Below are positions 1 to 64,000 of a stretch of 64,000 nucleotides of DNA, one piece after another. Numbering within the stretch: the first letter of the stretch is position 1; each line of letters starts with the position of its first letter. The position numbers and the translations under genes are program-made. Source of the stretch: Gemmatimonadota bacterium (GTDB lineage: Bacteria; Gemmatimonadota; Gemmatimonadetes; Gemmatimonadales; Gemmatimonadaceae); the NCBI GenBank assembly GCA_028287305.1, contig JAQBPX010000011.1:124001-188000 (forward strand), given 5' to 3'. The notes beneath the pieces were generated by a model. It did not search any database and had not been told where the DNA came from. It was given only the letters and a program-made list of their open reading frames with translations.

Positions 1-170
1 CGCGGATGCGGAAGGCGAGCGAGCAGTCGAAGGAGCATGCGCTTGCCGAGGGCATTGCCGTTGCGCGCGAGATGCTGGAGCGCGTGCGGCCCGTGGTGCA
101 GGGCGTGCAGGTCTCGGCGCCCTTCGGCCGCGTGGAACTGGCGCTGGAGGTCTTCGCGGGTTCATTGTGA
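1..170 (+). CDS. C-terminal end of MTHFR-domain protein (partial)
   Basis: The gene enters from the left edge; only the last 55 codons are present, in frame from base 3 to TGA at 168-170. The visible end contains VQGVQVSAPFGRVELALEV, preceded by an AREMLERVRP helix. From family knowledge this closing segment resembles the methylenetetrahydrofolate reductase barrel of bifunctional homocysteine S-methyltransferase/MTHFR proteins, which supply methyl groups for methionine in the cytoplasm. The catalytic part lies outside the window, so domain content upstream cannot be checked. Confidence 0.65.
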   Translation, partial: RMRKASEQSKEHALAEGIAVAREMLERVRPVVQGVQVSAPFGRVELALEVFAGSL

Positions 171-174
171 GCCC

Positions 175-1065
175 GTGAACATCGATCCGGCAGTCATCGA
201 CATGGCGCCCGTGCTCGATTACGGCGCCTGCGACCGCCTGCGTCGCCTCACCTTCCTGGTCACCGTCGCGCGCCTCAAGGGGCTGCGAAGCGTGCAGTTG
301 AACGAGGTGATCACCGACAGCTGCCCCTTCGCGCTGATGGAGTTCATCTCGCTGGCCGGCATGGATGTCCGCCCGTGGAAGGGCGACGCGAACCCGCCGC
401 AGTTGCAGCTCGATGACCAGTGCCCGTACCCGGACCTCGGCACCGTCGAGCGCAACCTGCCCGGCGAGCTCGGTGTGGCGCCGCCCGAGTTCCTGGAGGA
501 ATGGCTGGCGACGTATGCCAGCATTCGCCCTTCGGCGGAAGTGCAGCGCGCCGTGACTGCCGCCGGCGTGACGCGCGAGACGCTCGGCGTCCATGTGCGA
601 CGCACCGACAAGGTGCGCGCGATGCCCGGCCGTCACGAGCGCACCGTTCAGGAGCAGCGGCGCGAGGAGGCGCAGATGGAGCGCATGACGCGCGAGCGCC
701 TGGCGCGCGGTGGGATCCGGAATGCGTACGTGGCCAGCGACAGCGCCGCGGGCAAGGAGGACTGGACGGGCCGGCTGGCCGCGCTGGGACTGCCGGTCAT
801 CGCGCACGGCTCGCAGTACACCGAGGGTCGGCGCCGGCATACGGGCGGCCTGGACTTCTTCGTGGACCTGTTCGCGCTCTCGCAGTGCGGCGCCATGGTG
901 GTGACGCGCATGAGCGGGGTGGGGCTCGCCGCGCGCTACATCGGCGGCGTGAACGACGTGTCGCGTGCCAGGCGTCCGCGGGAGCCGGAGGCCGTGCGTC
1001 AGCTGCGGCTGCGGGTGCTTGCGCTGGCGCGGAGGCTGCGAGTCCATACATTCGGGGGGCGATGA
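175..1065 (+). CDS. Fucosyltransferase-like (NodZ/O-FucT type) glycosyltransferase
   Basis: A 296-residue protein whose core motif GVHVRRTDK (His140, Arg142-Arg143) is the GDP-fucose-binding HxRRTDK signature of the alpha-1,6-fucosyltransferase/NodZ and protein O-fucosyltransferase fold. A later VVTRMSGVGLAARY segment (from about residue 242) fits the second conserved block of that fold. It would move a sugar, probably fucose, from a nucleotide donor; the acceptor cannot be told. I chose GTG at 175 because the previous gene ends at 170; ATG at 202 is an alternative. The stop overlaps the next start (ATGA), so the two are probably cotranscribed. No signal peptide is seen. Confidence 0.6.
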   Translation: MNIDPAVIDMAPVLDYGACDRLRRLTFLVTVARLKGLRSVQLNEVITDSCPFALMEFISLAGMDVRPWKGDANPPQLQLDDQCPYPDLGTVERNLPGELGVAPPEFLEEWLATYASIRPSAEVQRAVTAAGVTRETLGVHVRRTDKVRAMPGRHERTVQEQRREEAQMERMTRERLARGGIRNAYVASDSAAGKEDWTGRLAALGLPVIAHGSQYTEGRRRHTGGLDFFVDLFALSQCGAMVVTRMSGVGLAARYIGGVNDVSRARRPREPEAVRQLRLRVLALARRLRVHTFGGR

Positions 1066-1568
1066 CCCGCGATCACCCCCACCCCGATCGCGCCGCGGCG
1101 CCCTCCCTCGCGGCCTCCTTCACGCCCGGCCACACGGCCCGGGGCGCGATTGGAGTTCCGCTGGGCACCGCGAGCGCGGACATCAGCGTCGGCGGGGATG
1201 GAGTCGACGTGCTCCTCCGGGGCAGCGTGAACTTCTCGGCCCACTTCCCCGGCGAGGACGTCGCGGAATGGTGCCGGAACGCCTCCGCCCTGCTCTCGGC
1301 GGACCTCGAGGCCGCGCCCGCCGACAGCTATGAGCTGCGGACGCCGATACTCCCTGCTGCGGGGCGCGGCAGCATCGCGCTCTGTCGCCTGGCGACGTCG
1401 TCAGGCAGCTCGTTCGTACTCCTCCTGGGCGAAGCACCCGACTCGATCTCGCACCGTCGCAGCGACTGCCGCCTGGTCGCTGCGACGCCCGACGCGATCC
1501 GCGGGTTCCTCACCGTGCTGGGAGGCGCGGCCGCCGCGACGATGACGTCGCGCGACGACGTTGGCTAG
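1062..1568 (+). CDS. Hypothetical protein
   Basis: A 168-residue soluble protein starting at an ATG that overlaps the upstream stop as ATGA, which supports both the start and translational coupling. It has no signal peptide, membrane segment or recognisable motif. The middle has alternating hydrophobic strands (about residues 35-140) suggesting a small beta-rich fold. The codon bias and third-position GC match the neighbours. I do not recognise the family; its only clue is coupling to the fucosyltransferase-like gene. Confidence 0.6.
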   Translation: MTRDHPHPDRAAAPSLAASFTPGHTARGAIGVPLGTASADISVGGDGVDVLLRGSVNFSAHFPGEDVAEWCRNASALLSADLEAAPADSYELRTPILPAAGRGSIALCRLATSSGSSFVLLLGEAPDSISHRRSDCRLVAATPDAIRGFLTVLGGAAAATMTSRDDVG

Positions 1569-1591
1569 GTCTCGCCCCGTGGGCATCCCCA

Positions 1592-1837
1592 CTGACGTCG
1601 AGCAACTACCGACTCCTGATCGACGCCGCCGGCGTCGAGTGGGAGGTCTACGATGAGAGCCGCGAGAGCGTGGGGATGGCCCTCGATTGGGATCATTTGC
1701 CCCAGGCCACGCCCGGTCTGATCTTCAACTCGAGGATCGACCGCCGCCGCCTGTTCCCCGCTCCCGACGGCTGGCTCGAGCTGGGGGATGAGGACCTGAT
1801 GAAGCTGTGTATCTCGGCGAGGTCGATGCTGTACTGA
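1592..1837 (+). CDS. Small hypothetical protein, probable CTG start
   Basis: An open frame ending at TGA 1835-1837 encodes about 81 residues with natural-looking composition: SSNYRLLIDAAGVEWEVYDE near the start and GWLELGDEDLMKLC near the end. There is no ATG, GTG or TTG in frame near the expected beginning; CTG at 1592 is the best candidate, 24 bases after the previous stop. A GTG at 1579 is out of frame, so a single-base error is an alternative explanation. The sequence is acidic, aromatic and soluble. The family is not recognised. Confidence 0.45.
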   Translation: MTSSNYRLLIDAAGVEWEVYDESRESVGMALDWDHLPQATPGLIFNSRIDRRRLFPAPDGWLELGDEDLMKLCISARSMLY

Positions 1838-1841
1838 GTAC

Positions 1842-1945
1842 AGGAAGTCGGGGGCTGAGGAAGTGGGGAATGAGGGAACGAATGCTCACACCCTCCCGTT
1901 CTTCCCCAGCCCCCGTGCCCCCGTGCCCCCGCACTATCTTTCCCG
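1842..1945. repeat. G/C-tract inverted repeat and CCCCCGTG tandem
   Basis: The spacer before the chelatase-like gene holds a purine-rich block (GGGGGCTGAGGAAGTGGGG) opposite a roughly complementary pyrimidine block (CGTTCTTCCCCAGCCCCC), then an 8-base unit CCCCCGTG repeated about three times. It could fold into an imperfect hairpin. It sits directly ahead of the ATG at 1947 and leaves no clear ribosome binding site. The role is unknown. Confidence 0.4.
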
Positions 1946-1946
1946 A

Positions 1947-2435
1947 ATGAAGTCCATCCTCCTCATCGATCACGGTTCGCGCCGAACCGAGGCCAACGAG
2001 ATGCTCGGGTGCGTGTCGAACCTGGTCCAGCACCTCGTGGGCGACGCGGCCATCGTACGACACGCCCACATGGAGCTCGCCGAGCCCTCCATAGAGTCGG
2101 GATTCGCGGCCTGCGTCGCAGCTGGCGCCACCGAGGTCGTGGTCTTTCCGTACATGCTGTCGCCCGGCAAGCACGTCACCGGCGACATCCCCCGCCTGGT
2201 TGCCGAGGCGGCATCACATCACCCGCAGGCCACCTACGTGGTGACGCCGGCGTTCGGCGTCCACGAAAAGCTCGGGGAGATCGTCCTCGAGCGCGCCGGG
2301 CTTCGCGTTACGAACCCTGTCTCGAGCGGCGACGCCTGCCAGTGCTGGGCCAGCGACCGGAGCGCGTCGCGCTGCGGCAATGCCTGCCCCGTGAACAGCC
2401 GCGCACCGATCGCGCCCACAGCCAACACGCACTGA
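1947..2435 (+). CDS. Sirohydrochlorin chelatase-like protein (CbiX/SirB family)
   Basis: A 162-residue, single-domain protein. It begins LLIDHGSRRTEAN, with the conserved His-Gly-Ser of the CbiX/SirB chelatases, and continues with AHMELAEPSI and FPYMLSPGKHVTGDIP, the conserved second-half motifs. Family members insert Fe2+ or Co2+ into sirohydrochlorin on the way to siroheme or cobalamin, in the cytoplasm. The protein resembles the short chloroplast-type SirB more than the two-domain CbiX. The C-terminus adds a Cys-rich tail (CQCW, then RCGNACP), like the Fe-S-binding tail reported for plant SirB. No other tetrapyrrole gene is nearby. Its stop overlaps the next ATG (TGATG). Confidence 0.75.
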   Translation: MKSILLIDHGSRRTEANEMLGCVSNLVQHLVGDAAIVRHAHMELAEPSIESGFAACVAAGATEVVVFPYMLSPGKHVTGDIPRLVAEAASHHPQATYVVTPAFGVHEKLGEIVLERAGLRVTNPVSSGDACQCWASDRSASRCGNACPVNSRAPIAPTANTH

Positions 2436-3595
2436 TGACCTCCGAACAGTCGCCCCTTCCACTCACCTCGCTCTCCGGTGACGAGTCCATGTTCCGCGAT
2501 GCGGTCGCGGGGTTCGCCGAGGAGGAGGTGAGGCCGCGCGTGCAGGACATGGAGCGCGCCGCGAAGATCGACCCGGCGTACGCGAAGAAGGCGTTCGAGC
2601 TCGGGCTGATGAGCATCGAGATCCCCGAGGAGTTCGGCGGGGCGGGTGGATCACTCATGATGGTCACGCTCGCCGTGGAGGAGATCTCGAAGATCGACGC
2701 GAGCGCCGCGATCATGGTGGACGTGCAGAACACGCTCGTGAACTACCCGATCGCGAAGTACGGCAGCGACTACATCAAGTCGACGTACCTGCCTCGCCTC
2801 GCGAGCGGCACCATCGGGGCGTACGCGCTCTCCGAGCCGGGATCCGGGTCCGACGCCTTCGGCCTCGCGACGCGCGCCGAGAAGAAGGGCGACGGATACG
2901 TGCTCACCGGGCGAAAGCTCTGGATCACCAACGGCGCCGAGGCGGAGATCTTCGTGGTGTTTGCCAACGTGGACCCGGCCCAGGGCTACAAGGGGATCAC
3001 GGCGTTCATCGTCGAGAAGGGCTTCCCGGGATTCGGCGTCGGCAAGAAGGAGGACAAGCTCGGCATCCGCGCGTCCAGCACCACGGAGCTGATCCTCGAC
3101 GGCGTGGAGGTTCCTGCGACGAACGTGCTTGGCCCGGTGGGGCAGGGCTACAAGATCGCGATCGACACGCTGAACGGCGGTCGCATCGGCATCGGCGCGC
3201 AGATGATCGGCATCGCGCAGGGCGCGCTCGCCGCGGCCACGGCCTACGTGAAGGAGCGCCACCAGTTCGGGAAGGCGCTCGCCGAGTTCCAGGGGATCCA
3301 GTTCCAGCTGGCGCAGGCGCGCACCGAGACCGAGGCCGCGCGCCTCATGGTCTACAACGCGGCGCGACTGCGCGACGCCGGCAAGGACATCGTGCTCGAG
3401 GGCGCCATGGCCAAGCTGTTCTCGAGCCAGGTGGCGGAGCGCGTGACGAGCGTGTCGCTGGAGCTGTTCGGGGGATACGGCTACACCAAGGACTATCCGG
3501 CCGAGAAGTTCTATCGCGATGCGAAGATCGGGACGATCTATGAGGGCACGTCCAACATGCAGCTGAGCACGATCGCGAAGCAGATGCTGAAGTAG
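2435..3595 (+). CDS. Acyl-CoA dehydrogenase
   Basis: A 386-residue, full-length FAD flavoprotein. Visible signatures are AYALSEPGSGSDAFGL (substrate and FAD contacts), LTGRKLWITNG, RHQFGKALAEFQGIQFQLA, and the C-terminal GGYGYTKDYPAEKFYRD followed by GTIYEGTSNMQ, where the Glu of YEGT is the expected catalytic base of short- and medium-chain enzymes. It oxidises acyl-CoA to trans-2-enoyl-CoA and passes electrons to ETF. The start overlaps the chelatase-like stop, so they are cotranscribed, though a functional link is not obvious. No other beta-oxidation gene is in view. Confidence 0.92.
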   Translation: MTSEQSPLPLTSLSGDESMFRDAVAGFAEEEVRPRVQDMERAAKIDPAYAKKAFELGLMSIEIPEEFGGAGGSLMMVTLAVEEISKIDASAAIMVDVQNTLVNYPIAKYGSDYIKSTYLPRLASGTIGAYALSEPGSGSDAFGLATRAEKKGDGYVLTGRKLWITNGAEAEIFVVFANVDPAQGYKGITAFIVEKGFPGFGVGKKEDKLGIRASSTTELILDGVEVPATNVLGPVGQGYKIAIDTLNGGRIGIGAQMIGIAQGALAAATAYVKERHQFGKALAEFQGIQFQLAQARTETEAARLMVYNAARLRDAGKDIVLEGAMAKLFSSQVAERVTSVSLELFGGYGYTKDYPAEKFYRDAKIGTIYEGTSNMQLSTIAKQMLK

Positions 3596-3599
3596 CCGA

Positions 3600-4988
3600 A
3601 TGCGAACCCTCTTCGCCCTCCTGCTCCTCCCGGCCGCGCTCGGCGCCCAGGCGCTGACCCCGCACCAGCAGCTCGGTCGCGACCTGATGCAGGAGATGAT
3701 CGGGATCAACACCGTGGAGGGGATCGGGAACACCACGCTCATCGCCGACAAGCTGGCCGCGCGCTTCATCGCCGCGGGATTTCCCGCGGCGGACGTGCAG
3801 GTTGTGGGGCCGAAGGACGTGGACAAGAACATCGTGGTGAGGCTGCGCGGCTCGGGCAGGTCGAAGGCGAAGCCGATCCTGCTGCTCGCGCACCTCGACG
3901 TGGTCGCCGCGCGACGCGAGGATTGGTCGATCGATCCTTTCACGCTCACCGAGAAGGACGGCTGGTTCTACGGGCGCGGCACCGAGGACGTGAAGAGCGG
4001 CGCGGCAATGCTCGCGTCCGCGCTGCTGCGCATGAAGCAGGAGCACATCGTTCCCGATCGCGACCTCATTCTCGCGCTCACCGCGGGGGAGGAGGGCAGC
4101 TCCACCTACAATGGCGTCGAGTGGCTGCTCGCCAACCGTCGCGACCTGATCGACGCCGAGTACTGCCTGAACGCAGACGCCGGCGGTGGCGACGCGCTCG
4201 GCGGGCACCCGATCTCGATCAACGTGCAGGCGGCCGAGAAGGTGTACCAGAGCTTCAACCTCACCGTGCACAATCGAGGGGGCCACAGTTCCCTGCCCCG
4301 CCCCGACAACGCCATCTACCAGCTCGCCGCCGGCCTGCAGCGGATCTCGAAGTTCACGTTCCCCACGCAGCCGAACGCGATCGTGAGGCTCTACTTCGAG
4401 CGCAGCGCGCAACTCGATCGCCAGCATGCGGCCGACTTCCGCGCACTGGCGGATTCGTCGCATGTGGACGAGGCCGCGGCGGCGCGCCTGTCGCGGGACG
4501 CATTCTACAATTCCATCCTCCGCACCACCTGCGTGGCCACCATGCTCGATGGAGGCCACGCGCCCAACGCGCTGCCGCAGACGGCGCACGCGCTGGTGAA
4601 CTGTCGAATGCTCCCCGGAGTCTCGCCGGATTCCGTCCGCGCCACGCTGCAGGCGGTCGTCGCGGACAGCGGCATCCTGGTGGAGTTCGAGGGGCGGGCG
4701 GTCCAGAGCCCCCCGAGCATTCCGTCGCGGGCGCTGCTCGACGCGATCGCGAAGGTGGGCGGCTCGGTGTGGGGACAGCTGCCCGTCGTTCCCTACATGG
4801 AGACCGGCGCCACCGACGGGCTGGCGCTCCGCAACGCCGGCATGCCGGTGTTCGGCGTGACGGGCATCATCGTGCCGAGCAACGACGTGCGGGCGCATGG
4901 GCGCGACGAGCGCATCGGCGTGCGCGCCTTCTACGACGGCATCGAGTTCCAGTATCGCCTGCTCAAGCTGCTGACCAGCGCCCGCTGA
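3600..4988 (+). CDS. Secreted M20 family metallopeptidase
   Basis: 462 residues, the usual length for a secreted M20 peptidase. A signal peptide (MRTLFALLLLPAALGAQA) precedes the catalytic domain. The two-metal site is visible: His98 and Asp100 in LLAHLDVV, bridging Asp130 in GRGTEDVKSG, catalytic Glu164 and metal ligand Glu165 in TAGEEGSS, an Asp in NADAGGGD, and a late His in RAHGRDERIG. The dimerisation insert (about residues 215-345) lies between. It probably cleaves peptides or amino-acyl amides in the periplasm. It starts 4 bases after the dehydrogenase stop and overlaps the next gene as TGATG. Confidence 0.9.
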   Translation: MRTLFALLLLPAALGAQALTPHQQLGRDLMQEMIGINTVEGIGNTTLIADKLAARFIAAGFPAADVQVVGPKDVDKNIVVRLRGSGRSKAKPILLLAHLDVVAARREDWSIDPFTLTEKDGWFYGRGTEDVKSGAAMLASALLRMKQEHIVPDRDLILALTAGEEGSSTYNGVEWLLANRRDLIDAEYCLNADAGGGDALGGHPISINVQAAEKVYQSFNLTVHNRGGHSSLPRPDNAIYQLAAGLQRISKFTFPTQPNAIVRLYFERSAQLDRQHAADFRALADSSHVDEAAAARLSRDAFYNSILRTTCVATMLDGGHAPNALPQTAHALVNCRMLPGVSPDSVRATLQAVVADSGILVEFEGRAVQSPPSIPSRALLDAIAKVGGSVWGQLPVVPYMETGATDGLALRNAGMPVFGVTGIIVPSNDVRAHGRDERIGVRAFYDGIEFQYRLLKLLTSAR

Positions 4989-5530
4989 TGAGCGACGGCA
5001 CGCGTCGTTCGCCGGTGGCCGTGCGGCTCTCCGAGGAAGGCGTGCACGTCACGGTTGCCTACGCAGGCGGGCCGCCGACGCGCGAGGATTTCGAGTGGCG
5101 GATGATCGGGGCGTGGTCGCGCGCGCCCGGCCAGCGGCAGATGCCGGACGGCATCACGCTGCTGCTGCGCACGCCCCCGTTTTTCTACTGGATAGTGGCC
5201 GACGCCGACGGCGCTGATGACCTGCTGCAGGAGATGGTCGCGCGCGGCCTGTCGGAGCTCCCGCAGGAGCGCGTGACGGAAGTGGCCGAGCGCGCGCGAC
5301 AGGCGCGGGTGGAGGAGTACCTGGCGAAGCGCTTCGACGACGCCACTCGCGCGGCGGTGCTGGCCGACCTCGACGCGAGCCCGTTCACGGCGAGCGCGCG
5401 CGTGCGCCTCGCCATCCTCTCGCTGAGCAAGGGCAACGTGAGCAAGGTGCACGAGCTCGCGCAGGTCGCGCGCCGCGACTGGCGCGACGTGGTATGGTGG
5501 GCGGACTCCGACGGCTACGGGGATGTCTAG
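4988..5530 (+). CDS. Hypothetical protein
   Basis: A 180-residue soluble protein whose ATG overlaps the M20 stop codon, so the two are translationally coupled. The N-terminal half has alternating strands (HVTVAYAGG, GITLLLRTPPFFYWIV) and the C-terminal half is helical and rich in Arg and Glu. No signal peptide, membrane segment or catalytic motif is visible. Not recognised. Confidence 0.7.
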   Translation: MSDGTRRSPVAVRLSEEGVHVTVAYAGGPPTREDFEWRMIGAWSRAPGQRQMPDGITLLLRTPPFFYWIVADADGADDLLQEMVARGLSELPQERVTEVAERARQARVEEYLAKRFDDATRAAVLADLDASPFTASARVRLAILSLSKGNVSKVHELAQVARRDWRDVVWWADSDGYGDV

Positions 5531-5557
5531 CCGCCCCGCTGCGGATAAGTTGCTCGC

Positions 5558-5779
5558 ATGAAGACACTGATCATGCGCCTCGTCCTGTCGGTATTCGCGC
5601 TCGACTCGGCGTTCCTGCTGATGCTCTACGGCCTGGACATCATCCGTGCGCGCACGCAGCCGCGCACGATGTTCTTCCTGGTGTGGATCGGGATGACGGC
5701 GATGGTCGTCGTGTACTGGATGAAGCAGATCCGGGCCGAGCGCGACCGGATCGTGAGGGGCGAGAAGGCCAGGGACTAG
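5558..5779 (+). CDS. Small two-helix membrane protein
   Basis: A 73-residue protein with two hydrophobic helices (about residues 8-25 and 37-55) and a basic C-terminal tail (KQIRAERDRIVRGEKARD), which predicts cytoplasmic positioning of the tail. It follows the previous gene by 27 bases. Its TAG stop lies inside CTAG (5776-5779), which also supplies the stop codon of the converging minus-strand gene. No family recognised. Confidence 0.7.
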   Translation: MKTLIMRLVLSVFALDSAFLLMLYGLDIIRARTQPRTMFFLVWIGMTAMVVVYWMKQIRAERDRIVRGEKARD

Positions 5780-6723
5780 CTCAACGTTTCCATTCCCTGA
5801 TGCGGCGTCATCCAGTGCAGGTTCTGCCCGTCGGCGCCCTTCTCCAGGGCCAGGTCGCGGAGCGCCGCCACCACGTCGCTCGCGAACACCGCACCGGCCC
5901 CGCGCTCGATCTCGCGCAGCGCTGCGTTGCGCGTGAAGGCGGGGCGCGCCGGCGTCGAGATCTGCAGGGTCTCGAATGCGTCGGCCACCGCCAGGATCTT
6001 CGCGGCTGGCGAGACGCGCACGCGATCGGCCGGCCAGTCGTCACCTACCTGGCTGTGATAGCGCGCATACTCGTTCACCACTTCCATCGCCGAGCGGAGC
6101 GTGGGCGCCAGTTGCAGGTCGCGCGCGCCGGGCGCGGCTTCCATCAGCCGCTGCAGTCGCGGGTCGTGCGGGTCCATCTCGTGCAGCAGCGCCGCCACGC
6201 GCAGCCGCTCCAGTTCGCTCTCCGGAAGCCCCAGGGCGGTTCCCAGCTTGAACGCGCGGTCTGCGACGCGCGCGCTGTGCCCGCGAGCCGAGCCCTCGGT
6301 GGCGTCCAGCTGCACGGTAACGAGCTCGAGCAGCGAAATGCTCAGACGCGTGGCCTCACGCTCGCGCAGTTCGGTGCGCTCCGCCAGCGCGCCCACCACG
6401 TACCCGGTGAGGATGAGGAACCCACCCCACGGCACCAGGAAGTAGAGGGCATCGGCGGAAAAGCCCGCCTCGCCGATCACGCCGTCGATCGCCTGGAAGA
6501 ACGCCACGAGCGTCACGACGAACACCGCGCTGAACACCGCAAGCCGGCGACCCACGAAGCCCGCCGAGATCACGGGCAGCGCGTAGAAGCTCAGGAAGGC
6601 GGGGCGATAGTCGACGTAGCGATGTATCAGTATCGTAGCGGCCACCAACAGCACCACGAGCAACTGCTCGAAGTGCACGAAGACGAACCACTTCAGGCGC
6701 TGGATCACGGGATAGCCAATCAT
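5776..6723 (-). CDS. Membrane protein with degenerate HD-GYP-type domain
   Basis: A 315-residue protein. The N-terminal third has four closely spaced hydrophobic helices, ending near TGYVVGALAERTELRERE. The C-terminal part aligns by eye with HD-GYP/HDc phosphodiesterases: GHSARVADRAFKLGTALGLP, AALLHEMDPHDP and AAKILAVADAFETL. The metal-binding His-Asp pair is His-Glu here and no GYP motif is seen, so c-di-GMP hydrolysis is doubtful; it may sense or bind instead. Start chosen at the ATG of MIGYPVIQ; an upstream ATG at 6802 would add 26 residues. Divergent from the methyltransferase gene at 6886. Confidence 0.65.
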   Translation of the reverse strand: MIGYPVIQRLKWFVFVHFEQLLVVLLVAATILIHRYVDYRPAFLSFYALPVISAGFVGRRLAVFSAVFVVTLVAFFQAIDGVIGEAGFSADALYFLVPWGGFLILTGYVVGALAERTELREREATRLSISLLELVTVQLDATEGSARGHSARVADRAFKLGTALGLPESELERLRVAALLHEMDPHDPRLQRLMEAAPGARDLQLAPTLRSAMEVVNEYARYHSQVGDDWPADRVRVSPAAKILAVADAFETLQISTPARPAFTRNAALREIERGAGAVFASDVVAALRDLALEKGADGQNLHWMTPHQGMETLS

Positions 6724-6831
6724 TCGGGACACGACAACAAGGGGAAACGTGCGAGCCGGGCATCGTCGCCTGTATCGCTCCCCCACTAGTATCGGCCTCA
6801 TCATGACCGTTGAGAGGTGAGCCACGTCACG

Positions 6832-6846
6832 GTCGCAAATTGCGAC
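6832..6846. promoter_or_regulatory. 15-bp palindrome, possible operator
   Basis: GTCGCAA-A-TTGCGAC is a perfect dyad with 7-base arms around one central base. It lies in the divergent spacer between the HD-domain gene and the methyltransferase gene, 40 bases before the latter's ATG. An additional 9-base pair (AAGGGGAAA at 6739 and TTTCCCCTT at 6851) brackets the spacer. The binding protein is unknown. Confidence 0.35.
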
Positions 6847-6885
6847 AGCATTTCCCCTTACGCTGCGTCTCACGCACCCGAATAG

Positions 6886-7485
6886 ATGCCGAAAGACTAC
6901 GACCGCGAATACTTCGACCGCTGGTATCGCGACCCTCGCAAGCGCGTGAAGGTCGAGGACGACGTGATGCGCAAGGTGCGGCTCGTGGTGGGGATCGCCG
7001 AGTACTACCTGGAGCGCCCGCTGCGCTCGGTGCTGGACGTGGGCTGCGGCGAGGGCGCCTGGCGTCCCCTGCTCAAGCGCATTCGCCCCGCCCTTCGCTA
7101 TCAGGGCGTGGACGCGAGCGAGTACGCCGTGCAGCGCTTCGGTCGCGTGCGCAACATCCGGCTCGGCACGGTGGGTGGACTGCGCGACCTCAAGCTCAGG
7201 GGACCCTACGACCTGGTCGTGTGCTGCGACGTGATGCATTACGTCCCCAGCGACGAGCTGGCGCGGGGAGTGAAGGAGATGGGACGCCTGGCAGGTGGAC
7301 TCGCGTACCTGGAGGCGTTCACCACCGAGGACGCAGTGGTCGGTGACAAGGACAGCTGGCAGGACCGCACGCCGGCGTGGTACCGGCGGCTCTTCGCCTC
7401 GAATGGCTTCTCGCCCGTGGGCTCGCAGTGCTACGTGACGCCCGGCGTGCTCGAGATGGTTTCCGCCCTGGAGGGCGCCACCTAA
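6886..7485 (+). CDS. Class I SAM-dependent methyltransferase
   Basis: A 199-residue single-domain enzyme. Motif I is VLDVGCGEGAWRPLL (about residues 46-60), followed by the acidic YQGVDASEYA after strand 2 and YDLVVCCDVMHYVPSDEL, the motif IV region. This is the Rossmann-like class I fold that binds S-adenosylmethionine; the substrate cannot be told. No signal peptide, so cytoplasmic. The palindrome just upstream could regulate it. Confidence 0.85.
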   Translation: MPKDYDREYFDRWYRDPRKRVKVEDDVMRKVRLVVGIAEYYLERPLRSVLDVGCGEGAWRPLLKRIRPALRYQGVDASEYAVQRFGRVRNIRLGTVGGLRDLKLRGPYDLVVCCDVMHYVPSDELARGVKEMGRLAGGLAYLEAFTTEDAVVGDKDSWQDRTPAWYRRLFASNGFSPVGSQCYVTPGVLEMVSALEGAT

Positions 7486-7510
7486 TCGGCCCTGGCGTGT
7501 AGAATTCGGG

Positions 7511-9115
7511 ATGTCGTTTCGTGCCATCCTCCTGACCAGCCTGCCGGCGGTGCTGCTCCTCAGCGCTCCCCTCCAGGCCCAGCGGCCCTCGCCGCGCCCA
7601 CCCGCGCCCAGGCCCGCCCCGGCCCCTGCCGCACCCGCGGCGGCCCAGCCCGCGGCACCCGTGACCACCACGGTGCTTCACGGCTACGCCTTCGACAGCG
7701 TGCGCGTGGGGCCGCTGGCCGGCGCCCACATCCTGGTGGATGGCACTGACGCCGCCGGCATCGCCAACGCCGACGGTCTCTTTCGCATTGCGGGCATCGC
7801 GCCCGGGCAGCACAAGCTGATCGTGAAGCATCCGCTGCTCGACACGCTCGGCATCAGCCTGGTGAGCGAGGCGCGCAACTTCATCGCGGGCGACTCGCTC
7901 AGCATCGAGGTGGCCACGCCCTCGCCCGAGACGATCGTCTCGATCGTCTGCCCCGCCGCGCGGCGCGCGATGGGCCCTGCGTCGCTCGTCGGCATCGTTC
8001 GCGATGCCGACAGCGGAATGCCCGCGGCTGGCGCTCGCGTCTCGCTGGTGTGGTATGAGCTGGATCCCAACGGCCTGAAGAAGGTGCCGCGGCTCCGCGA
8101 GTCCGTGGTGACTTCCTCGGGCGCGTATCGCATCTGCGGCCTGCCCTCCACGGTGTCGGGCCGCGTGCAGGTGCTGCTGGGAGGAGTCACGAGCGGCGAA
8201 GTGACGGTGGAGCTGAACGACGAGCTCCTGGCGCTGCGCAGCATGTCCATCGCCGCGCCGGGCGCCGCGCCGAAGCAGGACGTCACCCCCATCGCGCCCA
8301 TTGCGCCCGTTGCAGTCACGCCGGAAGTCACTCCCGCGTCGCCGGCACCCGGCTCGCCGGCGACCACGGCCCCGTCACCGGCAACCACGAAGCCTTCGCG
8401 CCCGGTGGTTGCGACGCAGGCGGGACGCGCCCGGGCAGCCGGTCGCGTGGTCAACCGGCTGGGCCAGCCGCTCGCCGGCGCGCGCGTGAGCCTCGCGCTC
8501 GGCTCGCAGGCGACGATCACTCGCGCCAACGGCGAGTTCACCCTCGACAGCCTGCCCAGCGGGACGCAGGCACTCGTGGCGCGACAGCTCGGCTTCAACC
8601 CCACCGAGGTGCCCGTGGAGCTCTCCACGCGCCTGCCTGCGCAGGTGGTGATCGTGATGGAGGACTTCACGCCGGCGCTCGAGACCGTGCGCGTGCAGGC
8701 GTCGCGCGAGCGCGCACTGGATGACGTGGGCTTCACGCAGCGCCGGAAGAGCGGTGGCGGCTACTACCTGGACGAGGAAGCGGTGAAGGCGCGACAGTCG
8801 GTGAAGTTCACCGAGATGCTGCGCGCGGTGCCGGGCATTCGCGTGCAGACGCAGGGCATGTCGGGCAACTACATCACGAGTTCGCGCGGCAACTCGTGCG
8901 TCAACATCTGGGTGGATGGCGTGGAGTGGAAGCAGCAGGCGCCGGGCGACGTGGACGAGTACCTGAACCCCAGCGAAGTCGTGGCGATCGAGGCGTACAG
9001 CGGCACCAGCACGCCCGCCGAGTTCGTGGCACCGGGCGCGGGCAACTGCGAGACGATCGTGGCGTGGACGGTGCGGCGCATCGACCGCGCCGAGCGGACG
9101 AAGAAGAAGCCGTAG
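7511..9115 (+). CDS. Carboxypeptidase-regulatory-like and TonB-plug protein without barrel
   Basis: 534 residues. Signal peptide to about residue 23 (APLQAQ), then a Pro/Ala linker, a first carboxypeptidase-regulatory-like Ig domain (residues 55-120), a second (about 155-240), another Pro/Ala/Thr linker, a third (about 305-395), and a C-terminal TonB-receptor plug-like domain (about 400-525; EMLRAVPGIRV, CVNIWVDGVEW, EVVAIEAYSG). No beta-barrel follows, whereas a TonB receptor needs about 22 strands. It is probably exported to the periplasm or outer membrane; the role is unknown. A second plug-only protein is at 52192. Confidence 0.75.
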   Translation: MSFRAILLTSLPAVLLLSAPLQAQRPSPRPPAPRPAPAPAAPAAAQPAAPVTTTVLHGYAFDSVRVGPLAGAHILVDGTDAAGIANADGLFRIAGIAPGQHKLIVKHPLLDTLGISLVSEARNFIAGDSLSIEVATPSPETIVSIVCPAARRAMGPASLVGIVRDADSGMPAAGARVSLVWYELDPNGLKKVPRLRESVVTSSGAYRICGLPSTVSGRVQVLLGGVTSGEVTVELNDELLALRSMSIAAPGAAPKQDVTPIAPIAPVAVTPEVTPASPAPGSPATTAPSPATTKPSRPVVATQAGRARAAGRVVNRLGQPLAGARVSLALGSQATITRANGEFTLDSLPSGTQALVARQLGFNPTEVPVELSTRLPAQVVIVMEDFTPALETVRVQASRERALDDVGFTQRRKSGGGYYLDEEAVKARQSVKFTEMLRAVPGIRVQTQGMSGNYITSSRGNSCVNIWVDGVEWKQQAPGDVDEYLNPSEVVAIEAYSGTSTPAEFVAPGAGNCETIVAWTVRRIDRAERTKKKP

Positions 9116-9130
9116 CGGGGGACCCACGAC

Positions 9131-9373
9131 GTGCATCGCATTCGGATGTTCCGCGAGTCGGACCTGCGCACCGAATGCGATGCGTGCGGGGCGCGCTTCG
9201 ACCTCATGAAGGGGGGTGCGTGCTCGCGCTGCCGGAACGTCTACTGCGGCCGGCACCTTCACGGCTCGTTCGCGCGGCGACTGCTGGCGGACATCACCGG
9301 GCGCGTGGAATGCACCTACTGCCGCGCCGGCGCCACCCCGCCGCGGGGCGCGGGGAGCGCGGGGCGCGCGTGA
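9131..9373 (+). CDS. Small zinc-ribbon-like protein
   Basis: An 80-residue protein with three Cys pairs and a Cys-His pair: CDACGARFD, CSRCRNVYCGRH and CTYCRAG. The spacing suggests a cross-brace zinc finger. GTG at 9131 is the start that keeps the whole Cys array. It overlaps the following PAP2 gene by 4 bases (GTGA), so they are coupled. No DNA-binding feature is obvious and no family name is certain. Confidence 0.65.
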   Translation: MHRIRMFRESDLRTECDACGARFDLMKGGACSRCRNVYCGRHLHGSFARRLLADITGRVECTYCRAGATPPRGAGSAGRA

Positions 9374-10086
9374 AGGTGATGACGCTGCCCATCGAGCGCC
9401 CCTGGTGGCGGCAGCGGTGGCAGATGCTGGTGGCGGGATTCGCGATGTCGTACCTCACGGGGATGTCGATCGCGAGCATCGTGTCCACCAAGGGCGACTG
9501 GCACGATGGGCTGGGATGGGAGCGCACCTTCATGCTCGCCGTGCACAACCTGGGGCTGCCGCGGCTGCTCGACCGGGCGATGCTGGTGATGCCCTGGATG
9601 GGCACGAACATCACGCTGGTGCCGCTCACGATCGTCGTTGCGACGCTCGTCTGGTGGCAGAAGAAGCGCCCGCACCTCGCCGTGCAGCTGGTCGTGACGC
9701 AGGTGGGGAGCAACCTGCTCAACCCCGGACTCAAGTACCTCTACGACCGCGCGCGCCCCGACCTCTGGCCGAAGCGCGGCCAGTACGGATGGGCGTCGTA
9801 TCCCAGCGGCCATGCGATTTCAACCGTCGCGGTGCTGCTGACGATCGCCTGGGTGCTCGAGCGCGCCTACGGCTGGCGCTGGCAGTACTGGGCGATCCCG
9901 GTGGTGATGCTGGTGAGCCTCTACTCGCGCGTGTACCTGGGGGTGCACTGGCCCACGGACGTGATCGGTGGCATGCTCATCGGATGCGTGTGGCTCGCAT
10001 TCACCATGCTCGCCTTTCGCGAGCGCTCGCGAGGAATGGACTTCAACCGGCCGGCGCCAGGCCCGCCTGATGTCGCGGCTGCGTGA
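9370..10086 (+). CDS. PAP2 family phosphatase (membrane)
   Basis: 238 residues with about five hydrophobic helices. All three PAP2 motifs are present: KYLYDRARP (Lys122, Arg129-Pro130), PSGH (145-148, His148) and SRVYLGVHWPTD (Ser186-Arg187, His193 nucleophile, Asp197). Such enzymes dephosphorylate lipid phosphates, for example undecaprenyl pyrophosphate, phosphatidic acid or phosphatidylglycerophosphate, on the outer face of the inner membrane. The substrate cannot be chosen here. GTG 9370 overlaps the upstream stop; ATG 9379 is an alternative start. Confidence 0.9.
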   Translation: MKVMTLPIERPWWRQRWQMLVAGFAMSYLTGMSIASIVSTKGDWHDGLGWERTFMLAVHNLGLPRLLDRAMLVMPWMGTNITLVPLTIVVATLVWWQKKRPHLAVQLVVTQVGSNLLNPGLKYLYDRARPDLWPKRGQYGWASYPSGHAISTVAVLLTIAWVLERAYGWRWQYWAIPVVMLVSLYSRVYLGVHWPTDVIGGMLIGCVWLAFTMLAFRERSRGMDFNRPAPGPPDVAAA

Positions 10087-10384
10087 TCCGGGCTGCCTGA
10101 TCAGGGGAGCCGGCGCGATGTTCGGCGTGATGTTCCTGCCGATCGCCATCTTCTTCCTCAAGATCGACGCGCGACGCAACTGGCCGAACGCACTCGGACT
10201 GGTCATCGCGGCGCTCTGGGGATTCGTGATCGCGTTCCGCTCGGCGGACTTCGAGTGGATGGAGGCGTCAGCGAATCCGCACGCCGATGATGCGGAGCCA
10301 TTCGAGCTGCCCGAATTGCCGGCGTCGCCACCGGCGCTGGAGCTGCCACAAGCCGAGGTCCCTGCCGATGAAGAAGCTCCCTGA
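10070..10384 (+). CDS. Small membrane protein with acidic tail
   Basis: 104 residues starting at an ATG that overlaps the PAP2 gene by 17 bases. Two hydrophobic helices (about residues 17-30 and 42-55) are followed by an acidic, Pro-rich tail (AEPFELPELPASPP) of about 40 residues that looks disordered. Its end overlaps the next gene by 17 bases. The start could be the later in-frame ATG of MFGVMFLP. Not recognised. Confidence 0.6.
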   Translation: MSRLRDPGCLIRGAGAMFGVMFLPIAIFFLKIDARRNWPNALGLVIAALWGFVIAFRSADFEWMEASANPHADDAEPFELPELPASPPALELPQAEVPADEEAP

Positions 10385-11429
10385 ACTGCTCGCGCTGTCA
10401 CTGCTGCTCGCCAGCCGCGCGAGTGCGCAATCGTCATGGACTTCGCAGACGATCGCCTACGGTGGCGAGCTGCGCGGGTTGAGCGTGGTGAACGACCGAG
10501 TGGCCTGGGCGAGCGGCACCAGGGGCACGGTGATCCACACGGTTGATGGCGGCGTCACGTGGAGGGTGGACACGATTCCCGGCGCGAGCGCGCTCGACTT
10601 TCGTGACGTCGAAGCCATCTCGGCGAGCGTCGCAGTCGCAATGAGCAGTGGGGAAGCCGAGAAGGGGCTCGCGCGCATGTACCGCACCGAGGACGCGGGG
10701 CGCAGCTGGACGCTCGCCTACCAGACGGACCTCAGGGGCGCGTTCCTGGACGCGATCTCATTCTGGGACGCGAAGCGTGGCGTGGTGTTCGGCGACCCGG
10801 TCGACGGCAAGTTCTTCGTGCTGCTCACAAGTGACGGTGGGCGAAGCTGGACGCGAGTGGATGATGCGCGCCTGCCGGTGCCGCTCACCGGTGAGGCCGC
10901 GTTCGCCGCGAGTGGAAGCTGCCTGGCGGTGATGGCCGGCGGACATGCGTGGATCGGCACGGGCGGGGGCGCGCAGTCGCGCGTGCTGCAGACGCACGAC
11001 TACGGGCGCCACTGGAGCATCGTCGCCGCGCCTGTTCCGGCAGGCTCCGCGTCAGCGGGGCTGTTCTCGATTGCCTTTCGCGACACGAAGCATGGCGTGG
11101 CGGTGGGCGGTGACTACACGAAGCCGGCGTACGCGAGCGACAACGTGGCGATCACTCGCGACGGCGGGCGAAGCTGGCGGGTGGCGAAGGGAGCGCTGCC
11201 GGGCGGCTACCTGTCCGGTGTGAGCTTCGCGCGCGATGCGCGCACGCTGGTGGGCGTGGGACTTGCCGGCACCTTCGTGTCGCGTGACGGCGGCGACTCG
11301 TGGAGCGCGGCCGACAGCGTGGGGTACAACTCGGTGAGTTTCGCCGCGCACGCCGGCTATGCAGTGGGACCGCGCGGGCGCGTGGCGCGGTGGATTCCTT
11401 CGCAACCATTCGGACACCCGAAGCGATGA
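10368..11429 (+). CDS. Exported BNR/Ycf48-like beta-propeller protein
   Basis: 353 residues. A signal peptide (MKKLPELLALSLLLASRASA) is followed by repeated Asp-box-like motifs, seen as DGGVTW, DAGRSW, DGGRSW, DYGRHW, DGGRSW and DGGDSW spaced through the chain. This is the bladed fold of BNR/sialidase-like and photosystem II stability factor (Ycf48/HCF136)-like proteins. It has no sialidase catalytic arrangement that I can see, so it is probably a binding or assembly protein outside the inner membrane. The ORF overlaps the preceding small membrane protein and the next gene (ATGA). Confidence 0.8.
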   Translation: MKKLPELLALSLLLASRASAQSSWTSQTIAYGGELRGLSVVNDRVAWASGTRGTVIHTVDGGVTWRVDTIPGASALDFRDVEAISASVAVAMSSGEAEKGLARMYRTEDAGRSWTLAYQTDLRGAFLDAISFWDAKRGVVFGDPVDGKFFVLLTSDGGRSWTRVDDARLPVPLTGEAAFAASGSCLAVMAGGHAWIGTGGGAQSRVLQTHDYGRHWSIVAAPVPAGSASAGLFSIAFRDTKHGVAVGGDYTKPAYASDNVAITRDGGRSWRVAKGALPGGYLSGVSFARDARTLVGVGLAGTFVSRDGGDSWSAADSVGYNSVSFAAHAGYAVGPRGRVARWIPSQPFGHPKR

Positions 11430-12262
11430 CGTCTCGCAGTGCGCGCTCGCTGCTCGGGGCCCTGCTCTGGCTCGGCGCCTCGTGCTCGAGTGCAACCGAC
11501 GTGCAGGTGAAGCCGGCGACCATCGAGCCCTTTCCCGCGCATCCGGGCTTCGACGTGGGCACGTATCCGGGCGACGGCGTGCTGCAGGCGTGGAGGACGA
11601 GCGCGCCCTACGAGTGGATGGGCGTCTACCTGGTCTCTCCCTGCCACAAGGACGCGAGCTTCAGCGGCAGGCTGCCGACCATCGCGGGGATGGGATTCGG
11701 CACGGCGTTCCTGTACGTGGGCCAGCAGACATTCGAGGGGCAGCCATTCGTGTCGCACGGCGCGCGCGCCGAGGTTGCCGCCGAGAACATGGTGACGTGC
11801 TCGCGGACGCTGCTTTCCACGGAACAGGGCAAGCTGGATGCGACGGACGCTGTCAGTCGCGCCGACCTCGAGGGAGTGCCGGGTGGAAGCGTGATCTTCC
11901 TGGACGTCGAGTTCATGACGACCATCCCGCAGTCCATGCTCGACTACTACGCCAGCTGGCTGCAGGCGATCGTCGAGAACGGGAAGTATCGCGCGGGCGC
12001 CTACGTCCATCGCTCGAATGCCGTGCAGCTCCGTGACGTCGCCCTCGCGCGCTACGCCTTGCTGCGTCGCACCGACGAGCCGGAGTTCTGGGTGGCCACC
12101 TGGAACAACTTCTCGCTCTGGTCGCGGCCGGCCGATGTCGGCCTCGAGTGGGCGGACGCATGGCAGGGCACGGGCGACTCCGCCCGTCAGTATGCGGGGG
12201 TGACGGTGAGGGTGGATGAGAGCGTGGCGCGCCGCGCGAGCCCCTCGGCCCCATTGCCATAG
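11426..12262 (+). CDS. Exported DUF1906-like (glycoside-hydrolase-like) protein
   Basis: 278 residues. The leader has a Cys (LLWLGASCSS), so it may be a lipoprotein. The body starts with GFDVGTYPG and has YEWMGVYLVSPCH, FGTAFLYVGQQ, GSVIFLDVEFM and EFWVATWNNFSLW, the strand order of the TIM-barrel-like DUF1906/Rv2525c 'glycoside hydrolase-like' family. LDVE supplies plausible catalytic acidic residues. The substrate is unknown, possibly cell-wall polymers. The start overlaps the previous stop as ATGA. Confidence 0.6.
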   Translation: MTSRSARSLLGALLWLGASCSSATDVQVKPATIEPFPAHPGFDVGTYPGDGVLQAWRTSAPYEWMGVYLVSPCHKDASFSGRLPTIAGMGFGTAFLYVGQQTFEGQPFVSHGARAEVAAENMVTCSRTLLSTEQGKLDATDAVSRADLEGVPGGSVIFLDVEFMTTIPQSMLDYYASWLQAIVENGKYRAGAYVHRSNAVQLRDVALARYALLRRTDEPEFWVATWNNFSLWSRPADVGLEWADAWQGTGDSARQYAGVTVRVDESVARRASPSAPLP

Positions 12263-12324
12263 CCATCGGCCCTCGCGAGGCCCCTGCCTTGCGTAGGAGG
12301 GCGAGCTCCACCAATCCCGCGCAC

Positions 12325-13167
12325 ATGACCCGTTCGAGATACCTGCTCCTGCTGATCGCCCTTGGCTCCTGCTCCGTGAGCCAGGACCAGGAAGTCCAGA
12401 TGGGCGCCAGCACGGCGCAGCAGGTGGAATCGGAGATGCCGCTCGTGGACGATGCGATCGTCAACGACTTCGTGACGGCGCTCGGCCAGAGGATCGCGGC
12501 GACCACGACGCGCAGCGACCTGCAGTGGCGCTTCCGCGTCGTGAACAGCGACCAGGTGAATGCCTTCGCGCTGCCGGGCGGATTCATCTACGTGAATCGC
12601 GGGCTGATCGAGCGCGCCGAGCGGATGGACGAGCTCGCCGGAACACTGGGCCACGAGATCGGGCACGTGGTGCGGCGCCACTCGGTGCAGCAGATGGAGA
12701 AGGCGACCAAGGCGAACATCGGGGTGTCGCTGCTCTGCACCCTCACGAGCGTCTGCAACAGCACCGTGGCGCGCGTGGGGATCAACGTGGCCGGCAACGC
12801 GTGGTTCGCGAAGCACAGCCGGCTGGACGAGGCGCAGGCCGACAGTGAGGCCGTGGTGAACGTGGTGCAGGCCGGCATCGATCCGCGCGGCGTACCGGAG
12901 CTGTTCGAGGTGCTGCTCCGTGAGCGCAAGACGCAACCCGGACTGCTCGACGGATTCTTCGCGTCGCATCCGCTGGAGGAGTCGCGCGTGCAGGCGACGC
13001 GCGACGAGATCGCGCAGCTCGACCTCTCGCGAGCAGGGAGCCTCGCCGCGGACTCGCCGGACTTCCAGGCGATGCGCGCGCGCCTCAAGTCCCTTCCGCC
13101 ACCGCCGGCCCCGCGCGCCATCCCGCAGCAGCTGATGGATTCCGTCACGCCGCCGGCGCAACCCTAG
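12325..13167 (+). CDS. M48 family metalloprotease, lipoprotein
   Basis: 280 residues. The N-terminus YLLLLIALGSC has a lipobox with Cys16 as the lipid-modified residue; starting at ATG 12325 rather than further upstream keeps the signal intact. The zinc motif is HEIGH (His110 to His114), and the third ligand is expected in RLDEAQADSEAV. NAFALPGGFIYVNRGL is typical of BepA/LoiP-like periplasmic M48 proteases that degrade or help assemble misfolded outer-membrane proteins. Convergent with the DUF502 gene, one base apart. Confidence 0.9.
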   Translation: MTRSRYLLLLIALGSCSVSQDQEVQMGASTAQQVESEMPLVDDAIVNDFVTALGQRIAATTTRSDLQWRFRVVNSDQVNAFALPGGFIYVNRGLIERAERMDELAGTLGHEIGHVVRRHSVQQMEKATKANIGVSLLCTLTSVCNSTVARVGINVAGNAWFAKHSRLDEAQADSEAVVNVVQAGIDPRGVPELFEVLLRERKTQPGLLDGFFASHPLEESRVQATRDEIAQLDLSRAGSLAADSPDFQAMRARLKSLPPPPAPRAIPQQLMDSVTPPAQP

Positions 13168-13168
13168 G

Positions 13169-13723
13169 TCAGCCTTTCTCCGGAATCCGCGTCACCCCGC
13201 CGGACACGATGAACGCCATCACGCCGGCGGCATCTGCATCCACCGGCTTCACCTGGTCCGCCGGGAACACATAGAGCGCGCCCGCGATCGAGTAGCTGAA
13301 CGGCAGGTACACCGCGACCTCGTGGACCATGCCGAGATTCTGCAGCGACTCCTGCGTCACGAAGCCGAACGCCTTCGCGTTCGCGGCGGGGTTCACTGTG
13401 ACGAGCACCGGCTTGTCGAAGCGCCGCTTCTCGCCCACGAATGCGTTCAGCAGGTCGCTGGTGCTCGAGTACAGCAGCCGCACGAACGGCAGCCGGTTGA
13501 GCAGGCTCTCGAGCGCGCCGAACAGGCTCCGCGCGATGATGGTGGACGCCAGCCACCCGAACGCCGTGATGAGCACCACGGTGGCCACGAAGCCCGCGCC
13601 CGGCCAGGGCAGCCCCAGCCAGCCGTCGATTCGCGTGAATACCACGAACACCACGTACGCGGTGACCGCCAGCGGGGCCAGGACGATCAGCCCCTTGAAG
13701 AAATAGTTGAGGAGTCGCGTCAC
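13169..13723 (-). CDS. DUF502 membrane protein
   Basis: 184 residues. Two transmembrane helices (about residues 6-28 and 40-63) precede a soluble domain with PFVRLLYSSTSDLLNAF and VAVYLPFSYSIAGALYVFP, the hallmark blocks of DUF502 proteins. A GTG start at 13723 places the first helix at the N-terminus and leaves 4 bases after the upstream gene's stop, so the two are probably cotranscribed. Function is unknown; the family is linked in plants to membrane trafficking (COV proteins). Confidence 0.85.
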   Translation of the reverse strand: MTRLLNYFFKGLIVLAPLAVTAYVVFVVFTRIDGWLGLPWPGAGFVATVVLITAFGWLASTIIARSLFGALESLLNRLPFVRLLYSSTSDLLNAFVGEKRRFDKPVLVTVNPAANAKAFGFVTQESLQNLGMVHEVAVYLPFSYSIAGALYVFPADQVKPVDADAAGVMAFIVSGGVTRIPEKG

Positions 13724-13727
13724 TCGC

Positions 13728-14906
13728 TTATTGCCTGACCGTGAATGGAACCCAGTACGTCGTCGTGTCCCAGGTGAGCTTGAGTACCCCGCCGGGATCC
13801 TTCGCATCCACGCCGATCGTGAACCGCTCGGTCGACGTCGCCTCCGTGGCGCGCTGCATGGGGATGCGCGCGAGATCCTGCTTCGGGTCGTACACGGTGC
13901 CCCACTGCCCCACCTGCCGGTTGACGATCAGCTGCATGCCGTTCGCGGTGGGCCACGTGAAGAGCGTGTACGTCCCGGCGGGCACGGCGGTGCCGCCGAT
14001 CACCAGGTCCCGGTCGCTGCGGAACTGCGTGGCCGCATTCGCGCCCGTCCGCCACACCGAGTCGAGCACCACCAGCCCGCCATAGATCTGGCGGCCGCGC
14101 TTCAACGGGCGGCCGTAGTCCACCCAGAGGCTGGCCCCGGCCACGGTCGCGCGCACGGTGTCGCGCGTCGTCACGCCGTAGGCATGTCCCGCCTGCTGCG
14201 CGGCGTAGAACGCATTGCTGTACGTGCCGAGGTCGAGCGGCCTCACGCGATGCACGATGATCTTCCCGGGGGTAGCGCGACCATCGGCGCCCTGGATCTC
14301 CCCGTTCGAGAACCGGTAGTACGTGGGTGCACCCGCGGTCCAGATGCGCGCCGAGTCGCCCGATGCATACCACGCGAACTCGGCGGGCGTGCCGTTGGCC
14401 GCGCCCGCGGGGACGAGGAACACGGTGGAGCTGTCGCGCCCCGTGGCGCGGGCGCTCGCCGCCATCAGCTCCCACATGCCGTGCGAATTGCCGAAATATG
14501 GAAAGCCGCCCTTCGAGGGCGTGTTGCGACGGATCACGCTGTCGCGCTGCACCTCGGCGCGTATGGTGTCGCCGTCCACCCGGAAGCTCGCGCCGCGCAG
14601 CGCATTCTTCGGGAAGGCGTTGTCGGCCCGCGCGATGCTGTAGCTGAGCACCGTGGGCCTGCCGTCCGCGCCAAGCTGCGCGGTGTAGTGCACCACCTGG
14701 ATGGCGGGCTGGCGCACGAGCAGGTCGCCCGTGATCGACGTCGCGGTCCGGGTGTAATTCTCGATGGCCAGCGTGTCGTCGCCGAGGGTCGTGACGAAGG
14801 CGCCCGCGTGCGACACGGGGGGTGGCGTCATCATGGCCGAGCTGCACGCGGCGAGCGCGAGGGGAACCGACAGGGCGACGGCCGCGAAGGTGCGACGGCG
14901 GGACAT
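13728..14906 (-). CDS. DUF2911 lipoprotein
   Basis: 392 residues. ATG at 14906 follows a good AGAGGAG ribosome site. The leader ends VPLALAACSS (lipobox), so this is a lipoprotein. The N-terminal half (about residues 40-230) is a beta-rich domain. The C-terminal half matches DUF2911: VDYGRPLKRGRQIYGG, VPAGTYTLFTWP and a closing TWDTTTYWVPFTV. The function is unknown. It precedes the DUF502 gene on the same strand and diverges from the 15007 gene with a 100-base spacer. Confidence 0.85.
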   Translation of the reverse strand: MSRRRTFAAVALSVPLALAACSSAMMTPPPVSHAGAFVTTLGDDTLAIENYTRTATSITGDLLVRQPAIQVVHYTAQLGADGRPTVLSYSIARADNAFPKNALRGASFRVDGDTIRAEVQRDSVIRRNTPSKGGFPYFGNSHGMWELMAASARATGRDSSTVFLVPAGAANGTPAEFAWYASGDSARIWTAGAPTYYRFSNGEIQGADGRATPGKIIVHRVRPLDLGTYSNAFYAAQQAGHAYGVTTRDTVRATVAGASLWVDYGRPLKRGRQIYGGLVVLDSVWRTGANAATQFRSDRDLVIGGTAVPAGTYTLFTWPTANGMQLIVNRQVGQWGTVYDPKQDLARIPMQRATEATSTERFTIGVDAKDPGGVLKLTWDTTTYWVPFTVRQ

Positions 14907-15006
14907 GGTGCGCTCCTCTGAATGGAAGGGGTCGTTCAGCCATGATTGTATGCGGTGGCCCTGCCCTTGCGCCACCCGGTCGCATACCACTCAACGGAGC
15001 CTGACA

Positions 15007-15285
15007 ATGGCCAAGCCCACCGCGGGCAACCAGCCCGGTGCGCAGCAGCACGCCGAGGGACAGCACGGCGACAAGACGAAATCCCGCATCCAGGAGCAGC
15101 TTCACGAGCGCGGCAGCGAGCTTGGCTTGGACCTCGATGCGGATCGCGAGGAGGCGTCGGGCAAGGGAAAGCCTGCCAGCACGGGCGACGACGGACATCA
15201 CCGACTTTCCGAGGATCGCGAGCAGCACGATGAAGCCGAGAAGAACAGCGAAAAGAACCGCGCGCTCGGCGAAGGACACTCCTGA
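15007..15285 (+). CDS. Small hydrophilic protein upstream of udgX
   Basis: 92 residues, very rich in Glu, Lys, Gly, Gln and His with almost no hydrophobic residues, so probably disordered. A GGAG site lies 7 bases before ATG 15007. Its 3' end overlaps the udgX start by 56 bases in another frame, which implies cotranscription and perhaps coupling. It resembles small hydrophilic stress proteins in composition but I cannot assign a family. Confidence 0.6.
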   Translation: MAKPTAGNQPGAQQHAEGQHGDKTKSRIQEQLHERGSELGLDLDADREEASGKGKPASTGDDGHHRLSEDREQHDEAEKNSEKNRALGEGHS

Positions 15286-15913
15286 ACCTTCGGCCGCCGA
15301 CTTCATCCCCGCCCGCCCCACGCTCCTGAAGCTGAAGCGCGCGGCGGCGGGATGTCGTGGGTGCCCACTCTGGAAGTGTGGCACCCAGGCCGTGTTCGGA
15401 CGGGGACCGGCGCGCGCACGGGTGATGTTCGTGGGCGAGCAGCCGGGTGACGCCGAGGACCTGGCGGGCGAACCCTTCGTTGGCCCCGCCGGCCGGCTGC
15501 TGGATGAAGCGCTCGAGGAAGCCGGGATCGAGCGTGGGAACGCATACCTGACCAATGCCGTGAAGCACTTCAAGTGGGAGCGCGGCGACAAGAGCGCTCG
15601 CCGCATCCACAAGAAGCCGAATGACGCCGAGGTGCGCGCCTGTCATCCCTGGCTGCAGGAGGAGCTGCGCCTCGTGAAGCCCGGCGTCATCGTGCTGCTC
15701 GGCGCCACGGCGGCGCAGTCTCTGCTGGGCAAGCAGTTTCGCGTCACCCAGGATCGCGGCAAGCGCCTGGGCTCCGAATACGCGGACGCCGTATTCGCCA
15801 CGGTCCATCCGTCCTCCGTGCTGCGCGCGCCGAGTGCCGAGCGCACTGCGGCGCGCAAGGAGTTCGTGGGGGACCTGCGAAAGGTGGCGCGATACATCCG
15901 CGCCACCTATTAA
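15230..15913 (+). CDS. udgX: UdgX-type uracil-DNA glycosylase
   Basis: 227 residues. GEQPGD (69-74), FVGPAGRLLDEAL, TNAVKHFKW and ATVHPSS match the uracil-DNA glycosylase fold. The loop SARRIHK (His127) is the RRIH motif that defines UdgX, where the His forms a covalent bond to the sugar after uracil removal, trapping the enzyme on DNA. Fe-S ligands include Cys42, Cys45 and Cys138; at the position of another family-4 Cys there is His113. Residues 1-20 are basic and probably flexible. It acts on uracil in cytoplasmic DNA. Translation probably couples to the preceding gene. Confidence 0.92.
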   Translation: MKPRRTAKRTARSAKDTPEPSAADFIPARPTLLKLKRAAAGCRGCPLWKCGTQAVFGRGPARARVMFVGEQPGDAEDLAGEPFVGPAGRLLDEALEEAGIERGNAYLTNAVKHFKWERGDKSARRIHKKPNDAEVRACHPWLQEELRLVKPGVIVLLGATAAQSLLGKQFRVTQDRGKRLGSEYADAVFATVHPSSVLRAPSAERTAARKEFVGDLRKVARYIRATY

Positions 15914-15946
15914 TTCTCAGCGCGTCACTCCGGACCCAGGAACTAC

Positions 15947-16186
15947 GTGAGCGAAAGCCGGGAAGAGCTCAATGCGGACATCGACCGTCGCCGGCGCGAC
16001 GTTCGCCGGCGCATCGCGCTGGTCACGGGGGTCGCGATGGTCGGGATCGGCCTCGCGATCATGGTGCACTTCGCCGTGGGGCGCGCGCCGCTCGCGGGCA
16101 ACAGCGCAATCGACGGCGCGTTCGCGCTGTTCTTCCTGGTGCGCGGCTGGCTGAACCTCAGGACCGCGCAGCGGCTGAAGGCTTAG
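15947..16186 (+). CDS. Small two-helix membrane protein
   Basis: 79 residues from GTG 15947. A charged N-terminus (REELNADIDRRRRDVRRR) precedes two hydrophobic helices (about residues 22-44 and 55-68). The basic block should hold the N-terminus in the cytoplasm. It follows udgX by 33 bases and may share its transcript. Not recognised. Confidence 0.65.
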   Translation: MSESREELNADIDRRRRDVRRRIALVTGVAMVGIGLAIMVHFAVGRAPLAGNSAIDGAFALFFLVRGWLNLRTAQRLKA

Positions 16187-16316
16187 CCTTCGCCGGCGCG
16201 GGCCTGTCCTTCTCCTGCGGCGCCGTGGCCTCGCGCGCGGACGAGGCTTCGTCTTCCTGGCCGTCGCCCTGCTGCTCGGGGCGCGGTGGCACTTCGGGAT
16301 GCGGGATGCTCGACAT
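16158..16316 (-). CDS. Possible small disordered protein
   Basis: A 52-codon minus-strand frame from ATG 16316, rich in Pro, Glu, Gln, Ala and Lys (PEVPPRPEQQGDGQEDE, APAKAKPSAAARS). It overlaps the end of the preceding plus-strand gene by 29 bases. Short disordered proteins of this composition exist, but coding potential cannot be shown by eye. Without it the 217-base spacer to the YbjQ gene would be unexplained. Confidence 0.35.
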   Translation of the reverse strand: MSSIPHPEVPPRPEQQGDGQEDEASSAREATAPQEKDRPAPAKAKPSAAARS

Positions 16317-16403
16317 GGTGGGACCGTGGTTCGGGTTTACTGGCTGGTGTGCAAGCGGCGAGCCGGACATTCGCTAGAATTCCCAGCGTACCCCCAACCC
16401 CGG

Positions 16404-16757
16404 ATGCCCATGCAGACCCTCAACCGCCCGTCGTTCATCGCCACCACCGCGAACCAGCTCGACGGCTACTCCATCGAACAGACGCTGGGGCTCGTGCGCG
16501 GAATCACGGTGCGCTCGCGCTCGGTGGTCGGGTTGATCGGTGCCCGGCTGCAGACGGTGTTCGGCGGCAACATCTCCATCCTCACCGACCTCTGCGAGCA
16601 GACGCGCGCCGAGGCCTACGAGACGTGCGTGGTGCACGCGCGCGCACTCGGCGGCAACGCGCTGATCGCCATGCGCTACGACGCGACCGAGATCATGCCC
16701 GGAGTGAGTGAGGTGCTCTGCTACGGTACCGCGGTGATCGCGCGACCGAACGTCTGA
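16404..16757 (+). CDS. YbjQ/UPF0145-like heavy-metal-binding domain protein
   Basis: 117 residues. The core has FIATTANQLDGYSIEQTLGLVRGITVRS, then LCEQTRAEAYE and ALGGNALIAMRYDATE, the order of strands and helix seen in the pentameric UPF0145/YbjQ family, named for a predicted metal-binding fold though no function is proven. ATG 16404 is used; ATG 16410 is equally possible. Its TGA overlaps the next ATG (TGATG). Confidence 0.75.
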   Translation: MPMQTLNRPSFIATTANQLDGYSIEQTLGLVRGITVRSRSVVGLIGARLQTVFGGNISILTDLCEQTRAEAYETCVVHARALGGNALIAMRYDATEIMPGVSEVLCYGTAVIARPNV

Positions 16758-17518
16758 TGCCCCCAGGCACCTTTCGCGACCACTTCTCGGCGCAGGCCGG
16801 GGGCTACGCGACGTTCCGCCCCACCTACCCGGCCTCGCTCTTCACCGCGATCGTGGCGCTGGCACCGGCGCGCCGGCTTGCGTGGGACTGCGCCACGGGA
16901 AATGGCCAGGCGGCGGGCGCCCTCGCGCCGCACTTCGAGCGGGTGATCGCCACGGATGCCAGCATCGCTCAGGTGGAGGCGGCCACGCCGTATCCGAACG
17001 TGGAGTATCGCGTGGCCACGGCCGAACAGTCCGGTCTCGAGGACTCGAGCGTGGACTTCATCACCGTTGCGCAGGCGCTACACTGGTTCGACCTGCCGGC
17101 ATTCGGGCGCGAAGCCCGTCGCGTGATGGCGCCCGGCGGCGTGCTCGCGATATGGGGCTACCTGCTTGCCGAGATCACGCCGGAGGTCGACCAGCTCGTG
17201 CTGGAGCTGCACAACGACATCGTCGGTGAGTACTGGCCCGCGGGTCGCGATGCGCTGTTGAATCGGTACGAGGGACTCGAGCTCCCGTTCGAGGAGCTGC
17301 CCTCGCCGCCGGCGCAGATGGAGCATCACTGGGAGCTCGCGCAGCTCATGGGCTACCTGGGCACCTGGAGCGCGGTCGCTGCCTATCGAAAGCAGCGAGG
17401 CTCGGATCCGCTCGCGCTCGTGCGCGAGCGGTTCGAGCGCGCGTGGGGGAACCCGTCGCAGCTTCGCGCGGTGCGCTGGCCATTGCACCTTCACCTCTAT
17501 CGCAAGCGCACCGACTGA
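16757..17518 (+). CDS. Class I SAM-dependent methyltransferase
   Basis: 253 residues. The N-terminus FRDHFSAQAGGYATFRPTYP is typical of the UbiE/Methyltransf_11 group. Motif I is LAWDCATGNGQAAGAL, with ATDAS after it, and the post-motif VAQALHWFDLPAF resembles trans-aconitate and related small-molecule methyltransferases. It acts in the cytoplasm on an unknown substrate. It is coupled to both neighbours by TGATG junctions. Confidence 0.85.
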   Translation: MPPGTFRDHFSAQAGGYATFRPTYPASLFTAIVALAPARRLAWDCATGNGQAAGALAPHFERVIATDASIAQVEAATPYPNVEYRVATAEQSGLEDSSVDFITVAQALHWFDLPAFGREARRVMAPGGVLAIWGYLLAEITPEVDQLVLELHNDIVGEYWPAGRDALLNRYEGLELPFEELPSPPAQMEHHWELAQLMGYLGTWSAVAAYRKQRGSDPLALVRERFERAWGNPSQLRAVRWPLHLHLYRKRTD

Positions 17519-17997
17519 TGTCACTCACCATTCGCGGCGCCACCGAGGCCGACGTCCCCCTCGTGTTGCGCCTGATCAGGGGACTCGCGGAGTACGAGAA
17601 GCTGGCGGACAAGGTGGTTGCGACGGAGGCGCTCGTGAGCGAGTCGCTGTTCGGCGCGCATCCAGCGGCGGAAGTGATCATTGCGGAATGGGAGGGCGAG
17701 CCCGCCGGGTTCGCGCTCTTCTTCCACAACTACTCGACCTTCCTCGCGCGTCGCGGGATCTACCTCGAAGACCTGTTCGTGCTGCCGGAGATGCGCGGCC
17801 GCGGCGTGGGGCGCGCGCTGCTCGCGCGACTCTCGCAGCTCGCGATCGAGCGGCAGTGCGGCCGACTGGAGTGGGCGGTGCTCGACTGGAACGAGCCGGC
17901 GATCGGCTTCTACAAGTCGCTGGGTGCGGTGCCGATGGATGAGTGGACCGTGTTCCGCCTCACGGGCGAAGCGCTGGAGTCGCTGGCGGGGGAATAG
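17518..17997 (+). CDS. GNAT acetyltransferase (diamine-type)
   Basis: 159 residues. MSLTIRGATEADVPLVLRLI starts a single GNAT domain; the acetyl-CoA-binding motif is LFVLPEMRGRGVGRALL (about residues 84-100), followed by WAVLDWNEPAIGFYKSLGA, the motif B region seen in spermidine/thialysine acetyltransferases. It would acetylate a small amine. The ATG overlaps the methyltransferase stop. Confidence 0.88.
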   Translation: MSLTIRGATEADVPLVLRLIRGLAEYEKLADKVVATEALVSESLFGAHPAAEVIIAEWEGEPAGFALFFHNYSTFLARRGIYLEDLFVLPEMRGRGVGRALLARLSQLAIERQCGRLEWAVLDWNEPAIGFYKSLGAVPMDEWTVFRLTGEALESLAGE

Positions 17998-18034
17998 CCT
18001 TGCACGCTCCGTCGCGCGAACCTATCGTCGGGAC

Positions 18035-18865
18035 ATGACGAACGGCGCGGGGCACGAGGGCACGGATCGTCGCGTGCGCATGTTCGCCTGCGATGCGCGA
18101 CGACTTCGCTGGGGGGCCTGGGTTGCGTTGAGCGTGCTGCTGCTGATCGGCTTCGTTGCAGTCGCGGGTCGGGCGCTCTTTCCAGACACCCTCGCCCTTT
18201 TGCTCGATCCATTTCGCACCCGATTCCTGGCCAGCATGGGGATCACGGATCCGTTGCAATCGCGCCGCGCGGTGGAAGTTGCGGCCTTCGACGCCAACTT
18301 CGCGTCGCATCACGCATTCACCGCGCTGCACATCGGCGCGGCCGCGCTGTTCATGCTGCTCCTGCCGCACCAGCTCTCCGAACGCAGCCGAGCGAAGCCG
18401 CGCCGACATCGCATTGCGGGACGCCTGATGCTGGGGGCAGGACTGCTGATGTCGGCGAGCGCGCTGTTCTTCAGCACGGCATCGCCGTGGGCGGGGCTCA
18501 TGGAGATGATCGGCATCCGCCTCGCCACCGCGTGGTTCCTCTATGCTGGATACCGGGCCGTGCGTGCGATCCGGAGGCGAGACGTCGCGGGCCATCGCGA
18601 GTGGATGCTCCGGGCGATGGCCATGCCGCTTGGCGTGGTGGTCGTGCGACTGGTGGGCGGCTCGCTGGAATTCTTCATGCTGTCGTTCCAGCTCGGACCG
18701 CGCACCCTGTTCTGGATCGCGGTATGGATGGGGCTCTCGATCAGCGCCCTGACGGTGGAACTGTGGATCCGCTCGACTCGTGTACGCTCGGGACACGAGG
18801 AGGGGTTACCTTTCATGTTCGCAACATCACGCACCTCCATGCAGTACCCGAGGGCACGATCATGA
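18035..18865 (+). CDS. DUF2306 membrane protein
   Basis: 276 residues with about seven hydrophobic helices. HHAFTALHIGAAALFMLLLP, HRIAGRLMLGAGLL, AWFLYAGYRAVRAIRRRD and HREWMLRAMAM carry the conserved His and Arg pattern of DUF2306. The family resembles heme-binding membrane proteins, which could explain the paired His, but no activity is proven. The start is ATG 18035 after the GNAT stop by 37 bases. Its stop overlaps the next ATG as ATGA. Confidence 0.75.
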   Translation: MTNGAGHEGTDRRVRMFACDARRLRWGAWVALSVLLLIGFVAVAGRALFPDTLALLLDPFRTRFLASMGITDPLQSRRAVEVAAFDANFASHHAFTALHIGAAALFMLLLPHQLSERSRAKPRRHRIAGRLMLGAGLLMSASALFFSTASPWAGLMEMIGIRLATAWFLYAGYRAVRAIRRRDVAGHREWMLRAMAMPLGVVVVRLVGGSLEFFMLSFQLGPRTLFWIAVWMGLSISALTVELWIRSTRVRSGHEEGLPFMFATSRTSMQYPRARS

Positions 18866-19083
18866 CCCAGCGCACCATCACCGACGCGGCCGGACGCGCG
18901 TGGACCTGCACCTCTGCCGAGGGCGATGGGGCTGAGCACCTGGGCCGCGACGTCTCGATCAGCTGCGTCACGCCGAGCGTGAGTGAACCCGTGAACGTGA
19001 TGGTGGGCTGGCAGTGGGAGGGGATGACCGAGAATGGCCTCGCGCGAAAGGTGAGCGCCGCCGCCATGCCCCCGAAGCACTAG
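18862..19083 (+). CDS. Small hypothetical protein
   Basis: 73 residues from ATG 18862, overlapping the DUF2306 stop. Two Cys (TCTSAEG, SISCVTP) and alternating beta strands (VNVMVGWQWEGM) suggest a small beta fold; no signal peptide. It probably shares the DUF2306 transcript. Not recognised. Confidence 0.6.
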   Translation: MTQRTITDAAGRAWTCTSAEGDGAEHLGRDVSISCVTPSVSEPVNVMVGWQWEGMTENGLARKVSAAAMPPKH

Positions 19084-19099
19084 CCTGCCAGGGCAGCGC

Positions 19100-19756
19100 G
19101 TGTCCGCCGATTCCCGGATTACCGTCGCCGTCATCGACGACAACCGCCTCGTTCGCGAGGCGCTGGCGGCGATGCTCAACAAGCTGGTGGACATGCGCGC
19201 CATCGCCTGCATGGATGCGGACGCGGACTTCCTGGCGCACGCGAAGCCTCACGTCGTGCTGCTCGACGTGGGGCTGGGCGACCAGGAGGCGCTCGGGGTG
19301 GCAACCACGCTGCGCGCCGAGCTGCCTGACGCGAAGATCATCGTGATGGACCTCATCCCGGTGAATGAGGAAGTGATGGAGTTCGTGAACGTCGGGGTTT
19401 CGGGGTTCGTGGTGAAGGATGCCTCGTTCGACGAGTTCGTCGGTACGATTCGCTCAGTGGCGGAGGGAGCGAAGGTCCTTCCGGCGAGGCTCACCGAGTC
19501 GCTCTTTGCGCAGATTGCCAAGGAAGCAATGGCGCGAAGGGATGAGGCCGCCGTCATCGAGGACGTGCGGATGACCCCCCGCGAATTGCAGGTAATCGAG
19601 CTGATCGGCGAGGGATTGAGCAACAAGGAGATCGCCATCCGGCTCGGGATCGCGACCCACACCGTGAAAAGCCACGTTCGCAACGTCATGGAGAAGCTTG
19701 AGTTGCACACTCGCCTCCAGATCGCGGCCTACTCACGCCGGGACGACAGCGACTAG
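19100..19756 (+). CDS. LuxR/NarL-type response regulator
   Basis: 218 residues. A receiver domain (residues 7-125) with acidic pocket Asp13-Asp14, phosphoacceptor Asp56 and Lys106 is followed by a GerE/LuxR helix-turn-helix (about 158-212; TPRELQVIELIGEG, NKEIAIRLGIATHTVKSHV). The conserved Thr/Ser switch position carries Asp84 instead (IIVMDLIP), so its activation may be altered. No histidine kinase is adjacent. It begins with GTG 19100, 17 bases after the previous gene. It lies immediately upstream of the large surface-protein gene and may control it. Confidence 0.88.
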   Translation: MSADSRITVAVIDDNRLVREALAAMLNKLVDMRAIACMDADADFLAHAKPHVVLLDVGLGDQEALGVATTLRAELPDAKIIVMDLIPVNEEVMEFVNVGVSGFVVKDASFDEFVGTIRSVAEGAKVLPARLTESLFAQIAKEAMARRDEAAVIEDVRMTPRELQVIELIGEGLSNKEIAIRLGIATHTVKSHVRNVMEKLELHTRLQIAAYSRRDDSD

Positions 19757-19771
19757 CGAGCCCAGCTGGGC

Positions 19772-19792
19772 GTAGCGTTACGTAACGCCATT
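19772..19792. promoter_or_regulatory. Palindrome with TTACGTAA core, possible operator
   Basis: GCGTTACGTAACGC (19775-19788) is a perfect 14-base palindrome in the 161-base spacer before the Ig-repeat gene. The flanks make a longer near-match, on the other strand, to 51376-51396. The protein that would bind is unknown; the LuxR-type regulator next door is an obvious candidate. The gene's own ribosome site (GAGGAGAGAGG) lies at the end of the spacer. Confidence 0.4.
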
Positions 19793-19917
19793 CCAGGCGG
19801 CGTACCTACTCTTTCACCCCTTTGTGCGATGGGCTCGGTACGCATTCGTACCTAATCTCCCTGATGTGACCGCCGATCCGGCCAGGTCGCATCACGCAGG
19901 TCGAGGAGAGAGGACGA

Positions 19918-22002
19918 ATGCTTCGCAACACCACGAGCATCATCCGGCGAGCGTTGTCGGGCAGGTCAGGTCTTGTACGAACGGTCAGTGCGCTGGCCGT
20001 GGCTGGGCTCTTCGCGGTCGCCTGCGACGTGCACGGCATTTCAGCGCCGGGCAGCCTTGCCAGCATCAGCGTCTCGCCTGACGCGACGGTAGGCGCCGGG
20101 GCCGGCCAGCAGCTGGTCGCGGTGGGTCTCGACGCCGAAGGCCATGTCGTGCCGATCTCGCCCACGTGGTCGGTGGCGACGGGCGGTGGCACCATCAATA
20201 CCAGTGGAATGTTCACCGCCGGCTCTACGCTCGGCGTCTTCAACAAGACGGGCACTGCCTCGGTGGGCAGCATCTCCGGCGCCGCGACGATCACCGTCGT
20301 TGCCGGCCCGCTCGCTTCCATTACGCTCACGCCGAACCCGGCGACCCTCGCCATCTCCACCACGCAGCAGTTCACTGCGGTCGGCAAGGATGCGGGCGGC
20401 AACATCGTGAACTTCACGCCCACCTGGGCAGTGGTGGCTGGCGGCGGCGCGATCGCGCAGACCGGCATCTTCACCGCTGGCACCGCGACGGGCAGCTTCG
20501 CCGGCACCGTGCAGGTCACGAGTGGCGCGATCAAGGCCGTTGCCACCGTGAACGTCACGGGCGGCGCGCTCGCCACGATCACCGTCACGCCGAACCCCGC
20601 CACGCTGGCGGCCGGCACGCAGCAGCAGTTCACCGCGGTCGGCATGGACGCGAGCGGTAACGTGGTCCAGCTCAACACCAGCTGGTCGGTTGCGCAGGGC
20701 GGCGGCAGCATCGATGGCGCCGGCCTCTTCACCGCTGGCCCCACGCCCGGCACCTTCACGAACACGGTGGTCGCCACGAGTGGTGGCCTCACCGGCAGCG
20801 CGACGGTCATCGTGACCGCGGGCTTCCTCAACAGCATCGTGGTCACCCCGAACCCGGCCAACCTGGCGCAGGGCGCGGTGCAGCAGTTCACCGCGGTCGG
20901 CATCGATGGCTCGGGCAACACCGTCCCGATCAGCGCGACGTGGGCAGTCGTCGCCGGTGGCGGCACCATCAACGCCAGCACGGGCGTCTTCACCGCCGGC
21001 GCAGCGGCCGGCACCTTCACGAACACCGTCCGCGCCACGGCCAACGGCCTGTCGGGCTTCGCGACCGTCAACGTGGGCAGCGGGCTTCCGCTCGCGACCA
21101 TCACGGTCACGCCGAACCCGGTCACCATGGGCACCGGCTCGCAGCAGCAGTTCACCGCCACGGGCCGCGACGGTAACGGCAACATCACCGCGATCACCCC
21201 CGTGTGGTCGGTCGTGAATGGCGGCGGCACCATCAACCAGAACGGGCTGTTCACGTCGGGTAACGTGGCCGGCACCTTCACCAACACGATCCAGGCAACG
21301 AGCGGCGCCATCTCGGGGAACGCCACCGTGACCGTCACCGCCGTGGTCCCGATTCCTCCGGCGATCTCGCCGCTGAACTCGGCAGCTGCCTTCGGCATCC
21401 TGGCCGGCTCGGGGATCTCCTGCGCCATCTCGGGGTCGATCACCGGCGCCACCGGCCCGTCGAACATCGGCAGCTCGCCGACGCTCACGATCACCGGCTT
21501 CCCGCCGTGCACGTTCTCCGGCAGCATCCCCTCGCCCGCCGTGGTGGCGACCGCGAAGGGTGACCTGACGGCCGCGTACCTGGCTGCACAGGGCCAGGTC
21601 TGCAACACGGTCCTCACCGGCTTCGACCTGGGCTTCTACGACGGCTCCACGCCGGCGAAGTCGCTCCCGCCGGGCACGTACTGCTTCTCCTCGTCCGCCG
21701 CGCTCACGGGCACGCTCAAGTTGACGGGCTCCGCCACGGCCAAGTGGACGTTCCAGATCGGCAGCACGCTCAACGCCGAGGTGAGCTCCAAGGTCATCCT
21801 CGCCGGCGGGGCGATCCCGGACAACGTCTACTGGGCGGTCGGCAGCTCCGCGACCATCAAGACCGGCGCGGCGTTCCAGGGCAACATCATGTCGTTCGCC
21901 AGCATCACGTTCCAGAACGGGACGTCGCTGCTGGGCCGGGCCCTCGCGCAGAACGGCGCGGTGGACCTGATCACGGGCGGCACGACGATCGTGAAGCCGT
22001 AA
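19918..22002 (+). CDS. Surface protein with five Ig-like repeats and DUF3494 ice-binding-like domain
   Basis: 694 residues. The N-terminal region (residues 1-37) ends in a lipobox-like LFAVACD. Five tandem Ig-like (BIG) repeats of about 86 residues follow (residues about 45-480), each with LxxIxVTPNPATL, QQFTAVGxDxxGN and GxFTAG blocks. The C-terminal 215 residues match DUF3494 (SAAAFGILAGSGI, LPPGTYCFSSSAALTGTLKL, NVYWAVGSSATIKTGAAFQGNIM), the beta-solenoid fold of ice-binding proteins and many bacterial adhesins. Ice binding is possible but not shown; an adhesive role is equally likely. A LuxR-type regulator is upstream and an OmpA gene downstream. Confidence 0.85.
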   Translation: MLRNTTSIIRRALSGRSGLVRTVSALAVAGLFAVACDVHGISAPGSLASISVSPDATVGAGAGQQLVAVGLDAEGHVVPISPTWSVATGGGTINTSGMFTAGSTLGVFNKTGTASVGSISGAATITVVAGPLASITLTPNPATLAISTTQQFTAVGKDAGGNIVNFTPTWAVVAGGGAIAQTGIFTAGTATGSFAGTVQVTSGAIKAVATVNVTGGALATITVTPNPATLAAGTQQQFTAVGMDASGNVVQLNTSWSVAQGGGSIDGAGLFTAGPTPGTFTNTVVATSGGLTGSATVIVTAGFLNSIVVTPNPANLAQGAVQQFTAVGIDGSGNTVPISATWAVVAGGGTINASTGVFTAGAAAGTFTNTVRATANGLSGFATVNVGSGLPLATITVTPNPVTMGTGSQQQFTATGRDGNGNITAITPVWSVVNGGGTINQNGLFTSGNVAGTFTNTIQATSGAISGNATVTVTAVVPIPPAISPLNSAAAFGILAGSGISCAISGSITGATGPSNIGSSPTLTITGFPPCTFSGSIPSPAVVATAKGDLTAAYLAAQGQVCNTVLTGFDLGFYDGSTPAKSLPPGTYCFSSSAALTGTLKLTGSATAKWTFQIGSTLNAEVSSKVILAGGAIPDNVYWAVGSSATIKTGAAFQGNIMSFASITFQNGTSLLGRALAQNGAVDLITGGTTIVKP
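20053..21345 (+). repeat. Five tandem ~258-bp repeats encoding Ig-like domains
   Basis: In-frame DNA repeats of about 258 bases, each starting near a TCACGCCGAACCC-type core that encodes TPNP, the first unit being the most diverged. The four later units share nearly identical blocks (CAGCAGTTCACCGC). Repeats of this type can expand or contract by recombination, changing the length of the surface protein. Confidence 0.8.
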
Positions 22003-22069
22003 CAACGAACTGGCGCGGGGCCGGACACTCGTCCGGTCCCGGCGACAGTTTTCCTCGAGGATCAAACAC

Positions 22070-23119
22070 ATGTCATTCAGGATTTTCACGATCGGCGCCG
22101 CACTCGTGCTGGCAGCCCTTCCCGCCGCCGCGCAGCAGCGCGGCACGGTTGAATTCGGGGCGTTCGGCAGTGCCGGCCGCTTCGACAATTCCCTCACCCT
22201 GGAGCACGGGTACGGCGGCGGCGGTCGCGTCGGCGTGTTCCTCGACCCCCGCGTGGCGGTCGAGTTCGAGAAGGGCGAGATGCGCGCGACGCGCACTCTC
22301 GGCCTCAAGGACGTGAACGTCGGCATCCTCGCCGGCCACCTGGTGGGCACGCTCATCCAGGGCTCACGCTTCTCCATGCACGTCGGCGCAGGCGCCGGCG
22401 CGAGCACGGAAACCAACTTCCTCCACACCTACGGCGTGAACGCGCTCGTCGGCGCCAAGGTCCGGCTGAGCCCCTCGGCTTCGCTGCGCATCGACGGCAT
22501 CTCCGACTGGTTCGCGAACAACGACTGGAAGTCGTTCCAGCGCGTGCACGTGGGGCTGAGCCTCTTCCGCAACCCCACGCGCCTGCTGCGCACGGTCGAA
22601 GTGCCGGGTCCGGTCACGTATGTCACGCGTCCCGACACCTCGAACGCCGCTGACCTCGCGCGCCTGCGCCAGTTCGAGCGCGATTACCGCAACCTGCGCG
22701 ACTCACTCGCGCGCACGCCGGCGTCCACGTCGCCATCGTCGGCTGCCGCACTGGCCACCATGGAAGAGAAGATCCACTTCGCCACGGACAAGTCCGTGCT
22801 GAGCGACACGGCACGCGCGATCCTCGACTCGAAGGTCGCGGTGTTCCAGGCGAACCCCGGCATGCGAATCGTGATCGTGGGCAACACCGACGAGCGCGCC
22901 ACAGACCAGTACAACATGGCCCTCGGCGAGCGTCGCTCGGCGGCGGCAAAGGCTTACCTCGTCTCGAAGGGGATCGATCCGGTCCGGATCGAGGTCTCCA
23001 GCCGTGGCGAGCGCAATCCCGAGGCGTCGGGCACGAGCCCGGAGGCCCAGGCGCTCAACCGGCGCGCAGCATTCCGGCTGCTGATGTCCTCCGACTACCT
23101 GGTGCCCGCCAAGCCGTAA
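22070..23119 (+). CDS. OmpA-family outer-membrane protein
   Basis: 349 residues. Signal peptide (ALVLAALPAAAQQ), an N-terminal beta-barrel domain (about residues 25-185; repeated alternating strands), a short Ser/Ala-rich linker, and a C-terminal OmpA peptidoglycan-binding domain (about 225-340; IHFATDKSVLSDTARAIL, GNTDERATDQYNMALGERR). It would tie the outer membrane to peptidoglycan. It follows the surface protein gene by 67 bases, so the two could be coexpressed. Confidence 0.88.
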   Translation: MSFRIFTIGAALVLAALPAAAQQRGTVEFGAFGSAGRFDNSLTLEHGYGGGGRVGVFLDPRVAVEFEKGEMRATRTLGLKDVNVGILAGHLVGTLIQGSRFSMHVGAGAGASTETNFLHTYGVNALVGAKVRLSPSASLRIDGISDWFANNDWKSFQRVHVGLSLFRNPTRLLRTVEVPGPVTYVTRPDTSNAADLARLRQFERDYRNLRDSLARTPASTSPSSAAALATMEEKIHFATDKSVLSDTARAILDSKVAVFQANPGMRIVIVGNTDERATDQYNMALGERRSAAAKAYLVSKGIDPVRIEVSSRGERNPEASGTSPEAQALNRRAAFRLLMSSDYLVPAKP

Positions 23120-23151
23120 GCTTGCGGTCACTGGGTGAGCACGGAGGAACA

Positions 23152-23424
23152 ATGCGACCCAGCAGGTTCACTGAAGACCAGGTCCGGCAGGCGCTCGCGC
23201 AGGTGGACGGTGGCACTCCGTTGGTGGCCGTGTGTCGCACGCTCGGCATCACGCAGACCACCTTCTACCGCTGGCGGACGAAGTACGGGGGCACCGAAAT
23301 AGCCGCGCCCCCGGCGGTGCGCGAGCTGCGGGAGCAGAACGTGAAGCTCAAGCAGCTCGTCGCCGACCTCTACCTTGAACGACAGGCACTACGAGAGTCC
23401 CTGGCAAAGCGCGCCAAGCGCTGA
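23152..23424 (+). CDS. IS3 OrfA-like helix-turn-helix protein, no OrfB
   Basis: 90 residues. FTEDQVRQALAQVDGG, VCRTLGITQTTFYRWRTKYGG and the following basic, leucine-rich helix (VRELREQNVKLKQLVADLYLER) are the helix-turn-helix and leucine zipper of IS3-family OrfA transposase subunits. No OrfB catalytic gene, no slippery frameshift signal and no terminal repeats are seen. It starts 33 bases after ompA with a strong GGAGG site and ends 4 bases before a hairpin, so it looks like a domesticated DNA-binding gene within the ompA transcript, or a well-placed remnant. Confidence 0.8.
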   Translation: MRPSRFTEDQVRQALAQVDGGTPLVAVCRTLGITQTTFYRWRTKYGGTEIAAPPAVRELREQNVKLKQLVADLYLERQALRESLAKRAKR

Positions 23425-23427
23425 GCC

Positions 23428-23461
23428 CGCGCGCCCGGGAGGAAGATCTCCCGGGCGCGCG
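23428..23461. terminator. Strong 14-bp hairpin after the OrfA-like gene
   Basis: CGCGCGCCCGGGAG pairs perfectly with CTCCCGGGCGCGCG around a 6-base GAAGAT loop. It begins 4 bases after the OrfA-like stop codon. The following sequence is not T-rich, so termination may need help, but the stability and position argue for a transcript end that would separate the envelope cluster from the next gene. Confidence 0.65.
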
Positions 23462-23483
23462 TGCGTAGTGCGACCTTTCATGC

Positions 23484-23894
23484 ATGCCCATTACCCACGC
23501 AGTCGATCGCGACGCCAGGCTCATTCGCGCATGGGTCACGGGTGACTTCACCGCCGAGGAGATGATCGACGTCGTGACGTCCGCCGGGAAGGCCGCGGGC
23601 GAGGCGGGCTTCAACATCATCTCCGACCATCGCGAGATCGGCCAGCCCGCCACGCGCATGCAGGTCGAGCTGCTCGTGGCACACCTCGAACATCTCCGGC
23701 GATACTTCAGCGGCTCCCGCTGGGCGATCATCGTGTCCAGCCCTGCGTCGTTCGGCATGGCGCGCATGCTCGGTGCGATGGCCGAGCGCGTGCCGATGAC
23801 CGTGCGGGCATTTCGGGAGGCGGAACCGGCTGAGCGGTGGGTGAATGGAGGGCCGGAGCCTCAGGAGGGCCACGACGGCGACGCGAGCTGGTAG
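23484..23894 (+). CDS. STAS/SpoIIAA-like hypothetical protein
   Basis: 136 residues without a signal peptide. ARLIRAWVTGDFTAEEMIDVV, FNIISDHREIGQPA and RRYFSGSRWAIIVSSP alternate strands and helices as in SpoIIAA-like (STAS-type) proteins, a group of small binding or anti-anti-sigma modules. No phosphorylatable Ser pattern stands out. The match is from fold pattern only. Confidence 0.55.
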   Translation: MPITHAVDRDARLIRAWVTGDFTAEEMIDVVTSAGKAAGEAGFNIISDHREIGQPATRMQVELLVAHLEHLRRYFSGSRWAIIVSSPASFGMARMLGAMAERVPMTVRAFREAEPAERWVNGGPEPQEGHDGDASW

Positions 23895-23972
23895 CGCTCG
23901 CGCCTTGAAATCGGGGGCGAGCGGATGCATGATCGCGCTACGCAGCGAACTGCCTTCCCTCCCACCGGCGCC

Positions 23973-24533
23973 ATGGTCCACATCACCGAGCTCCTCGTCC
24001 CCATCGCGCTCGCGACCGTCGCGGTGTTCCTCGCGTCGAGCGTGATCCACATGGCCACGCCCTGGCACAAGGGCGACTTTCCGAACTACGAGAAGGAAGA
24101 CGCCATCCTCGACGCGCTGCGGCCGATCGACATCCCGCCGGGCGACTACTTCATGCCGCGGCCGAAGACGCGCGAGGAGATGGCGACGGACGCCTACAAG
24201 GCGAAGGTCGAGCGCGGCCCCATGGTGCTGATGACGGTGTTCCCGAAGGGCGCGATGGACATGAAGCGCGCGTTCATCGGGTGGATCCTCTACATCCTGG
24301 TGGTCACGATCGTCGCCGCCATCGAGGCGGGAACTGCGCTCGGCCGAGAGGCCCATCCTCACCTCGTGTTCCACTCGGTGGCACTCGTCTCGTTCGCCGG
24401 GTATTCGCTGGCGCTCTGGCAGATGTCCATCTGGTATCGGCGCGCGTGGAGCCTCACGCTCAAGGCCACGCTCGACGGCGCGATCTACGCGCTGCTCACG
24501 GCGGGGATCTTCCAGTGGCTCTGGCCGAGGTAG
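23973..24533 (+). CDS. Conserved membrane protein of unknown function
   Basis: 186 residues. One N-terminal helix (residues 6-27), a polar stretch with HMATPWHKGDFPNYEKED and DIPPGDYFMPRPKTREEM, then three further helices (about 103-125, 135-152, 165-182). The polar block with clustered Asp, His and Pro is a plausible binding or catalytic site. ATG 23973 is chosen because it begins the first helix. Not recognised beyond membrane protein. Confidence 0.65.
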   Translation: MVHITELLVPIALATVAVFLASSVIHMATPWHKGDFPNYEKEDAILDALRPIDIPPGDYFMPRPKTREEMATDAYKAKVERGPMVLMTVFPKGAMDMKRAFIGWILYILVVTIVAAIEAGTALGREAHPHLVFHSVALVSFAGYSLALWQMSIWYRRAWSLTLKATLDGAIYALLTAGIFQWLWPR

Positions 24534-24536
24534 GAG

Positions 24537-24842
24537 ATGCAGGTGCGTCGCATCGCCGGGCTGGTGCTGTTGATCGCGGCACCCGCGCTCGCATGGGGGA
24601 GCTGGAACCAGGCGAACCGGGACATCGCATTCGCTGACGCGGTCCCGCCCCGGCGAAACCATGCCGACTCGCTGATGTTCGAGTACAGCGCCTATCACGC
24701 GGCGCGGGGCCGAATTGCGCACGCCGAGCGCTGGCATCCCACTGGCTACGCCACGCTCGGCCTGCTCGGCGTGCTGGTCGGCGCGTGGTTCGTGTGGCCG
24801 CGACGCAAGCGCCCTGCGTCGCTGGCCGCGGCTGGGGGATGA
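24537..24842 (+). CDS. Small membrane protein
   Basis: 101 residues. An N-terminal hydrophobic helix (residues 5-21), a polar middle (NQANRDIAFADAVPPRRNHAD), and a second helix (about 70-86) ending in a basic tail (WPRRKRP). It starts 4 bases after the previous stop and overlaps the next gene by 4 bases (ATGA). Not recognised. Confidence 0.65.
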   Translation: MQVRRIAGLVLLIAAPALAWGSWNQANRDIAFADAVPPRRNHADSLMFEYSAYHAARGRIAHAERWHPTGYATLGLLGVLVGAWFVWPRRKRPASLAAAGG

Positions 24843-25297
24843 GTCGGCGCGGGTTGCCGCACGTCGTGCTCGTGCTGCTGCTGGGCGGTTGCGTGGACAC
24901 CAGCGCGCGCGCCGACAGTGCGGTGGTGGTGCCGGGATCCGCACATGCGATTCTCGACAGCACGTATTCAGTTGCTCCGGCGTTGCCCGCCGCCCCCGCT
25001 GCCGACTGGACGCTGTTCTTCGGGAACGGCTTCAGCTTTCGCTATCCTCCGGAGGCGACCACCTCGGTCGACACGATCGGCGGTGAGCGAATGCTCACGA
25101 TTCGCGGGCCGGTGATCTCGCTGCGTACCAGGGAGTACGGCACGCGCGCGGGTCCGAGCTGGCAGGTGAACGTGCATCTTTCAGCCGGCCCTGCAGGCAC
25201 GCGCCTCGAGCCGCGCTTCGGGCACGACATTCCAGGGGACGAGAAGGCACAGGCCGCGCTCTATGCAGCGATCGTCTCCACACTCCAGAAACGATGA
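24839..25297 (+). CDS. Hypothetical lipoprotein
   Basis: 152 residues. The leader LPHVVLVLLLGGCVD has a lipobox, so it is membrane-anchored. The rest has alternating strands (WTLFFGNGFSFRYPPEA, MLTIRGPVISLRT) with no catalytic motif. Coupled by overlap to the upstream membrane protein gene. Not recognised. Confidence 0.65.
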   Translation: MSRRGLPHVVLVLLLGGCVDTSARADSAVVVPGSAHAILDSTYSVAPALPAAPAADWTLFFGNGFSFRYPPEATTSVDTIGGERMLTIRGPVISLRTREYGTRAGPSWQVNVHLSAGPAGTRLEPRFGHDIPGDEKAQAALYAAIVSTLQKR

Positions 25298-25333
25298 GAT
25301 CGAACATGAGCGAGTCGCAGTCATGAGGATGTC

Positions 25334-25999
25334 GTGAAGGTCGTGATCTTCGGCGCCACCGGAATGATCGGGCAGGGCGTGCTGCGCGAATGCCTCCTCG
25401 ATGAAGGCGTCGAGCGCGTCGTGGCCGTGGTGCGGCGGCCCACGGGAAGCCTGAATCCCAAGCTGCATGAGCTCGTTCGTGCCGACGTCACCGACCTCTC
25501 GGCGGCGGAAGGTGCGCTCGCGGCGCTCGACGCATGCTTCTTCTGCCTCGGGACCACGTCGCTCGGCATGTCGGAGCAGGACTACACCAGGGTGACGCAC
25601 GACCTCACGCTGCTCGTGGCGCGCACGCTGATGCGCACCAGCCCAGCGCTGACGTTCGTGTACGTGTCGGGCGCAGGCAGTGACAGCAGCGAGAAGGGAC
25701 GCGTGATGTGGGCGCGCGTGCGCGGGCGACTCGAGAATGCCCTGCTCGCGATGCCCTTCAAGGCGGTCTACATCTTCCGTCCCGCGGCGATCGTGCCCCT
25801 CGACGGCATTCGCTCGGCCACCGGCTGGTACAACACGCTGTACGCGGTGATCCGCCCGCTGTTTCCCCTGATCCGGCGCTTCTCGCCGGGCATGATCAGC
25901 AACACTCGCCAGATGGGCCGCGCCATGCTCGGGGTGGTGCGCAACGGCTATCCGAAGGAAGTGCTGGAGATGAAGGACATCAACAGCGTGCTAGGCTGA
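25334..25999 (+). CDS. NAD(P)-binding epimerase/reductase-like protein
   Basis: 221 residues from GTG 25334. KVVIFGATGMIGQGVLREC is the dinucleotide-binding GxxGxxG of an atypical short-chain dehydrogenase/NAD(P)H-binding protein; VVAVVRRPTG follows strand 2. The Tyr-x3-Lys catalytic pair is not clear, as in many atypical family members. Similar proteins modify or sense oxidised cofactors. Its stop region overlaps the converging minus-strand gene. Confidence 0.8.
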   Translation: MKVVIFGATGMIGQGVLRECLLDEGVERVVAVVRRPTGSLNPKLHELVRADVTDLSAAEGALAALDACFFCLGTTSLGMSEQDYTRVTHDLTLLVARTLMRTSPALTFVYVSGAGSDSSEKGRVMWARVRGRLENALLAMPFKAVYIFRPAAIVPLDGIRSATGWYNTLYAVIRPLFPLIRRFSPGMISNTRQMGRAMLGVVRNGYPKEVLEMKDINSVLG

Positions 26000-26623
26000 C
26001 TTCACCATGCTGCATCCCGCTTCCTGCGCGCGGATGAGCGAGAACACCCCGCTCGGCATGATCACGACTCCGGGCAGCAGGTTCGCGAGCCACTCCGCAT
26101 GCACGACGTCGGCGGCGACGCCGGCCTTCTTCGCTGCCTCTCCGGCGAAGTAGGGGGCCGCCACGTTGCACGCGAGCATGGTGGCGCCGCGACCGAGCAA
26201 CCCCGCGATCGACCTTGCGTGCGGGTTCGCGGCGGGGGCTCCGGCGAGCTTGAGCTCCTGTCCCAGTCCGTACTTCGCCCACATGGCGTCGTTCAGCGCC
26301 ATGTAGAATCCCTTGCCGCGCATCACCACCACCGCCTGCGCATCCGCGTCGGAGGCGCCGTACACGTCGCGGTACTGGTTCATGAACGTGACCGCGTTGA
26401 AGAACGCGAAGCCGTCTGCAAGGTCGGCGCTGTCGAACACCGCGCGATGCTTGCCCTTCAGGCGATCCGTCCATGAGAGGTCCCAGGCCGGCGCCGCGGC
26501 GCCATTCGTCTCGGCGCTGAGCACTTCGGGAAGCGCAGCCGCGAGTGATGCAGCGCCAAGGGCGCCGAGGGCGAGGTCGCGAACGAAGGCGCGGCGGTCG
26601 CCGCTGTGCTGGAGGTCGGTCAT
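25991..26623 (-). CDS. Tat-exported DsrE-like protein
   Basis: 210 residues. A twin-arginine leader (GDRRAFVRDLALGALGAASLAA) points to Tat export. The mature part (KHRAVFDSADLADGFAFF, VVVMRGKGFYMALNDAMWA, LACNVAAPYFAGE, SGVFSLIRAQEAGCSMV) follows the DsrE/DsrF fold used in sulfur relay and related binding. One Cys lies in LACN and one in AGCSM near the C-terminus, but partners such as DsrFH are absent, so a sulfur role is a guess. Its TAG stop shares CTAG with the end region of the upstream plus gene. Confidence 0.7.
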   Translation of the reverse strand: MTDLQHSGDRRAFVRDLALGALGAASLAAALPEVLSAETNGAAAPAWDLSWTDRLKGKHRAVFDSADLADGFAFFNAVTFMNQYRDVYGASDADAQAVVVMRGKGFYMALNDAMWAKYGLGQELKLAGAPAANPHARSIAGLLGRGATMLACNVAAPYFAGEAAKKAGVAADVVHAEWLANLLPGVVIMPSGVFSLIRAQEAGCSMVKSA

Positions 26624-26653
26624 GGATTGGCGGTTGGGTGAACCGCCAGATTG

Positions 26654-29293
26654 CTACTCCGGTCGCATGGCGTCAACCGGGTCGATGGCGGCCGCCCGCA
26701 TCGCCGGGATCCACGACGCGACCAGCGCAACGCCCAGCAGCCCGGCGCTCACCGCGCCGAGGGTAGCGGGATCCACCGCGCTCACCTCGAAGAGCGATCC
26801 GGACAGCCACCGCGACGCAACCACGCTCAGGGATAGCCCGACCAGCGTCCCGATGCCGGCGTATCGCATGCCACCGCCGATCATCGACCCCACCACCTGC
26901 GAGCGCTGCGCGCCGAGCGCCATGCGAACGCCGATCTCGCGCTTGCGGAGCGCCACGGCGTACGAGAGAAGTCCGAAGATCCCCACGGCCGCCATGAGCA
27001 GCGCGGCGCCCGCAAAGGTCGCGAGCATGATGGCGAGCTGCCGCGGCGCGGCCACCGAGGAATGAATGCGCTCGTCCAGCGAGATCGTGGTGCTCATCGC
27101 GGCGCCGGCGTCGGCAGAGTGCACCACGTCGCGCACGCGCCGGGCGAGCGAGCCGTCGCGATCGTCTCCCTTCACGAAAAGGAACAGGGGCTGCCCCCAG
27201 CCCTGGCTCAGGGGGCTGAACACGGCCTCACCAGGCTCGCCCAGCCGATCGAAGGTCATGTCGCCCACCACGCCGATCACCACGGTATGCGGGCAGGCGG
27301 TGCATCCGCCGGAGATGAGCTCGCGCCCGACCGCCGGCCGGTCGGGATAGTAGTGCTTCGCCCACGACCGCGTGACCACGACCACCGGGATGCCCTTCAG
27401 CGTATCGCTCGCGTCGAACATCCGCCCCTCGAGCAAGGGCACGCCGAGCGCGCCGAAGAACTCCGGCGTCACCGTCGGCCATGTAACCGTGGGCTGTGCC
27501 GCACCGGGTGCCACGGGCTGGTCGACGAGGTTGAAGTTGTTGTTGTTGTTCCCCTGGTCATCCGGCGGCATCGCGGTGGAGTACGCCGCGCTCGTGACGC
27601 CTGGCAGCTGCGTGAGCTCGCTCGACACGCGCGTGAACAAGCGCGCCATGCTCGAGTTGTCGGAGTACGTGGCCGAGGGGAGGCCGACGGTCATCGTGAG
27701 CACGTCCCGCGAGTCGAAGCCGGGGTTCACGCGCTGCAGGCGCGCGACGCTCGCGAGCAGCAGCGCTCCCGCGACCAATACCGGAAGCGCGAGCCCGAAC
27801 TCCGCCGCGACGAATGCCGCGCGCAGTCGCGTGGTGAGCTTGCCGTCCCCGATCGCGCGGGTGCCATCGCGAAGGCCGTCCGCGCCCTTCGTGAGCAGGC
27901 GCAGCGCGGGCACGGCGCCGATGGCGATGCCCGACAGCAGCGCCACGGTCAGGGCGACGGAGATCGCCCGGAGGTCGAGGTGCGCCTCGCTCAACCTCGG
28001 GATTCCTGTCACGAAGCCCTGCAGCAGGCGCAACCCCAGCCAGCCGAGGGCGACGCCCAGCACCCCGGCGCTCACGGAGAGCAGCACGCTCTCGGTGATC
28101 ATCAGGCGCACCAGCCGCCCGCGCGTCGCGCCGAGCACCGCGCGCAGCGACAGCTCCCGCCAGCGTCGCATGAAGCGCACGATCGCGAGGCTCGCGACAT
28201 TCGACACCGCGATCAGCAGCACGAGCGCCACCGCGCCCACGAACAGGGACAGCGGGCGCGAGGCGTCACCGATGATCGTCTCACGCAGCCCGTACGGAGT
28301 CAGGCGGGCCGCGCGATCCTGGAATCCGGACTGCCACTCGGGAAAGATCCTCACGCTGATGTCGTTCAGCTCGCGGCGGGCCGACGCCATGGTGACGCCC
28401 GGCGCAAGTCGCCCGATCACGAACAACCCGAATGGTCCGCGACGCTTCGGCGTGGCGCGCTTCATCACCGGCCAGACGTCGGCCTGCCGATTGGCGAGCG
28501 ACGCATGCGCTGCCGGCAGCACGCCCACCACCTGGTGCGCGAGCCCGTCGATCGTGACGGTGCGCCCGACGGCGGCGCTGGGCGAGCCGAACTTCTCCGT
28601 CGCGAGCTGCTCCGTGATCACGGTCACCGCGGGCGCGCTCGGCTGTTCGTCGGCGAGGGTGAGGCGACGGCCGGCGAGCACGTTCACGTCGAGCGCCTGC
28701 AAAAAGCCAGCGGTGATGTAGGCGGCCGGGCGCCGCTCGGCGTCGCCTCCCGCGGACACGCTCGTGGCGCCGGGGCGCGCGGCCCCCACGGCCGAGAAGC
28801 TGTGTGTGTCGCGCTCGATGGCCTGGTAGTCCACGTCGGACATCGTCCAGCGATTGGTCGGCGAGTCCTGCTCGAAGATGCGGACGAGCTGCTCGTCGTC
28901 GTGATAGGGCAGGTGCGAGAGCAGCACGGCGTCCACCGCGCTGAACATCGCCGTGCTCGCGCCGATGCCGAGCGCGAGCACCAGCACCGATGAGATCGTG
29001 AAGGCTGGTGAGCTGGTGAGCACGCGCGCCGAGTAGCGCACATCCGCCCAGAGCTCGCTGAGCCAGCGGACGCCGCGCTCGTCACGGTGCGCCTCGGTGA
29101 AGCGATCCACGCCGCCGAAGGCAAGCGTCGCGCGGCGCCTGGCCTCTTCCGGGCTCAGCCCCTGGGCGCGCACCAGTTCCTGCGACTCGAGGTCGATGTG
29201 CGCGTGCATCTCGGCGGCGAGCTCGCGATCGAGCGCGTCCGGATTGCGCAGCGCCCGGATGCGGCGCGCGATGCGGTCCAGCAGGGAGCTCAT
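26654..29293 (-). CDS. Large ABC-type permease (MacB_PCD/FtsX, ADOP group), no ATPase
   Basis: 879 residues. It begins with the acidophile-type permease cap (about residues 1-95; LDRELAAEMHAHIDLESQELV), then a first transmembrane helix (TISSVLVLALGIGASTAMF), a MacB-like periplasmic domain, and two FtsX permease segments (about 380-490 and 755-870; SNVASLAIVRFMRRWRELSLRAVLG, RKREIGVRMALGAQRSQV). It would work with a separate ATPase that is not nearby. PadR sits directly upstream (29290) with a 4-base overlap, so they form one operon. Its substrate is unknown. Confidence 0.88.
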   Translation of the reverse strand: MSSLLDRIARRIRALRNPDALDRELAAEMHAHIDLESQELVRAQGLSPEEARRRATLAFGGVDRFTEAHRDERGVRWLSELWADVRYSARVLTSSPAFTISSVLVLALGIGASTAMFSAVDAVLLSHLPYHDDEQLVRIFEQDSPTNRWTMSDVDYQAIERDTHSFSAVGAARPGATSVSAGGDAERRPAAYITAGFLQALDVNVLAGRRLTLADEQPSAPAVTVITEQLATEKFGSPSAAVGRTVTIDGLAHQVVGVLPAAHASLANRQADVWPVMKRATPKRRGPFGLFVIGRLAPGVTMASARRELNDISVRIFPEWQSGFQDRAARLTPYGLRETIIGDASRPLSLFVGAVALVLLIAVSNVASLAIVRFMRRWRELSLRAVLGATRGRLVRLMITESVLLSVSAGVLGVALGWLGLRLLQGFVTGIPRLSEAHLDLRAISVALTVALLSGIAIGAVPALRLLTKGADGLRDGTRAIGDGKLTTRLRAAFVAAEFGLALPVLVAGALLLASVARLQRVNPGFDSRDVLTMTVGLPSATYSDNSSMARLFTRVSSELTQLPGVTSAAYSTAMPPDDQGNNNNNFNLVDQPVAPGAAQPTVTWPTVTPEFFGALGVPLLEGRMFDASDTLKGIPVVVVTRSWAKHYYPDRPAVGRELISGGCTACPHTVVIGVVGDMTFDRLGEPGEAVFSPLSQGWGQPLFLFVKGDDRDGSLARRVRDVVHSADAGAAMSTTISLDERIHSSVAAPRQLAIMLATFAGAALLMAAVGIFGLLSYAVALRKREIGVRMALGAQRSQVVGSMIGGGMRYAGIGTLVGLSLSVVASRWLSGSLFEVSAVDPATLGAVSAGLLGVALVASWIPAMRAAAIDPVDAMRPE

Positions 29294-29631
29294 GCCGGCT
29301 CCTGCGTGGCGGCCAGGATGAGGTTCACGGCGCCGGTGAAGGTGCGCCACTGCGACTGCTCGCGGGCGAACTGCTTCCGGCCGGCCGCCGTGAGGCGATA
29401 GAACTTCGCCTTGCGCCCCTCCGGACTGGTGCCCCACTCGGAGGTGACGAGGCCGCGATCCTCCAGGCGGTAGAGCGCGGGGTAGAGGCTCCCCTGCCCC
29501 ACGTCGAGCACGTCTTCCGAGAGCTGGCGGAGGCGCTTCGAGACGCCCCATCCGTGGAGGGGGCCGAGGGCGAGGGACTTGAGGATCAGGAGGTCCAGCG
29601 TGCCCTGCAGCAGGTCGGCGCGGTCGGCCAT
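29290..29631 (-). CDS. PadR family transcriptional regulator
   Basis: 113 residues. LLQGTLDLLILKSLALGPLH is the standard PadR opening, GQGSLYPALYRLEDRGLV the winged-helix recognition region, and KAKFYRLTAAGRKQF the wing. The C-terminus is a short helix for dimerisation. ATG 29631 is chosen over the ATG at 29661 because the latter lies inside the operator dyad. It precedes the permease gene with a 4-base overlap; it is likely to regulate both from 29651-29702. Confidence 0.9.
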   Translation of the reverse strand: MADRADLLQGTLDLLILKSLALGPLHGWGVSKRLRQLSEDVLDVGQGSLYPALYRLEDRGLVTSEWGTSPEGRKAKFYRLTAAGRKQFAREQSQWRTFTGAVNLILAATQEPA

Positions 29632-29650
29632 TGGCGGCTCCGGAGGGTGA

Positions 29651-29702
29651 TACCTCGACATCCGACAACAGGATGTGGGAGCTGTTGTCGGATGTCAAGG
29701 TA
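29651..29702 (-). promoter_or_regulatory. 52-bp operator dyad upstream of padR
   Basis: The left arm TACCTCGACATCCGACAACA is matched, at 19 of 20 positions, by the inverted right arm at 29683-29702, with 12 bases between. The central 14 bases (GACATCCGACAACA) are perfect. Read on the minus strand the outer arm contains TTGACA, then 17 bases to CATCCT, a possible sigma70-like promoter. The site begins 20 bases before the PadR start codon; autoregulation is the likely purpose. Confidence 0.75.
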
Positions 29703-29736
29703 TTGAGCGCGCCGGGCTGGAAAACAACAGCCTTGC

Positions 29737-29801
29737 CGCGGTACAACGCAGTGCGCCTGCGGCGCGCGCTGCAGCTGCCCGCAGTTCAGCGTTGTACCGC
29801 G
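29737..29801. repeat. 13-bp inverted repeat with 39-bp spacer
   Basis: CGCGGTACAACGC (29737-29749) is repeated as its perfect reverse complement at 29789-29801. The spacer contains GCTGCAGC and further GC-rich stems, so the whole could fold as a cruciform or be a second operator for the 29883 gene. It lies 82 bases before that gene's ATG. Confidence 0.5.
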
Positions 29802-29882
29802 TTGCACAGCGGCTCATTTGTTCGTTTGGCCCGGCGCGCACGGTGGTGGACCGACATTCAACGTGATTGTACATTTTCTGGA

Positions 29883-30560
29883 ATGAAGCGCACCGAACGG
29901 CTCGGCCAGGCCACCGCGCCCGACGGCAGCGTGCTGTCGCTCTTCCGTCACGATCGCGACTTCTACATCCGCGTGGACGGCATCGAGCTGATGTCCACGC
30001 GACGGCACCATTCCGAGGACCGCCTCGCCGAGCTGGCCTGCGAGCCGCTGGCCGATCGGCCTCACGCTCGCGTGCTCGTGGGCGGCCTCGGCCTCGGCTT
30101 CACGCTCAGGCGCTCGCTCGACCTGCTCGCCGGCGACGCGACCGTCGTCGTGGCCGAGCTGGTTCCTGAGGTGGTCGCGTGGAACCGCGAGTTCGGCATT
30201 TCCGGCGGCGCACTCGATGACCCGCGCGTGGAGCTCATCGACGGCGACGTGAGCGACGTCATCGCCGATCGCGCTTCGAGCTTCGACGCGATCATGCTCG
30301 ACGTGGACAATGGCGCCGAAGCGTTCACTACCTCATCCAACGCCGGCCTGTACCGGGCGATCGGCGTCGAGGCCGCTGTGCGCGCGCTGAAGCCGGGCGG
30401 ACGGCTGGCGTACTGGTCGGCGAACCAGGACGCGCAGTTCGAGGACGTGCTGCGCGACGCCGGGCTGGGCGTGGAATTGGCGCAGGTTCGCGCGCATGCG
30501 TCGTCCGGGCCGCGACACGTGATTATCGTTGGGGTGGCACCGCTCTCCTCCCGATCCTGA
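29883..30560 (+). CDS. Spermidine-synthase-like SAM-fold protein
   Basis: 225 residues. VLVGGLGLGFTLRRSLD is the cofactor-binding Gly-rich loop, VVVAELVPEVVAWNREF the acidic turn and DAIMLDVDNGAEAF the active-site region of spermidine-synthase-like proteins. It may transfer an aminopropyl or methyl group, but substrate residues cannot be judged. It begins at ATG 29883 after a long AT-rich stretch (GTACATTTTCTGG). It ends 7 bases before the penicillin acylase gene. Confidence 0.7.
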   Translation: MKRTERLGQATAPDGSVLSLFRHDRDFYIRVDGIELMSTRRHHSEDRLAELACEPLADRPHARVLVGGLGLGFTLRRSLDLLAGDATVVVAELVPEVVAWNREFGISGGALDDPRVELIDGDVSDVIADRASSFDAIMLDVDNGAEAFTTSSNAGLYRAIGVEAAVRALKPGGRLAYWSANQDAQFEDVLRDAGLGVELAQVRAHASSGPRHVIIVGVAPLSSRS

Positions 30561-30567
30561 GCTCCTG

Positions 30568-32763
30568 ATGCGCAAGCTGATCCTTCTCGCCCTTCTCGCC
30601 GGATGCGCGAAGCCGGCGCCCATGCCCGAGGTCGCGAGCAGCGCCGACGTCTCGCGCTGGCAGGCGCAGGCCGCCCGCGTGACCATCACGCGCGATGACT
30701 GGGGCATCGCCCACGTGCACGGGCGCAGCGATGCCGACGCCGTGTTCGGCATGGTGTACGCGCAGGCCGAGGACGACTTCAACCGCGTGGAGACCAACTA
30801 CCTCACCTCGCTCGGCAGGATGGCCGAGTCGGAGGGAGCTGGGGTGAACGATTCGCTGCTGTTCCAGGACCTGCGGATGAAGCTGTTCATCGATCCCGAT
30901 ACGCTGAAGGAGGCGTACTCGCGATCGCCGGGATGGCTCCAGGCACTGATGAACGGCTGGGCCGATGGCCTCAACTACTACATGTACACGCATCGCGCGG
31001 TGAAGCCTCGCGTGATCACGCACTACGAGCCGTGGATGGCGCTCTCGTTCAGCGAGGGGAGCATCGGCGGCGACATCGAGACCGTGAAGGTGAGTGCGCT
31101 CGGCCAGTTCTACGGCGGCGCTCCCGCCCGGGGCGACGCGCCCGCGTCGACGCCGCCACCGCCGAGTGAGCCGAGCGGGTCGAATGGGTTTGCGATCGCG
31201 CCGCAGAACAGCGCGACGCATCATGCGCTGCTGCTGATCAACCCGCATACGTCGTTCTACTTCAGGTCGGAGCTGCAGGTGAGCAGCGACGAGGGGTTGA
31301 ACGCCTATGGCGCGGTGACCTGGGGGCAGTTCTTCGTATACCAGGGATTCAACGCGCGCGCCGGATGGATGCATACGTCCACCGGCGCCGACGTCATCGA
31401 CGAGTTTGCCGAGACGGTCACGAAGACGGGCGCGGGATACAGCTATCGCTACGGGAGCGAGGAGCGCCCGGTGCGTACGCAGCGCATCACCGTGGCGTAT
31501 CGCACGGATACGGGGATGGCGTCGCGCAGCTTCGAGGTGTTCAGGACGCATCACGGGCCGGTGGTGCGCTCCGAGGGCGGGAAGTGGATCGCAGTGTCGC
31601 TGATGAACAAGCCGGCCGATGCGCTCGCGCAGTCGTTCCTGCGCACCAAGGCGCACGACTACACCGGCTTTCGGTTTGTCGCGGAGCTCAAGGGCAACTC
31701 GTCGAACAACACGCTCTATGCGGATGCCGACGGAACCATCGCCTACTTCCACCCGCACTTCATCCCGCAGCGCGACGACCGCTTCGACTACACGAGGGCC
31801 GTGGACGGCAGCGATCCCGCCACGGACTGGAAGGGACTCACGCCGATCGAGTCGGCGCCATTCCTGAAGAATCCGGCGAGTGGGTGGCTCTACAACTCGA
31901 ATGACGCACCGTGGTCGGCCGGGGGCGTGGGCTCGCTGAAGCGAGAGGCATTCCCGCGCTACATGGACACGCACGGCGTTACGCCGCGTGGGTTGCACGC
32001 GGTGCGCGTGCTCTCCGATCGGCACGACTTCACGCTGCAGTCGCTGATCGGGGCAGCCTACGATTCGTACCTGCCGGGGTTCGCGCGGCTCGTGCCGTCG
32101 CTGGTGGCGGCGTACGATGGCGCGCCGGCGTCGGACTCCATGAAGGTCCGGCTGGCGGAGCCCTTGGAGGTGATGCGCGCCTGGGACTATCGCTGGAGCG
32201 CGAGCTCGGTCGCGACGTCGCTCGCGGTGCTCTGGGGTGAGGAGCTCTTCCGGCGCACGGGACATACCCTGCGCAGCGCGCAGGTCTCAGTGTTCGATTC
32301 CGTTGCGGCGCAGGCCACGCGCGAGCAGCAGCTTGCCTCGCTGGCGGTTGCAGTGGACCGGCTCACGCGCGACTTCGGCGGCTGGCGTACGCCGTGGGGC
32401 GACGTCAATCGCTTCCAGCGACTGACGGACGACCTGGTGCATCCCTTCCGCGACGATGCGCCGAGCATACCGGTGCCGTTCACGTCGGCGAACTGGGGCT
32501 CGCTGGCCTCGTTCGCGGCGTCACGCTACAAGGACTCGAAGCACTTCTTCGGCACGAGCGGCAACAGCTTCGTGGCGGTGGTGCAGTTCGGCGACAGCGT
32601 GCGCGCCATGGCGGTGACGGCGGGCGGCGAGAGCGGAGATCCGCGATCGCGGCACTTCAACGACCAGGCTACGAGGTACGCGTCGGGGAACCTGCGCGAG
32701 GTGTACTTCTATCCGTCGCAGCTGGTTGGGCATACGGAGCGGACGTACCACCCGGGCCAGTAG
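30568..32763 (+). CDS. Penicillin acylase family (S45) lipoprotein
   Basis: 731 residues. The leader LLALLAGC is a lipobox. The N-terminal part (residues 40-200) matches the alpha chain; SGSNGFAIAP at 203-212 marks the autocleavage site, making Ser205 the predicted N-terminal nucleophile of the beta chain. Later NPHTSFYF and LKGNSSNNTLYADADGTI are typical of acylases acting on quorum-sensing lactones, beta-lactams or aculeacin-like amides; the substrate is unknown. Preceded by the spermidine-synthase-like gene and followed by a palindromic element. Confidence 0.9.
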   Translation: MRKLILLALLAGCAKPAPMPEVASSADVSRWQAQAARVTITRDDWGIAHVHGRSDADAVFGMVYAQAEDDFNRVETNYLTSLGRMAESEGAGVNDSLLFQDLRMKLFIDPDTLKEAYSRSPGWLQALMNGWADGLNYYMYTHRAVKPRVITHYEPWMALSFSEGSIGGDIETVKVSALGQFYGGAPARGDAPASTPPPPSEPSGSNGFAIAPQNSATHHALLLINPHTSFYFRSELQVSSDEGLNAYGAVTWGQFFVYQGFNARAGWMHTSTGADVIDEFAETVTKTGAGYSYRYGSEERPVRTQRITVAYRTDTGMASRSFEVFRTHHGPVVRSEGGKWIAVSLMNKPADALAQSFLRTKAHDYTGFRFVAELKGNSSNNTLYADADGTIAYFHPHFIPQRDDRFDYTRAVDGSDPATDWKGLTPIESAPFLKNPASGWLYNSNDAPWSAGGVGSLKREAFPRYMDTHGVTPRGLHAVRVLSDRHDFTLQSLIGAAYDSYLPGFARLVPSLVAAYDGAPASDSMKVRLAEPLEVMRAWDYRWSASSVATSLAVLWGEELFRRTGHTLRSAQVSVFDSVAAQATREQQLASLAVAVDRLTRDFGGWRTPWGDVNRFQRLTDDLVHPFRDDAPSIPVPFTSANWGSLASFAASRYKDSKHFFGTSGNSFVAVVQFGDSVRAMAVTAGGESGDPRSRHFNDQATRYASGNLREVYFYPSQLVGHTERTYHPGQ

Positions 32764-32775
32764 CTCCGCGCGACG

Positions 32776-32897
32776 GGGCCGCTTCCTCGGACTATCGCGG
32801 ACGAACGGAAGCGGAGTTTCGCGGACACTTCAAAGCATTTGTCGTATCGGCGCAGCTATCCGCTCTTTAGTCCGCGGAATCCGAGGAGACCGGCCGC
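32776..32897. repeat. Palindromic intergenic element, copy 1
   Basis: Beginning 12 bases after the acylase stop, GGCCGCTTCCTCGGA is mirrored by TCCGAGGAGACCGG at the other end, with GCGGACGAACGGAAGCGGA and TCCGCTCTTTAGTCCGC as inner arms. The same order of arms is seen in a clearer copy at 47886-48058, so this is a diverged relative. It could act as a transcript-end hairpin. Confidence 0.65.
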
Positions 32898-32924
32898 GGC
32901 GCGAAGGGACTGCCCTTCGCTCCG
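32897..32924. terminator. GCGAAGGG hairpin
   Basis: GCGAAGGG and CCCTTCGC pair perfectly around a 4-base ACTG loop; one mismatch further out another three pairs form. It is 20 bases upstream of the next ATG, so it could also be a 5' leader element of that gene. No T-run follows. Confidence 0.45.
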
Positions 32925-32943
32925 GACTCCCTTAGCTTTCTGA

Positions 32944-33423
32944 ATGGCAAAGAACACCCCCTACCGCTCGCTCGGCCCCGAGGGCCGCACTGCGCTGCTC
33001 ACTGCGGCAATGAAGAAGAGCAAGGAGCTCCGCGCGATCTTCATCCAGCGGATGGTCGAGCGCCCCGGTGGCTTTCGCGCGGTCACGCTGCAGTCCTGGC
33101 CCGTCGACAAGCTGGCGAAGGAGATCGTGCGGCTGAACGCCGAGAAGCCACAGGATGAGTTCGACCTCCTGCACTTTCTCTACGTGGATCACGCACCGCA
33201 GATCCAGATGGACTTCCTGGATGCAGCAGGCGTCAAGCACGAGAACGGCGCGATCGACGAGTCCCTCGAGATTCCGTACGCCGACGAGGAGGGCGTGAAG
33301 CGCGCCGCCGCCGTGGTGAAGGGCAACCACGAGGAGGACGGCATTCGTTACCTGCGAACACTGGCGAAGTACGCGCCGGCCGCGTGGCCGGGGATCGAGG
33401 AGATTGTGGGTCCCGAGGAGTAA
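32944..33423 (+). CDS. Conserved hypothetical protein
   Basis: 159 residues, soluble, mostly helical and charged. Starts MAKNTPYRSLGPEGRTAL, with a central EFDLLHFLYVDHAPQIQMDF and a C-terminal helix ending AAWPGIEEIVG. No signal peptide or catalytic motif. Convergent with uvrA2, ending 18 bases before it. Not recognised. Confidence 0.6.
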   Translation: MAKNTPYRSLGPEGRTALLTAAMKKSKELRAIFIQRMVERPGGFRAVTLQSWPVDKLAKEIVRLNAEKPQDEFDLLHFLYVDHAPQIQMDFLDAAGVKHENGAIDESLEIPYADEEGVKRAAAVVKGNHEEDGIRYLRTLAKYAPAAWPGIEEIVGPEE

Positions 33424-33441
33424 CGTCACTGCCGGCGGCAC

Positions 33442-35961
33442 TCACGCCGACCGCAGGTACCTCCGCAAATAGGGCGCAGTCCTCGATTCCCTGGCCTTCG
33501 CCACCACCCGTGGCGCCCCTTCGACCACAACCCGCCCGCCCTCCTCGCCCGCGCCGGGGCCGATGTCCATCACCCAGTCCGAGCCGCCCACCACGCGCAT
33601 GTGGTGCTCCACCACCACCACCGTATTCCCCGCCTCGACCAGCCCGTCGAGCTGCGTCACCAGCTTGTCGACGTCGCTCGGATGCAGCCCGGTGGTCGGC
33701 TCGTCCAGCACGTAGAGCGTGGTGCCACGCTGCACGCGCTGCAGCTCCGTGGCCAGCTTGATGCGCTGCGCCTCGCCGCCCGACAGCTCCGTGGCCGCCT
33801 GGCCCAGCCGGATGTAGCCAAGCCCCACCTCGCGCAGCACGCCGAGCGCGCGATGCACCTGTGGCTCCTCATCGAAGAACTCGTACGCCGCATCCACCGT
33901 CATGCCGAGTACCTCGGCGATGTTCTTCTCCTTGTACGTGACCTCGAGCGTCTTCGCGTTGTAGCGCGTGCCGCCGCACACCGAGCACGGCGCATACACG
34001 CTCGCGAGGAACAGCAGCTCGACGCAGACGAATCCCTCGCCTTCGCAATTCTCGCAGCGACCCTTGGCGACGTTGAAGGAGAAGCGCCCCGCATCGTACT
34101 TGCGCTGCTTCGCGAGCTTCGTGGCCGCGAACAGCTTGCGCACGTAGTCGAACAATCCCGTGTACGTCGCGAGGTTCGAGCGCGGCGTGCGTCCGATCGG
34201 CTTCTGGTCCACGCGCACCAGCCGCGTGATGTGCTCCATGCCGCCGGTGATCCGGCCTCCGATTGGCGCCACGCTCACGCGCTCGAGCACCTCGCCTTCC
34301 TCGTCATCCACCGGCGCCGCGTGCCCGAGCGCCTCCGAGACGAGCTCCACCAGCACCTGGCTCACGAGGCTCGACTTTCCCGAGCCGCTCACCCCGGTCA
34401 CGGTGGTGAACACGCCAAGCGGAATGCTCACGTCGAGCTCGTGCAGGTTATTCCGCGTCACTCCCTCGAGCGATAGCCAGCCCTTGGGCGCGCGCACCTC
34501 GCGCTCAGGCGGGCCTTCCTCGTCGAACAGGTACTCGCGCGTCTTCGACGCCTTGACCTTCGCGAGCCCGGCCGGCGGCCCACTGTACAGGATGCGACCC
34601 CCATGCTCACCGGCCAGTGGGCCCACATCCACGATCCAGTCGGCGCGCTTCACCACGTCGAGGTCGTGCTCCACCACGAACAGCGAATTGCCCGAGCCCT
34701 TCAGCTGGTCGAGCGCCACCAGCAATGACTCGGTATCAGCCGGGTGCAGTCCCGCGCTCGGCTCATCGAGCACGTAGACCACGCCGAACAGGTTCGACCG
34801 CACCTGCGTTGCCAGTCGCAGTCGCTGCAATTCTCCCGGAGACAGCGTGGGCGTGCTGCGCTCGAGTGAGAGGTAGCCAAGCCCGAGGTTCAGCAGCACG
34901 TCGATGCGCGCGACGAGGTCCGTCGCAATCCGTTCCGACACCACCGCCTTCTCCGGGCGCTCCACCGCTACCTGTCGCTGCTGCGCGGCCGTACCTGCCG
35001 CGTAGGGTCGCAGGAGCTCGGCAAGCTTCGTCATCGGCAGGCGCGAGATGTCGGCGATGTCGAAGCCCCCGAACTTCACCGACAGCGACTCGGGACGCAG
35101 CCGCTTGCCGTGGCACACCGGGCAGTCGCTGGCGATCATGAACTCGCTCACGCGCCGCTTCATCATCGCGCTCTGCGAGTTGGAGAAGGTCTGCAGCACG
35201 TACTTCTTCGCGCCGGTGAACGTGCCCATGTAGCTCGGCTCCTCCTTTCGCTTGAGCGCGCGCTTCACCTCGGCCGGCTCGTAACCCGCGTACACCGGCA
35301 CAGTCGGCTGCTCGTCGGTGAAGAGGATCCAGTCGCGCACCTTCTTCGGCATGTCGCGCCACGGCGTGTCCACGTCGTGGCCGAGCGTCACGAGGATGTC
35401 GCGCAGGTTCTGGCCCTGCCATGCGGATGGCCACGCGGCTACCGCGCGCTCGCGGATGGTGAGCGATGGATCCGGCACCATGGACTTCTCCGTCACCTCG
35501 TACACGCGGCCGAGCCCGTGGCAATTGGGGCACGCGCCCTGCGGCGTGTTCGGCGAGAACTCCTCGGCGTGCAGCTCCTCCTGCCCGCGCGGGTACGTGC
35601 CGGCGCGCGAGTAGAGCATGCGCAGCAGGTTGGAGAGCGTCGTCACGCTGCCCACGCTCGAGCGGCTGGTGGGCGACCCGCGCTGCTGCTGCAGGGCGAC
35701 GGCGGGCGGCAAGCCCTCGATGGAGTCTACGTCGGGCACGCCCATCTGGTCGAATAGCCGGCGCGCGTAGGGCGCCACCGACTCCAGGTATCGCCGCTGC
35801 GCCTCGGCGTACAGCGTGCCGAACGCGAGCGACGACTTCCCGGAGCCCGAGACCCCCGTGAACACCACGAGGGCGTCGCGGGGGATCTCGAGGCTCACGT
35901 CCTTCAGGTTGTGCTCGCGCGCCCCGCGCACGTGCACGAAGCCCTTGTCGCTCTCTCTCAT
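33442..35961 (-). CDS. uvrA: UvrA-like ATPase (UvrA2 class)
   Basis: 839 residues, shorter than the roughly 940 of housekeeping UvrA. Two ABC ATPase halves each have Walker A (GVSGSGKSS) and signature ([22 protein letters not shown]), and zinc-binding pairs are seen as [25 protein letters not shown] and CSVCGGTRY. The shorter N-terminal half suits class II UvrA, which lacks the UvrB-binding insert and is linked to drug or damage tolerance in streptomycetes and Deinococcus. No uvrB or uvrC is nearby. ATG 35961 chosen; divergent from the YigZ gene. Confidence 0.88.
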
Positions 35962-36027
35962 GGTGCAGTCCGCTGTGATTGCGGACCCCGCTTTTGCGAT
36001 TCCCGCGCCAGTGGCGATCATTCACGC

Positions 36028-36645
36028 ATGACTTCGCTGCGCTACCCCATTCCCGCTGGCCGCCACAGGGCCGAGCTGGTGATCGAGCGAAGCCGTTTTG
36101 TGTGCACCGTGGCGCATGCCGAGAGCGCCGAGTCGGCGCAACTGTTCATCAAGGAGATGAACGCCGAGTTCAGCGACGCGACCCACAATTGCTGGGCGTT
36201 CGTGGCCGGCGCGCCGGGCGACACGAACCGCGTGGGGATGAGCGACGATGGCGAGCCACATGGCACCGCCGGGCGTCCGATGCTCACGGTGCTGCTGCAT
36301 TCTGGGGTGGGGGAGATCGTGGCAGTGGTCACGCGGTACTACGGCGGCACCAAGCTCGGGACTGGCGGGCTGGTCAAGGCGTATGGGGGCGCGGTGCAGC
36401 ATGCGCTGGAGACGATGGAGCGCGGCGAGCGTGTGGATCGTGCGGACGTGCGCATCACGCTCGCGTACTCGGCGGTGTCTGCCATGCAGCGCCTGCTGCC
36501 GCCGCTCGAGGCGGAGGTCCTGTCCGACGCCTTCGCCTCGGACGTCACCTATCACGTGCGACTGCCGCGCGCCAACGTCGCCGAGCTTCAGAGGCTCGTG
36601 GCTGATGCCACGCGCGGTGAGGGTATCGTCCTGCCCCTGTCGTGA
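36028..36645 (+). CDS. yigZ: YigZ/IMPACT family protein
   Basis: 205 residues. [28 protein letters not shown] and [20 protein letters not shown] are the conserved UPF0029/IMPACT N-terminal motifs; a smaller C-terminal domain (about residues 135-205) follows. The family is tied to translation control in eukaryotes; bacterial function is unclear. Cytoplasmic, divergent from uvrA2 and 26 bases before the next gene. Confidence 0.9.
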
Positions 36646-36671
36646 GCGACCCTCGCTCGGCATCTTAGCGC

Positions 36672-37145
36672 ATGCCGAGACCAGACAATCCGGGGGTGCG
36701 GTTCCCTCCACCATTCCTGTTCGTCGCTGGCTTGCTGGTCGGATGGGCCCTCGATCGCTACGTGCGCGGCCTTCCGCTGGGCTCGATCTCGCGCGATGGC
36801 GCCGACGCCGTGGGCGGCACGCTCGTGGGAGCGGGGCTCGTGCTGATGGCGTGGGGAATGATCACCTTCCGCCGGGCGAAGACCGCGATCATCCCTATGT
36901 TCCCGGCCACGGGCATCGTGCGCGGCGGCCCCTATCGCTTCACGCGCAACCCGATGTATCTCGGCTTCACCGTAACGTACATCGGCTCGTCGCTCGCGAT
37001 GTACACCGCGTGGCCACTGATCCTCCTGCCGCTGGTGATCTGGCTGCTCCATCGCTTCGTCATCGTGCGGGAGGAAGCCTATCTCTCCCGCGCCTTCGGC
37101 AAGGAGTACGACACCTTTCGAAGCGAAGTGCGACGTTGGCTCTAG
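36672..37145 (+). CDS. Isoprenylcysteine carboxyl methyltransferase family membrane protein
   Basis: 157 residues with about four transmembrane helices. The C-terminal GGPYRFTRNPMYLGFTVTY, HRFVIVREEAYL and FGKEYDTFRSEVRRWL are the SAM-binding and catalytic blocks of the ICMT/PEMT-type integral membrane methyltransferases. Acceptor unknown, perhaps a lipid or quinone. The next gene overlaps its last codons. Confidence 0.88.
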   Translation: MPRPDNPGVRFPPPFLFVAGLLVGWALDRYVRGLPLGSISRDGADAVGGTLVGAGLVLMAWGMITFRRAKTAIIPMFPATGIVRGGPYRFTRNPMYLGFTVTYIGSSLAMYTAWPLILLPLVIWLLHRFVIVREEAYLSRAFGKEYDTFRSEVRRWL

Positions 37146-37633
37146 CTGTCCGAACGCTGGTCGTCGCATTGGTGGTCCTTAGTGCCTGCTCCCGTCCCGT
37201 TCCTTCGCCACTCGACGCGATCGTCACGCGGCTCAGCACCGGAAAGCACGAGGCAGATTGTCATGGCCGCGGCTTTCATGGTGAGCTCCCGCAAGCCGAC
37301 TTCGACTACTGCGAATGGACGGCGCGCACCGGCGAGACGCTCACCGGCAACAAGCTGAAGAGGCAGGTGATCGCGGTGCAGTGGACCCGCCAGGCGGCGG
37401 ATTCGCTCCAGCTTCACACGTTCGTGGACTCCCTGACCGCCGCGCTCGAGCCACAACGCTACTCGGTGTACGTCTGCCCATATCAGGAGTGGGCACGTGG
37501 ACATGGTGGTGGAGCCCGATGGGAGTCATCAACCGAATACATCGTGATGCACTGGTATTTCGGCCAGGGCCATCGCGCGCAGGTAAATGTGTCCTGGATG
37601 CTGCGGCCACAATTTCAATCCGTTCGTTGCTGA
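37136..37633 (+). CDS. Putative lipoprotein, tandem paralogue 1
   Basis: 165 residues from TTG 37136, inside the end of the previous gene. The leader LVVALVVLSAC has a lipobox. The body has paired Cys (ADCHGRGFH, FDYCEWTA, VYVCPYQE) and GETLTGNKLKRQVIAVQW. The same pattern recurs in the next gene, so it is a tandem duplicate. No ATG is available in frame near the leader. Function unknown; probably periplasmic. Confidence 0.65.
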   Translation: MALAVRTLVVALVVLSACSRPVPSPLDAIVTRLSTGKHEADCHGRGFHGELPQADFDYCEWTARTGETLTGNKLKRQVIAVQWTRQAADSLQLHTFVDSLTAALEPQRYSVYVCPYQEWARGHGGGARWESSTEYIVMHWYFGQGHRAQVNVSWMLRPQFQSVRC

Positions 37634-38133
37634 GGCCGACATTTGGGATCCTCGCGGTCCTGGCGCTCGCCGCCTGCCGCCCCCCGCAAACCGCCCTCGA
37701 CACGATGGCGCTGCGCTGGAAGTACGGCACCCACGAGCCCACCTGCGGCGAGCACGGCCGGCACAACGAGACGCCGCAGAAGGGGTTCGAGTACTGCTTC
37801 TGGCCCGCGCACCTCGACGAGACGCTGATCGGCAACAAGGCAGAGGGACAGCTCGTCTCGCTCCAGCTGCGACGCACGGTAGAGGACACCTTCGCCGCGT
37901 TCGCGCTCACCGACTCTATGTCGCGCGAGCTTGCGAAGCGCGGCCACGCGGTGAGGCCCTGCGCGCGTACAGAAGTCGAAGGCGGCAGCACGGCGGGCTT
38001 CCGATGGGAATCCGACTCCACCGTCGTGGAGCTCCACTGGGTGTTCTACGAGTACCACTGGACCATCGTGAACGTCGTCGCCGTGCTCAAGCCCAGCAGC
38101 GTGAGTGGGCTCGGCTGTCCCCAGGGAAGGTGA
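37627..38133 (+). CDS. Putative lipoprotein, tandem paralogue 2
   Basis: 168 residues from TTG 37627, overlapping the first copy's end by 7 bases. The leader ILAVLALAAC has a lipobox. CGEHGRHNETPQKGFEYCFW, DETLIGNKAEGQLVSLQL and VVELHWVFYEYHWTIVNV parallel the previous protein. TTG starts in both copies suggest low or coupled expression. No named family. It converges on the sensor kinase gene 15 bases away. Confidence 0.65.
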   Translation: MLRPTFGILAVLALAACRPPQTALDTMALRWKYGTHEPTCGEHGRHNETPQKGFEYCFWPAHLDETLIGNKAEGQLVSLQLRRTVEDTFAAFALTDSMSRELAKRGHAVRPCARTEVEGGSTAGFRWESDSTVVELHWVFYEYHWTIVNVVAVLKPSSVSGLGCPQGR

Positions 38134-38148
38134 GCGGCAGCGCGACCC

Positions 38149-39789
38149 TCAATCCAGCAGCCGCGGCAGGGAGAGGGTGAACACCGAGCCCTCCGCCACC
38201 TCGCTGCGCGCGGTAATGTCGCCGCCCATCCGGCGCGCCAGGTCGCGGCTGATCGCCAGGCCGAGCCCCGTGCCCTCGGTGACCGAGGTCAGCGACCGGT
38301 GCACCTGCACGAACGGATCGAACACCTCGTGCAGCCGCCCGGGCGGGATCCCGATGCCCGTGTCATGCACGCTCACCGACACAGTGCATTCGTCGGCCGA
38401 GCACTCCACCCACACCCGACCCTCGCGGGGAGTGAACTTGGCGGCATTCGAGAGGAGGTTGAGCAGTGCCTGCCTCACGCGCTCGGGGTCGCCGATTGCC
38501 ACGATGCTGCGGTCGTCGCACGCGGCCGAGTACTGGATGCGCTTTTCGTGCAGTTGCGGCGCGACCAGCGTCTCGAGCGAGTCCAGCAGGGTGTGCATGG
38601 TCACCGGCACCGCATGCAGCTCGAGCTTGCCCGCTTCCAGTCTCGCGTAGTTCAGTATCTCGTTGATGAGGCCGAGCAGGTGTCGCTGGTTGCGCGTGAT
38701 GCGTTCGAGGTGCTGCACCTGCAACTCCGACACGGGACCCTGCACGCCCATCGCGAGCAGCTCGGCATATCCGCCGATGGCGTTCAGCGGCGTGCGTAGC
38801 TCATGGCTCATGGCGGCCAGGAATTCTCCCTTCGCGCGATTCGCCTCCTCGGCGGACGCCCGCGCCACGCGCTCCGCCTCGAACGCCATCGCGCGGTCGA
38901 GCGACTGGGCGCACTGCAGGCCGATGGTGCGCATCACGGCGCGCTCCTCGATGCTCATGGTGCGCGCGTTGGCCCATCCGATGCTGATCAGCCCGCGCAC
39001 CTGGGCCTCGCGCACGATCGGCACCAGCGCCAGCGCAACGGTGCCCACGCGATCCAGCACCGGTGCATGGAGTGGAAACTGCCGCAGCGTGTCCTCGCGC
39101 GACTCCAGGTACACCGGCTCCCTGGTGTTCACCACGTGCAGGCTCGGCGTGCTGCGGTCGAGCGTGTAGGTGAGCCACTCCGCGATCCCGGCCTCGTCGA
39201 AGCCGAAGGCGTCGATCGCGCGAACAGTGTTGCGGTCGTCCTCGAGGATCATGACGCGACCGCGATCCGCCCCGAACGCATCGCGCAGCGTCTCGAGCAC
39301 CGCGTGCGAGATCTCCGCGGGGGTGGACGCCGCGGCAAGCTCGATGGCAAGGTCGTGCAGGTGATGCGTGAAGCGCGCCGATTGTTCCGCCTCGGCGCGG
39401 GAGCGCAGCTCGAGCTCCGCGACGCGCCGATGCGCCAGCCACTCCGCGGTGATGTTCTGCGCCATCACCACCAGCCGATCGTCGCCCGCGGGGTACGCGC
39501 GTCCGCGCAGGCGCAGGTTGTCCTCGTAGGTTTCCTCCCACGACGTCTCGATGCGCTCGCGCATCGCCCGCCGGGACTCGGCCATCCCCACCGTTCCCTC
39601 GAGAAAGGGCAGGACGTCCGTCACCACCTTGCCCACTGCGTCATCGGGGTCGATGCCGACCGCGCGCATGGCTGCGCGATTGGCCGCGTTGTGATAGAGG
39701 ATCCGGAAGTCCCGGTCGTACAGGATGTAGATGTCGCTGACGGCATCCAGCGCCTGGGCGAGCTCGGAGGGGGACGACTGCGACGTCAT
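38149..39789 (-). CDS. PAS-GAF sensor histidine kinase
   Basis: 546 residues without transmembrane helices, so cytoplasmic. A PAS domain (about residues 10-125), a GAF domain (about 150-300), HisKA with FLAAMSHELRTPLNAIGGYAE (phosphoacceptor His in the H-box), and HATPase with LLNLLSNAAKF (N-box), DTGIGIP (G1) and GTGLGLAI (G2). No response regulator is adjacent; the LuxR-type regulator at 19100 is too far to pair with confidence. The signal is probably a small ligand or redox state. Confidence 0.93.
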   Translation of the reverse strand: MTSQSSPSELAQALDAVSDIYILYDRDFRILYHNAANRAAMRAVGIDPDDAVGKVVTDVLPFLEGTVGMAESRRAMRERIETSWEETYEDNLRLRGRAYPAGDDRLVVMAQNITAEWLAHRRVAELELRSRAEAEQSARFTHHLHDLAIELAAASTPAEISHAVLETLRDAFGADRGRVMILEDDRNTVRAIDAFGFDEAGIAEWLTYTLDRSTPSLHVVNTREPVYLESREDTLRQFPLHAPVLDRVGTVALALVPIVREAQVRGLISIGWANARTMSIEERAVMRTIGLQCAQSLDRAMAFEAERVARASAEEANRAKGEFLAAMSHELRTPLNAIGGYAELLAMGVQGPVSELQVQHLERITRNQRHLLGLINEILNYARLEAGKLELHAVPVTMHTLLDSLETLVAPQLHEKRIQYSAACDDRSIVAIGDPERVRQALLNLLSNAAKFTPREGRVWVECSADECTVSVSVHDTGIGIPPGRLHEVFDPFVQVHRSLTSVTEGTGLGLAISRDLARRMGGDITARSEVAEGSVFTLSLPRLLD

Positions 39790-39805
39790 GAGCGCACTGG
39801 TCGCC

Positions 39806-41689
39806 TCACTTCTTCACGTAAGGAATGGGCGGCGGAAGCTCGTCCGCGAATCGCCACGGCGCCGGCCCCTCGCGCGCGAACGACAGCTTGCGCAGTCGCG
39901 CGCGGATCATCGCGATCGGCATCGCGCCGCCCTCGAGCACCGCGTCATGATACTGGCGGTCCGTCATCTTGCCAGCGTCCACCAGCTCATGGTGCAGCGC
40001 GCGCAGCTCGAGCCCGCCGAGCATGTAGCCACTCTGGTAGAGGGGCGAATAGGCGCCGCTGAAGGAGCGTCGCACTTCGCCCTCGGCGTTCGCGCGCTCG
40101 AAGTTCACCGTGTCCACCAGGAACTGCACCGCCTGCTCCGGCGTCATCTTGCCGAGGTGGAAGTTGAGCGAGAAGATGATTCGCGCGCTGCGGTGCATGC
40201 GCCAGAAGAGCGCGCCCACGCGATCCTCCGGCGTGGCCTGGAAGCCGTGGTCGTAGAGGAACATCTCCCAGTAGAGCGACTGCCCCTCGTTCCAGAAGGG
40301 CGTGCCGAAGATGCGGCGGTGCTGGTTGTAGCGCGCCTGCATGAACTGCTGGAGGTGATGCCCGGGATTCAGCTCATGGAAGACGACCGCGCGTGAGAAG
40401 TGCGGGTTGTTCCCGCGCAGGCTCATGAGCTTGTCCTCGTCCGTCATGTCGGCGGTGGGATACGCGACCAGGATCGACTCGCCGCCGAGGAAGAAGGGGC
40501 TCGCCTTCTGGTCGTCGGCGCTGAGCATCTCCATGCGCCAGTCTTCCTTCGCGAGTGGCGGGATGGTCACCCAGTCGTGCGCGTCGAAGTATCCCTCGGC
40601 CTCGCGCGCGAGCTGGCGGATGAGCTCCGTCTGCTTGCCCGGCTCGACGTAGCTCTCCTTCACCTTCTCCATCGCGGCCTTCCAGTCGTCGCCGAAGCCC
40701 ATCTCGCGCGCTGCCTTCTTCATCTCGCTGAGCGAGAACGCGTACTCGTGCTGGGCGATCGCGATGAGCTCCTCGGGCGTGTAGGGAATCATCTCGTGCT
40801 CGAGGTCGGCCTTGAGGCCGTCGGCGCCAATCGGGTCGCCGATGATGGGAGCGTCGTTGGGACTGGGGCGCGCGGCGTTGAGCTGCGCGGCGGTGAAGCC
40901 GGCGACGCGCTCGCGCAGCGTGCGGGCGTAGCGAGTGAGTGAGGAGTCGAGGCGCGCATAGGGCGACTTCACCCACCAGCTGAACATCGGGTCGTAGCCG
41001 TCGTAGTAGCGGTACCAGCGCTGGAGCTGGTTCTTGACGGCGTCGATGTTGAGGGCGGCGCGGTTCGCGACCGTCTTCGAGATTTTCGGGGCGCTCGCCT
41101 TTGGGGGCGTGACGCCGGGCTTCATGGTGGCGGTGTCGGGAGTGCCCGTATTGCCCGGGTTGGGGCGAGCGACTGGCGACGGCTCGAACAGCGCGCGCAG
41201 GCTGTCCACCTGCTGCATCACCTGCGCGAGCGTGCGGGCGGAAGCGGTGGGATTCACCGGCGTCATGCTGCGACGCTGGTCCTGCAGGGCGAGCAGGTTG
41301 TCGGCGAAGGGGACGACCGACGCCATCTCGCTGCGCTGCTCCTCACGCCGGTCGAGGAGGGCGACCTGGTACTTGAGGTGCCCCTGGAGCAGCACGTAAT
41401 CCGCCTTGCCCTCCAGGTTGAGCCGGTCGAAATCCACCTCGCGCAGTCGCGCCTGCCACCCCGTGACGAAGTCGCGCTCGCGCTTCCGCTGCAACGGCGA
41501 GTCGTTCACGTCATACCGCCGGTCGATCGAGTTCTGGTCGGCGGTGTAGCGCTCGACCACGGGAGCGAGGTCGCTCTCGGGGCGGGCGACGATGGGTGCG
41601 AGCCTGGGGATGTCGGGAGACTGGGCGCGGGCGAAGGACGGGATTGCGAGCAGGCAGGCGAGCGCGAGGGCGAGGCGGGAGGAGGTCAT
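39806..41689 (-). CDS. DUF885 secreted zinc-peptidase-like protein
   Basis: 627 residues. A signal peptide (LALALACLLAIPSFARAQS) leads into a mostly helical protein with HELNPGHHLQQFMQARY, the HExxPGHH variant of the zinc motif, and EGQSLYWEMFLYDHGF, the third-ligand helix of DUF885 (M1-like gluzincin fold). A Pro/Thr/Lys-rich linker (about residues 175-210) is an insertion. Expected to hydrolyse peptides outside the cytoplasm. Same strand and 16 bases ahead of the sensor kinase. Confidence 0.85.
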   Translation of the reverse strand: MTSSRLALALACLLAIPSFARAQSPDIPRLAPIVARPESDLAPVVERYTADQNSIDRRYDVNDSPLQRKRERDFVTGWQARLREVDFDRLNLEGKADYVLLQGHLKYQVALLDRREEQRSEMASVVPFADNLLALQDQRRSMTPVNPTASARTLAQVMQQVDSLRALFEPSPVARPNPGNTGTPDTATMKPGVTPPKASAPKISKTVANRAALNIDAVKNQLQRWYRYYDGYDPMFSWWVKSPYARLDSSLTRYARTLRERVAGFTAAQLNAARPSPNDAPIIGDPIGADGLKADLEHEMIPYTPEELIAIAQHEYAFSLSEMKKAAREMGFGDDWKAAMEKVKESYVEPGKQTELIRQLAREAEGYFDAHDWVTIPPLAKEDWRMEMLSADDQKASPFFLGGESILVAYPTADMTDEDKLMSLRGNNPHFSRAVVFHELNPGHHLQQFMQARYNQHRRIFGTPFWNEGQSLYWEMFLYDHGFQATPEDRVGALFWRMHRSARIIFSLNFHLGKMTPEQAVQFLVDTVNFERANAEGEVRRSFSGAYSPLYQSGYMLGGLELRALHHELVDAGKMTDRQYHDAVLEGGAMPIAMIRARLRKLSFAREGPAPWRFADELPPPIPYVKK

Positions 41690-41760
41690 GGGGCTAATCT
41701 GGCACTGGGGCCGCGCCTTAGACAGCTTCCATGTACTGGATTTCATCACCCCTGAGATCA

Positions 41761-42222
41761 ATGACCTCGACACGAACGCTGCTTCCCTCCGGCATCCTGG
41801 CCCTCCTCGCGGCGGCATGCATCAATGCGAGCGCGGCACCGAGACAGGAGGGTGCGATCAACGCGGCGCTGGCGCACTACGCGAGCACCGTCCAGCACGG
41901 GCCCGTGGATTCGCTGGTGGCCTGCTATGAGCCCGACGGGACCCTGGAGCTGCCGGGGATGGACGTCATTCGCGGGCGCGAGTCGATCAAGCAATTCCTG
42001 CTGCCGCTTGCGCGGGCTGTCGAGGTGAAGAGCGTAACCCTCACGTCGCAGTCGCTGGCGGTGCATGGCGCGACGGCCGAGCAGTCAGGGGAATTCCGGC
42101 AGGTGGCGGGCCCGCCGAACGGCGCGACGCAGGAGTTCCGTGGGCGATTCCACGCGAGCTGGAAGCGAGGGGACGACCGGCAGTGGAGGATCGCGAGGCT
42201 GGTGATGCAGCCGGACAAGTAG
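41761..42222 (+). CDS. SnoaL/NTF2-like lipoprotein
   Basis: 153 residues from ATG 41761. The leader ILALLAAAC has a lipobox. INAALAHYASTVQHGPVDSLVACYEPDGTLELPG is the NTF2/SnoaL opening, and IARLVMQPD closes the cone fold. Such domains bind small ligands or act as isomerases or cyclases; the pocket cannot be read here. Divergent from DUF885, with a 71-base spacer, and followed by a membrane protein after 14 bases. Confidence 0.75.
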   Translation: MTSTRTLLPSGILALLAAACINASAAPRQEGAINAALAHYASTVQHGPVDSLVACYEPDGTLELPGMDVIRGRESIKQFLLPLARAVEVKSVTLTSQSLAVHGATAEQSGEFRQVAGPPNGATQEFRGRFHASWKRGDDRQWRIARLVMQPDK

Positions 42223-42236
42223 GGGCTCAGGACTCC

Positions 42237-42674
42237 ATGGAAGCGGACGGCGAAGCTTCAGGATCCGGCGCGATAGTCCCGGCGAAGGAGTTCGCGCTGG
42301 CTCCGACGCGCGAGGACTTGGTGGCGTCGGTGGCGGCGTATCGGGCGGATTTCACTCCCGCTCGCTCCCTTCTCGCTGTGGTCCCCCTCCTCGGCGGGTT
42401 GTGCCTCGGCGGTGCGATGATCGCCGTAGGCGGAGCTCTTCACTGGCCGGATTATCTGGCTGTGGTCTTCCTGATTGGCGGGTGGGTCGTCGGAGGAGTA
42501 GCGAGCATTCCCATGCTCCGTTTGGGGCGACGCCGACTCGCGAAGTGGCAGTGGCACTGTCCCCATTGCAACGAGCCAATGATCGGATCTCACGCGAATC
42601 CTCTCGCGCGAGCCGAGATGGCGATTGCGAGTGGGCGTTGCCCGGTGTGTGGGCAGAGGCTCTTCCCGGACTGA
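42237..42674 (+). CDS. Membrane protein with C-terminal zinc ribbon
   Basis: 145 residues. Two transmembrane helices (about residues 44-66 and 72-92) followed by a zinc ribbon: CPHCNEP and, 24 residues later, CPVCGQRLFP. The N-terminus is polar. A small membrane-anchored metal-binding protein of unknown partner. It ends just before a strong bidirectional terminator. Confidence 0.7.
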   Translation: MEADGEASGSGAIVPAKEFALAPTREDLVASVAAYRADFTPARSLLAVVPLLGGLCLGGAMIAVGGALHWPDYLAVVFLIGGWVVGGVASIPMLRLGRRRLAKWQWHCPHCNEPMIGSHANPLARAEMAIASGRCPVCGQRLFPD

Positions 42675-42682
42675 GTGACAAT

Positions 42683-42720
42683 CAAAAGCTCCCCCCGGCC
42701 ACGCCGAGGGGAGCTTTGAT
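42683..42720. terminator. Bidirectional intrinsic terminator
   Basis: AAAGCTCCCC (42685-42694) pairs with GGGGAGCTTT (42708-42717) around a 13-base loop, with A-rich sequence on the left and TTTGAT on the right. It lies between the converging zinc-ribbon gene and the tricorn-like gene and works in either direction, with T-runs on both transcripts. Confidence 0.85.
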
Positions 42721-42730
42721 AAACTCAGGA

Positions 42731-42795
42731 CCAGTCCGCGTCGTCCGCGCAACTCCGCGGCCAAGGCAGTTGCAGTTGCAGTTGCAGTTGCAGTT
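42731..42795. repeat. Element remnant with (GCAGTT)5 microsatellite
   Basis: CCAGTCCGCGTCGTCCGCGC and AACTCCGCGGCC resemble the right half of the palindromic elements at 32776 and 47886. Immediately next to it GCAGTT is repeated five times (42766-42795). It lies just downstream of the tricorn-like gene on the minus strand. Length of the microsatellite could vary between strains. Confidence 0.6.
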
Positions 42796-42803
42796 CCCCC
42801 TGC

Positions 42804-45800
42804 CTAGTGAATGATCTTCAGCAGCGCCGCAATCGCCGCCTCCAGCTGCTGGTCCTTCCCCTTGCCCACCACGTCGTACTGGTTCATCACCTTGATGTCT
42901 GGCTCGGTCTGCAAGTTCTCGAGGTACTTCCCCGTCTCCGCATCCTTCACCCCCACGCCCGGCACGCCCCAGCGCAGCCCGTCCTGCAACGTCTCCCAGC
43001 CGGAGAAGGTGCAGGTGCCCGGCGTCGGCATTCCAATGAGCGGCCCAAGGTGCTGCGCACGGTACTCGTAGGCGAAGCAATGCCCATCGCTGTAGTTCGC
43101 CTCGTTCGCCAGCGCGACGCTTGGCTTCGTCCAGCGGAAGTTCGGCTCGTAGCCGCTGCTCCGCGTATCCGTGGTGTAGTCGAAGAAGCGCTTGCCACTG
43201 AGGAACATCGCGAGGTCCGCCACCAGGTCGCCGCCGCCATTGAAGCGCGTGTCGATCACGACTCCCTTTCGGTCCGCATAGCGACCCATCACGTCCTCGA
43301 ACGTCGAGCGATACGCGCCATCGTTCATCCCCGGGATGTGCACGTAGCCCACCTGCCCGTTGCTCGCCTTGTCCACTTCATCGGCATTTCGCTTCACCCA
43401 GCGGTTGTAGAGGAGCGTGTTCTCGGCGGCCGGCGTCACGGGCTTCACCACGAACTCGCTCTTCACGGCGCCATCGGCCAGCCCCAGCAGCACGTTCTTC
43501 CCCGCCTTGCGGTTGAGGTATTCCGCGAGGTCGTGATCGGCGCCGATGCTCACGCCATCCACTGACTCGATGATCATCCCCGGCTTGACCGTCACGTTCG
43601 TGCGGTCGAGCGGGCCGTCGCGCATGACCTCCTCGATCTTCACCCCCGGTCCGCGATACGACTGGTCGTAGAACAGGCCGAGCGATGCCGTCGCGTCGTC
43701 GTTGGGCGCGGAGCCCGAGTACGTCGCGCCACTATGGCTGATGTTCAGCTCGCCCAGCATCTCGGCCATCAGCTCGGCCAGCTCGAAGTTGTTGCCGATG
43801 TGCGGCAGGTACTTCGCATAGACCGGCCGGAGGCCCGTCCAGTCGATGCCGTGATAGCCCTTGCTGTAAAAGGTGTCGCGCGTCTTCCGCCACACGTGAT
43901 CGAACATCGCGGCGCGCTCGGCATCCACGTCGAGCATCATCTCGCCGCTGAGCGGCACGACGTCGCGCTTGGCGGTCACCGGATCGATCTTCGAGATCGC
44001 TCCGTCTGCGATGAGGAACAGGTTCTTCTGCTCCTTGTCCCACTCCAGGCTGCCGCCATTCGCATTGAGGGGCAGCACCATCTTCGTCTCCTTCGTGCGA
44101 AGGTTGGTAGACCAGAGGTTCAACCCCCGCTCGAACCGCGCCAGATAGTAGAGCGTCTCACCGTCCTTGCTCACGAGCGCGTCGCCCAGCGACGACGAAT
44201 TCACCGTCAGGCGCGCCTTCCGGTTCTCGACGCGGTCGAGGTCGAGCACGAGGTCCTTCTTCGTCTCCTTGACGCTGTCCGCCTTCGCCTTGAGCGAGTC
44301 GGCGCGCGTCTTCGCCAGCTTGTCGTCCGCCTCCTTCACCAGCGCGAACTCTTCCTTCGTGAGCCGGAAGCGCTCCCAGGCGTCACGGTCGAAGAACATC
44401 GCGTACGCGTCCTGCTGCGAGCCACCCGTCTGCGCTACCGACTTGAGGCCGTCGCGATTGCTGAACCACATCATCGCCTTGCCGCCGAGTATCCACTCGG
44501 CGCGCCCGTCGTTGAAGCCGCTCTGGGTGAGGTTCACCACATCGCCCTTGCCGTCGGCGCGCACCAGCCCCACCTCTCCCGGCGCGAGGCCGGGGACGTC
44601 GAAGTCGAACAGGATCCACTTGCTGTCAGGGCTCCACGCGAAGTGGTGGCCCGGGCCGCTCGAGAAGATCTCGCGATCGGTGAGCAGCGTGCGAGACTGC
44701 TTCGTGGACGGCGTGTAGATGCGATACGTGTTGCGGTCCTCTACGAACGAAATCTCCTTCCCGTCCGGCGAATACTGTGGGTCGAAGTTCTGGTGGTCGT
44801 TCGCGATGACCGGGGTCTCGCGCACCACCGTGGACGCATAGAAGTAGGGCTCAGCGTCACGCTGGCGACGCGCCTCGTAGATCGCCCAGCGACCGCCGCG
44901 CTCCGAGGCATAGATGAGCGACTTCCCGTCGGGGGAGAAGCCCACACCGGTCTCGGTCTCCGGGGTGCTGGTGATGCGCTTGGTGACGCCGCCGTCCACG
45001 CTTGCCACGAACACGTCGCCGCGAAAGGTGAACGCCACCTCCTTGCCATTCGGAGACACGGCCAGCTCGCGAGCCCCACTGGTCACCGGCATGACGCGCT
45101 CGTTGTTCGCGCGTGAATCCGCGGCGAGAGTGACGTCCACCCGCTTCGGCTGCGCATTCATGGCCATCGTGTACAGCTGCCCGTCGAAACCGAACGCCAG
45201 CGTCCCGTCGTCCGCCCGCGTGAGGAAGCGCACCGGCACCTTGGAGAACTGGGTGAGCTGTGTGGACTTCCCACCGTCCACGCTCATGCGGTGCACGTTG
45301 AACGAGCCGCTCTCCTCGCTCAGGTAATAGACGCTCTTCGCGTCACCGGAGAACACCGGGTTGCGATCCTCACCCGGGAAGGTCGTGAGCTTGCGATGCG
45401 TGCCCGCCTTCGTGTCGTAGATCCAGATGTCGCGCGCGACCGCCGACACGTGGTGCTTTCGCCACTGGTTCTCCTGGCCCTTGCGATCTTCATAGAGCAT
45501 CAGCGAGCCATCGCGGTTGAACCGCACGTTGTCCGCCGGCGTCGTCAGCAGCTGCACCGGGCGTCCACCGGATGCCGCCACCGAGTACAGCTCCGGCTGC
45601 GAGCCCGTCGGGAACTGCCTGTTCTGCGCAGCGTCCAGGCGCGCCGCGCCGAACACCACGTTGCGATCGTCGGCCGAGAACGTGTAGGGATACTCGTGTG
45701 CGGAGTGGAAGGTGAGGCGTCGCGCCTCGCCCCCAGACGCCGGCATGACGAAGACATCGAAGTTGCCGTAGCGGTCGGAGGCGAATGCGAGCTGCTTCCC

Positions 45801-46043
45801 GTCGTGGCTCCACACCGGCATGAAGTCCTCGGCCACATGACTCGTGAGCGGGATCGCGGCGCCCCCCGCGGCGGCCACGCGCCAGAGGTCGCCCTTGTAG
45901 GTGAAGACGAGAGTTCGCCCATCCGGCGAAATCGCGGGGTAGCGCATCCAGCTCGCTCCCTCGGCCTGCGTCGAGGGGTTCTGCGCGCCGGCGGTGGGCG
46001 CACAGAGGAGGGCGGCGAGCGCCAGGAAGGGGCGGAGTTTCAT
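42804..46043 (-). CDS. Secreted tricorn-like S41 protease with beta-propeller
   Basis: 1079 residues. A signal peptide (LALAALLCAPTAGAQ), then about twelve WD40/PD40 beta-propeller motifs (residues 35-480; YPAISPDGRTLVFT, PVWSHDGKQLAFAS), a charged helical segment (about 555-590), a second propeller stretch, a PDZ domain (about 790-870), and the S41 catalytic domain at the end (ISHSG His region, ANEANYSDGHCFAYE nucleophile Ser region). Tricorn-type enzymes degrade peptides released by other proteases. It is one of several secreted hydrolases in the window. Confidence 0.9.
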   Translation of the reverse strand: MKLRPFLALAALLCAPTAGAQNPSTQAEGASWMRYPAISPDGRTLVFTYKGDLWRVAAAGGAAIPLTSHVAEDFMPVWSHDGKQLAFASDRYGNFDVFVMPASGGEARRLTFHSAHEYPYTFSADDRNVVFGAARLDAAQNRQFPTGSQPELYSVAASGGRPVQLLTTPADNVRFNRDGSLMLYEDRKGQENQWRKHHVSAVARDIWIYDTKAGTHRKLTTFPGEDRNPVFSGDAKSVYYLSEESGSFNVHRMSVDGGKSTQLTQFSKVPVRFLTRADDGTLAFGFDGQLYTMAMNAQPKRVDVTLAADSRANNERVMPVTSGARELAVSPNGKEVAFTFRGDVFVASVDGGVTKRITSTPETETGVGFSPDGKSLIYASERGGRWAIYEARRQRDAEPYFYASTVVRETPVIANDHQNFDPQYSPDGKEISFVEDRNTYRIYTPSTKQSRTLLTDREIFSSGPGHHFAWSPDSKWILFDFDVPGLAPGEVGLVRADGKGDVVNLTQSGFNDGRAEWILGGKAMMWFSNRDGLKSVAQTGGSQQDAYAMFFDRDAWERFRLTKEEFALVKEADDKLAKTRADSLKAKADSVKETKKDLVLDLDRVENRKARLTVNSSSLGDALVSKDGETLYYLARFERGLNLWSTNLRTKETKMVLPLNANGGSLEWDKEQKNLFLIADGAISKIDPVTAKRDVVPLSGEMMLDVDAERAAMFDHVWRKTRDTFYSKGYHGIDWTGLRPVYAKYLPHIGNNFELAELMAEMLGELNISHSGATYSGSAPNDDATASLGLFYDQSYRGPGVKIEEVMRDGPLDRTNVTVKPGMIIESVDGVSIGADHDLAEYLNRKAGKNVLLGLADGAVKSEFVVKPVTPAAENTLLYNRWVKRNADEVDKASNGQVGYVHIPGMNDGAYRSTFEDVMGRYADRKGVVIDTRFNGGGDLVADLAMFLSGKRFFDYTTDTRSSGYEPNFRWTKPSVALANEANYSDGHCFAYEYRAQHLGPLIGMPTPGTCTFSGWETLQDGLRWGVPGVGVKDAETGKYLENLQTEPDIKVMNQYDVVGKGKDQQLEAAIAALLKIIH

Positions 46044-46173
46044 TGCTTGTGTCGGCGGGGTGGGAACGGGCGCCGGGAGGGAGGGCGCCCTTCATTGTAG
46101 CGCGGCGGACAGCGGTCGCGCCACGTCGGGCCGCCTCCCCATATTCCATCCATACAATCATCCCCGACTCCGC

Positions 46174-47877
46174 ATGCGATTCCCCCACGCCCGTTCCGCC
46201 CTCGCGCTGCTCGCAATTGGCGCGATCACCGCCTGCCAGCCCGCCGCCGAGAAGCAGGACACCACCATTGTTGCCGCTGGCCCGAAGGGCGAGCCGGTGC
46301 CAGCCGAGGCAGTGGCCGCGCTCGACACCGCCACGCTGATGCGGCACATCCGCGTGCTCTCGGCCGACTCGCTGATGGGGCGCAAGCCCGGCACGCCCGG
46401 CGAGGACAAGGCGACGGCGTACATCGCGGCGCAGTTCAAGGCCATCGGCGTGGCGCCCGGCAACCCGGACGGGACGTACATGCAGAAGGTGCCGCTCGTC
46501 GGCATCACGGTGAAGAATGCGCCGACGCTCACCTTCAGGAAGGGCTCGGCGACGCAGGCGTTGAAGTGGCGTGACGACTACGTCGCGTGGACCAAGCACG
46601 TGTCGCCCACGGTGTCGCTCGCCAACTCGAACGTGGTGTTCGTCGGCTACGGCATCGAGGCGCCGGAGCTTGGCTGGGACGACTTCAAGGGCGTGGACGT
46701 GACCGGCAAGACGGTCATCATGCTCGTGAATGACCCGCCGCTGGCGGATACGTCGCAGTTCGGCGGGTCGCGCATGACGTACTATGGTCGCTGGACGTAC
46801 AAGTACGACCAGGGGATGAAGCACAAGGCCGCGGCCGTGCTGCTCGTGCACGAGACCGATCGCGCCGGCTACCCGTTCGCGGTGGTGCAGGGCCGCGCGA
46901 GCGAGCAGTTCGACCTGGTGACGCCCGACAAGAACATGTCGCGCAGCTCCGTGGAAGGCTGGATCACCGTGGACCAGGCGAGAAAGCTCTTCACCATGGC
47001 GGGGCAGGACTTCGACTCGCTCAAGGCGAAGGCCGCGACGAAGGCGTTCACGCCCGTGGACTTCGGCCTCACCGCGAACCTCACGCTGCAGAATGCGCTG
47101 CGCACGGTGGACTCGAAGAACGTGGTCGCGAAGCTCGAGGGGAGCGACCCCGCGCTGAAGGGTGAGTACGTGGTGTACTCGGCCCACTGGGACCACTTCG
47201 GGATCGGCGAGAAGGTGAACGGCGACTCCATCTACAACGGCGCGGCGGACAACGCGAGCGGCGTGGCGGGGTTGCTCGACCTGGCGCAGGCGTTCAGGAA
47301 CATGAAGACGCCGCCGAAGCGCTCGATCCTCTTCATCTCGGTCACGGCGGAGGAGCAGGGCCTGCTCGGCTCGCAGTACTATGCGATGCAGCCGCTGTAT
47401 CCGCTCGCGAAGACCGTCGCGAACATCAACGTGGACGAGATGAACACGTGGGGAAAGACGAAGGACCTCATTGTGGTCGGGCTTGGCGCGAGTGAGCTGG
47501 ACGACTACGCGAAGCAGGCGGCGGACGAGCAGGGTCGCGTGCTGCGACCGGATGCGGAGCCGGAGAAGGGGTTCTACTATCGCAGCGACCACTTCAACTT
47601 CGCGAAGTTCGGTGTGCCGGCGTTCTCGCCGAACCCGGGGATCGAGTACGAAGGGAAGCCGGCCGAGTACGGCCGCCAGAAGCGTGATGAGTTCACGGCG
47701 AACCAGTACCACAAGCCGCAGGACGAGATCCTCCCGGGCTGGGACATGAGCGGCGCCGTGCAGGACCTGCAGCTGTTCCTGGCGATGGGCTACCGGATCG
47801 CGAACGCCGCGAAGATGCCCGAGTGGCGGGCGGGGAACGAGTTCCGGTCGATCCGTGAGAAGTCGCTTCGGCCCTAG
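46174..47877 (+). CDS. M28 family metallopeptidase with PA domain, lipoprotein
   Basis: 567 residues. Lipobox in ALLAIGAITAC. A PA (protease-associated) domain lies at about residues 130-290. The catalytic domain shows SAHWDHFG (His and Asp ligands), GAADNASGVAGLLDLA, SVTAEEQGLLGS (catalytic and metal Glu), NVDEM and YRSDHFNFAKFGVP (last His ligand). It is a secreted aminopeptidase-type enzyme. ATG 46174 is chosen because it begins the lipoprotein leader. Divergent from the tricorn-like gene across a 130-base spacer. Confidence 0.92.
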   Translation: MRFPHARSALALLAIGAITACQPAAEKQDTTIVAAGPKGEPVPAEAVAALDTATLMRHIRVLSADSLMGRKPGTPGEDKATAYIAAQFKAIGVAPGNPDGTYMQKVPLVGITVKNAPTLTFRKGSATQALKWRDDYVAWTKHVSPTVSLANSNVVFVGYGIEAPELGWDDFKGVDVTGKTVIMLVNDPPLADTSQFGGSRMTYYGRWTYKYDQGMKHKAAAVLLVHETDRAGYPFAVVQGRASEQFDLVTPDKNMSRSSVEGWITVDQARKLFTMAGQDFDSLKAKAATKAFTPVDFGLTANLTLQNALRTVDSKNVVAKLEGSDPALKGEYVVYSAHWDHFGIGEKVNGDSIYNGAADNASGVAGLLDLAQAFRNMKTPPKRSILFISVTAEEQGLLGSQYYAMQPLYPLAKTVANINVDEMNTWGKTKDLIVVGLGASELDDYAKQAADEQGRVLRPDAEPEKGFYYRSDHFNFAKFGVPAFSPNPGIEYEGKPAEYGRQKRDEFTANQYHKPQDEILPGWDMSGAVQDLQLFLAMGYRIANAAKMPEWRAGNEFRSIREKSLRP

Positions 47878-47885
47878 TGCGCCGG

Positions 47886-48058
47886 GGCCGGTTCCTCGGA
47901 AACAGCCACGGACTGAAGGGCGGAGTTCGCGGAGACTGCAACTACAATGCTTTTTGGAACGGCACACCGGGCCCAGCCCGGTGTGCCGTTCACAATTTGT
48001 GGCGGTCTCCGCGCTGTTTTCCGCCCTTCAGTCCGCGGGAGTTTCCGAGGAACCGACC
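47886..48058. repeat. Long multi-arm palindromic element, copy 2
   Basis: CGGTTCCTCGGAAAC (47889-47903) pairs with 48041-48055, CGGACTGAAGGGCGGA (47909-47924) pairs with 48020-48035, and GCGGAGAC (47929-47936) pairs with 48005-48012, all perfectly. Inside sits a 16-bp perfect hairpin with a 3-base loop (47957-47972 and 47976-47991). It starts 9 bases after the M28 stop. The same arm plan occurs at 32776. The form is that of a palindromic mobile or regulatory element, not a gene. Confidence 0.85.
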
Positions 48059-48088
48059 CTCGAGCAAGGATCCTTACATCACGGGTCG

Positions 48089-48118
48089 TTGACACGCGAA
48101 GGGGCTAGCGCGCATGCT
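48089..48118 (+). promoter_or_regulatory. Candidate promoter of the second padR operon
   Basis: TTGACA (48089-48094), 18 bases, then CATGCT (48113-48118), 42 bases before the PadR ATG. The same TTGACA and CATNCT pair, spaced by 17, is seen on the minus strand upstream of the first padR. No long dyad is obvious here. Confidence 0.45.
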
Positions 48119-48159
48119 TCCCTCAGACAGCTAGGCATAGCCACCTCGGTATCCCGCCC

Positions 48160-48495
48160 ATGGCCCGCTCCAAGACCGACATCCTCCAGGGCACCCTCGC
48201 CCTCCTCGTCCTCCGCACCCTCTCCTCGCGCGGGTCGCTGCATGGCTACGCCATCACGCAGCACATCCAGCGTGGGTCCAACGAGCTGCTGCGCGTCGAG
48301 GAGGGGTCGCTCTACCCTGCCCTGCATCGCATGTCGCAGGACGGGCTGATCAAGGGCAAGTGGGGGATCACCGACAAGAACCGCGAGGCCCGCTTCTACG
48401 CCATTACCGCCGCCGGCAAGAAGGCGCTGGCCGAGGAAGAGGACGCCTGGCGTCGCCTCGCGCAGGGCGTGTCGCTCATCCTGAACTTCGCCTGA
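48160..48495 (+). CDS. PadR family transcriptional regulator
   Basis: 111 residues. MARSKTDILQGTLALLVLRTL opens a PadR winged helix; EEGSLYPALHRMSQDGLI is the recognition segment and EARFYAITAAGKKALAEE the wing and dimer helix. It is the closest partner of the permease that begins 10 bases after its stop, as with the pair at 26654-29631. Confidence 0.9.
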   Translation: MARSKTDILQGTLALLVLRTLSSRGSLHGYAITQHIQRGSNELLRVEEGSLYPALHRMSQDGLIKGKWGITDKNREARFYAITAAGKKALAEEEDAWRRLAQGVSLILNFA

Positions 48496-48505
48496 GGATC
48501 ATCGC

Positions 48506-51184
48506 ATGAGCTGGATCCATCGCCTCGGCAACGCCTTCCGTCCCAACCGCCTCGATGCTGAGCTGCAGCGCGAGCTCGACTTCCACCTGTCCGAGAAGGC
48601 CGAGGAGCTCGCCGCGAAAGGGATGTCGCCGAGCGCGGCGCGCCTGGAAGCGCGCAAGCGATTCGGCAATCGAACCCTCGCGCAGGAGGAAGCGCGCGGC
48701 ATGAACCTGTTTGGCTGGCTGGACTCGCTCCTCGCCGACGTCCGCTATGCCATGCGGTCGCTGCGCGCGAGCCCAGGCTTCGCCTCCGTCGCGGTGCTGT
48801 CGCTCGCATTCGGCATCGGCGCGAACACGGCGATCTTCAGCCTCACGAATGCGCTCATCCTGCGCTCGCTGCCGGTGAACCATCCGGAGCAGCTGGTGAA
48901 GCTCGCGATGGGCTCGCCCGACAACGATACGTTCACCAACCCGCTGTGGGAGCGGGTGCGTGACAACGTCGCGCCCTTCGCCGGTGCGGTTGCGTATGCG
49001 CCGAGCGGGTTCAACATGTCGAAGGGTGGGCTGGTGCGGCGCGTGCCGGGCGCGTGGGTGAGCGGTGACTTCTTCCGCGAGCTCGGCGTGCAGGCAGTCG
49101 CGGGACGCATGCTGCAGGTGAGCGACGACCATCGCGGGTGCGCGCCGACCGCCGTGGTGAGCGAGGGCGTGGCGCAGTCGGAATTCGGTGGCGCGTCGAG
49201 CGCTATCGGCAAGACCATCCCCCTCGAGGGGAAGACCTTCGACGTCGTGGGCGTGGTGGACCCGCGCTTCTTCGGGCTCGAGGTGGGGCGCTATCCCGGT
49301 GTCTACCTGCCGCAGTGCGCGCAGCAGCTGATGTACGGGCATGACGTGCTGGACGCGCGCAGCCGCTGGTACCTCAACATCCTGCTGCGTCCACACGCCG
49401 GCGTGACGCCCGAGCAGCTGGACGCTCGGCTCAAGAGCCTGGCCCCCGGCATCTTTGCGGCGACGGTACCCGCCAACTTCGCGGTGGGACAGCAGGTCGA
49501 GTATCGCAAGAACACCTTCTCGAGCTATCCCGCCTCGAACGGGATGTCGCAGCTGCGGAGCAGCTACAGCGCGGCGCTCTACATCCTGATGGCGGTGGTG
49601 GGAGTGGTGCTGCTCATCGCCTGCGCGAACATCGCCAACCTGCTGCTCGCCCGCGCGGCGGCGCGGCAGCGCGAGATCGCGATTCGGCTGGCGATCGGTG
49701 CGGGGCGCGGGCGCATCGTGCGCCAGCTCCTCACCGAGAGCCTGCTGCTTTCCATTTTCGGCGCCGCGCTCGGCGTGCTGTTCGCGAGATGGGCGAGCCG
49801 GCTGCTCGTCGGCTACCTCTCGAGCGACACGCGCACCGTGTGGCTGGACCTGAGCATCGACGGTCGCGTCCTCGGCTTCACGCTCGCGGTGGCGACGCTC
49901 ACGGCGACGATCTTCGGGCTGGCACCGGCGTGGCGTGCGTCGAAGGTGCAGCCACAGGCCGCGCTCAAGAGTGGCGGGCGGGGGATGACGGATGGCGACG
50001 CGAAGCAGCGGGTGGGCCGTTCGCTGGTGGTTGCGCAGGTCGCGCTGTCTCTCGCGCTGGTTGCGTGCAGCGGGCTGCTGCTCGGCAGCTTCCGGAAGCT
50101 GATCACGCTGGACCCGGGATTCCGGAGCGAGGGCGTGCTGCTGGTGAACATGCACTTCAAGGACACCGGTCTCGAGGAGCCCGCGCGCGCCGTGCTGCAG
50201 GGTCAGCTGCTCGAGCGGCTCCGTCACCAGCCGGGCGTGGTGGCGGTGGGTGCGTCACTGATCACGCCGCTCGGCAACATGGGGTGGAACGAGTCGGTGG
50301 CGGTCGCCGACTTCGGCGCGAGCAACCCGCGCGACTCGGTGTCGTACTTCAACCAGGTGAGCGATGGATATTTCGCGGCGATGGGCACGCGGCTGGTGGC
50401 CGGTCGTGACATGCGCGCGGATGAGATCGCGGCGAAGCGCCCGGTGGCCGTGGTGAACGAGGCGTTCGTCAAGCACTTCCTGGGACGCACGAACCCGATC
50501 GGCCGCACGCTGCGAATCGTGACGGGTGACTCGCTGGGAATTCCTCGCGAGATTGTGGGCGTGGTGGCGGATGCCAAGTACCAGAGCCTGGACGAGAAGC
50601 CGCTGGAGACCACCTACCTGCCGCTCAACCAGGGCGATCCGGGGCTGGAGGACCTGAACTACGAGATCCGGATCGATCGCGATGCGGCGGCGGTGGTGCC
50701 GGCGATTCGCGCGCTGGTGACGGAGGCGAATCCGGCGATCTCGCTGGAGGTGGCGACGTTCTCGGGCCAGGTGGCGGCATCACTGGCGAGGCCGCGGCTG
50801 CTTGCGACGCTGAGTGGATTCTTCGGCGCACTCGCGCTGCTGCTGGCGGTGATCGGGCTCTATGGAACGATGAGCTACAACGTGACGCGGCGCCGGAACG
50901 AGATCGGCGTGCGCATGGCGCTGGGCGCGGCGCGACAGCAGGTGATGCGGATGGTGCTGGGCGAGGCGGGGCGGCTGATCGCGCTGGGGATCGTGTTCGG
51001 CGCGCTGATCTCGTTCGCGAGCACGAGGTTCATTTCGTCGATGCTGTTCGGGCTGAGTGCCACAGAGCCGGCGGTGTTCGGGATTGCGGTGGTGCTGCTG
51101 GCGGTGGTGGCCGGGGCGGCGGCACTGGTGCCTGCGTGGAGGGCTGCGCAGTTGGATCCGATGGATGCGTTGCGGGAGGAGTAG
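48506..51184 (+). CDS. Large ABC-type permease (MacB_PCD/FtsX, ADOP group), no ATPase
   Basis: 892 residues. Acidophile-type cap (residues 1-85; RPNRLDAELQRELDFHLSEKAEELA), a MacB-like periplasmic domain, and two FtsX-type permease regions (about 350-475 and 760-880; CANIANLLLARAAARQREIAIRLAIG, RRRNEIGVRMALGAARQQVMRM). No nucleotide-binding protein is encoded nearby. It is preceded by PadR and probably forms a regulated efflux or lipoprotein-transport operon. Same build as the 26654 permease. Confidence 0.9.
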   Translation: MSWIHRLGNAFRPNRLDAELQRELDFHLSEKAEELAAKGMSPSAARLEARKRFGNRTLAQEEARGMNLFGWLDSLLADVRYAMRSLRASPGFASVAVLSLAFGIGANTAIFSLTNALILRSLPVNHPEQLVKLAMGSPDNDTFTNPLWERVRDNVAPFAGAVAYAPSGFNMSKGGLVRRVPGAWVSGDFFRELGVQAVAGRMLQVSDDHRGCAPTAVVSEGVAQSEFGGASSAIGKTIPLEGKTFDVVGVVDPRFFGLEVGRYPGVYLPQCAQQLMYGHDVLDARSRWYLNILLRPHAGVTPEQLDARLKSLAPGIFAATVPANFAVGQQVEYRKNTFSSYPASNGMSQLRSSYSAALYILMAVVGVVLLIACANIANLLLARAAARQREIAIRLAIGAGRGRIVRQLLTESLLLSIFGAALGVLFARWASRLLVGYLSSDTRTVWLDLSIDGRVLGFTLAVATLTATIFGLAPAWRASKVQPQAALKSGGRGMTDGDAKQRVGRSLVVAQVALSLALVACSGLLLGSFRKLITLDPGFRSEGVLLVNMHFKDTGLEEPARAVLQGQLLERLRHQPGVVAVGASLITPLGNMGWNESVAVADFGASNPRDSVSYFNQVSDGYFAAMGTRLVAGRDMRADEIAAKRPVAVVNEAFVKHFLGRTNPIGRTLRIVTGDSLGIPREIVGVVADAKYQSLDEKPLETTYLPLNQGDPGLEDLNYEIRIDRDAAAVVPAIRALVTEANPAISLEVATFSGQVAASLARPRLLATLSGFFGALALLLAVIGLYGTMSYNVTRRRNEIGVRMALGAARQQVMRMVLGEAGRLIALGIVFGALISFASTRFISSMLFGLSATEPAVFGIAVVLLAVVAGAAALVPAWRAAQLDPMDALREE

Positions 51185-51446
51185 CGTCGTCATCCCGGGC
51201 GAGCGCAGCGAGTCGAGGGACCTGCACCTTCTCAACGACAACTGCCTTAGACACGGATTTCACTGGCCGCCTTCGGCGGCGCACTGATCGCTCCATGGAT
51301 CCAGAAGGTCCCTCTCGGCGAGGCCGCGGGGGGTTTTGTTGCCACTACCGGCCGGTCAGGAACGGCGCCCGGTGAGACGCTACGTAACGTTGCGCCCCCT
51401 CCAGCACCCGGTAGCTTTTCGCTCACCTGCACCCCGGTGAGCGCCG
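51185..51446. other. Intergenic region with dispersed-repeat-like sequence
   Basis: No gene seen. It starts with CATCCCGGGCGAGCGCAGCG, a wording common in scattered bacterial intergenic repeats, then a short hairpin GCCGCC-TTC-GGCGGC (51266-51280) and a motif GACGCTACGTAACG (51376-51389) also seen, in variant form, at 19775 and 61763. A promoter for the 51447 gene may lie here, but no clear -10 box is visible. Confidence 0.4.
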
Positions 51447-51713
51447 ATGCTGTACATGGTGATCGAGCACTATTGCAACGGAGACGCCGCGCCCGTGTAC
51501 GCGCGCTTCCACGAGCGCGGCCGGCTGGCGCCTGAGGGCCTCAAGTACGTCTCGAGCTGGGTGACGTCGGACCTCGCGCACTGCTACCAGGTGATGGACG
51601 CCCCCGATCGCGCGCTGCTGGATGAGTGGATCGCGCAGTGGAGCGACCTCGTGGAGTTCGACGTCATTCCGGTGGTGACGTCGACGGAAGCGTCGGGGAG
51701 GTTTGCGACGTGA
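51447..51713 (+). CDS. DUF3303 domain protein
   Basis: 88 residues. MLYMVIEHYCNGDAAPVYARF and CYQVMDAPDRALLDEWIAQW are the strands and helix of the small ferredoxin-like DUF3303 fold. No signal peptide. It overlaps the next gene by 4 bases (GTGA). Function unknown. Confidence 0.8.
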   Translation: MLYMVIEHYCNGDAAPVYARFHERGRLAPEGLKYVSSWVTSDLAHCYQVMDAPDRALLDEWIAQWSDLVEFDVIPVVTSTEASGRFAT

Positions 51714-52192
51714 TTTCCTTCGGGCGGCTGCTGCGCGGGACCGTGACGCGATTCGTGCCGGGGGCGGCGGCGTTCATCGCGGTAGTGATTGTGATCGAGG
51801 CCATGCTCGGCGCCACTCTCTCCGCTGGCGCGCTCGGAGTGCTGAGTACCGAGCTCGCCGCACTCGGCGCTGGACACCTGATCGCAATGCTGGCATTTCG
51901 CCGTAGGCTACGTTCCGACGCGCCCGTCACCGAGCGGCCGACCGCATTCGCGGGCGCAGCGGCGGCAGTGTCGCTCCTCGTGATCTTGGCTCTGGCCCAC
52001 CCGGTATTTTCGCTGTGGGCGGTCGCGGGCCTCTCGACGGTCGCCGGCGCGGCAGGAGCCATCGGATCCCTGTTCCCCTGGTTCCGCCGGCAGCGAGAGG
52101 TAGACGCGCTTTCCGCCGCACAGCGAGAGCTCGAGAGCGGGCTGCAGGCCGCGTCGCCGATAAGGTCACCGTTGTCGGAGCGGGTGGACTGA
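51710..52192 (+). CDS. Hypothetical membrane protein
   Basis: 160 residues from GTG 51710. About four hydrophobic helices (residues 14-35, 40-58, 77-98, 102-120) and a charged, helical C-terminal tail. It overlaps the DUF3303 gene and the next plug-only gene (TGATG), so it is inside a three-gene operon. Not recognised. Confidence 0.65.
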   Translation: MISFGRLLRGTVTRFVPGAAAFIAVVIVIEAMLGATLSAGALGVLSTELAALGAGHLIAMLAFRRRLRSDAPVTERPTAFAGAAAAVSLLVILALAHPVFSLWAVAGLSTVAGAAGAIGSLFPWFRRQREVDALSAAQRELESGLQAASPIRSPLSERVD

Positions 52193-52923
52193 TGCGACTG
52201 ATCCCCCTGCTTCTCTTGCCCGTTGTGGTGACCGGCCTGCAAGCCCAGGTCGCGCGGGTGGAAGGACGGGTCGTGGACAGCGCGAGCGTTCCCATCTCCG
52301 GTGCCGTAATCCAGCTGGCGGGCTCGAACAGAGTGACGCGCTCCGACACGACCGGCTTCTTCAAGCTCGCCGACGTCCACGCCGGCTCGTACTCGCTGCT
52401 CGTCGCGAAGCTCGGCATGCGCCCCGAGAAGCGCGACCTGCGCCTCAGCGATGGCGGGATCTGGCGCTCGATCATCACCATGCAGCCGATGAGCGCGGTG
52501 ATGCTGGCGACGTCAGTCACGCGCGCCCAGCGCTTCAAGCCGCCGGAGTATGACTCGATCACGAAGTTCGACGAGTTCTTCTGGCGGAAGCACGTGGGGA
52601 TGGGGAAGTATTTCACTCGGAAGGACATCGAGGCGAGGAATACTTTCAGGATGATCGAGGTGCTGCAGGACGTGCCCGGCATCTCCGTCGCGGGGCCCAA
52701 CGTCATTGGCAGGTACAATTTGCGCATCCAGCGCTGTACGGATGGGCGGCGCATCGCCTTCTACCTCGACGGCGTTCGCGTGTACAATGACGCCACGGAT
52801 TTCTTTAGCCTGTTCAACGTGAGGGACGTCGAGGCAATGGAGGTCTACCGCGGCGTATCGGAGATCCCCGCGGAGTTCGCATCCCAAGCCTGCGCCGCGA
52901 TCGTCGTATGGCTCAAGGGCTGA
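52192..52923 (+). CDS. Carboxypeptidase-regulatory-like and TonB-plug protein without barrel
   Basis: 243 residues. A signal peptide (LLLLPVVVTGLQAQ), one carboxypeptidase-regulatory-like domain (residues 22-100; RVEGRVVDSASVPISGAVIQ), and a C-terminal plug-like domain (about 140-243; MIEVLQDVPGISV, YLDGVRVYNDATDF, VEAMEVYRGVSEIPAEF). There is no barrel. Same architecture, in short form, as the 7511 protein. Exported; role unknown. Confidence 0.75.
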   Translation: MRLIPLLLLPVVVTGLQAQVARVEGRVVDSASVPISGAVIQLAGSNRVTRSDTTGFFKLADVHAGSYSLLVAKLGMRPEKRDLRLSDGGIWRSIITMQPMSAVMLATSVTRAQRFKPPEYDSITKFDEFFWRKHVGMGKYFTRKDIEARNTFRMIEVLQDVPGISVAGPNVIGRYNLRIQRCTDGRRIAFYLDGVRVYNDATDFFSLFNVRDVEAMEVYRGVSEIPAEFASQACAAIVVWLKG

Positions 52924-52957
52924 TGATGTCAGGCATCAACGAACTACTAGTAGTCAG

Positions 52958-53050
52958 ATGATCGAAGGACTGGCGGCAAGCCTCCTGGAGCTCGCGGGCG
53001 AAGTTGTCTGGGCCCTCTGGGACTGGGTAAACAGCAAGATCCCTCGGTAA
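52958..53050 (+). CDS. Possible 30-residue amphipathic peptide
   Basis: MIEGLAASLLELAGEVVWAL and DWVNSKIPR in one frame, ending TAA. The helix has an aromatic, hydrophobic face. A perfect ACTACTAGTAGT palindrome lies 3 bases upstream of the start and no ribosome site is clear. It is too short to be certain and may be chance. Confidence 0.3.
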   Translation: MIEGLAASLLELAGEVVWALWDWVNSKIPR

Positions 53051-53055
53051 AACTC

Positions 53056-55440
53056 ATGCGCCTCGCCGCGACCATCCGCTCCCTCGCTCGGCAGCCCCTC
53101 TTCGCCGCCGTCGTCATCATCTCGCTCGGCCTCTCGGTCGGGCTGAGCACCACCCTCTACAGCATCATCGACGCGCTGCTGTACCCGACGCTCGACGTGA
53201 GGCAACCGAGCCAACTCTACTGGCTGCGCCTCTACGGTGATCGCGGCCTAGGCGTGTTGCCGCAGGACCGCGACCGCGCGCTCGCAGGCGGCGCCCCTCT
53301 CGTGCAGTCGTTCGCCCGGTTCGAAGCAGTCGCTGACCCTGTGCTCGTCGAGGGGAATGGCGGTCACCGTTCCCTCAACATCGCGAACGTGGGCTCGGGA
53401 TACTTCGGCGTGCTCGGCGCGCGAACGTCGTATGGCCGCGGCTTCCTGCCATCGGACGAGGCGGCAGGCACCAGCGTCGTCGTGATCAGCGAGGCGCTCG
53501 CCACCGCGTTCTTCGACGAACCCGCTCGTGCTGTCGGAGCCAGCATCACGCTCGACGGGAAGCCGAACGTGGTCGTCGGGGTGGTGCGCGGTCGCGTGGA
53601 CCTCCCGGGCCATCACATCTCCGCCTGGCGCCTGGCGCCCTCGACGGTCGGCGCGCCATACATTCGCCTCGCACGCGTGAGCCTGGGCGCTGATCGAGAC
53701 GCGCTCGATCGCCAGCTGTCGGGCGTGGCCCGGCGGATCGGCGAGGCGGGGGGAAACGGTGCTCGCCGAATGGCCTTCCAGTTCCGGCGCGCCACCGATC
53801 CGGAATCGCAGCTTCGGCCGCTTCACAAGGCGCTGGTCTTCGCGACACTCGCCATCCTGCTGGTCGCCTGCGCAAACCTCGCGAACATCCAGGTCGCGCG
53901 AGGACTGCGACGTCGCCGAGAGTTGGCGCTACGGACGGCACTGGGCGCGAGCCGTCGCCAGCTGGTCAATCATCTCGTGGCGGAGTCTGCGCTGCTCGCG
54001 ATGTGCGGCATGTTGCTTGGCCTCCTGCTCGCACACTGGGGTGCGGTGCTGCTTCGCGTCACGGTGCCGAAGTCGGTCTCCTTCCTGGTCATCGAGCCAC
54101 AGTGGAGTTGGCGCGTGCTGGTCGCCGCGCTTGTCGCGAGCACCGTCTGCCTCATCCTCACAGGTCTGCTGCCGGCACTTCGCATCTCGCGCGTGGATCC
54201 GGCCGAGATGCTCAAGAGCGGCGCCGGGACGGGGGCGTCGAAGGCTAATCGTCGCCAGTATGCGATCCTCGCCGGCTTCGAGATCGCTCTTGCCCTGGCC
54301 TTGTTGAGCGCCTCCGCGCTCACGACGCGGGGCGCCCTCCGCGTATTCGCCAGTGGCTACGGCTATGACATCACCCGGCTCGCGCGGGGATACATGTCGG
54401 TCGGCGTGAAGGGACCGACAGAGACCGAGCCCCTCGTGCTGCAGCTCGAGAGCAGGATGCGCGGCCTGCCGGAGGTGGCCTCCGCCTCCGCATACGACAA
54501 CGCCGAATTCGCACATAACCGCGTGACGTACACGGACGTTGCGGGAACACACGAGCTCTCCGCACGTGGCCTGGAGCCGCGGCTCGTTACTTCGTCGTAC
54601 CTCAGGACTCTGGGCCTGCCAATCGCACGTGGCCGAGACTTCGAGGACGGCGAACGGGATGTGCCGCTGGTGATTGTGGACGAGAGGGCTGCTGCGGTGA
54701 TGTGGCCACATTCGAACCCCATCGGACATCAGATCAAGCTCGGCGACAGCCACTCGACGTTACCGTTCGCGACCGTCATCGGCGTAGCGGGCGCTGCGAC
54801 CCATGAAGAAGAGGCGGGTTCGTTCATCGGGTCATCTGGCCAGGTCTATCGGCTCCTCGGCCATGCTGACAGCAGCAGCACCTACAAGGGCCGCAGTACC
54901 GTGTCGTTCATGCTTCGCTCAAAGACCGAGGACTCGCGTCACTTGCCGCTCATCGTCAAGGACGCGTTTCCTGAAGGCGACGCGTGGCGTATTCGTCTGC
55001 TGGGCACCTTCAGCGAGATGTCGGGCCTCGATCGCATCAAGTCAATCAGCTCGTTCCTCGCCACGCTATTCTCGGTCTTTGGCGCGCTTGGGCTGCTGTT
55101 GGCGTGCTTCGGTATCTATGGCATCGTCGCCTATTCGGTGGCCGAGCGGAGGCGTGAGATGGGAGTGCGTATCGCGCTCGGGGCTGCAAGTCGGCACGTG
55201 CTGAGCGCAATCCTGCGTGAGAGCGTCATCGTCGCGCTCTCCGGAATCGCGATTGGGTTGCTGATTGCGCGAGGAGTCTCCTCGATGCTGGATGGAATCG
55301 CGATGGACCAGGATCGCTTCAATCCGATGTTGTTCGCGAGCGCGGCTGCGGTTCTTGCGATCGCGGTTGCTGCGAGTGCATTCCTTCCGGCGCTCACGGC
55401 GACCAGGATCGATCCGGCGGAGTCGTTGCGGTCGGAGTGA
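53056..55440 (+). CDS. MacB/FtsX-type permease lacking the N-terminal cap
   Basis: 794 residues. It starts with the first membrane helix (PLFAAVVIISLGLSVGLSTTLYS) rather than the helical cap seen in the other two permeases, and no PadR precedes it. A periplasmic MacB-like domain and permease segments (CANLANIQVARGLRRRRELALRTALG, RRREMGVRIALGAASRHVL) are complete, closing with IDPAESLRSE. No ATPase gene is adjacent. Probably an accessory envelope permease. Confidence 0.87.
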   Translation: MRLAATIRSLARQPLFAAVVIISLGLSVGLSTTLYSIIDALLYPTLDVRQPSQLYWLRLYGDRGLGVLPQDRDRALAGGAPLVQSFARFEAVADPVLVEGNGGHRSLNIANVGSGYFGVLGARTSYGRGFLPSDEAAGTSVVVISEALATAFFDEPARAVGASITLDGKPNVVVGVVRGRVDLPGHHISAWRLAPSTVGAPYIRLARVSLGADRDALDRQLSGVARRIGEAGGNGARRMAFQFRRATDPESQLRPLHKALVFATLAILLVACANLANIQVARGLRRRRELALRTALGASRRQLVNHLVAESALLAMCGMLLGLLLAHWGAVLLRVTVPKSVSFLVIEPQWSWRVLVAALVASTVCLILTGLLPALRISRVDPAEMLKSGAGTGASKANRRQYAILAGFEIALALALLSASALTTRGALRVFASGYGYDITRLARGYMSVGVKGPTETEPLVLQLESRMRGLPEVASASAYDNAEFAHNRVTYTDVAGTHELSARGLEPRLVTSSYLRTLGLPIARGRDFEDGERDVPLVIVDERAAAVMWPHSNPIGHQIKLGDSHSTLPFATVIGVAGAATHEEEAGSFIGSSGQVYRLLGHADSSSTYKGRSTVSFMLRSKTEDSRHLPLIVKDAFPEGDAWRIRLLGTFSEMSGLDRIKSISSFLATLFSVFGALGLLLACFGIYGIVAYSVAERRREMGVRIALGAASRHVLSAILRESVIVALSGIAIGLLIARGVSSMLDGIAMDQDRFNPMLFASAAAVLAIAVAASAFLPALTATRIDPAESLRSE

Positions 55441-55467
55441 GCACCTACGTTTTCCAGCGGAGGGCCT

Positions 55468-55680
55468 GTGGACCTTGCATCTGTGTTGATCGGAGTGCTG
55501 CTCGGCGCGGTTGGCGGTATCGGCTTGGGCGTCGCCGCGGTCGCTTTCGATCGCCGGCGACTGATGCGTACGCTCATCGCGCGGTCTACGCCAGCGGAAC
55601 TCTCTCAGCTTCGGGAACAGCTCGCTCTCTCAGCCCGTGTACTTTCTCCCATTCCGCCGAGCCGAACGCACGGCACCTGA
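55468..55680 (+). CDS. Small single-helix protein
   Basis: 70 residues from GTG 55468. One hydrophobic helix (residues 5-27; GVLLGAVGGIGLGVAAVAF) then a basic and helical tail. It follows the permease by 27 bases and could be a small accessory subunit. Not recognised. Confidence 0.5.
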   Translation: MDLASVLIGVLLGAVGGIGLGVAAVAFDRRRLMRTLIARSTPAELSQLREQLALSARVLSPIPPSRTHGT

Positions 55681-55684
55681 AGCC

Positions 55685-55741
55685 CTACTCCGCCCGCAAA
55701 GACTCCGTCGGATCGATCCAGGTAGCCAACGGCGAAATCTG
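55685..55741 (-). pseudogene. Fossil C-terminus of an ADOP-type permease
   Basis: Read on the minus strand these bases give SPLATWIDPTESLRAE then a TAG stop. This closely matches the closing residues of the MacB/FtsX permeases in the window (for example RIDPAESLRSE). Stop codons and unrelated sequence lie immediately upstream, so only the last 16 to 19 codons survive. Its orientation is opposite to the intact permease at 53056. Confidence 0.6.
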
Positions 55742-55800
55742 CGCGTCCTACTCGCTCATTTGTCCGCTACGCCCTTCCATCCAAATCAGCTGGAGAAGGA

Positions 55801-56359
55801 ATGATGGATTCCGTCGGCAGTGTTTCAGCTCAGAGCGGATCCGCACGCGATTTTTCTGGCCAGAGGCGGAGCTTTAGACGCGGGTCCGCGGGACGAATCA
55901 TAAAGTTGTTGCCCTGCCCCGTCGCGCTCGCGCTTCTCGCCGCCTGCGCCGGGGGCGGCGCTGTAAGGACAGCGCCTGACTCGTCCGAGGCCGAAATTGC
56001 CTGCGCCGATTCATCCTCCCCAGGCGCGCTCGCCTTCGGGCTGAACCTCCAATCCTGGGCTGCCCGCATCGTGACGGATACCGGATCCCAAGCTGAGCAG
56101 ACTCGCCGAGACTCCCATCTGTCGGCGAGCACTGTGGAGCGGGTCTATCTCGTGCATGATGAGCGGATCTGCCAAGCGGCGGCAGTTACCTATTCGGAGG
56201 GCAAAAGCCCTTGCGGCGGGACACTACGCGATCGTCGTGGTGGCGGTTGGTGACCGCTACATCGCAATCAACATGAATGCCGTCAAGAAATCCGGAGAGT
56301 TCCTGCTGGAGGTGGTCTTGGATCGTGACTTTCATCCCCTCGCTTGGATCGGTTCCTGA
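55801..56359 (+). pseudogene. Lipoprotein gene split by a +1 frameshift
   Basis: From ATG 55801 (GGAGAAGGA ribosome site) a frame encodes a lipobox (LALLAACAGG) and CADSSSPGALAFGL, RVYLVHDERIC, then runs into a short nonsense tail and TGA. The next frame, open across 56156-56359, continues naturally with ALAAGHYAIVVVAVGDRYIA and VVLDRDFHPLAWI. Removing one A from AAAA at 56203-56206 joins them into one protein of about 185 residues. Either decay, a sequencing error or programmed slippage. Confidence 0.6.
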
Positions 56360-56370
56360 GGCTGCAACTG

Positions 56371-56964
56371 ATGTCAGCGCGCCTCTCTTTTGCCTTGATG
56401 GCAGCCTGCCTATCGTTGGCGTCCGCCGCCTCAGCCCAGCACATCGGTCCGATCGAGTTGAACCCCGCCATCTCGATCGGCGTGAGCAAGCTCCGCGGGC
56501 CGCATGTCTTCTCCGAGCACGCCCCCGAGTTGGGAGCCCGTGTCTCTCTTCGCACTCGCTCGTGGCCGAGCTGGTCGCTGGAGGTCGGTGCCCGGAGCTA
56601 CCTTCAATTCCCCAGCGGAGACAAGCTCACGCTCGCGAGTAGCGGGACCATGAGTGGTTACGCATACAGTCCCCTCCCTCTCAACAGTCTGGCCCTTTCG
56701 CTGGGCTACCGCATCCCCGTATCCAGACTCGGCATCACACCCCTCGCAGGACTGGAGTGGTTCACCCCATTCGGCCAGAGCAACCGCACCGGATTTCGAG
56801 GTCGATGCATCGAGTACGGAGTGCGGCTCGAGCCGCTGCGTCACGTTGGATTCGAGTTGCGGCGGGTGTTGCTCTCGGATGACGGTCGCTCAGTCGCGTT
56901 TCTTCCGGGACCGGTCGGCGACGTGCGCATTACGACGGTCGCTGTTGCGTTGAGCTGGCGCTGA
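56371..56964 (+). CDS. Outer-membrane beta-barrel-like protein
   Basis: 197 residues from ATG 56371; a TTG at 56344 would add 9 residues. A signal peptide (LMAACLSLASAASAQ) is followed by regular alternating strands typical of a small barrel, ending in VAVALSWR, close to the aromatic end rule for barrel insertion. No domain name is certain. It follows the frameshifted lipoprotein by 11 bases. Confidence 0.65.
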   Translation: MSARLSFALMAACLSLASAASAQHIGPIELNPAISIGVSKLRGPHVFSEHAPELGARVSLRTRSWPSWSLEVGARSYLQFPSGDKLTLASSGTMSGYAYSPLPLNSLALSLGYRIPVSRLGITPLAGLEWFTPFGQSNRTGFRGRCIEYGVRLEPLRHVGFELRRVLLSDDGRSVAFLPGPVGDVRITTVAVALSWR

Positions 56965-56975
56965 GTGAGGCGAGA

Positions 56976-57449
56976 TTGATCAGGGAAGTCCTTCTCACAG
57001 CGGTCGTGGCGACTCTCTTGTCTTGTTCCCGGCCCTCGCCAGCCGTTCCACTCGTCAGCGTCCGCGTGGTTCCCACCCAGTCCGAGTTCATTGTCTCGAA
57101 CATGTCGGGCGATGCTGCCTGGCTCCGCATCGCAATCACGAACGCTTCCGACTCTTCGATCGCGTATCTACAGATCGACAGGAGCGCCGACGTTAACGTC
57201 GAATCGCTTCAGGACGGTAGCTGGAATCTCCTGCCGGAACGCCTCTGGACGATGAGCACCTCGACACGCATTGTCGCCGCGCACGAGATCGTCGACGACT
57301 CGGTTCCAGTGAGAAGGTTGGCAGGAACATACCGAATGGCGCTGCGGCTCATTTCAGGAGGCCCGAGTGCGCGGAGGCCAAACGGAGAGGGGGAGATCAC
57401 ACGCATTCCCTTCTCCAGCATCATCAACGTTCGCGAGTCGCAGAGCTGA
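56976..57449 (+). CDS. Hypothetical lipoprotein
   Basis: 157 residues from TTG 56976, 11 bases after the barrel gene. The leader AVVATLLSCS has a lipobox. The body (AAWLRIAITNASDSSIAYLQ, AGTYRMALRLISGG) looks like a single Ig-like beta-sandwich. The end overlaps the converging minus-strand gene by 26 bases. Not recognised. Confidence 0.6.
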   Translation: MIREVLLTAVVATLLSCSRPSPAVPLVSVRVVPTQSEFIVSNMSGDAAWLRIAITNASDSSIAYLQIDRSADVNVESLQDGSWNLLPERLWTMSTSTRIVAAHEIVDDSVPVRRLAGTYRMALRLISGGPSARRPNGEGEITRIPFSSIINVRESQS

Positions 57450-57933
57450 TGCCCGGGGAGCTGCACTTCCGTATCACCGTGTCTGCGGCTTCAGCTGGGT
57501 TGCCAAGACTCGGCGCGTCCCGCATGTCAGTCGCCGCGGCGCGTGCGCGACCGAGTGGTTCGTCGATGTATCCGGCGTTTCGACGATAGTCGATGCCAAT
57601 CTCGGTGATCTTCCCATCCACTACTCGGCGGTCTCCATACACGACCACGGCACCGGTGCTGTCCCTGCCGACAACCACGCGTCGAATCGGCTTGAGCGTG
57701 TCTGGGACGAACACGCCGACGTAGTGAACTCCGCCGCCTCGGGGCAAGGTGGAATCGCCCACGACTGGACGGCAGACTCCATCATTCAGCTCGGCAGCGG
57801 CCGTGAGCTTATAGCGGCGCAGCTCTGCGCGGTTCAGGGTCACAATTCGGAACACGTGGTGACCAGGGGTAGAGTCAGTTCCGCAGCCAGTCGCGGCGAG
57901 GAAGATGAGCAGGCTTAGAAGTGGTTTCGACAT
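57424..57933 (-). CDS. Hypothetical lipoprotein
   Basis: 169 residues from ATG 57933. Lipobox in LLIFLAATGC. The mature region is strand-rich (RIVTLNRAELRRYKL, VVYGDRRVVDGKITEIGID). It lies downstream of the TonB receptor gene on the same strand with a 46-base gap, but a shared promoter is not proved. Not recognised. Confidence 0.6.
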   Translation of the reverse strand: MSKPLLSLLIFLAATGCGTDSTPGHHVFRIVTLNRAELRRYKLTAAAELNDGVCRPVVGDSTLPRGGGVHYVGVFVPDTLKPIRRVVVGRDSTGAVVVYGDRRVVDGKITEIGIDYRRNAGYIDEPLGRARAAATDMRDAPSLGNPAEAADTVIRKCSSPGISSATRER

Positions 57934-57979
57934 TGAGTTAAGAATCGTGAGTGACTGACCGTACAAGTTCTGCTCCCTC

Positions 57980-60900
57980 TCAATACATCCGCACCCTGAA
58001 CGGCTTCGTCTCGTCCTCGAGGTACGCGTAGATCCCAGGCAGCAGCGACCATTGCAGGGGCGTGAGCACCTGCCTCACGAAATGGAGCTCGCGTCGCATG
58101 AGCATCCACTCGGCGTCGATCACCTCCTCCTGCCGCCTGAGCGCCGCAGTGGGGTCATAGTTGTCCGGTAGCCGCGCAAACTCGCCGCCCAGCACTCCCC
58201 ACATCGAGTCGGCCCGGACATGGTACTTCCGCCGAGCATCCTGCAGCTGCTCGACCTGCACTCGCGTCAGGAACAGCGAGTCGCTCAGCTCGATCACCTG
58301 CTTGTAGTAATCAGGGACGCTCCTTCGATATTGGAACGCGAGCTTCGTGGAGTCCAGCTTCGTGCCCCCTTCGCCGTTGCGACCCGGCGCCAGCATGCGA
58401 CTCACCTGCTGCACCTCGGCAGGCGTCCCGATGTTGACCGTGAATAGCAGCGTGGCCCGAAATGGTGTCGTCAGCGCCGAGAGCACTGGGTTCGTACTGC
58501 CGAATCGGGGATTCACCTGATAGCGGAAGCGCTGCTTCGCGGCATCGAAGCCGGTCACCGAGTAGAGAGTACGATCCGGAAATGCGTTCGCACCCCATCC
58601 CCGCATCCGGCCGGCACCGTGAATCAGCTGGTCGAGCCCGCCCAGCACGTTTGCAAACTCCAGCGAGGTCGAGAGCCGCTTCGTCGTCGGAACAGCGGTG
58701 CCGATGAACTGTCGCTGAAGCCCGAAGTGCGCATTGAGCGTCGCGGTCCAGGGACCGGAACAGGAGTTGTGTCGAGCGGCGCGATCCAGCTGGCTCGCGA
58801 GGCAGTCATGCGCGCTCCCATGCGTCGACGCGAGCAGCGACTGCATTCCATCAGCCATTGCGACGTCTCCCGCCGCGCGCGCCGCCGCCGGCGACTGGAT
58901 GAATGCGCGATCATTCGGCAGCCCATCACCATTCACATCCTGCTCCACCAGCGGCGAATACTTCCTCGGCGACTCGATGCGTGAGTAGAGCGTCACCGAT
59001 CCAACGTGTGGGATGATCTCACCGTAGCTCAGCGTCACCTGGTGCAGGGGACGCGTCCCAGTCGTGGTTTCCTTCAGCCGCGGGTCGCCGAAGCCGTCTC
59101 CGTCGAATCCGCGAGACTGGGCCGAGAAGCCAGTGAGGGCGTAGCTGGCCCCGATCACCCTTCGATAGTTCAGCTGCGGCGAGAGGCGAATAACCAGTTG
59201 CTTAGTCACCGAGCGAATGTCCGAACCGACGCTCGTGACGCGGCCCAGTTCCGCATGCTCCCGACTCGGCGCAAGCGGGATGAGTCCGCTCGAAGCGACA
59301 ATGCTCGAGAGAGGCACGAACATCGGCCGATTGCCCTCGCTGCCGAGCGACGTCACGGCACTCGAGCGCAGGTTGAGGTCATTGTTGCCGGGCTGGTTCA
59401 GGTTGAGCGAGAGCGTGCCGTCGATCGTGAAAGCCACATGCCAGCGTTGCTGCGACCACGCCAGGTTCGCACGCCAGCTGCGGGGCGCGTCGAAGTGTCG
59501 ATCGAGGAGCGCGACGTTGTGCGTCGTGTCGGCCAGGTTCGGGCCGCCCGCAAGGCATGACGTAGGCACTGTCGACGCATCCGTCGCGAAGCCGTTCCAG
59601 TTCGGTGTGGGCACGGCGTCCCCGATGCAGAGCACGCTCGAACCATCACGCGCGAGACCCGTGAGTGCGACGGGATCGCTCAACAGGTCGGCGCTCATGA
59701 TGTTTCGCCACTCACCGATGCCGCCGCGAAGCTGGCCCGCTCCGCCACGAGCGAACTGCCCCAAAGGCCCGAAGCTCCGGCCCGCGTTGCCCGACTTGTC
59801 GCCGAGGTAATACCACGTGAACCCGGCGCGTGGACTGACATGCACGCGATTCGGTGTATCGCCCGCGTGAACGCCGAACAGCCGCTCGACCAGGGGGTTC
59901 CCTGTCGGCGCATTCGTGTAGACGTTCCCCTCAATTCGCGCACCGTACACGACCCGGAAGTAGTCGGTGGCTCTCCAGAAGTTGCCGAGCGACGCCGCGC
60001 CATTCCACACTCCGGACTGGACGTCAGGCGTCCCCAGTCGGCGCGAGAAGCTCTGCGCGCGATTCGCGGCGAGATCGGCAAGTGACGCAAACCGGAACAC
60101 TCCATTGCTGTTGGCATCCCGGCTGCTCCGGATGCCGTCGAGCTTCGAGTCCACCGTGAGCTTCCATCGGTGCGTGATGGACTGATACCAAACGTATTCG
60201 CCGCGCGCCTGCCAGCCGAGCGAGCGCCGGCCGTTCGATCGATCAGACCCGCCGAAGCCGAGGGATGTCACTCCGGAGAGTTCGTCGCCGAGCTCCGGCG
60301 ACGCCAGCGTCACGATGCCCGTGGGGGCGCCATTGAACGCAGACGTCGTGCGGTCGTCGAAGGAAAGGGCGCTGCGCAGGTCGAGCAGGGTGCGTCCTGA
60401 ATCGAGATACACTGAGTATTTGCCCTGAACACCGAGCGAGAGATTCTGCGACCGGCCACCCAGCGAGGCGGCACTGAAAGGGGAGAGGCCCAGCGGATCT
60501 GTTTGTTGGAGTGACGCAATCAGGTTGACGCCGGCCTCGACTGGTTTGTCAGCGTACGTATCCCAATCGACCCCGGCACCTCCGATCGAAGCGAGGAAGG
60601 TCGCGCCCTGTGAGACCGTCGAGCCGCCTGCCGTCAGGCGACCGGGAACGCCAAGCGTGCCGATCAGGCCCTGCAGGCGGCGAACTGAATCGGGCGAGAC
60701 GCCGTTCGCCCTCAGCGCGTCGGGCGCGAGGGTGAAGAGCGAGAAGGCATCGTTGCTTCGGCGCGTGACCTGGCCGGAAATGTTGTAGCTGAGTGCACCC
60801 TTCCTCCCGAATATGCCATCGCCTCCTGCTCCCGCGGAAAGGTTGAGGTAGGGGACGCCGAGGCGGCGACTCAGCGCGCTGCTCGCCTGGAGCGCGGGTG

Positions 60901-61687
60901 CATCGACGGTGAGGCTGGCCGTGCGGCTGCTGAGGTAACTGCCTCCGTCGAAGCGCAGTGCGATCTGGGCGCCAGAGAATCCGCCGCGGGAGGGGTCGAA
61001 CGGTGACGTCCCGACGCTCGTGGTGACCCGCGCATCGCGCGGGATCGACGCGCCGGAGAAGCCAAGTCCTTCGAGTGTGGTGGAGTTCTGGCTCGATGAC
61101 AGGCCGAGTGCGGACATGCCGTCGGCAGTGGAGATCATGCCGGGCACGGAGGCGGCGAGGGCGTTCACGTCGCCGCGCTGATCCGGGGAGAGCGCGCCGT
61201 AGATGCCCTCGGGACCCTGCTCATTGAGACCGGGGGCGGCATAGGTGTCGACGTCGCGCGTGGGCTTGGGCCTGGTGGCCGTGACCTGAACGGTGTCGAT
61301 CGTCTGCGCTTCGAGGAGTGGAGCGAGCGTCGTGTTGAAAGTGAAGAGCGTATCCGTGTCGGATGCGCGCTGCATGCGCCTGCGCGCCGGCTTGAAGCCG
61401 GCGGCGGAGATGTAGACCAGGTAATCGCCCGTGCCCTCGGCGAATGAGATGGACCAGCGTCCATCGGAGCCGGAGGTGTCGCGCTTCACCAGGCGATCGG
61501 GCCCGCGCGTGACGATGATCTCGGCGCCGGCGAGCGGGTGGGTGGAGTCGGAGGTGACGCGGCCGGTGAGGCGCTCGGGGCGGAGGGTTGGTGCGGGGGC
61601 CGGTTGTTGGGCGCTGATCGGGGTCGCGGCTTCGATGAGGACTGCGGCTGCAAAAGCGACGCGGATCAGGCGAGACGACAGCTGCAT
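57980..61687 (-). CDS. Very large TonB-dependent receptor-like protein with C-terminal LTxxQ tail
   Basis: 1235 residues. A signal peptide (ATPISAQQ), a carboxypeptidase-regulatory-like domain (about residues 38-130; LTGRVTSDSTHPLAGAEIIV), a plug-like domain (about 130-260), and a long beta-barrel region to about residue 1080. The C-terminal last 100 residues are helical and carry two LTxxQ motifs (LTRVQ at 1140-1144, LTPLQ at 1208-1212), as in Spy/CpxP periplasmic chaperones and heavy-metal resistor proteins. Such a tail would hang in the periplasm. Receptor substrate unknown, probably an organic scavenged compound or metal complex. Confidence 0.85.
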   Translation of the reverse strand: MQLSSRLIRVAFAAAVLIEAATPISAQQPAPAPTLRPERLTGRVTSDSTHPLAGAEIIVTRGPDRLVKRDTSGSDGRWSISFAEGTGDYLVYISAAGFKPARRRMQRASDTDTLFTFNTTLAPLLEAQTIDTVQVTATRPKPTRDVDTYAAPGLNEQGPEGIYGALSPDQRGDVNALAASVPGMISTADGMSALGLSSSQNSTTLEGLGFSGASIPRDARVTTSVGTSPFDPSRGGFSGAQIALRFDGGSYLSSRTASLTVDAPALQASSALSRRLGVPYLNLSAGAGGDGIFGRKGALSYNISGQVTRRSNDAFSLFTLAPDALRANGVSPDSVRRLQGLIGTLGVPGRLTAGGSTVSQGATFLASIGGAGVDWDTYADKPVEAGVNLIASLQQTDPLGLSPFSAASLGGRSQNLSLGVQGKYSVYLDSGRTLLDLRSALSFDDRTTSAFNGAPTGIVTLASPELGDELSGVTSLGFGGSDRSNGRRSLGWQARGEYVWYQSITHRWKLTVDSKLDGIRSSRDANSNGVFRFASLADLAANRAQSFSRRLGTPDVQSGVWNGAASLGNFWRATDYFRVVYGARIEGNVYTNAPTGNPLVERLFGVHAGDTPNRVHVSPRAGFTWYYLGDKSGNAGRSFGPLGQFARGGAGQLRGGIGEWRNIMSADLLSDPVALTGLARDGSSVLCIGDAVPTPNWNGFATDASTVPTSCLAGGPNLADTTHNVALLDRHFDAPRSWRANLAWSQQRWHVAFTIDGTLSLNLNQPGNNDLNLRSSAVTSLGSEGNRPMFVPLSSIVASSGLIPLAPSREHAELGRVTSVGSDIRSVTKQLVIRLSPQLNYRRVIGASYALTGFSAQSRGFDGDGFGDPRLKETTTGTRPLHQVTLSYGEIIPHVGSVTLYSRIESPRKYSPLVEQDVNGDGLPNDRAFIQSPAAARAAGDVAMADGMQSLLASTHGSAHDCLASQLDRAARHNSCSGPWTATLNAHFGLQRQFIGTAVPTTKRLSTSLEFANVLGGLDQLIHGAGRMRGWGANAFPDRTLYSVTGFDAAKQRFRYQVNPRFGSTNPVLSALTTPFRATLLFTVNIGTPAEVQQVSRMLAPGRNGEGGTKLDSTKLAFQYRRSVPDYYKQVIELSDSLFLTRVQVEQLQDARRKYHVRADSMWGVLGGEFARLPDNYDPTAALRRQEEVIDAEWMLMRRELHFVRQVLTPLQWSLLPGIYAYLEDETKPFRVRMY

Positions 61688-61762
61688 CGGGGAGGGTTAG
61701 GGGCGGCGCGAACCTCTCCCGCCAACTTTTCGAAATTCTGGCGCGATGGATAGGGGGCGTGA

Positions 61763-61775
61763 GACGCTGCGTGAC
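61763..61775. promoter_or_regulatory. GACGCTGCGTGAC motif in divergent spacer
   Basis: GACGCTGCGTGAC is a variant of the GACGCTACGTAAC seen at 51376. It lies between the divergent TonB receptor gene and the 61834 membrane protein gene. Its distance from either start (about 76 and 59 bases) would suit an operator. The identity of the regulator is unknown. Confidence 0.3.
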
Positions 61776-61833
61776 CCCTGGTTTTGTGCGAAGTCGATAG
61801 GTTTGGCAAATCCCGAGTGGAGCATACAGCGAG

Positions 61834-62418
61834 GTGAAGCAAGACATCCTGCGCATCATCGCAGCCTCCGAACTGCTGGGCGGTATTTTCGCCCTTGTCG
61901 GATACGCGCTTGTGCCGCTGGCCGGCTTTCACTTCGAGCCCGCGTGGCAGCCACTGACAGGGATCGCGTTTGGGGCATTCGCCATGGCCTGCGGCATCGG
62001 ACTGTTTCGTGGTGCTCGCTGGGGAGTGCCGGCATCAATCTCTCTCCAGGTCTCGCAGCTGGCGTCGTTCAGTGTCGCCTCTCACTTTCGCTACGTCGCC
62101 CTTGCGGGTCCGCTCGTGCGAGTGATTGTCGCGACCACCGGGGTTCGATTCGAGGTGGGCGGAGGCGGCGCATTCATCGCGGTGCCGGGGGGAATGGATG
62201 GCACGCTGGGAGCTGTCGGCGTGGTAGTGCAGGCAGGCTTCGGGTTTTTCCCTGCCAGCCTCGCGGAGTCAGGGTTCACGATGGGCGTGAATCTTGTCGC
62301 GGCCTATTTTCTGTGGCGCCTGGCCGAATTTGTTGGCGAGCCCACGCCGGTCGTCAGCCAGGATTCCGCCGCGCCGAATGCCGAGAGCGGCGATGGTCTT
62401 TCCTCAGCGAGTTCGTAG
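61834..62418 (+). CDS. Hypothetical membrane protein
   Basis: 194 residues from GTG 61834. About four hydrophobic helices (residues 8-32, 42-58, 62-95, 128-160) with GGIFALVGYALVPLAGFHFEP and VGGGGAFIAVPGG loops. The C-terminal tail is polar. It lies 1 base ahead of the next gene. Not recognised. Confidence 0.65.
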   Translation: MKQDILRIIAASELLGGIFALVGYALVPLAGFHFEPAWQPLTGIAFGAFAMACGIGLFRGARWGVPASISLQVSQLASFSVASHFRYVALAGPLVRVIVATTGVRFEVGGGGAFIAVPGGMDGTLGAVGVVVQAGFGFFPASLAESGFTMGVNLVAAYFLWRLAEFVGEPTPVVSQDSAAPNAESGDGLSSASS

Positions 62419-62419
62419 A

Positions 62420-63064
62420 ATGACTTGGACACGCCTCGGACGGGTTGGTGCCATTCTGTGCGGTGTCACCCTGAGCCCCAGTCAGCATGCGGCTCCGCGG
62501 CTGTTGAGCTTCCTGCAGGTCGGTCGCTCTCGCATCGGATTCGCGAATGACACTCTTCGCGATGGCGGTGCGAGCGTGGTCGTCACGCAGAATACAATAA
62601 GCGACACGCGACAGTTGCTCGGAGCGTCTCGCCCCGTGACCACCGGCGATGCCTCGACATTCCTGCGCTCTGTCTGCTACTTCGCGACCGGCAATTCGCA
62701 TATGGTTCTCGTCCTCGAGTCCGAGGAGATGGGGAACGGGACCTGGCTGACAGGCTTTTCACTCCTGCCGGCCGGTCGGCGCCCGGGGCGCGAGCGACAC
62801 TGCGGAAGGTTGCGAGTCTCCTCCGACAGTATCTCAACGAGCTCCGGACTTCGACTCGGCCTGACGCGTGCCCAACTGGAGGCGCGCCTGGGAATGAAGG
62901 GACGCGATAGCGCAAATGTCGTCGTCTACGAGCGAGCGGTGGACAAGCCCTTTCGCCGTCCGGATGGCGCAAGCGAGACGTACACCGAGAGCTCGTGGCT
63001 TTACGTCCACTTTCGTCGCGGCAAGGTAGCGGGGTTTCTCGGTGGGCGCATCGATGCGTCCTGA
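62420..63064 (+). CDS. Hypothetical exported protein
   Basis: 214 residues from ATG 62420. A short hydrophobic start with GVTLSPSQHAAP suggests export, though no clear cleavage site is seen. The C-terminal half (RLGLTRAQLEARLGMKGRD, LYVHFRRGKVAGF) is a small mixed fold like many periplasmic SmpA/OmlA-type proteins, but I cannot claim the family. It overlaps the next gene by 11 bases. Confidence 0.55.
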   Translation: MTWTRLGRVGAILCGVTLSPSQHAAPRLLSFLQVGRSRIGFANDTLRDGGASVVVTQNTISDTRQLLGASRPVTTGDASTFLRSVCYFATGNSHMVLVLESEEMGNGTWLTGFSLLPAGRRPGRERHCGRLRVSSDSISTSSGLRLGLTRAQLEARLGMKGRDSANVVVYERAVDKPFRRPDGASETYTESSWLYVHFRRGKVAGFLGGRIDAS

Positions 63065-63503
63065 AGGCATCGTGAGCCGTGCCCTGTGCCGTCGGACGGT
63101 CACGACCGCCTGCGTCCTGCTAGTTATCGCGCCGCTGTCCTGCTTCCCATTCGGCGGGGACGAGCATTCATTGGAGGAGCCCTACTATCTTGCAGCGACC
63201 GACGTCGGGACCCAGATGACCCTGTATCGCCGGGTCGGCAAGGACGGTGGAATCGGCCGCGTGGAGCCCACTGTTTTCGCGGCGGGGTGGGACAAGCATC
63301 ACGTCATCGTCCAGCGACATCCGGGTGGCGATCGATCACGGACCGAGTTCTACATCATCGACCGGTCGAAGGACGCACCAAACTGCGGGCCGGAGGCGAG
63401 CGTCATTGGTCCATTCACCGCGGCAGAGTTTAGCGAGGCGCGGCGCCGTGCGGGCGTGGATTCGACGCTCGCGTTCACGCTCGTGTTGAAGAGCCTACGT
63501 TGA
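63054..63503 (+). CDS. Hypothetical lipoprotein
   Basis: 149 residues from ATG 63054, inside the end of the previous gene; GTG 63042 would add 4 residues. The leader VLLVIAPLSC has a lipobox. The body has strands (YYLAATDVGTQMTLYRRVG, HHVIVQRHPGG, TEFYIIDRS) and ends in a helical segment. Not recognised. Confidence 0.6.
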   Translation: MRPEGIVSRALCRRTVTTACVLLVIAPLSCFPFGGDEHSLEEPYYLAATDVGTQMTLYRRVGKDGGIGRVEPTVFAAGWDKHHVIVQRHPGGDRSRTEFYIIDRSKDAPNCGPEASVIGPFTAAEFSEARRRAGVDSTLAFTLVLKSLR

Positions 63504-63569
63504 GTACGCGAAGAAGCGAGCGTCGATTATTGGGCCGTTTGATCTCAACGCCAGTGTTCCCCGGCCTGA

Positions 63570-63608
63570 AGGTGCCAGCGGGAACTGTACCCGCATGAGC
63601 TGGCACCT
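63570..63608. repeat. Stem-loop in the spacer after the lipoprotein gene
   Basis: AGGTGCCA (63570-63577) pairs with TGGCACCT (63601-63608); an inner stem GCGGG (63578-63582) pairs with CCCGC (63590-63594), leaving a 7-base loop and a 6-base bulge. It is in an otherwise featureless 180-base spacer (63504-63685), about 67 bases after the stop, and may end transcription or shape the leader of the next gene. Confidence 0.5.
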
Positions 63609-63715
63609 CGAGGTGATGGGAATGTGGCCCACCCGAGTCATCCGTCGCCGACCGCCTCACCAGAAGTAGAGAAGCAGCGCGTTCGGTGACCAGGCCAACC
63701 ATTTTTCTCTACAAC

Positions 63716-64000
63716 ATGCCCGAGATCTTCCGATATTTCTGGTTCCTCTGCGCCGCTGTGATGACGGTGAACATCATCATCTGGCGAATTCGACTCGCTG
63801 GCGCGATCGAGCGCGACATGATTGCCCGTGAGGAGGCCGACCGCTTCACGCGACTTGGCGCGCTATGGCTTGTTGGGAGCTCGTGCGCCTTCGGGCTAAT
63901 CGGGCTTGCCGCGGGTTGGTCATCCCCGTTCTGCGCAGGATTTCTCTCGTTCGACTCTGTGCCGCAGGCGGTGACCGCGATCCTCATGATCGCCCTTTGG
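63716..64000 (+). CDS. Membrane protein, partial at right edge
   Basis: 95 codons open to the edge of the window. Helices at about residues 6-24 (YFWFLCAAVMTVNIIIW), 48-66 and 80-95, separated by a charged loop (RLAGAIERDMIAREEADRF). ATG 63716 is used; GTG 63686 would add 10 residues in frame. Family unknown because the rest is missing. Confidence 0.6.
   Translation, partial: MPEIFRYFWFLCAAVMTVNIIIWRIRLAGAIERDMIAREEADRFTRLGALWLVGSSCAFGLIGLAAGWSSPFCAGFLSFDSVPQAVTAILMIALW

Follow-up and report, generated by a model that had tools for sequence, protein, structure and literature searches.

Long nested palindromes dispersed in a Gemmatimonadota genome as possible non-autonomous kin of hairpin elements carrying GxxExxY genes

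The intergenic palindrome at positions 47878-48067 of the window (the whole stretch of 64,000 nucleotides of Gemmatimonadota DNA that was analyzed) belongs to a dispersed family of long nested palindromes, some of which enclose a gene for a GxxExxY protein. We put at about even chances the reading that it is an ORF-less, non-autonomous copy of this genome-specific family, kin to hairpin elements carrying GxxExxY and moved by the GxxExxY protein. The element in the window is probably mobile. Its parts and neighbors, in window coordinates, are the following.

46174-47877, + strand: upstream gene, M28-peptidase-like (ORF 45994-47877; family assigned by eye and by the initial annotation, start codon guessed)
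47878-48067, no strand assigned: whole nested palindrome, a type A copy
47879-47900, + strand: outer shell, left arm, GCGCCGGGGCCGGTTCCTCGGA, common to type A copies
47909-47924, + strand: middle module, left, a 16-bp perfect stem CGGACTGAAGGGCGGA that is also present in other copies
47928-47936, + strand: inner module, left, CGCGGAGAC, a 9-bp stem
47957-47991, no strand assigned: core hairpin of 16 bp with a 3-nt loop
48005-48013, - strand: inner module, right
48020-48035, - strand: middle module, right
48041-48067, - strand: outer shell, right arm, partly decayed past the 15-bp stem
48160-48495, + strand: downstream gene, PadR-like (family by eye)
32770-32902, no strand assigned: second family copy in the window, 6 bp past the end of a called gene (32763)

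Perfect stems of 15 bp (47889-47903 with 48041-48055), 16 bp (47909-47924 with 48020-48035) and 9 bp (47928-47936 with 48005-48013) surround the central 16-bp hairpin (47957-47972 with 47976-47991), and with a loop of 3 nt this copy holds no ORF. The initial annotation had recognized the same architecture, except that it gave the innermost of its three arm pairs 8 bases, and had set the limits of what is a real palindrome slightly too narrowly, at 47886-48058. The outer arms (47878-47924 and 48020-48066) are 85% complementary; at the settings used, no inverted repeat in the window is longer. Folded as RNA, the element reaches a minimum free energy of -145.4 kcal/mol, compared with -80.4 ± 4.8 in dinucleotide shuffles (z = -13.6; none of 200 reached that value), which bears out the earlier judgment that such a structure is unlikely by chance. 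The placement directly after the upstream gene is also correct: the TAG stop codon (47875-47877) abuts the palindrome, which sits in a 282-bp gap ahead of the next called gene (48160). An intrinsic terminator combines a G+C-rich stem with a T-run, and no T-run follows either outer arm on the relevant strand. Elsewhere in the window, a 22-nt inverted repeat at 29650-29703 (95% complementary, 10-nt loop) is unrelated to the element by the searches made.

Searching the element's own genome (4.37 Mb in 39 contigs) returned 71 matching stretches in ~37 places, many of which were hit on both strands, as a palindrome would be. With two further queries, the related places numbered at least 50, a lower bound since the count was obtained by searches, and the case of a palindrome with no other copies, which the initial annotation had named as a refutation, is thereby excluded. 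No copies were found in the 30 relatives of the same family or order that were searched, so of the genomes searched only this one carries the sequence family; the plasmid and phage collections did not match the element either.

The copies are mosaics in which exchangeable nested shells surround common core hairpins. Type A is defined by the outer shell GCGCCGGGGCCGGTTCCTCGGA; type B reaches ~270 bp and runs through GCGCTCCACACGTAGGGGTCTC, then GGCGTAACGGCG, then CCTTGGT; C (GCCGCGGACGAGCGCGGACGA) and D (GCCGCTGAACTGCAACGGCAGA) are smaller types. The core GCACACC..GGTGTGC occurs in 25 places in the genome, within several different shells, compared with 2 for the pattern read backwards, and the outer ends YGCGC...GCGCR are common to the copies. 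At one locus (L109, G000:C16 near 64515) a second long hairpin, with arms GACACGAACATCACGAATGGCCGCTAACGCGGCCGC, stands next to the core hairpin and seems to represent an additional palindrome type. Central deletions are asymmetric: the short copies L035, L042, L066 and L075 retain deeper-shell remnants on just one of their arms. This is the pattern that deletion of a palindrome's center would leave, and the reading of these copies as stages preceding insertion of the center was rejected. Copy-specific outer stems were also considered as relics of target hairpins and rejected, as only the shell-adjacent nucleotides co-vary (3 nt, z = 3.0) and local alignment of the flanks gave p = 0.15.

The tie to GxxExxY comes from the same genome. 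On contig C28, a GxxExxY gene (PF13366) at 10224-10547 lies between inverted type A arms (10124-10183 and 10618-10676); relatives of this gene in the genome also match TIGR04256, and the arm matches ~30 of the fetched loci. Altogether, the genome carries seven GxxExxY genes and eight four-helix-bundle (23S IVP, PF05635) genes. Two more GxxExxY genes (C4:607445 and C24:112172) lie within type C and type D shells respectively, both of which also occur ORF-less, so that three palindrome types exist side by side in gene-bearing and ORF-less form. For type B, which makes up a large share of the copies, no gene-bearing copy was found. The eight IVP-type genes stand outside an rRNA context (G000 contigs C37, C10, C4, C27, C20 and C34; L089-L096), most of them within palindromes whose arms have their own sequences.

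The gene-in-palindrome layout recurs across phyla. The flanks of genes were scored for inverted repeats against the same measure on shifted centers at the same loci, with the 99th percentile of the control as cut-off; 50 GxxExxY loci from many phyla were fetched, and further GxxExxY loci of the same bacterial family and IVP loci of the phylum were added. The cut-off was exceeded by 28 of 45 GxxExxY loci from many phyla (17 fell below it), 15 of 26 from the same family and 19 of 25 IVP loci from the phylum. The corresponding figures in the element's own genome are 4/7 for GxxExxY, with three genes failing, and 6/8 for IVP. Short tandem units are common in the arms (48 of 70 exceed 95% of their own shuffles), and the arms share a strand-polar motif: read inwards, GACAGG and ACAGGA each occur in 15 of 62 loci, versus 1 for the complement.

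Turnover was visible in another genus of the same family. In G051, the GxxExxY gene has a complete ~170-bp palindrome on either side; this palindrome has ~40 occurrences in that genome and none in G052. Comparison with the congener G011 over an 18-kb stretch (collinear, ~80% identity) found five palindromes absent and two present, at a distance where gain and loss are indistinguishable and the flanks of empty sites are too diverged for exact junctions. A segment of ~7 kb is inverted between these congeners (L232/L254; G051:C21:264000-282000 versus G011:C27:7000-25000), and each of its ends falls on a palindrome site, as though recombination had taken place there. In the relative G048, several GxxExxY fragments covering 29-53 profile positions lie on different contigs and suggest decayed gene copies.

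Copies sit at the 3' ends of genes. With gene orientation taken from a simple codon-usage gene caller, 50 copies fell between 23 convergent, 24 tandem and 3 divergent gene pairs, compared with 5 convergent, 28 tandem and 12 divergent for element-free gaps at the same loci (Fisher p = 2.4e-4), and the median distance from the end of an element to the neighboring stop codon is 11 bp. A similar bias has been published for REPs (PMC3733652), so the preference may reflect tolerance and does not demonstrate targeting.

Among 49 aligned GxxExxY proteins, G.LE..Y, a D and ExK are invariant, and such conservation of the catalytic E, D and ExK is what an active PDDEXK nuclease would show. A confident AlphaFold2 model (mean pLDDT 89.6) is nearest to Cas4 SSO0001 and matches more weakly the Holliday-junction resolvase Hjc, lambda exonuclease and a tRNA-splicing endonuclease; with TM-scores of about 0.4-0.5 these matches are distant, and no substrate can be deduced from them. 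No solved relatives were found by sequence. We propose that the palindrome would extrude as a cruciform or as a single-strand hairpin and that the GxxExxY nuclease, acting in trans, would cut the hairpin or branched DNA. Repair could then copy the element to other sites, where new copies would survive mainly at gene 3' ends, and exchange between copies together with hairpin-tip deletion would give rise to mosaic and shortened copies. PF05635 proteins have a relative in Avd, a protein of diversity-generating retroelements (PMC10053308), which makes an RNA or cDNA step a further possibility.

A different explanation, which we consider improbable, is that the palindrome functions as RNA, a transcribed 3'-end hairpin that stops, processes (through RNase III) or protects mRNAs and is kept by selection on RNA pairing. 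The very stable fold, the short distance to stop codons and the convergent bias would all suit it, as would some within-copy covariation in type B, where the two arms of the 12 copies are 79.3% alike compared with 76.2% between copies (z = 3.1). In the 23 type A copies, however, the signal is weak (78.2% versus 76.4%, z = 1.9), and the strong within-copy covariation that would have been taken as proof of RNA function is absent. The two middle-module types, counted from arm alignments, pair left and right without association (10 matched, 10 mismatched), and copies between tandem genes have no excess of G-U pairs on the sense strand (62 G-U versus 50 A-C mismatches, p = 0.30). With weak covariation and no G-U excess, selection on RNA pairing in individual copies is not apparent, and the large RNA structure and the mRNA 3' stabilizer, both raised by the initial annotation, gain little from these tests. 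The missing T-run also speaks against an RNA role, and no Rfam family reaches its gathering score; the three sub-threshold matches, two of which are plant miRNA hairpins, were put down to chance similarity with a long hairpin. The arms evolve nearly independently, which suits exchange and decay of the DNA better than selection on RNA pairing.

It is similarly unlikely, in our estimate, that the element is an ordinary MITE or TIR derivative moved by a DDE transposase, with GxxExxY as a passenger caught between two copies. Dispersed, intergenic, non-coding copies with common outer ends are what such a derivative would look like, and the G051 gene between two complete palindromes could be a passenger of this kind. 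Yet the flanks of copies show no common target-site duplication, the empty sites being too diverged to read one, and exchangeable nested shells are unlike MITEs. Chance capture would also leave unexplained that, in many phyla, inverted repeats of differing sequence surround GxxExxY and IVP genes.

We give equally little weight to a third possibility, in which replication errors (snap-back or template switching at hairpins) make and renew palindromes with no dedicated enzyme, and GxxExxY and IVP are separate selfish genes that survive best inside them: central deletions, mosaic arms and the short tandem units would follow readily, but the presence of one family in at least 50 places requires copying into new sites, and the strand-polar motif (GACAGG; ACAGGA 15:1) is common to arms of unrelated genomes.

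Beyond this genome, GxxExxY-driven mobility could be one instance of a widespread class of mobile hairpins, in which GxxExxY or four-helix-bundle genes in palindromes with short tandem purine-rich units would copy themselves and ORF-less palindromes to gene ends, and 23S rRNA intervening sequences (IVS) would be the particular case of insertion into rRNA hairpin loops. This generalization is tentative, and we lean somewhat against it. To our knowledge, no role has been assigned to the GxxExxY and four-helix-bundle proteins, both of them common orphan families, nor is there an agreed origin for the 23S IVS. The signal found in many phyla links both families, and the question of the IVS, to dispersed palindromes, and yields a testable proposal of a hairpin-based system analogous to REP/RAYT but built on an unrelated enzyme. 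Many short-unit palindromic intergenic repeats in environmental genomes could be explained in the same way.

In the literature searched, where two papers mention GxxExxY by name, nothing connecting it to palindromes was found, nor was an earlier description of such a palindrome system; preprints and most subscription journals lay outside the search, and we claim no priority. Among the closest known systems is REP/RAYT (REPtrons, BIMEs), in which genome-specific, multi-copy palindromes likewise go together with a small number of nuclease genes flanked by that repeat. REPs are mostly found near gene 3' ends, between convergent or unidirectional genes (PMC3733652), as are the copies described here. 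However, a REP is a single palindrome of 20-40 bp, whereas the present elements have nested shells over about 190-270 bp. The enzyme differs as well: REP/RAYT depends on a Y1 transposase, and the present genome gave 0 matches to Y1/RAYT/IS200 transposases (PF01797; 5 of 14 control genomes were positive), the bracketed gene encoding instead an unrelated PDDEXK protein. The element thus appears to work like REP/RAYT without being a member. The suggestion of the initial annotation that it is a REP/MITE-like, non-autonomous element is supported by the dispersed copies and by the shells that they have in common with gene-bearing copies, but the element is not a REP in the proper sense.

MITEs and TIRtrons (TIR-flanked RAYT-like genes) are likewise non-autonomous inverted-repeat elements with ends in common with a gene-bearing form. 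They differ from the present element, which is palindromic throughout with nested shells, has no target duplication that we could find and is associated with a different enzyme; a MITE shares its ends with a transposase-bearing element, and here the sharing that was found is with a GxxExxY gene.

The 23S rRNA IVS, with its S23p/four-helix-bundle ORF (PF05635), places a small ORF inside a long stem-loop. That of Coxiella burnetii has a 28-bp terminal inverted repeat and tandem GACAGAT heptamers beside the ORF (PMC4990558), and these heptamers resemble the GACAGG/ACAGGA arm motif described above. IVP genes of this phylum lie between inverted repeats, like the IVS ORF. An IVS, however, occupies a 23S rRNA helix with its ORF in the loop, whereas the window copy is ORF-less and lies between protein genes, and the gene linked to its family is GxxExxY, not IVP. 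In design, the rRNA IVS looks like the gene-in-palindrome loci, a resemblance rather than a test of descent.

Finally, for GxxExxY/PDDEXK_3 (TIGR04256, PF13366), otherwise a family name only, the gene lies here inside palindrome shells. We propose the grouping "GxxExxY-associated palindromes", in which the shell of the ORF-less copies also brackets the gene, as it does on C28 of the same genome.
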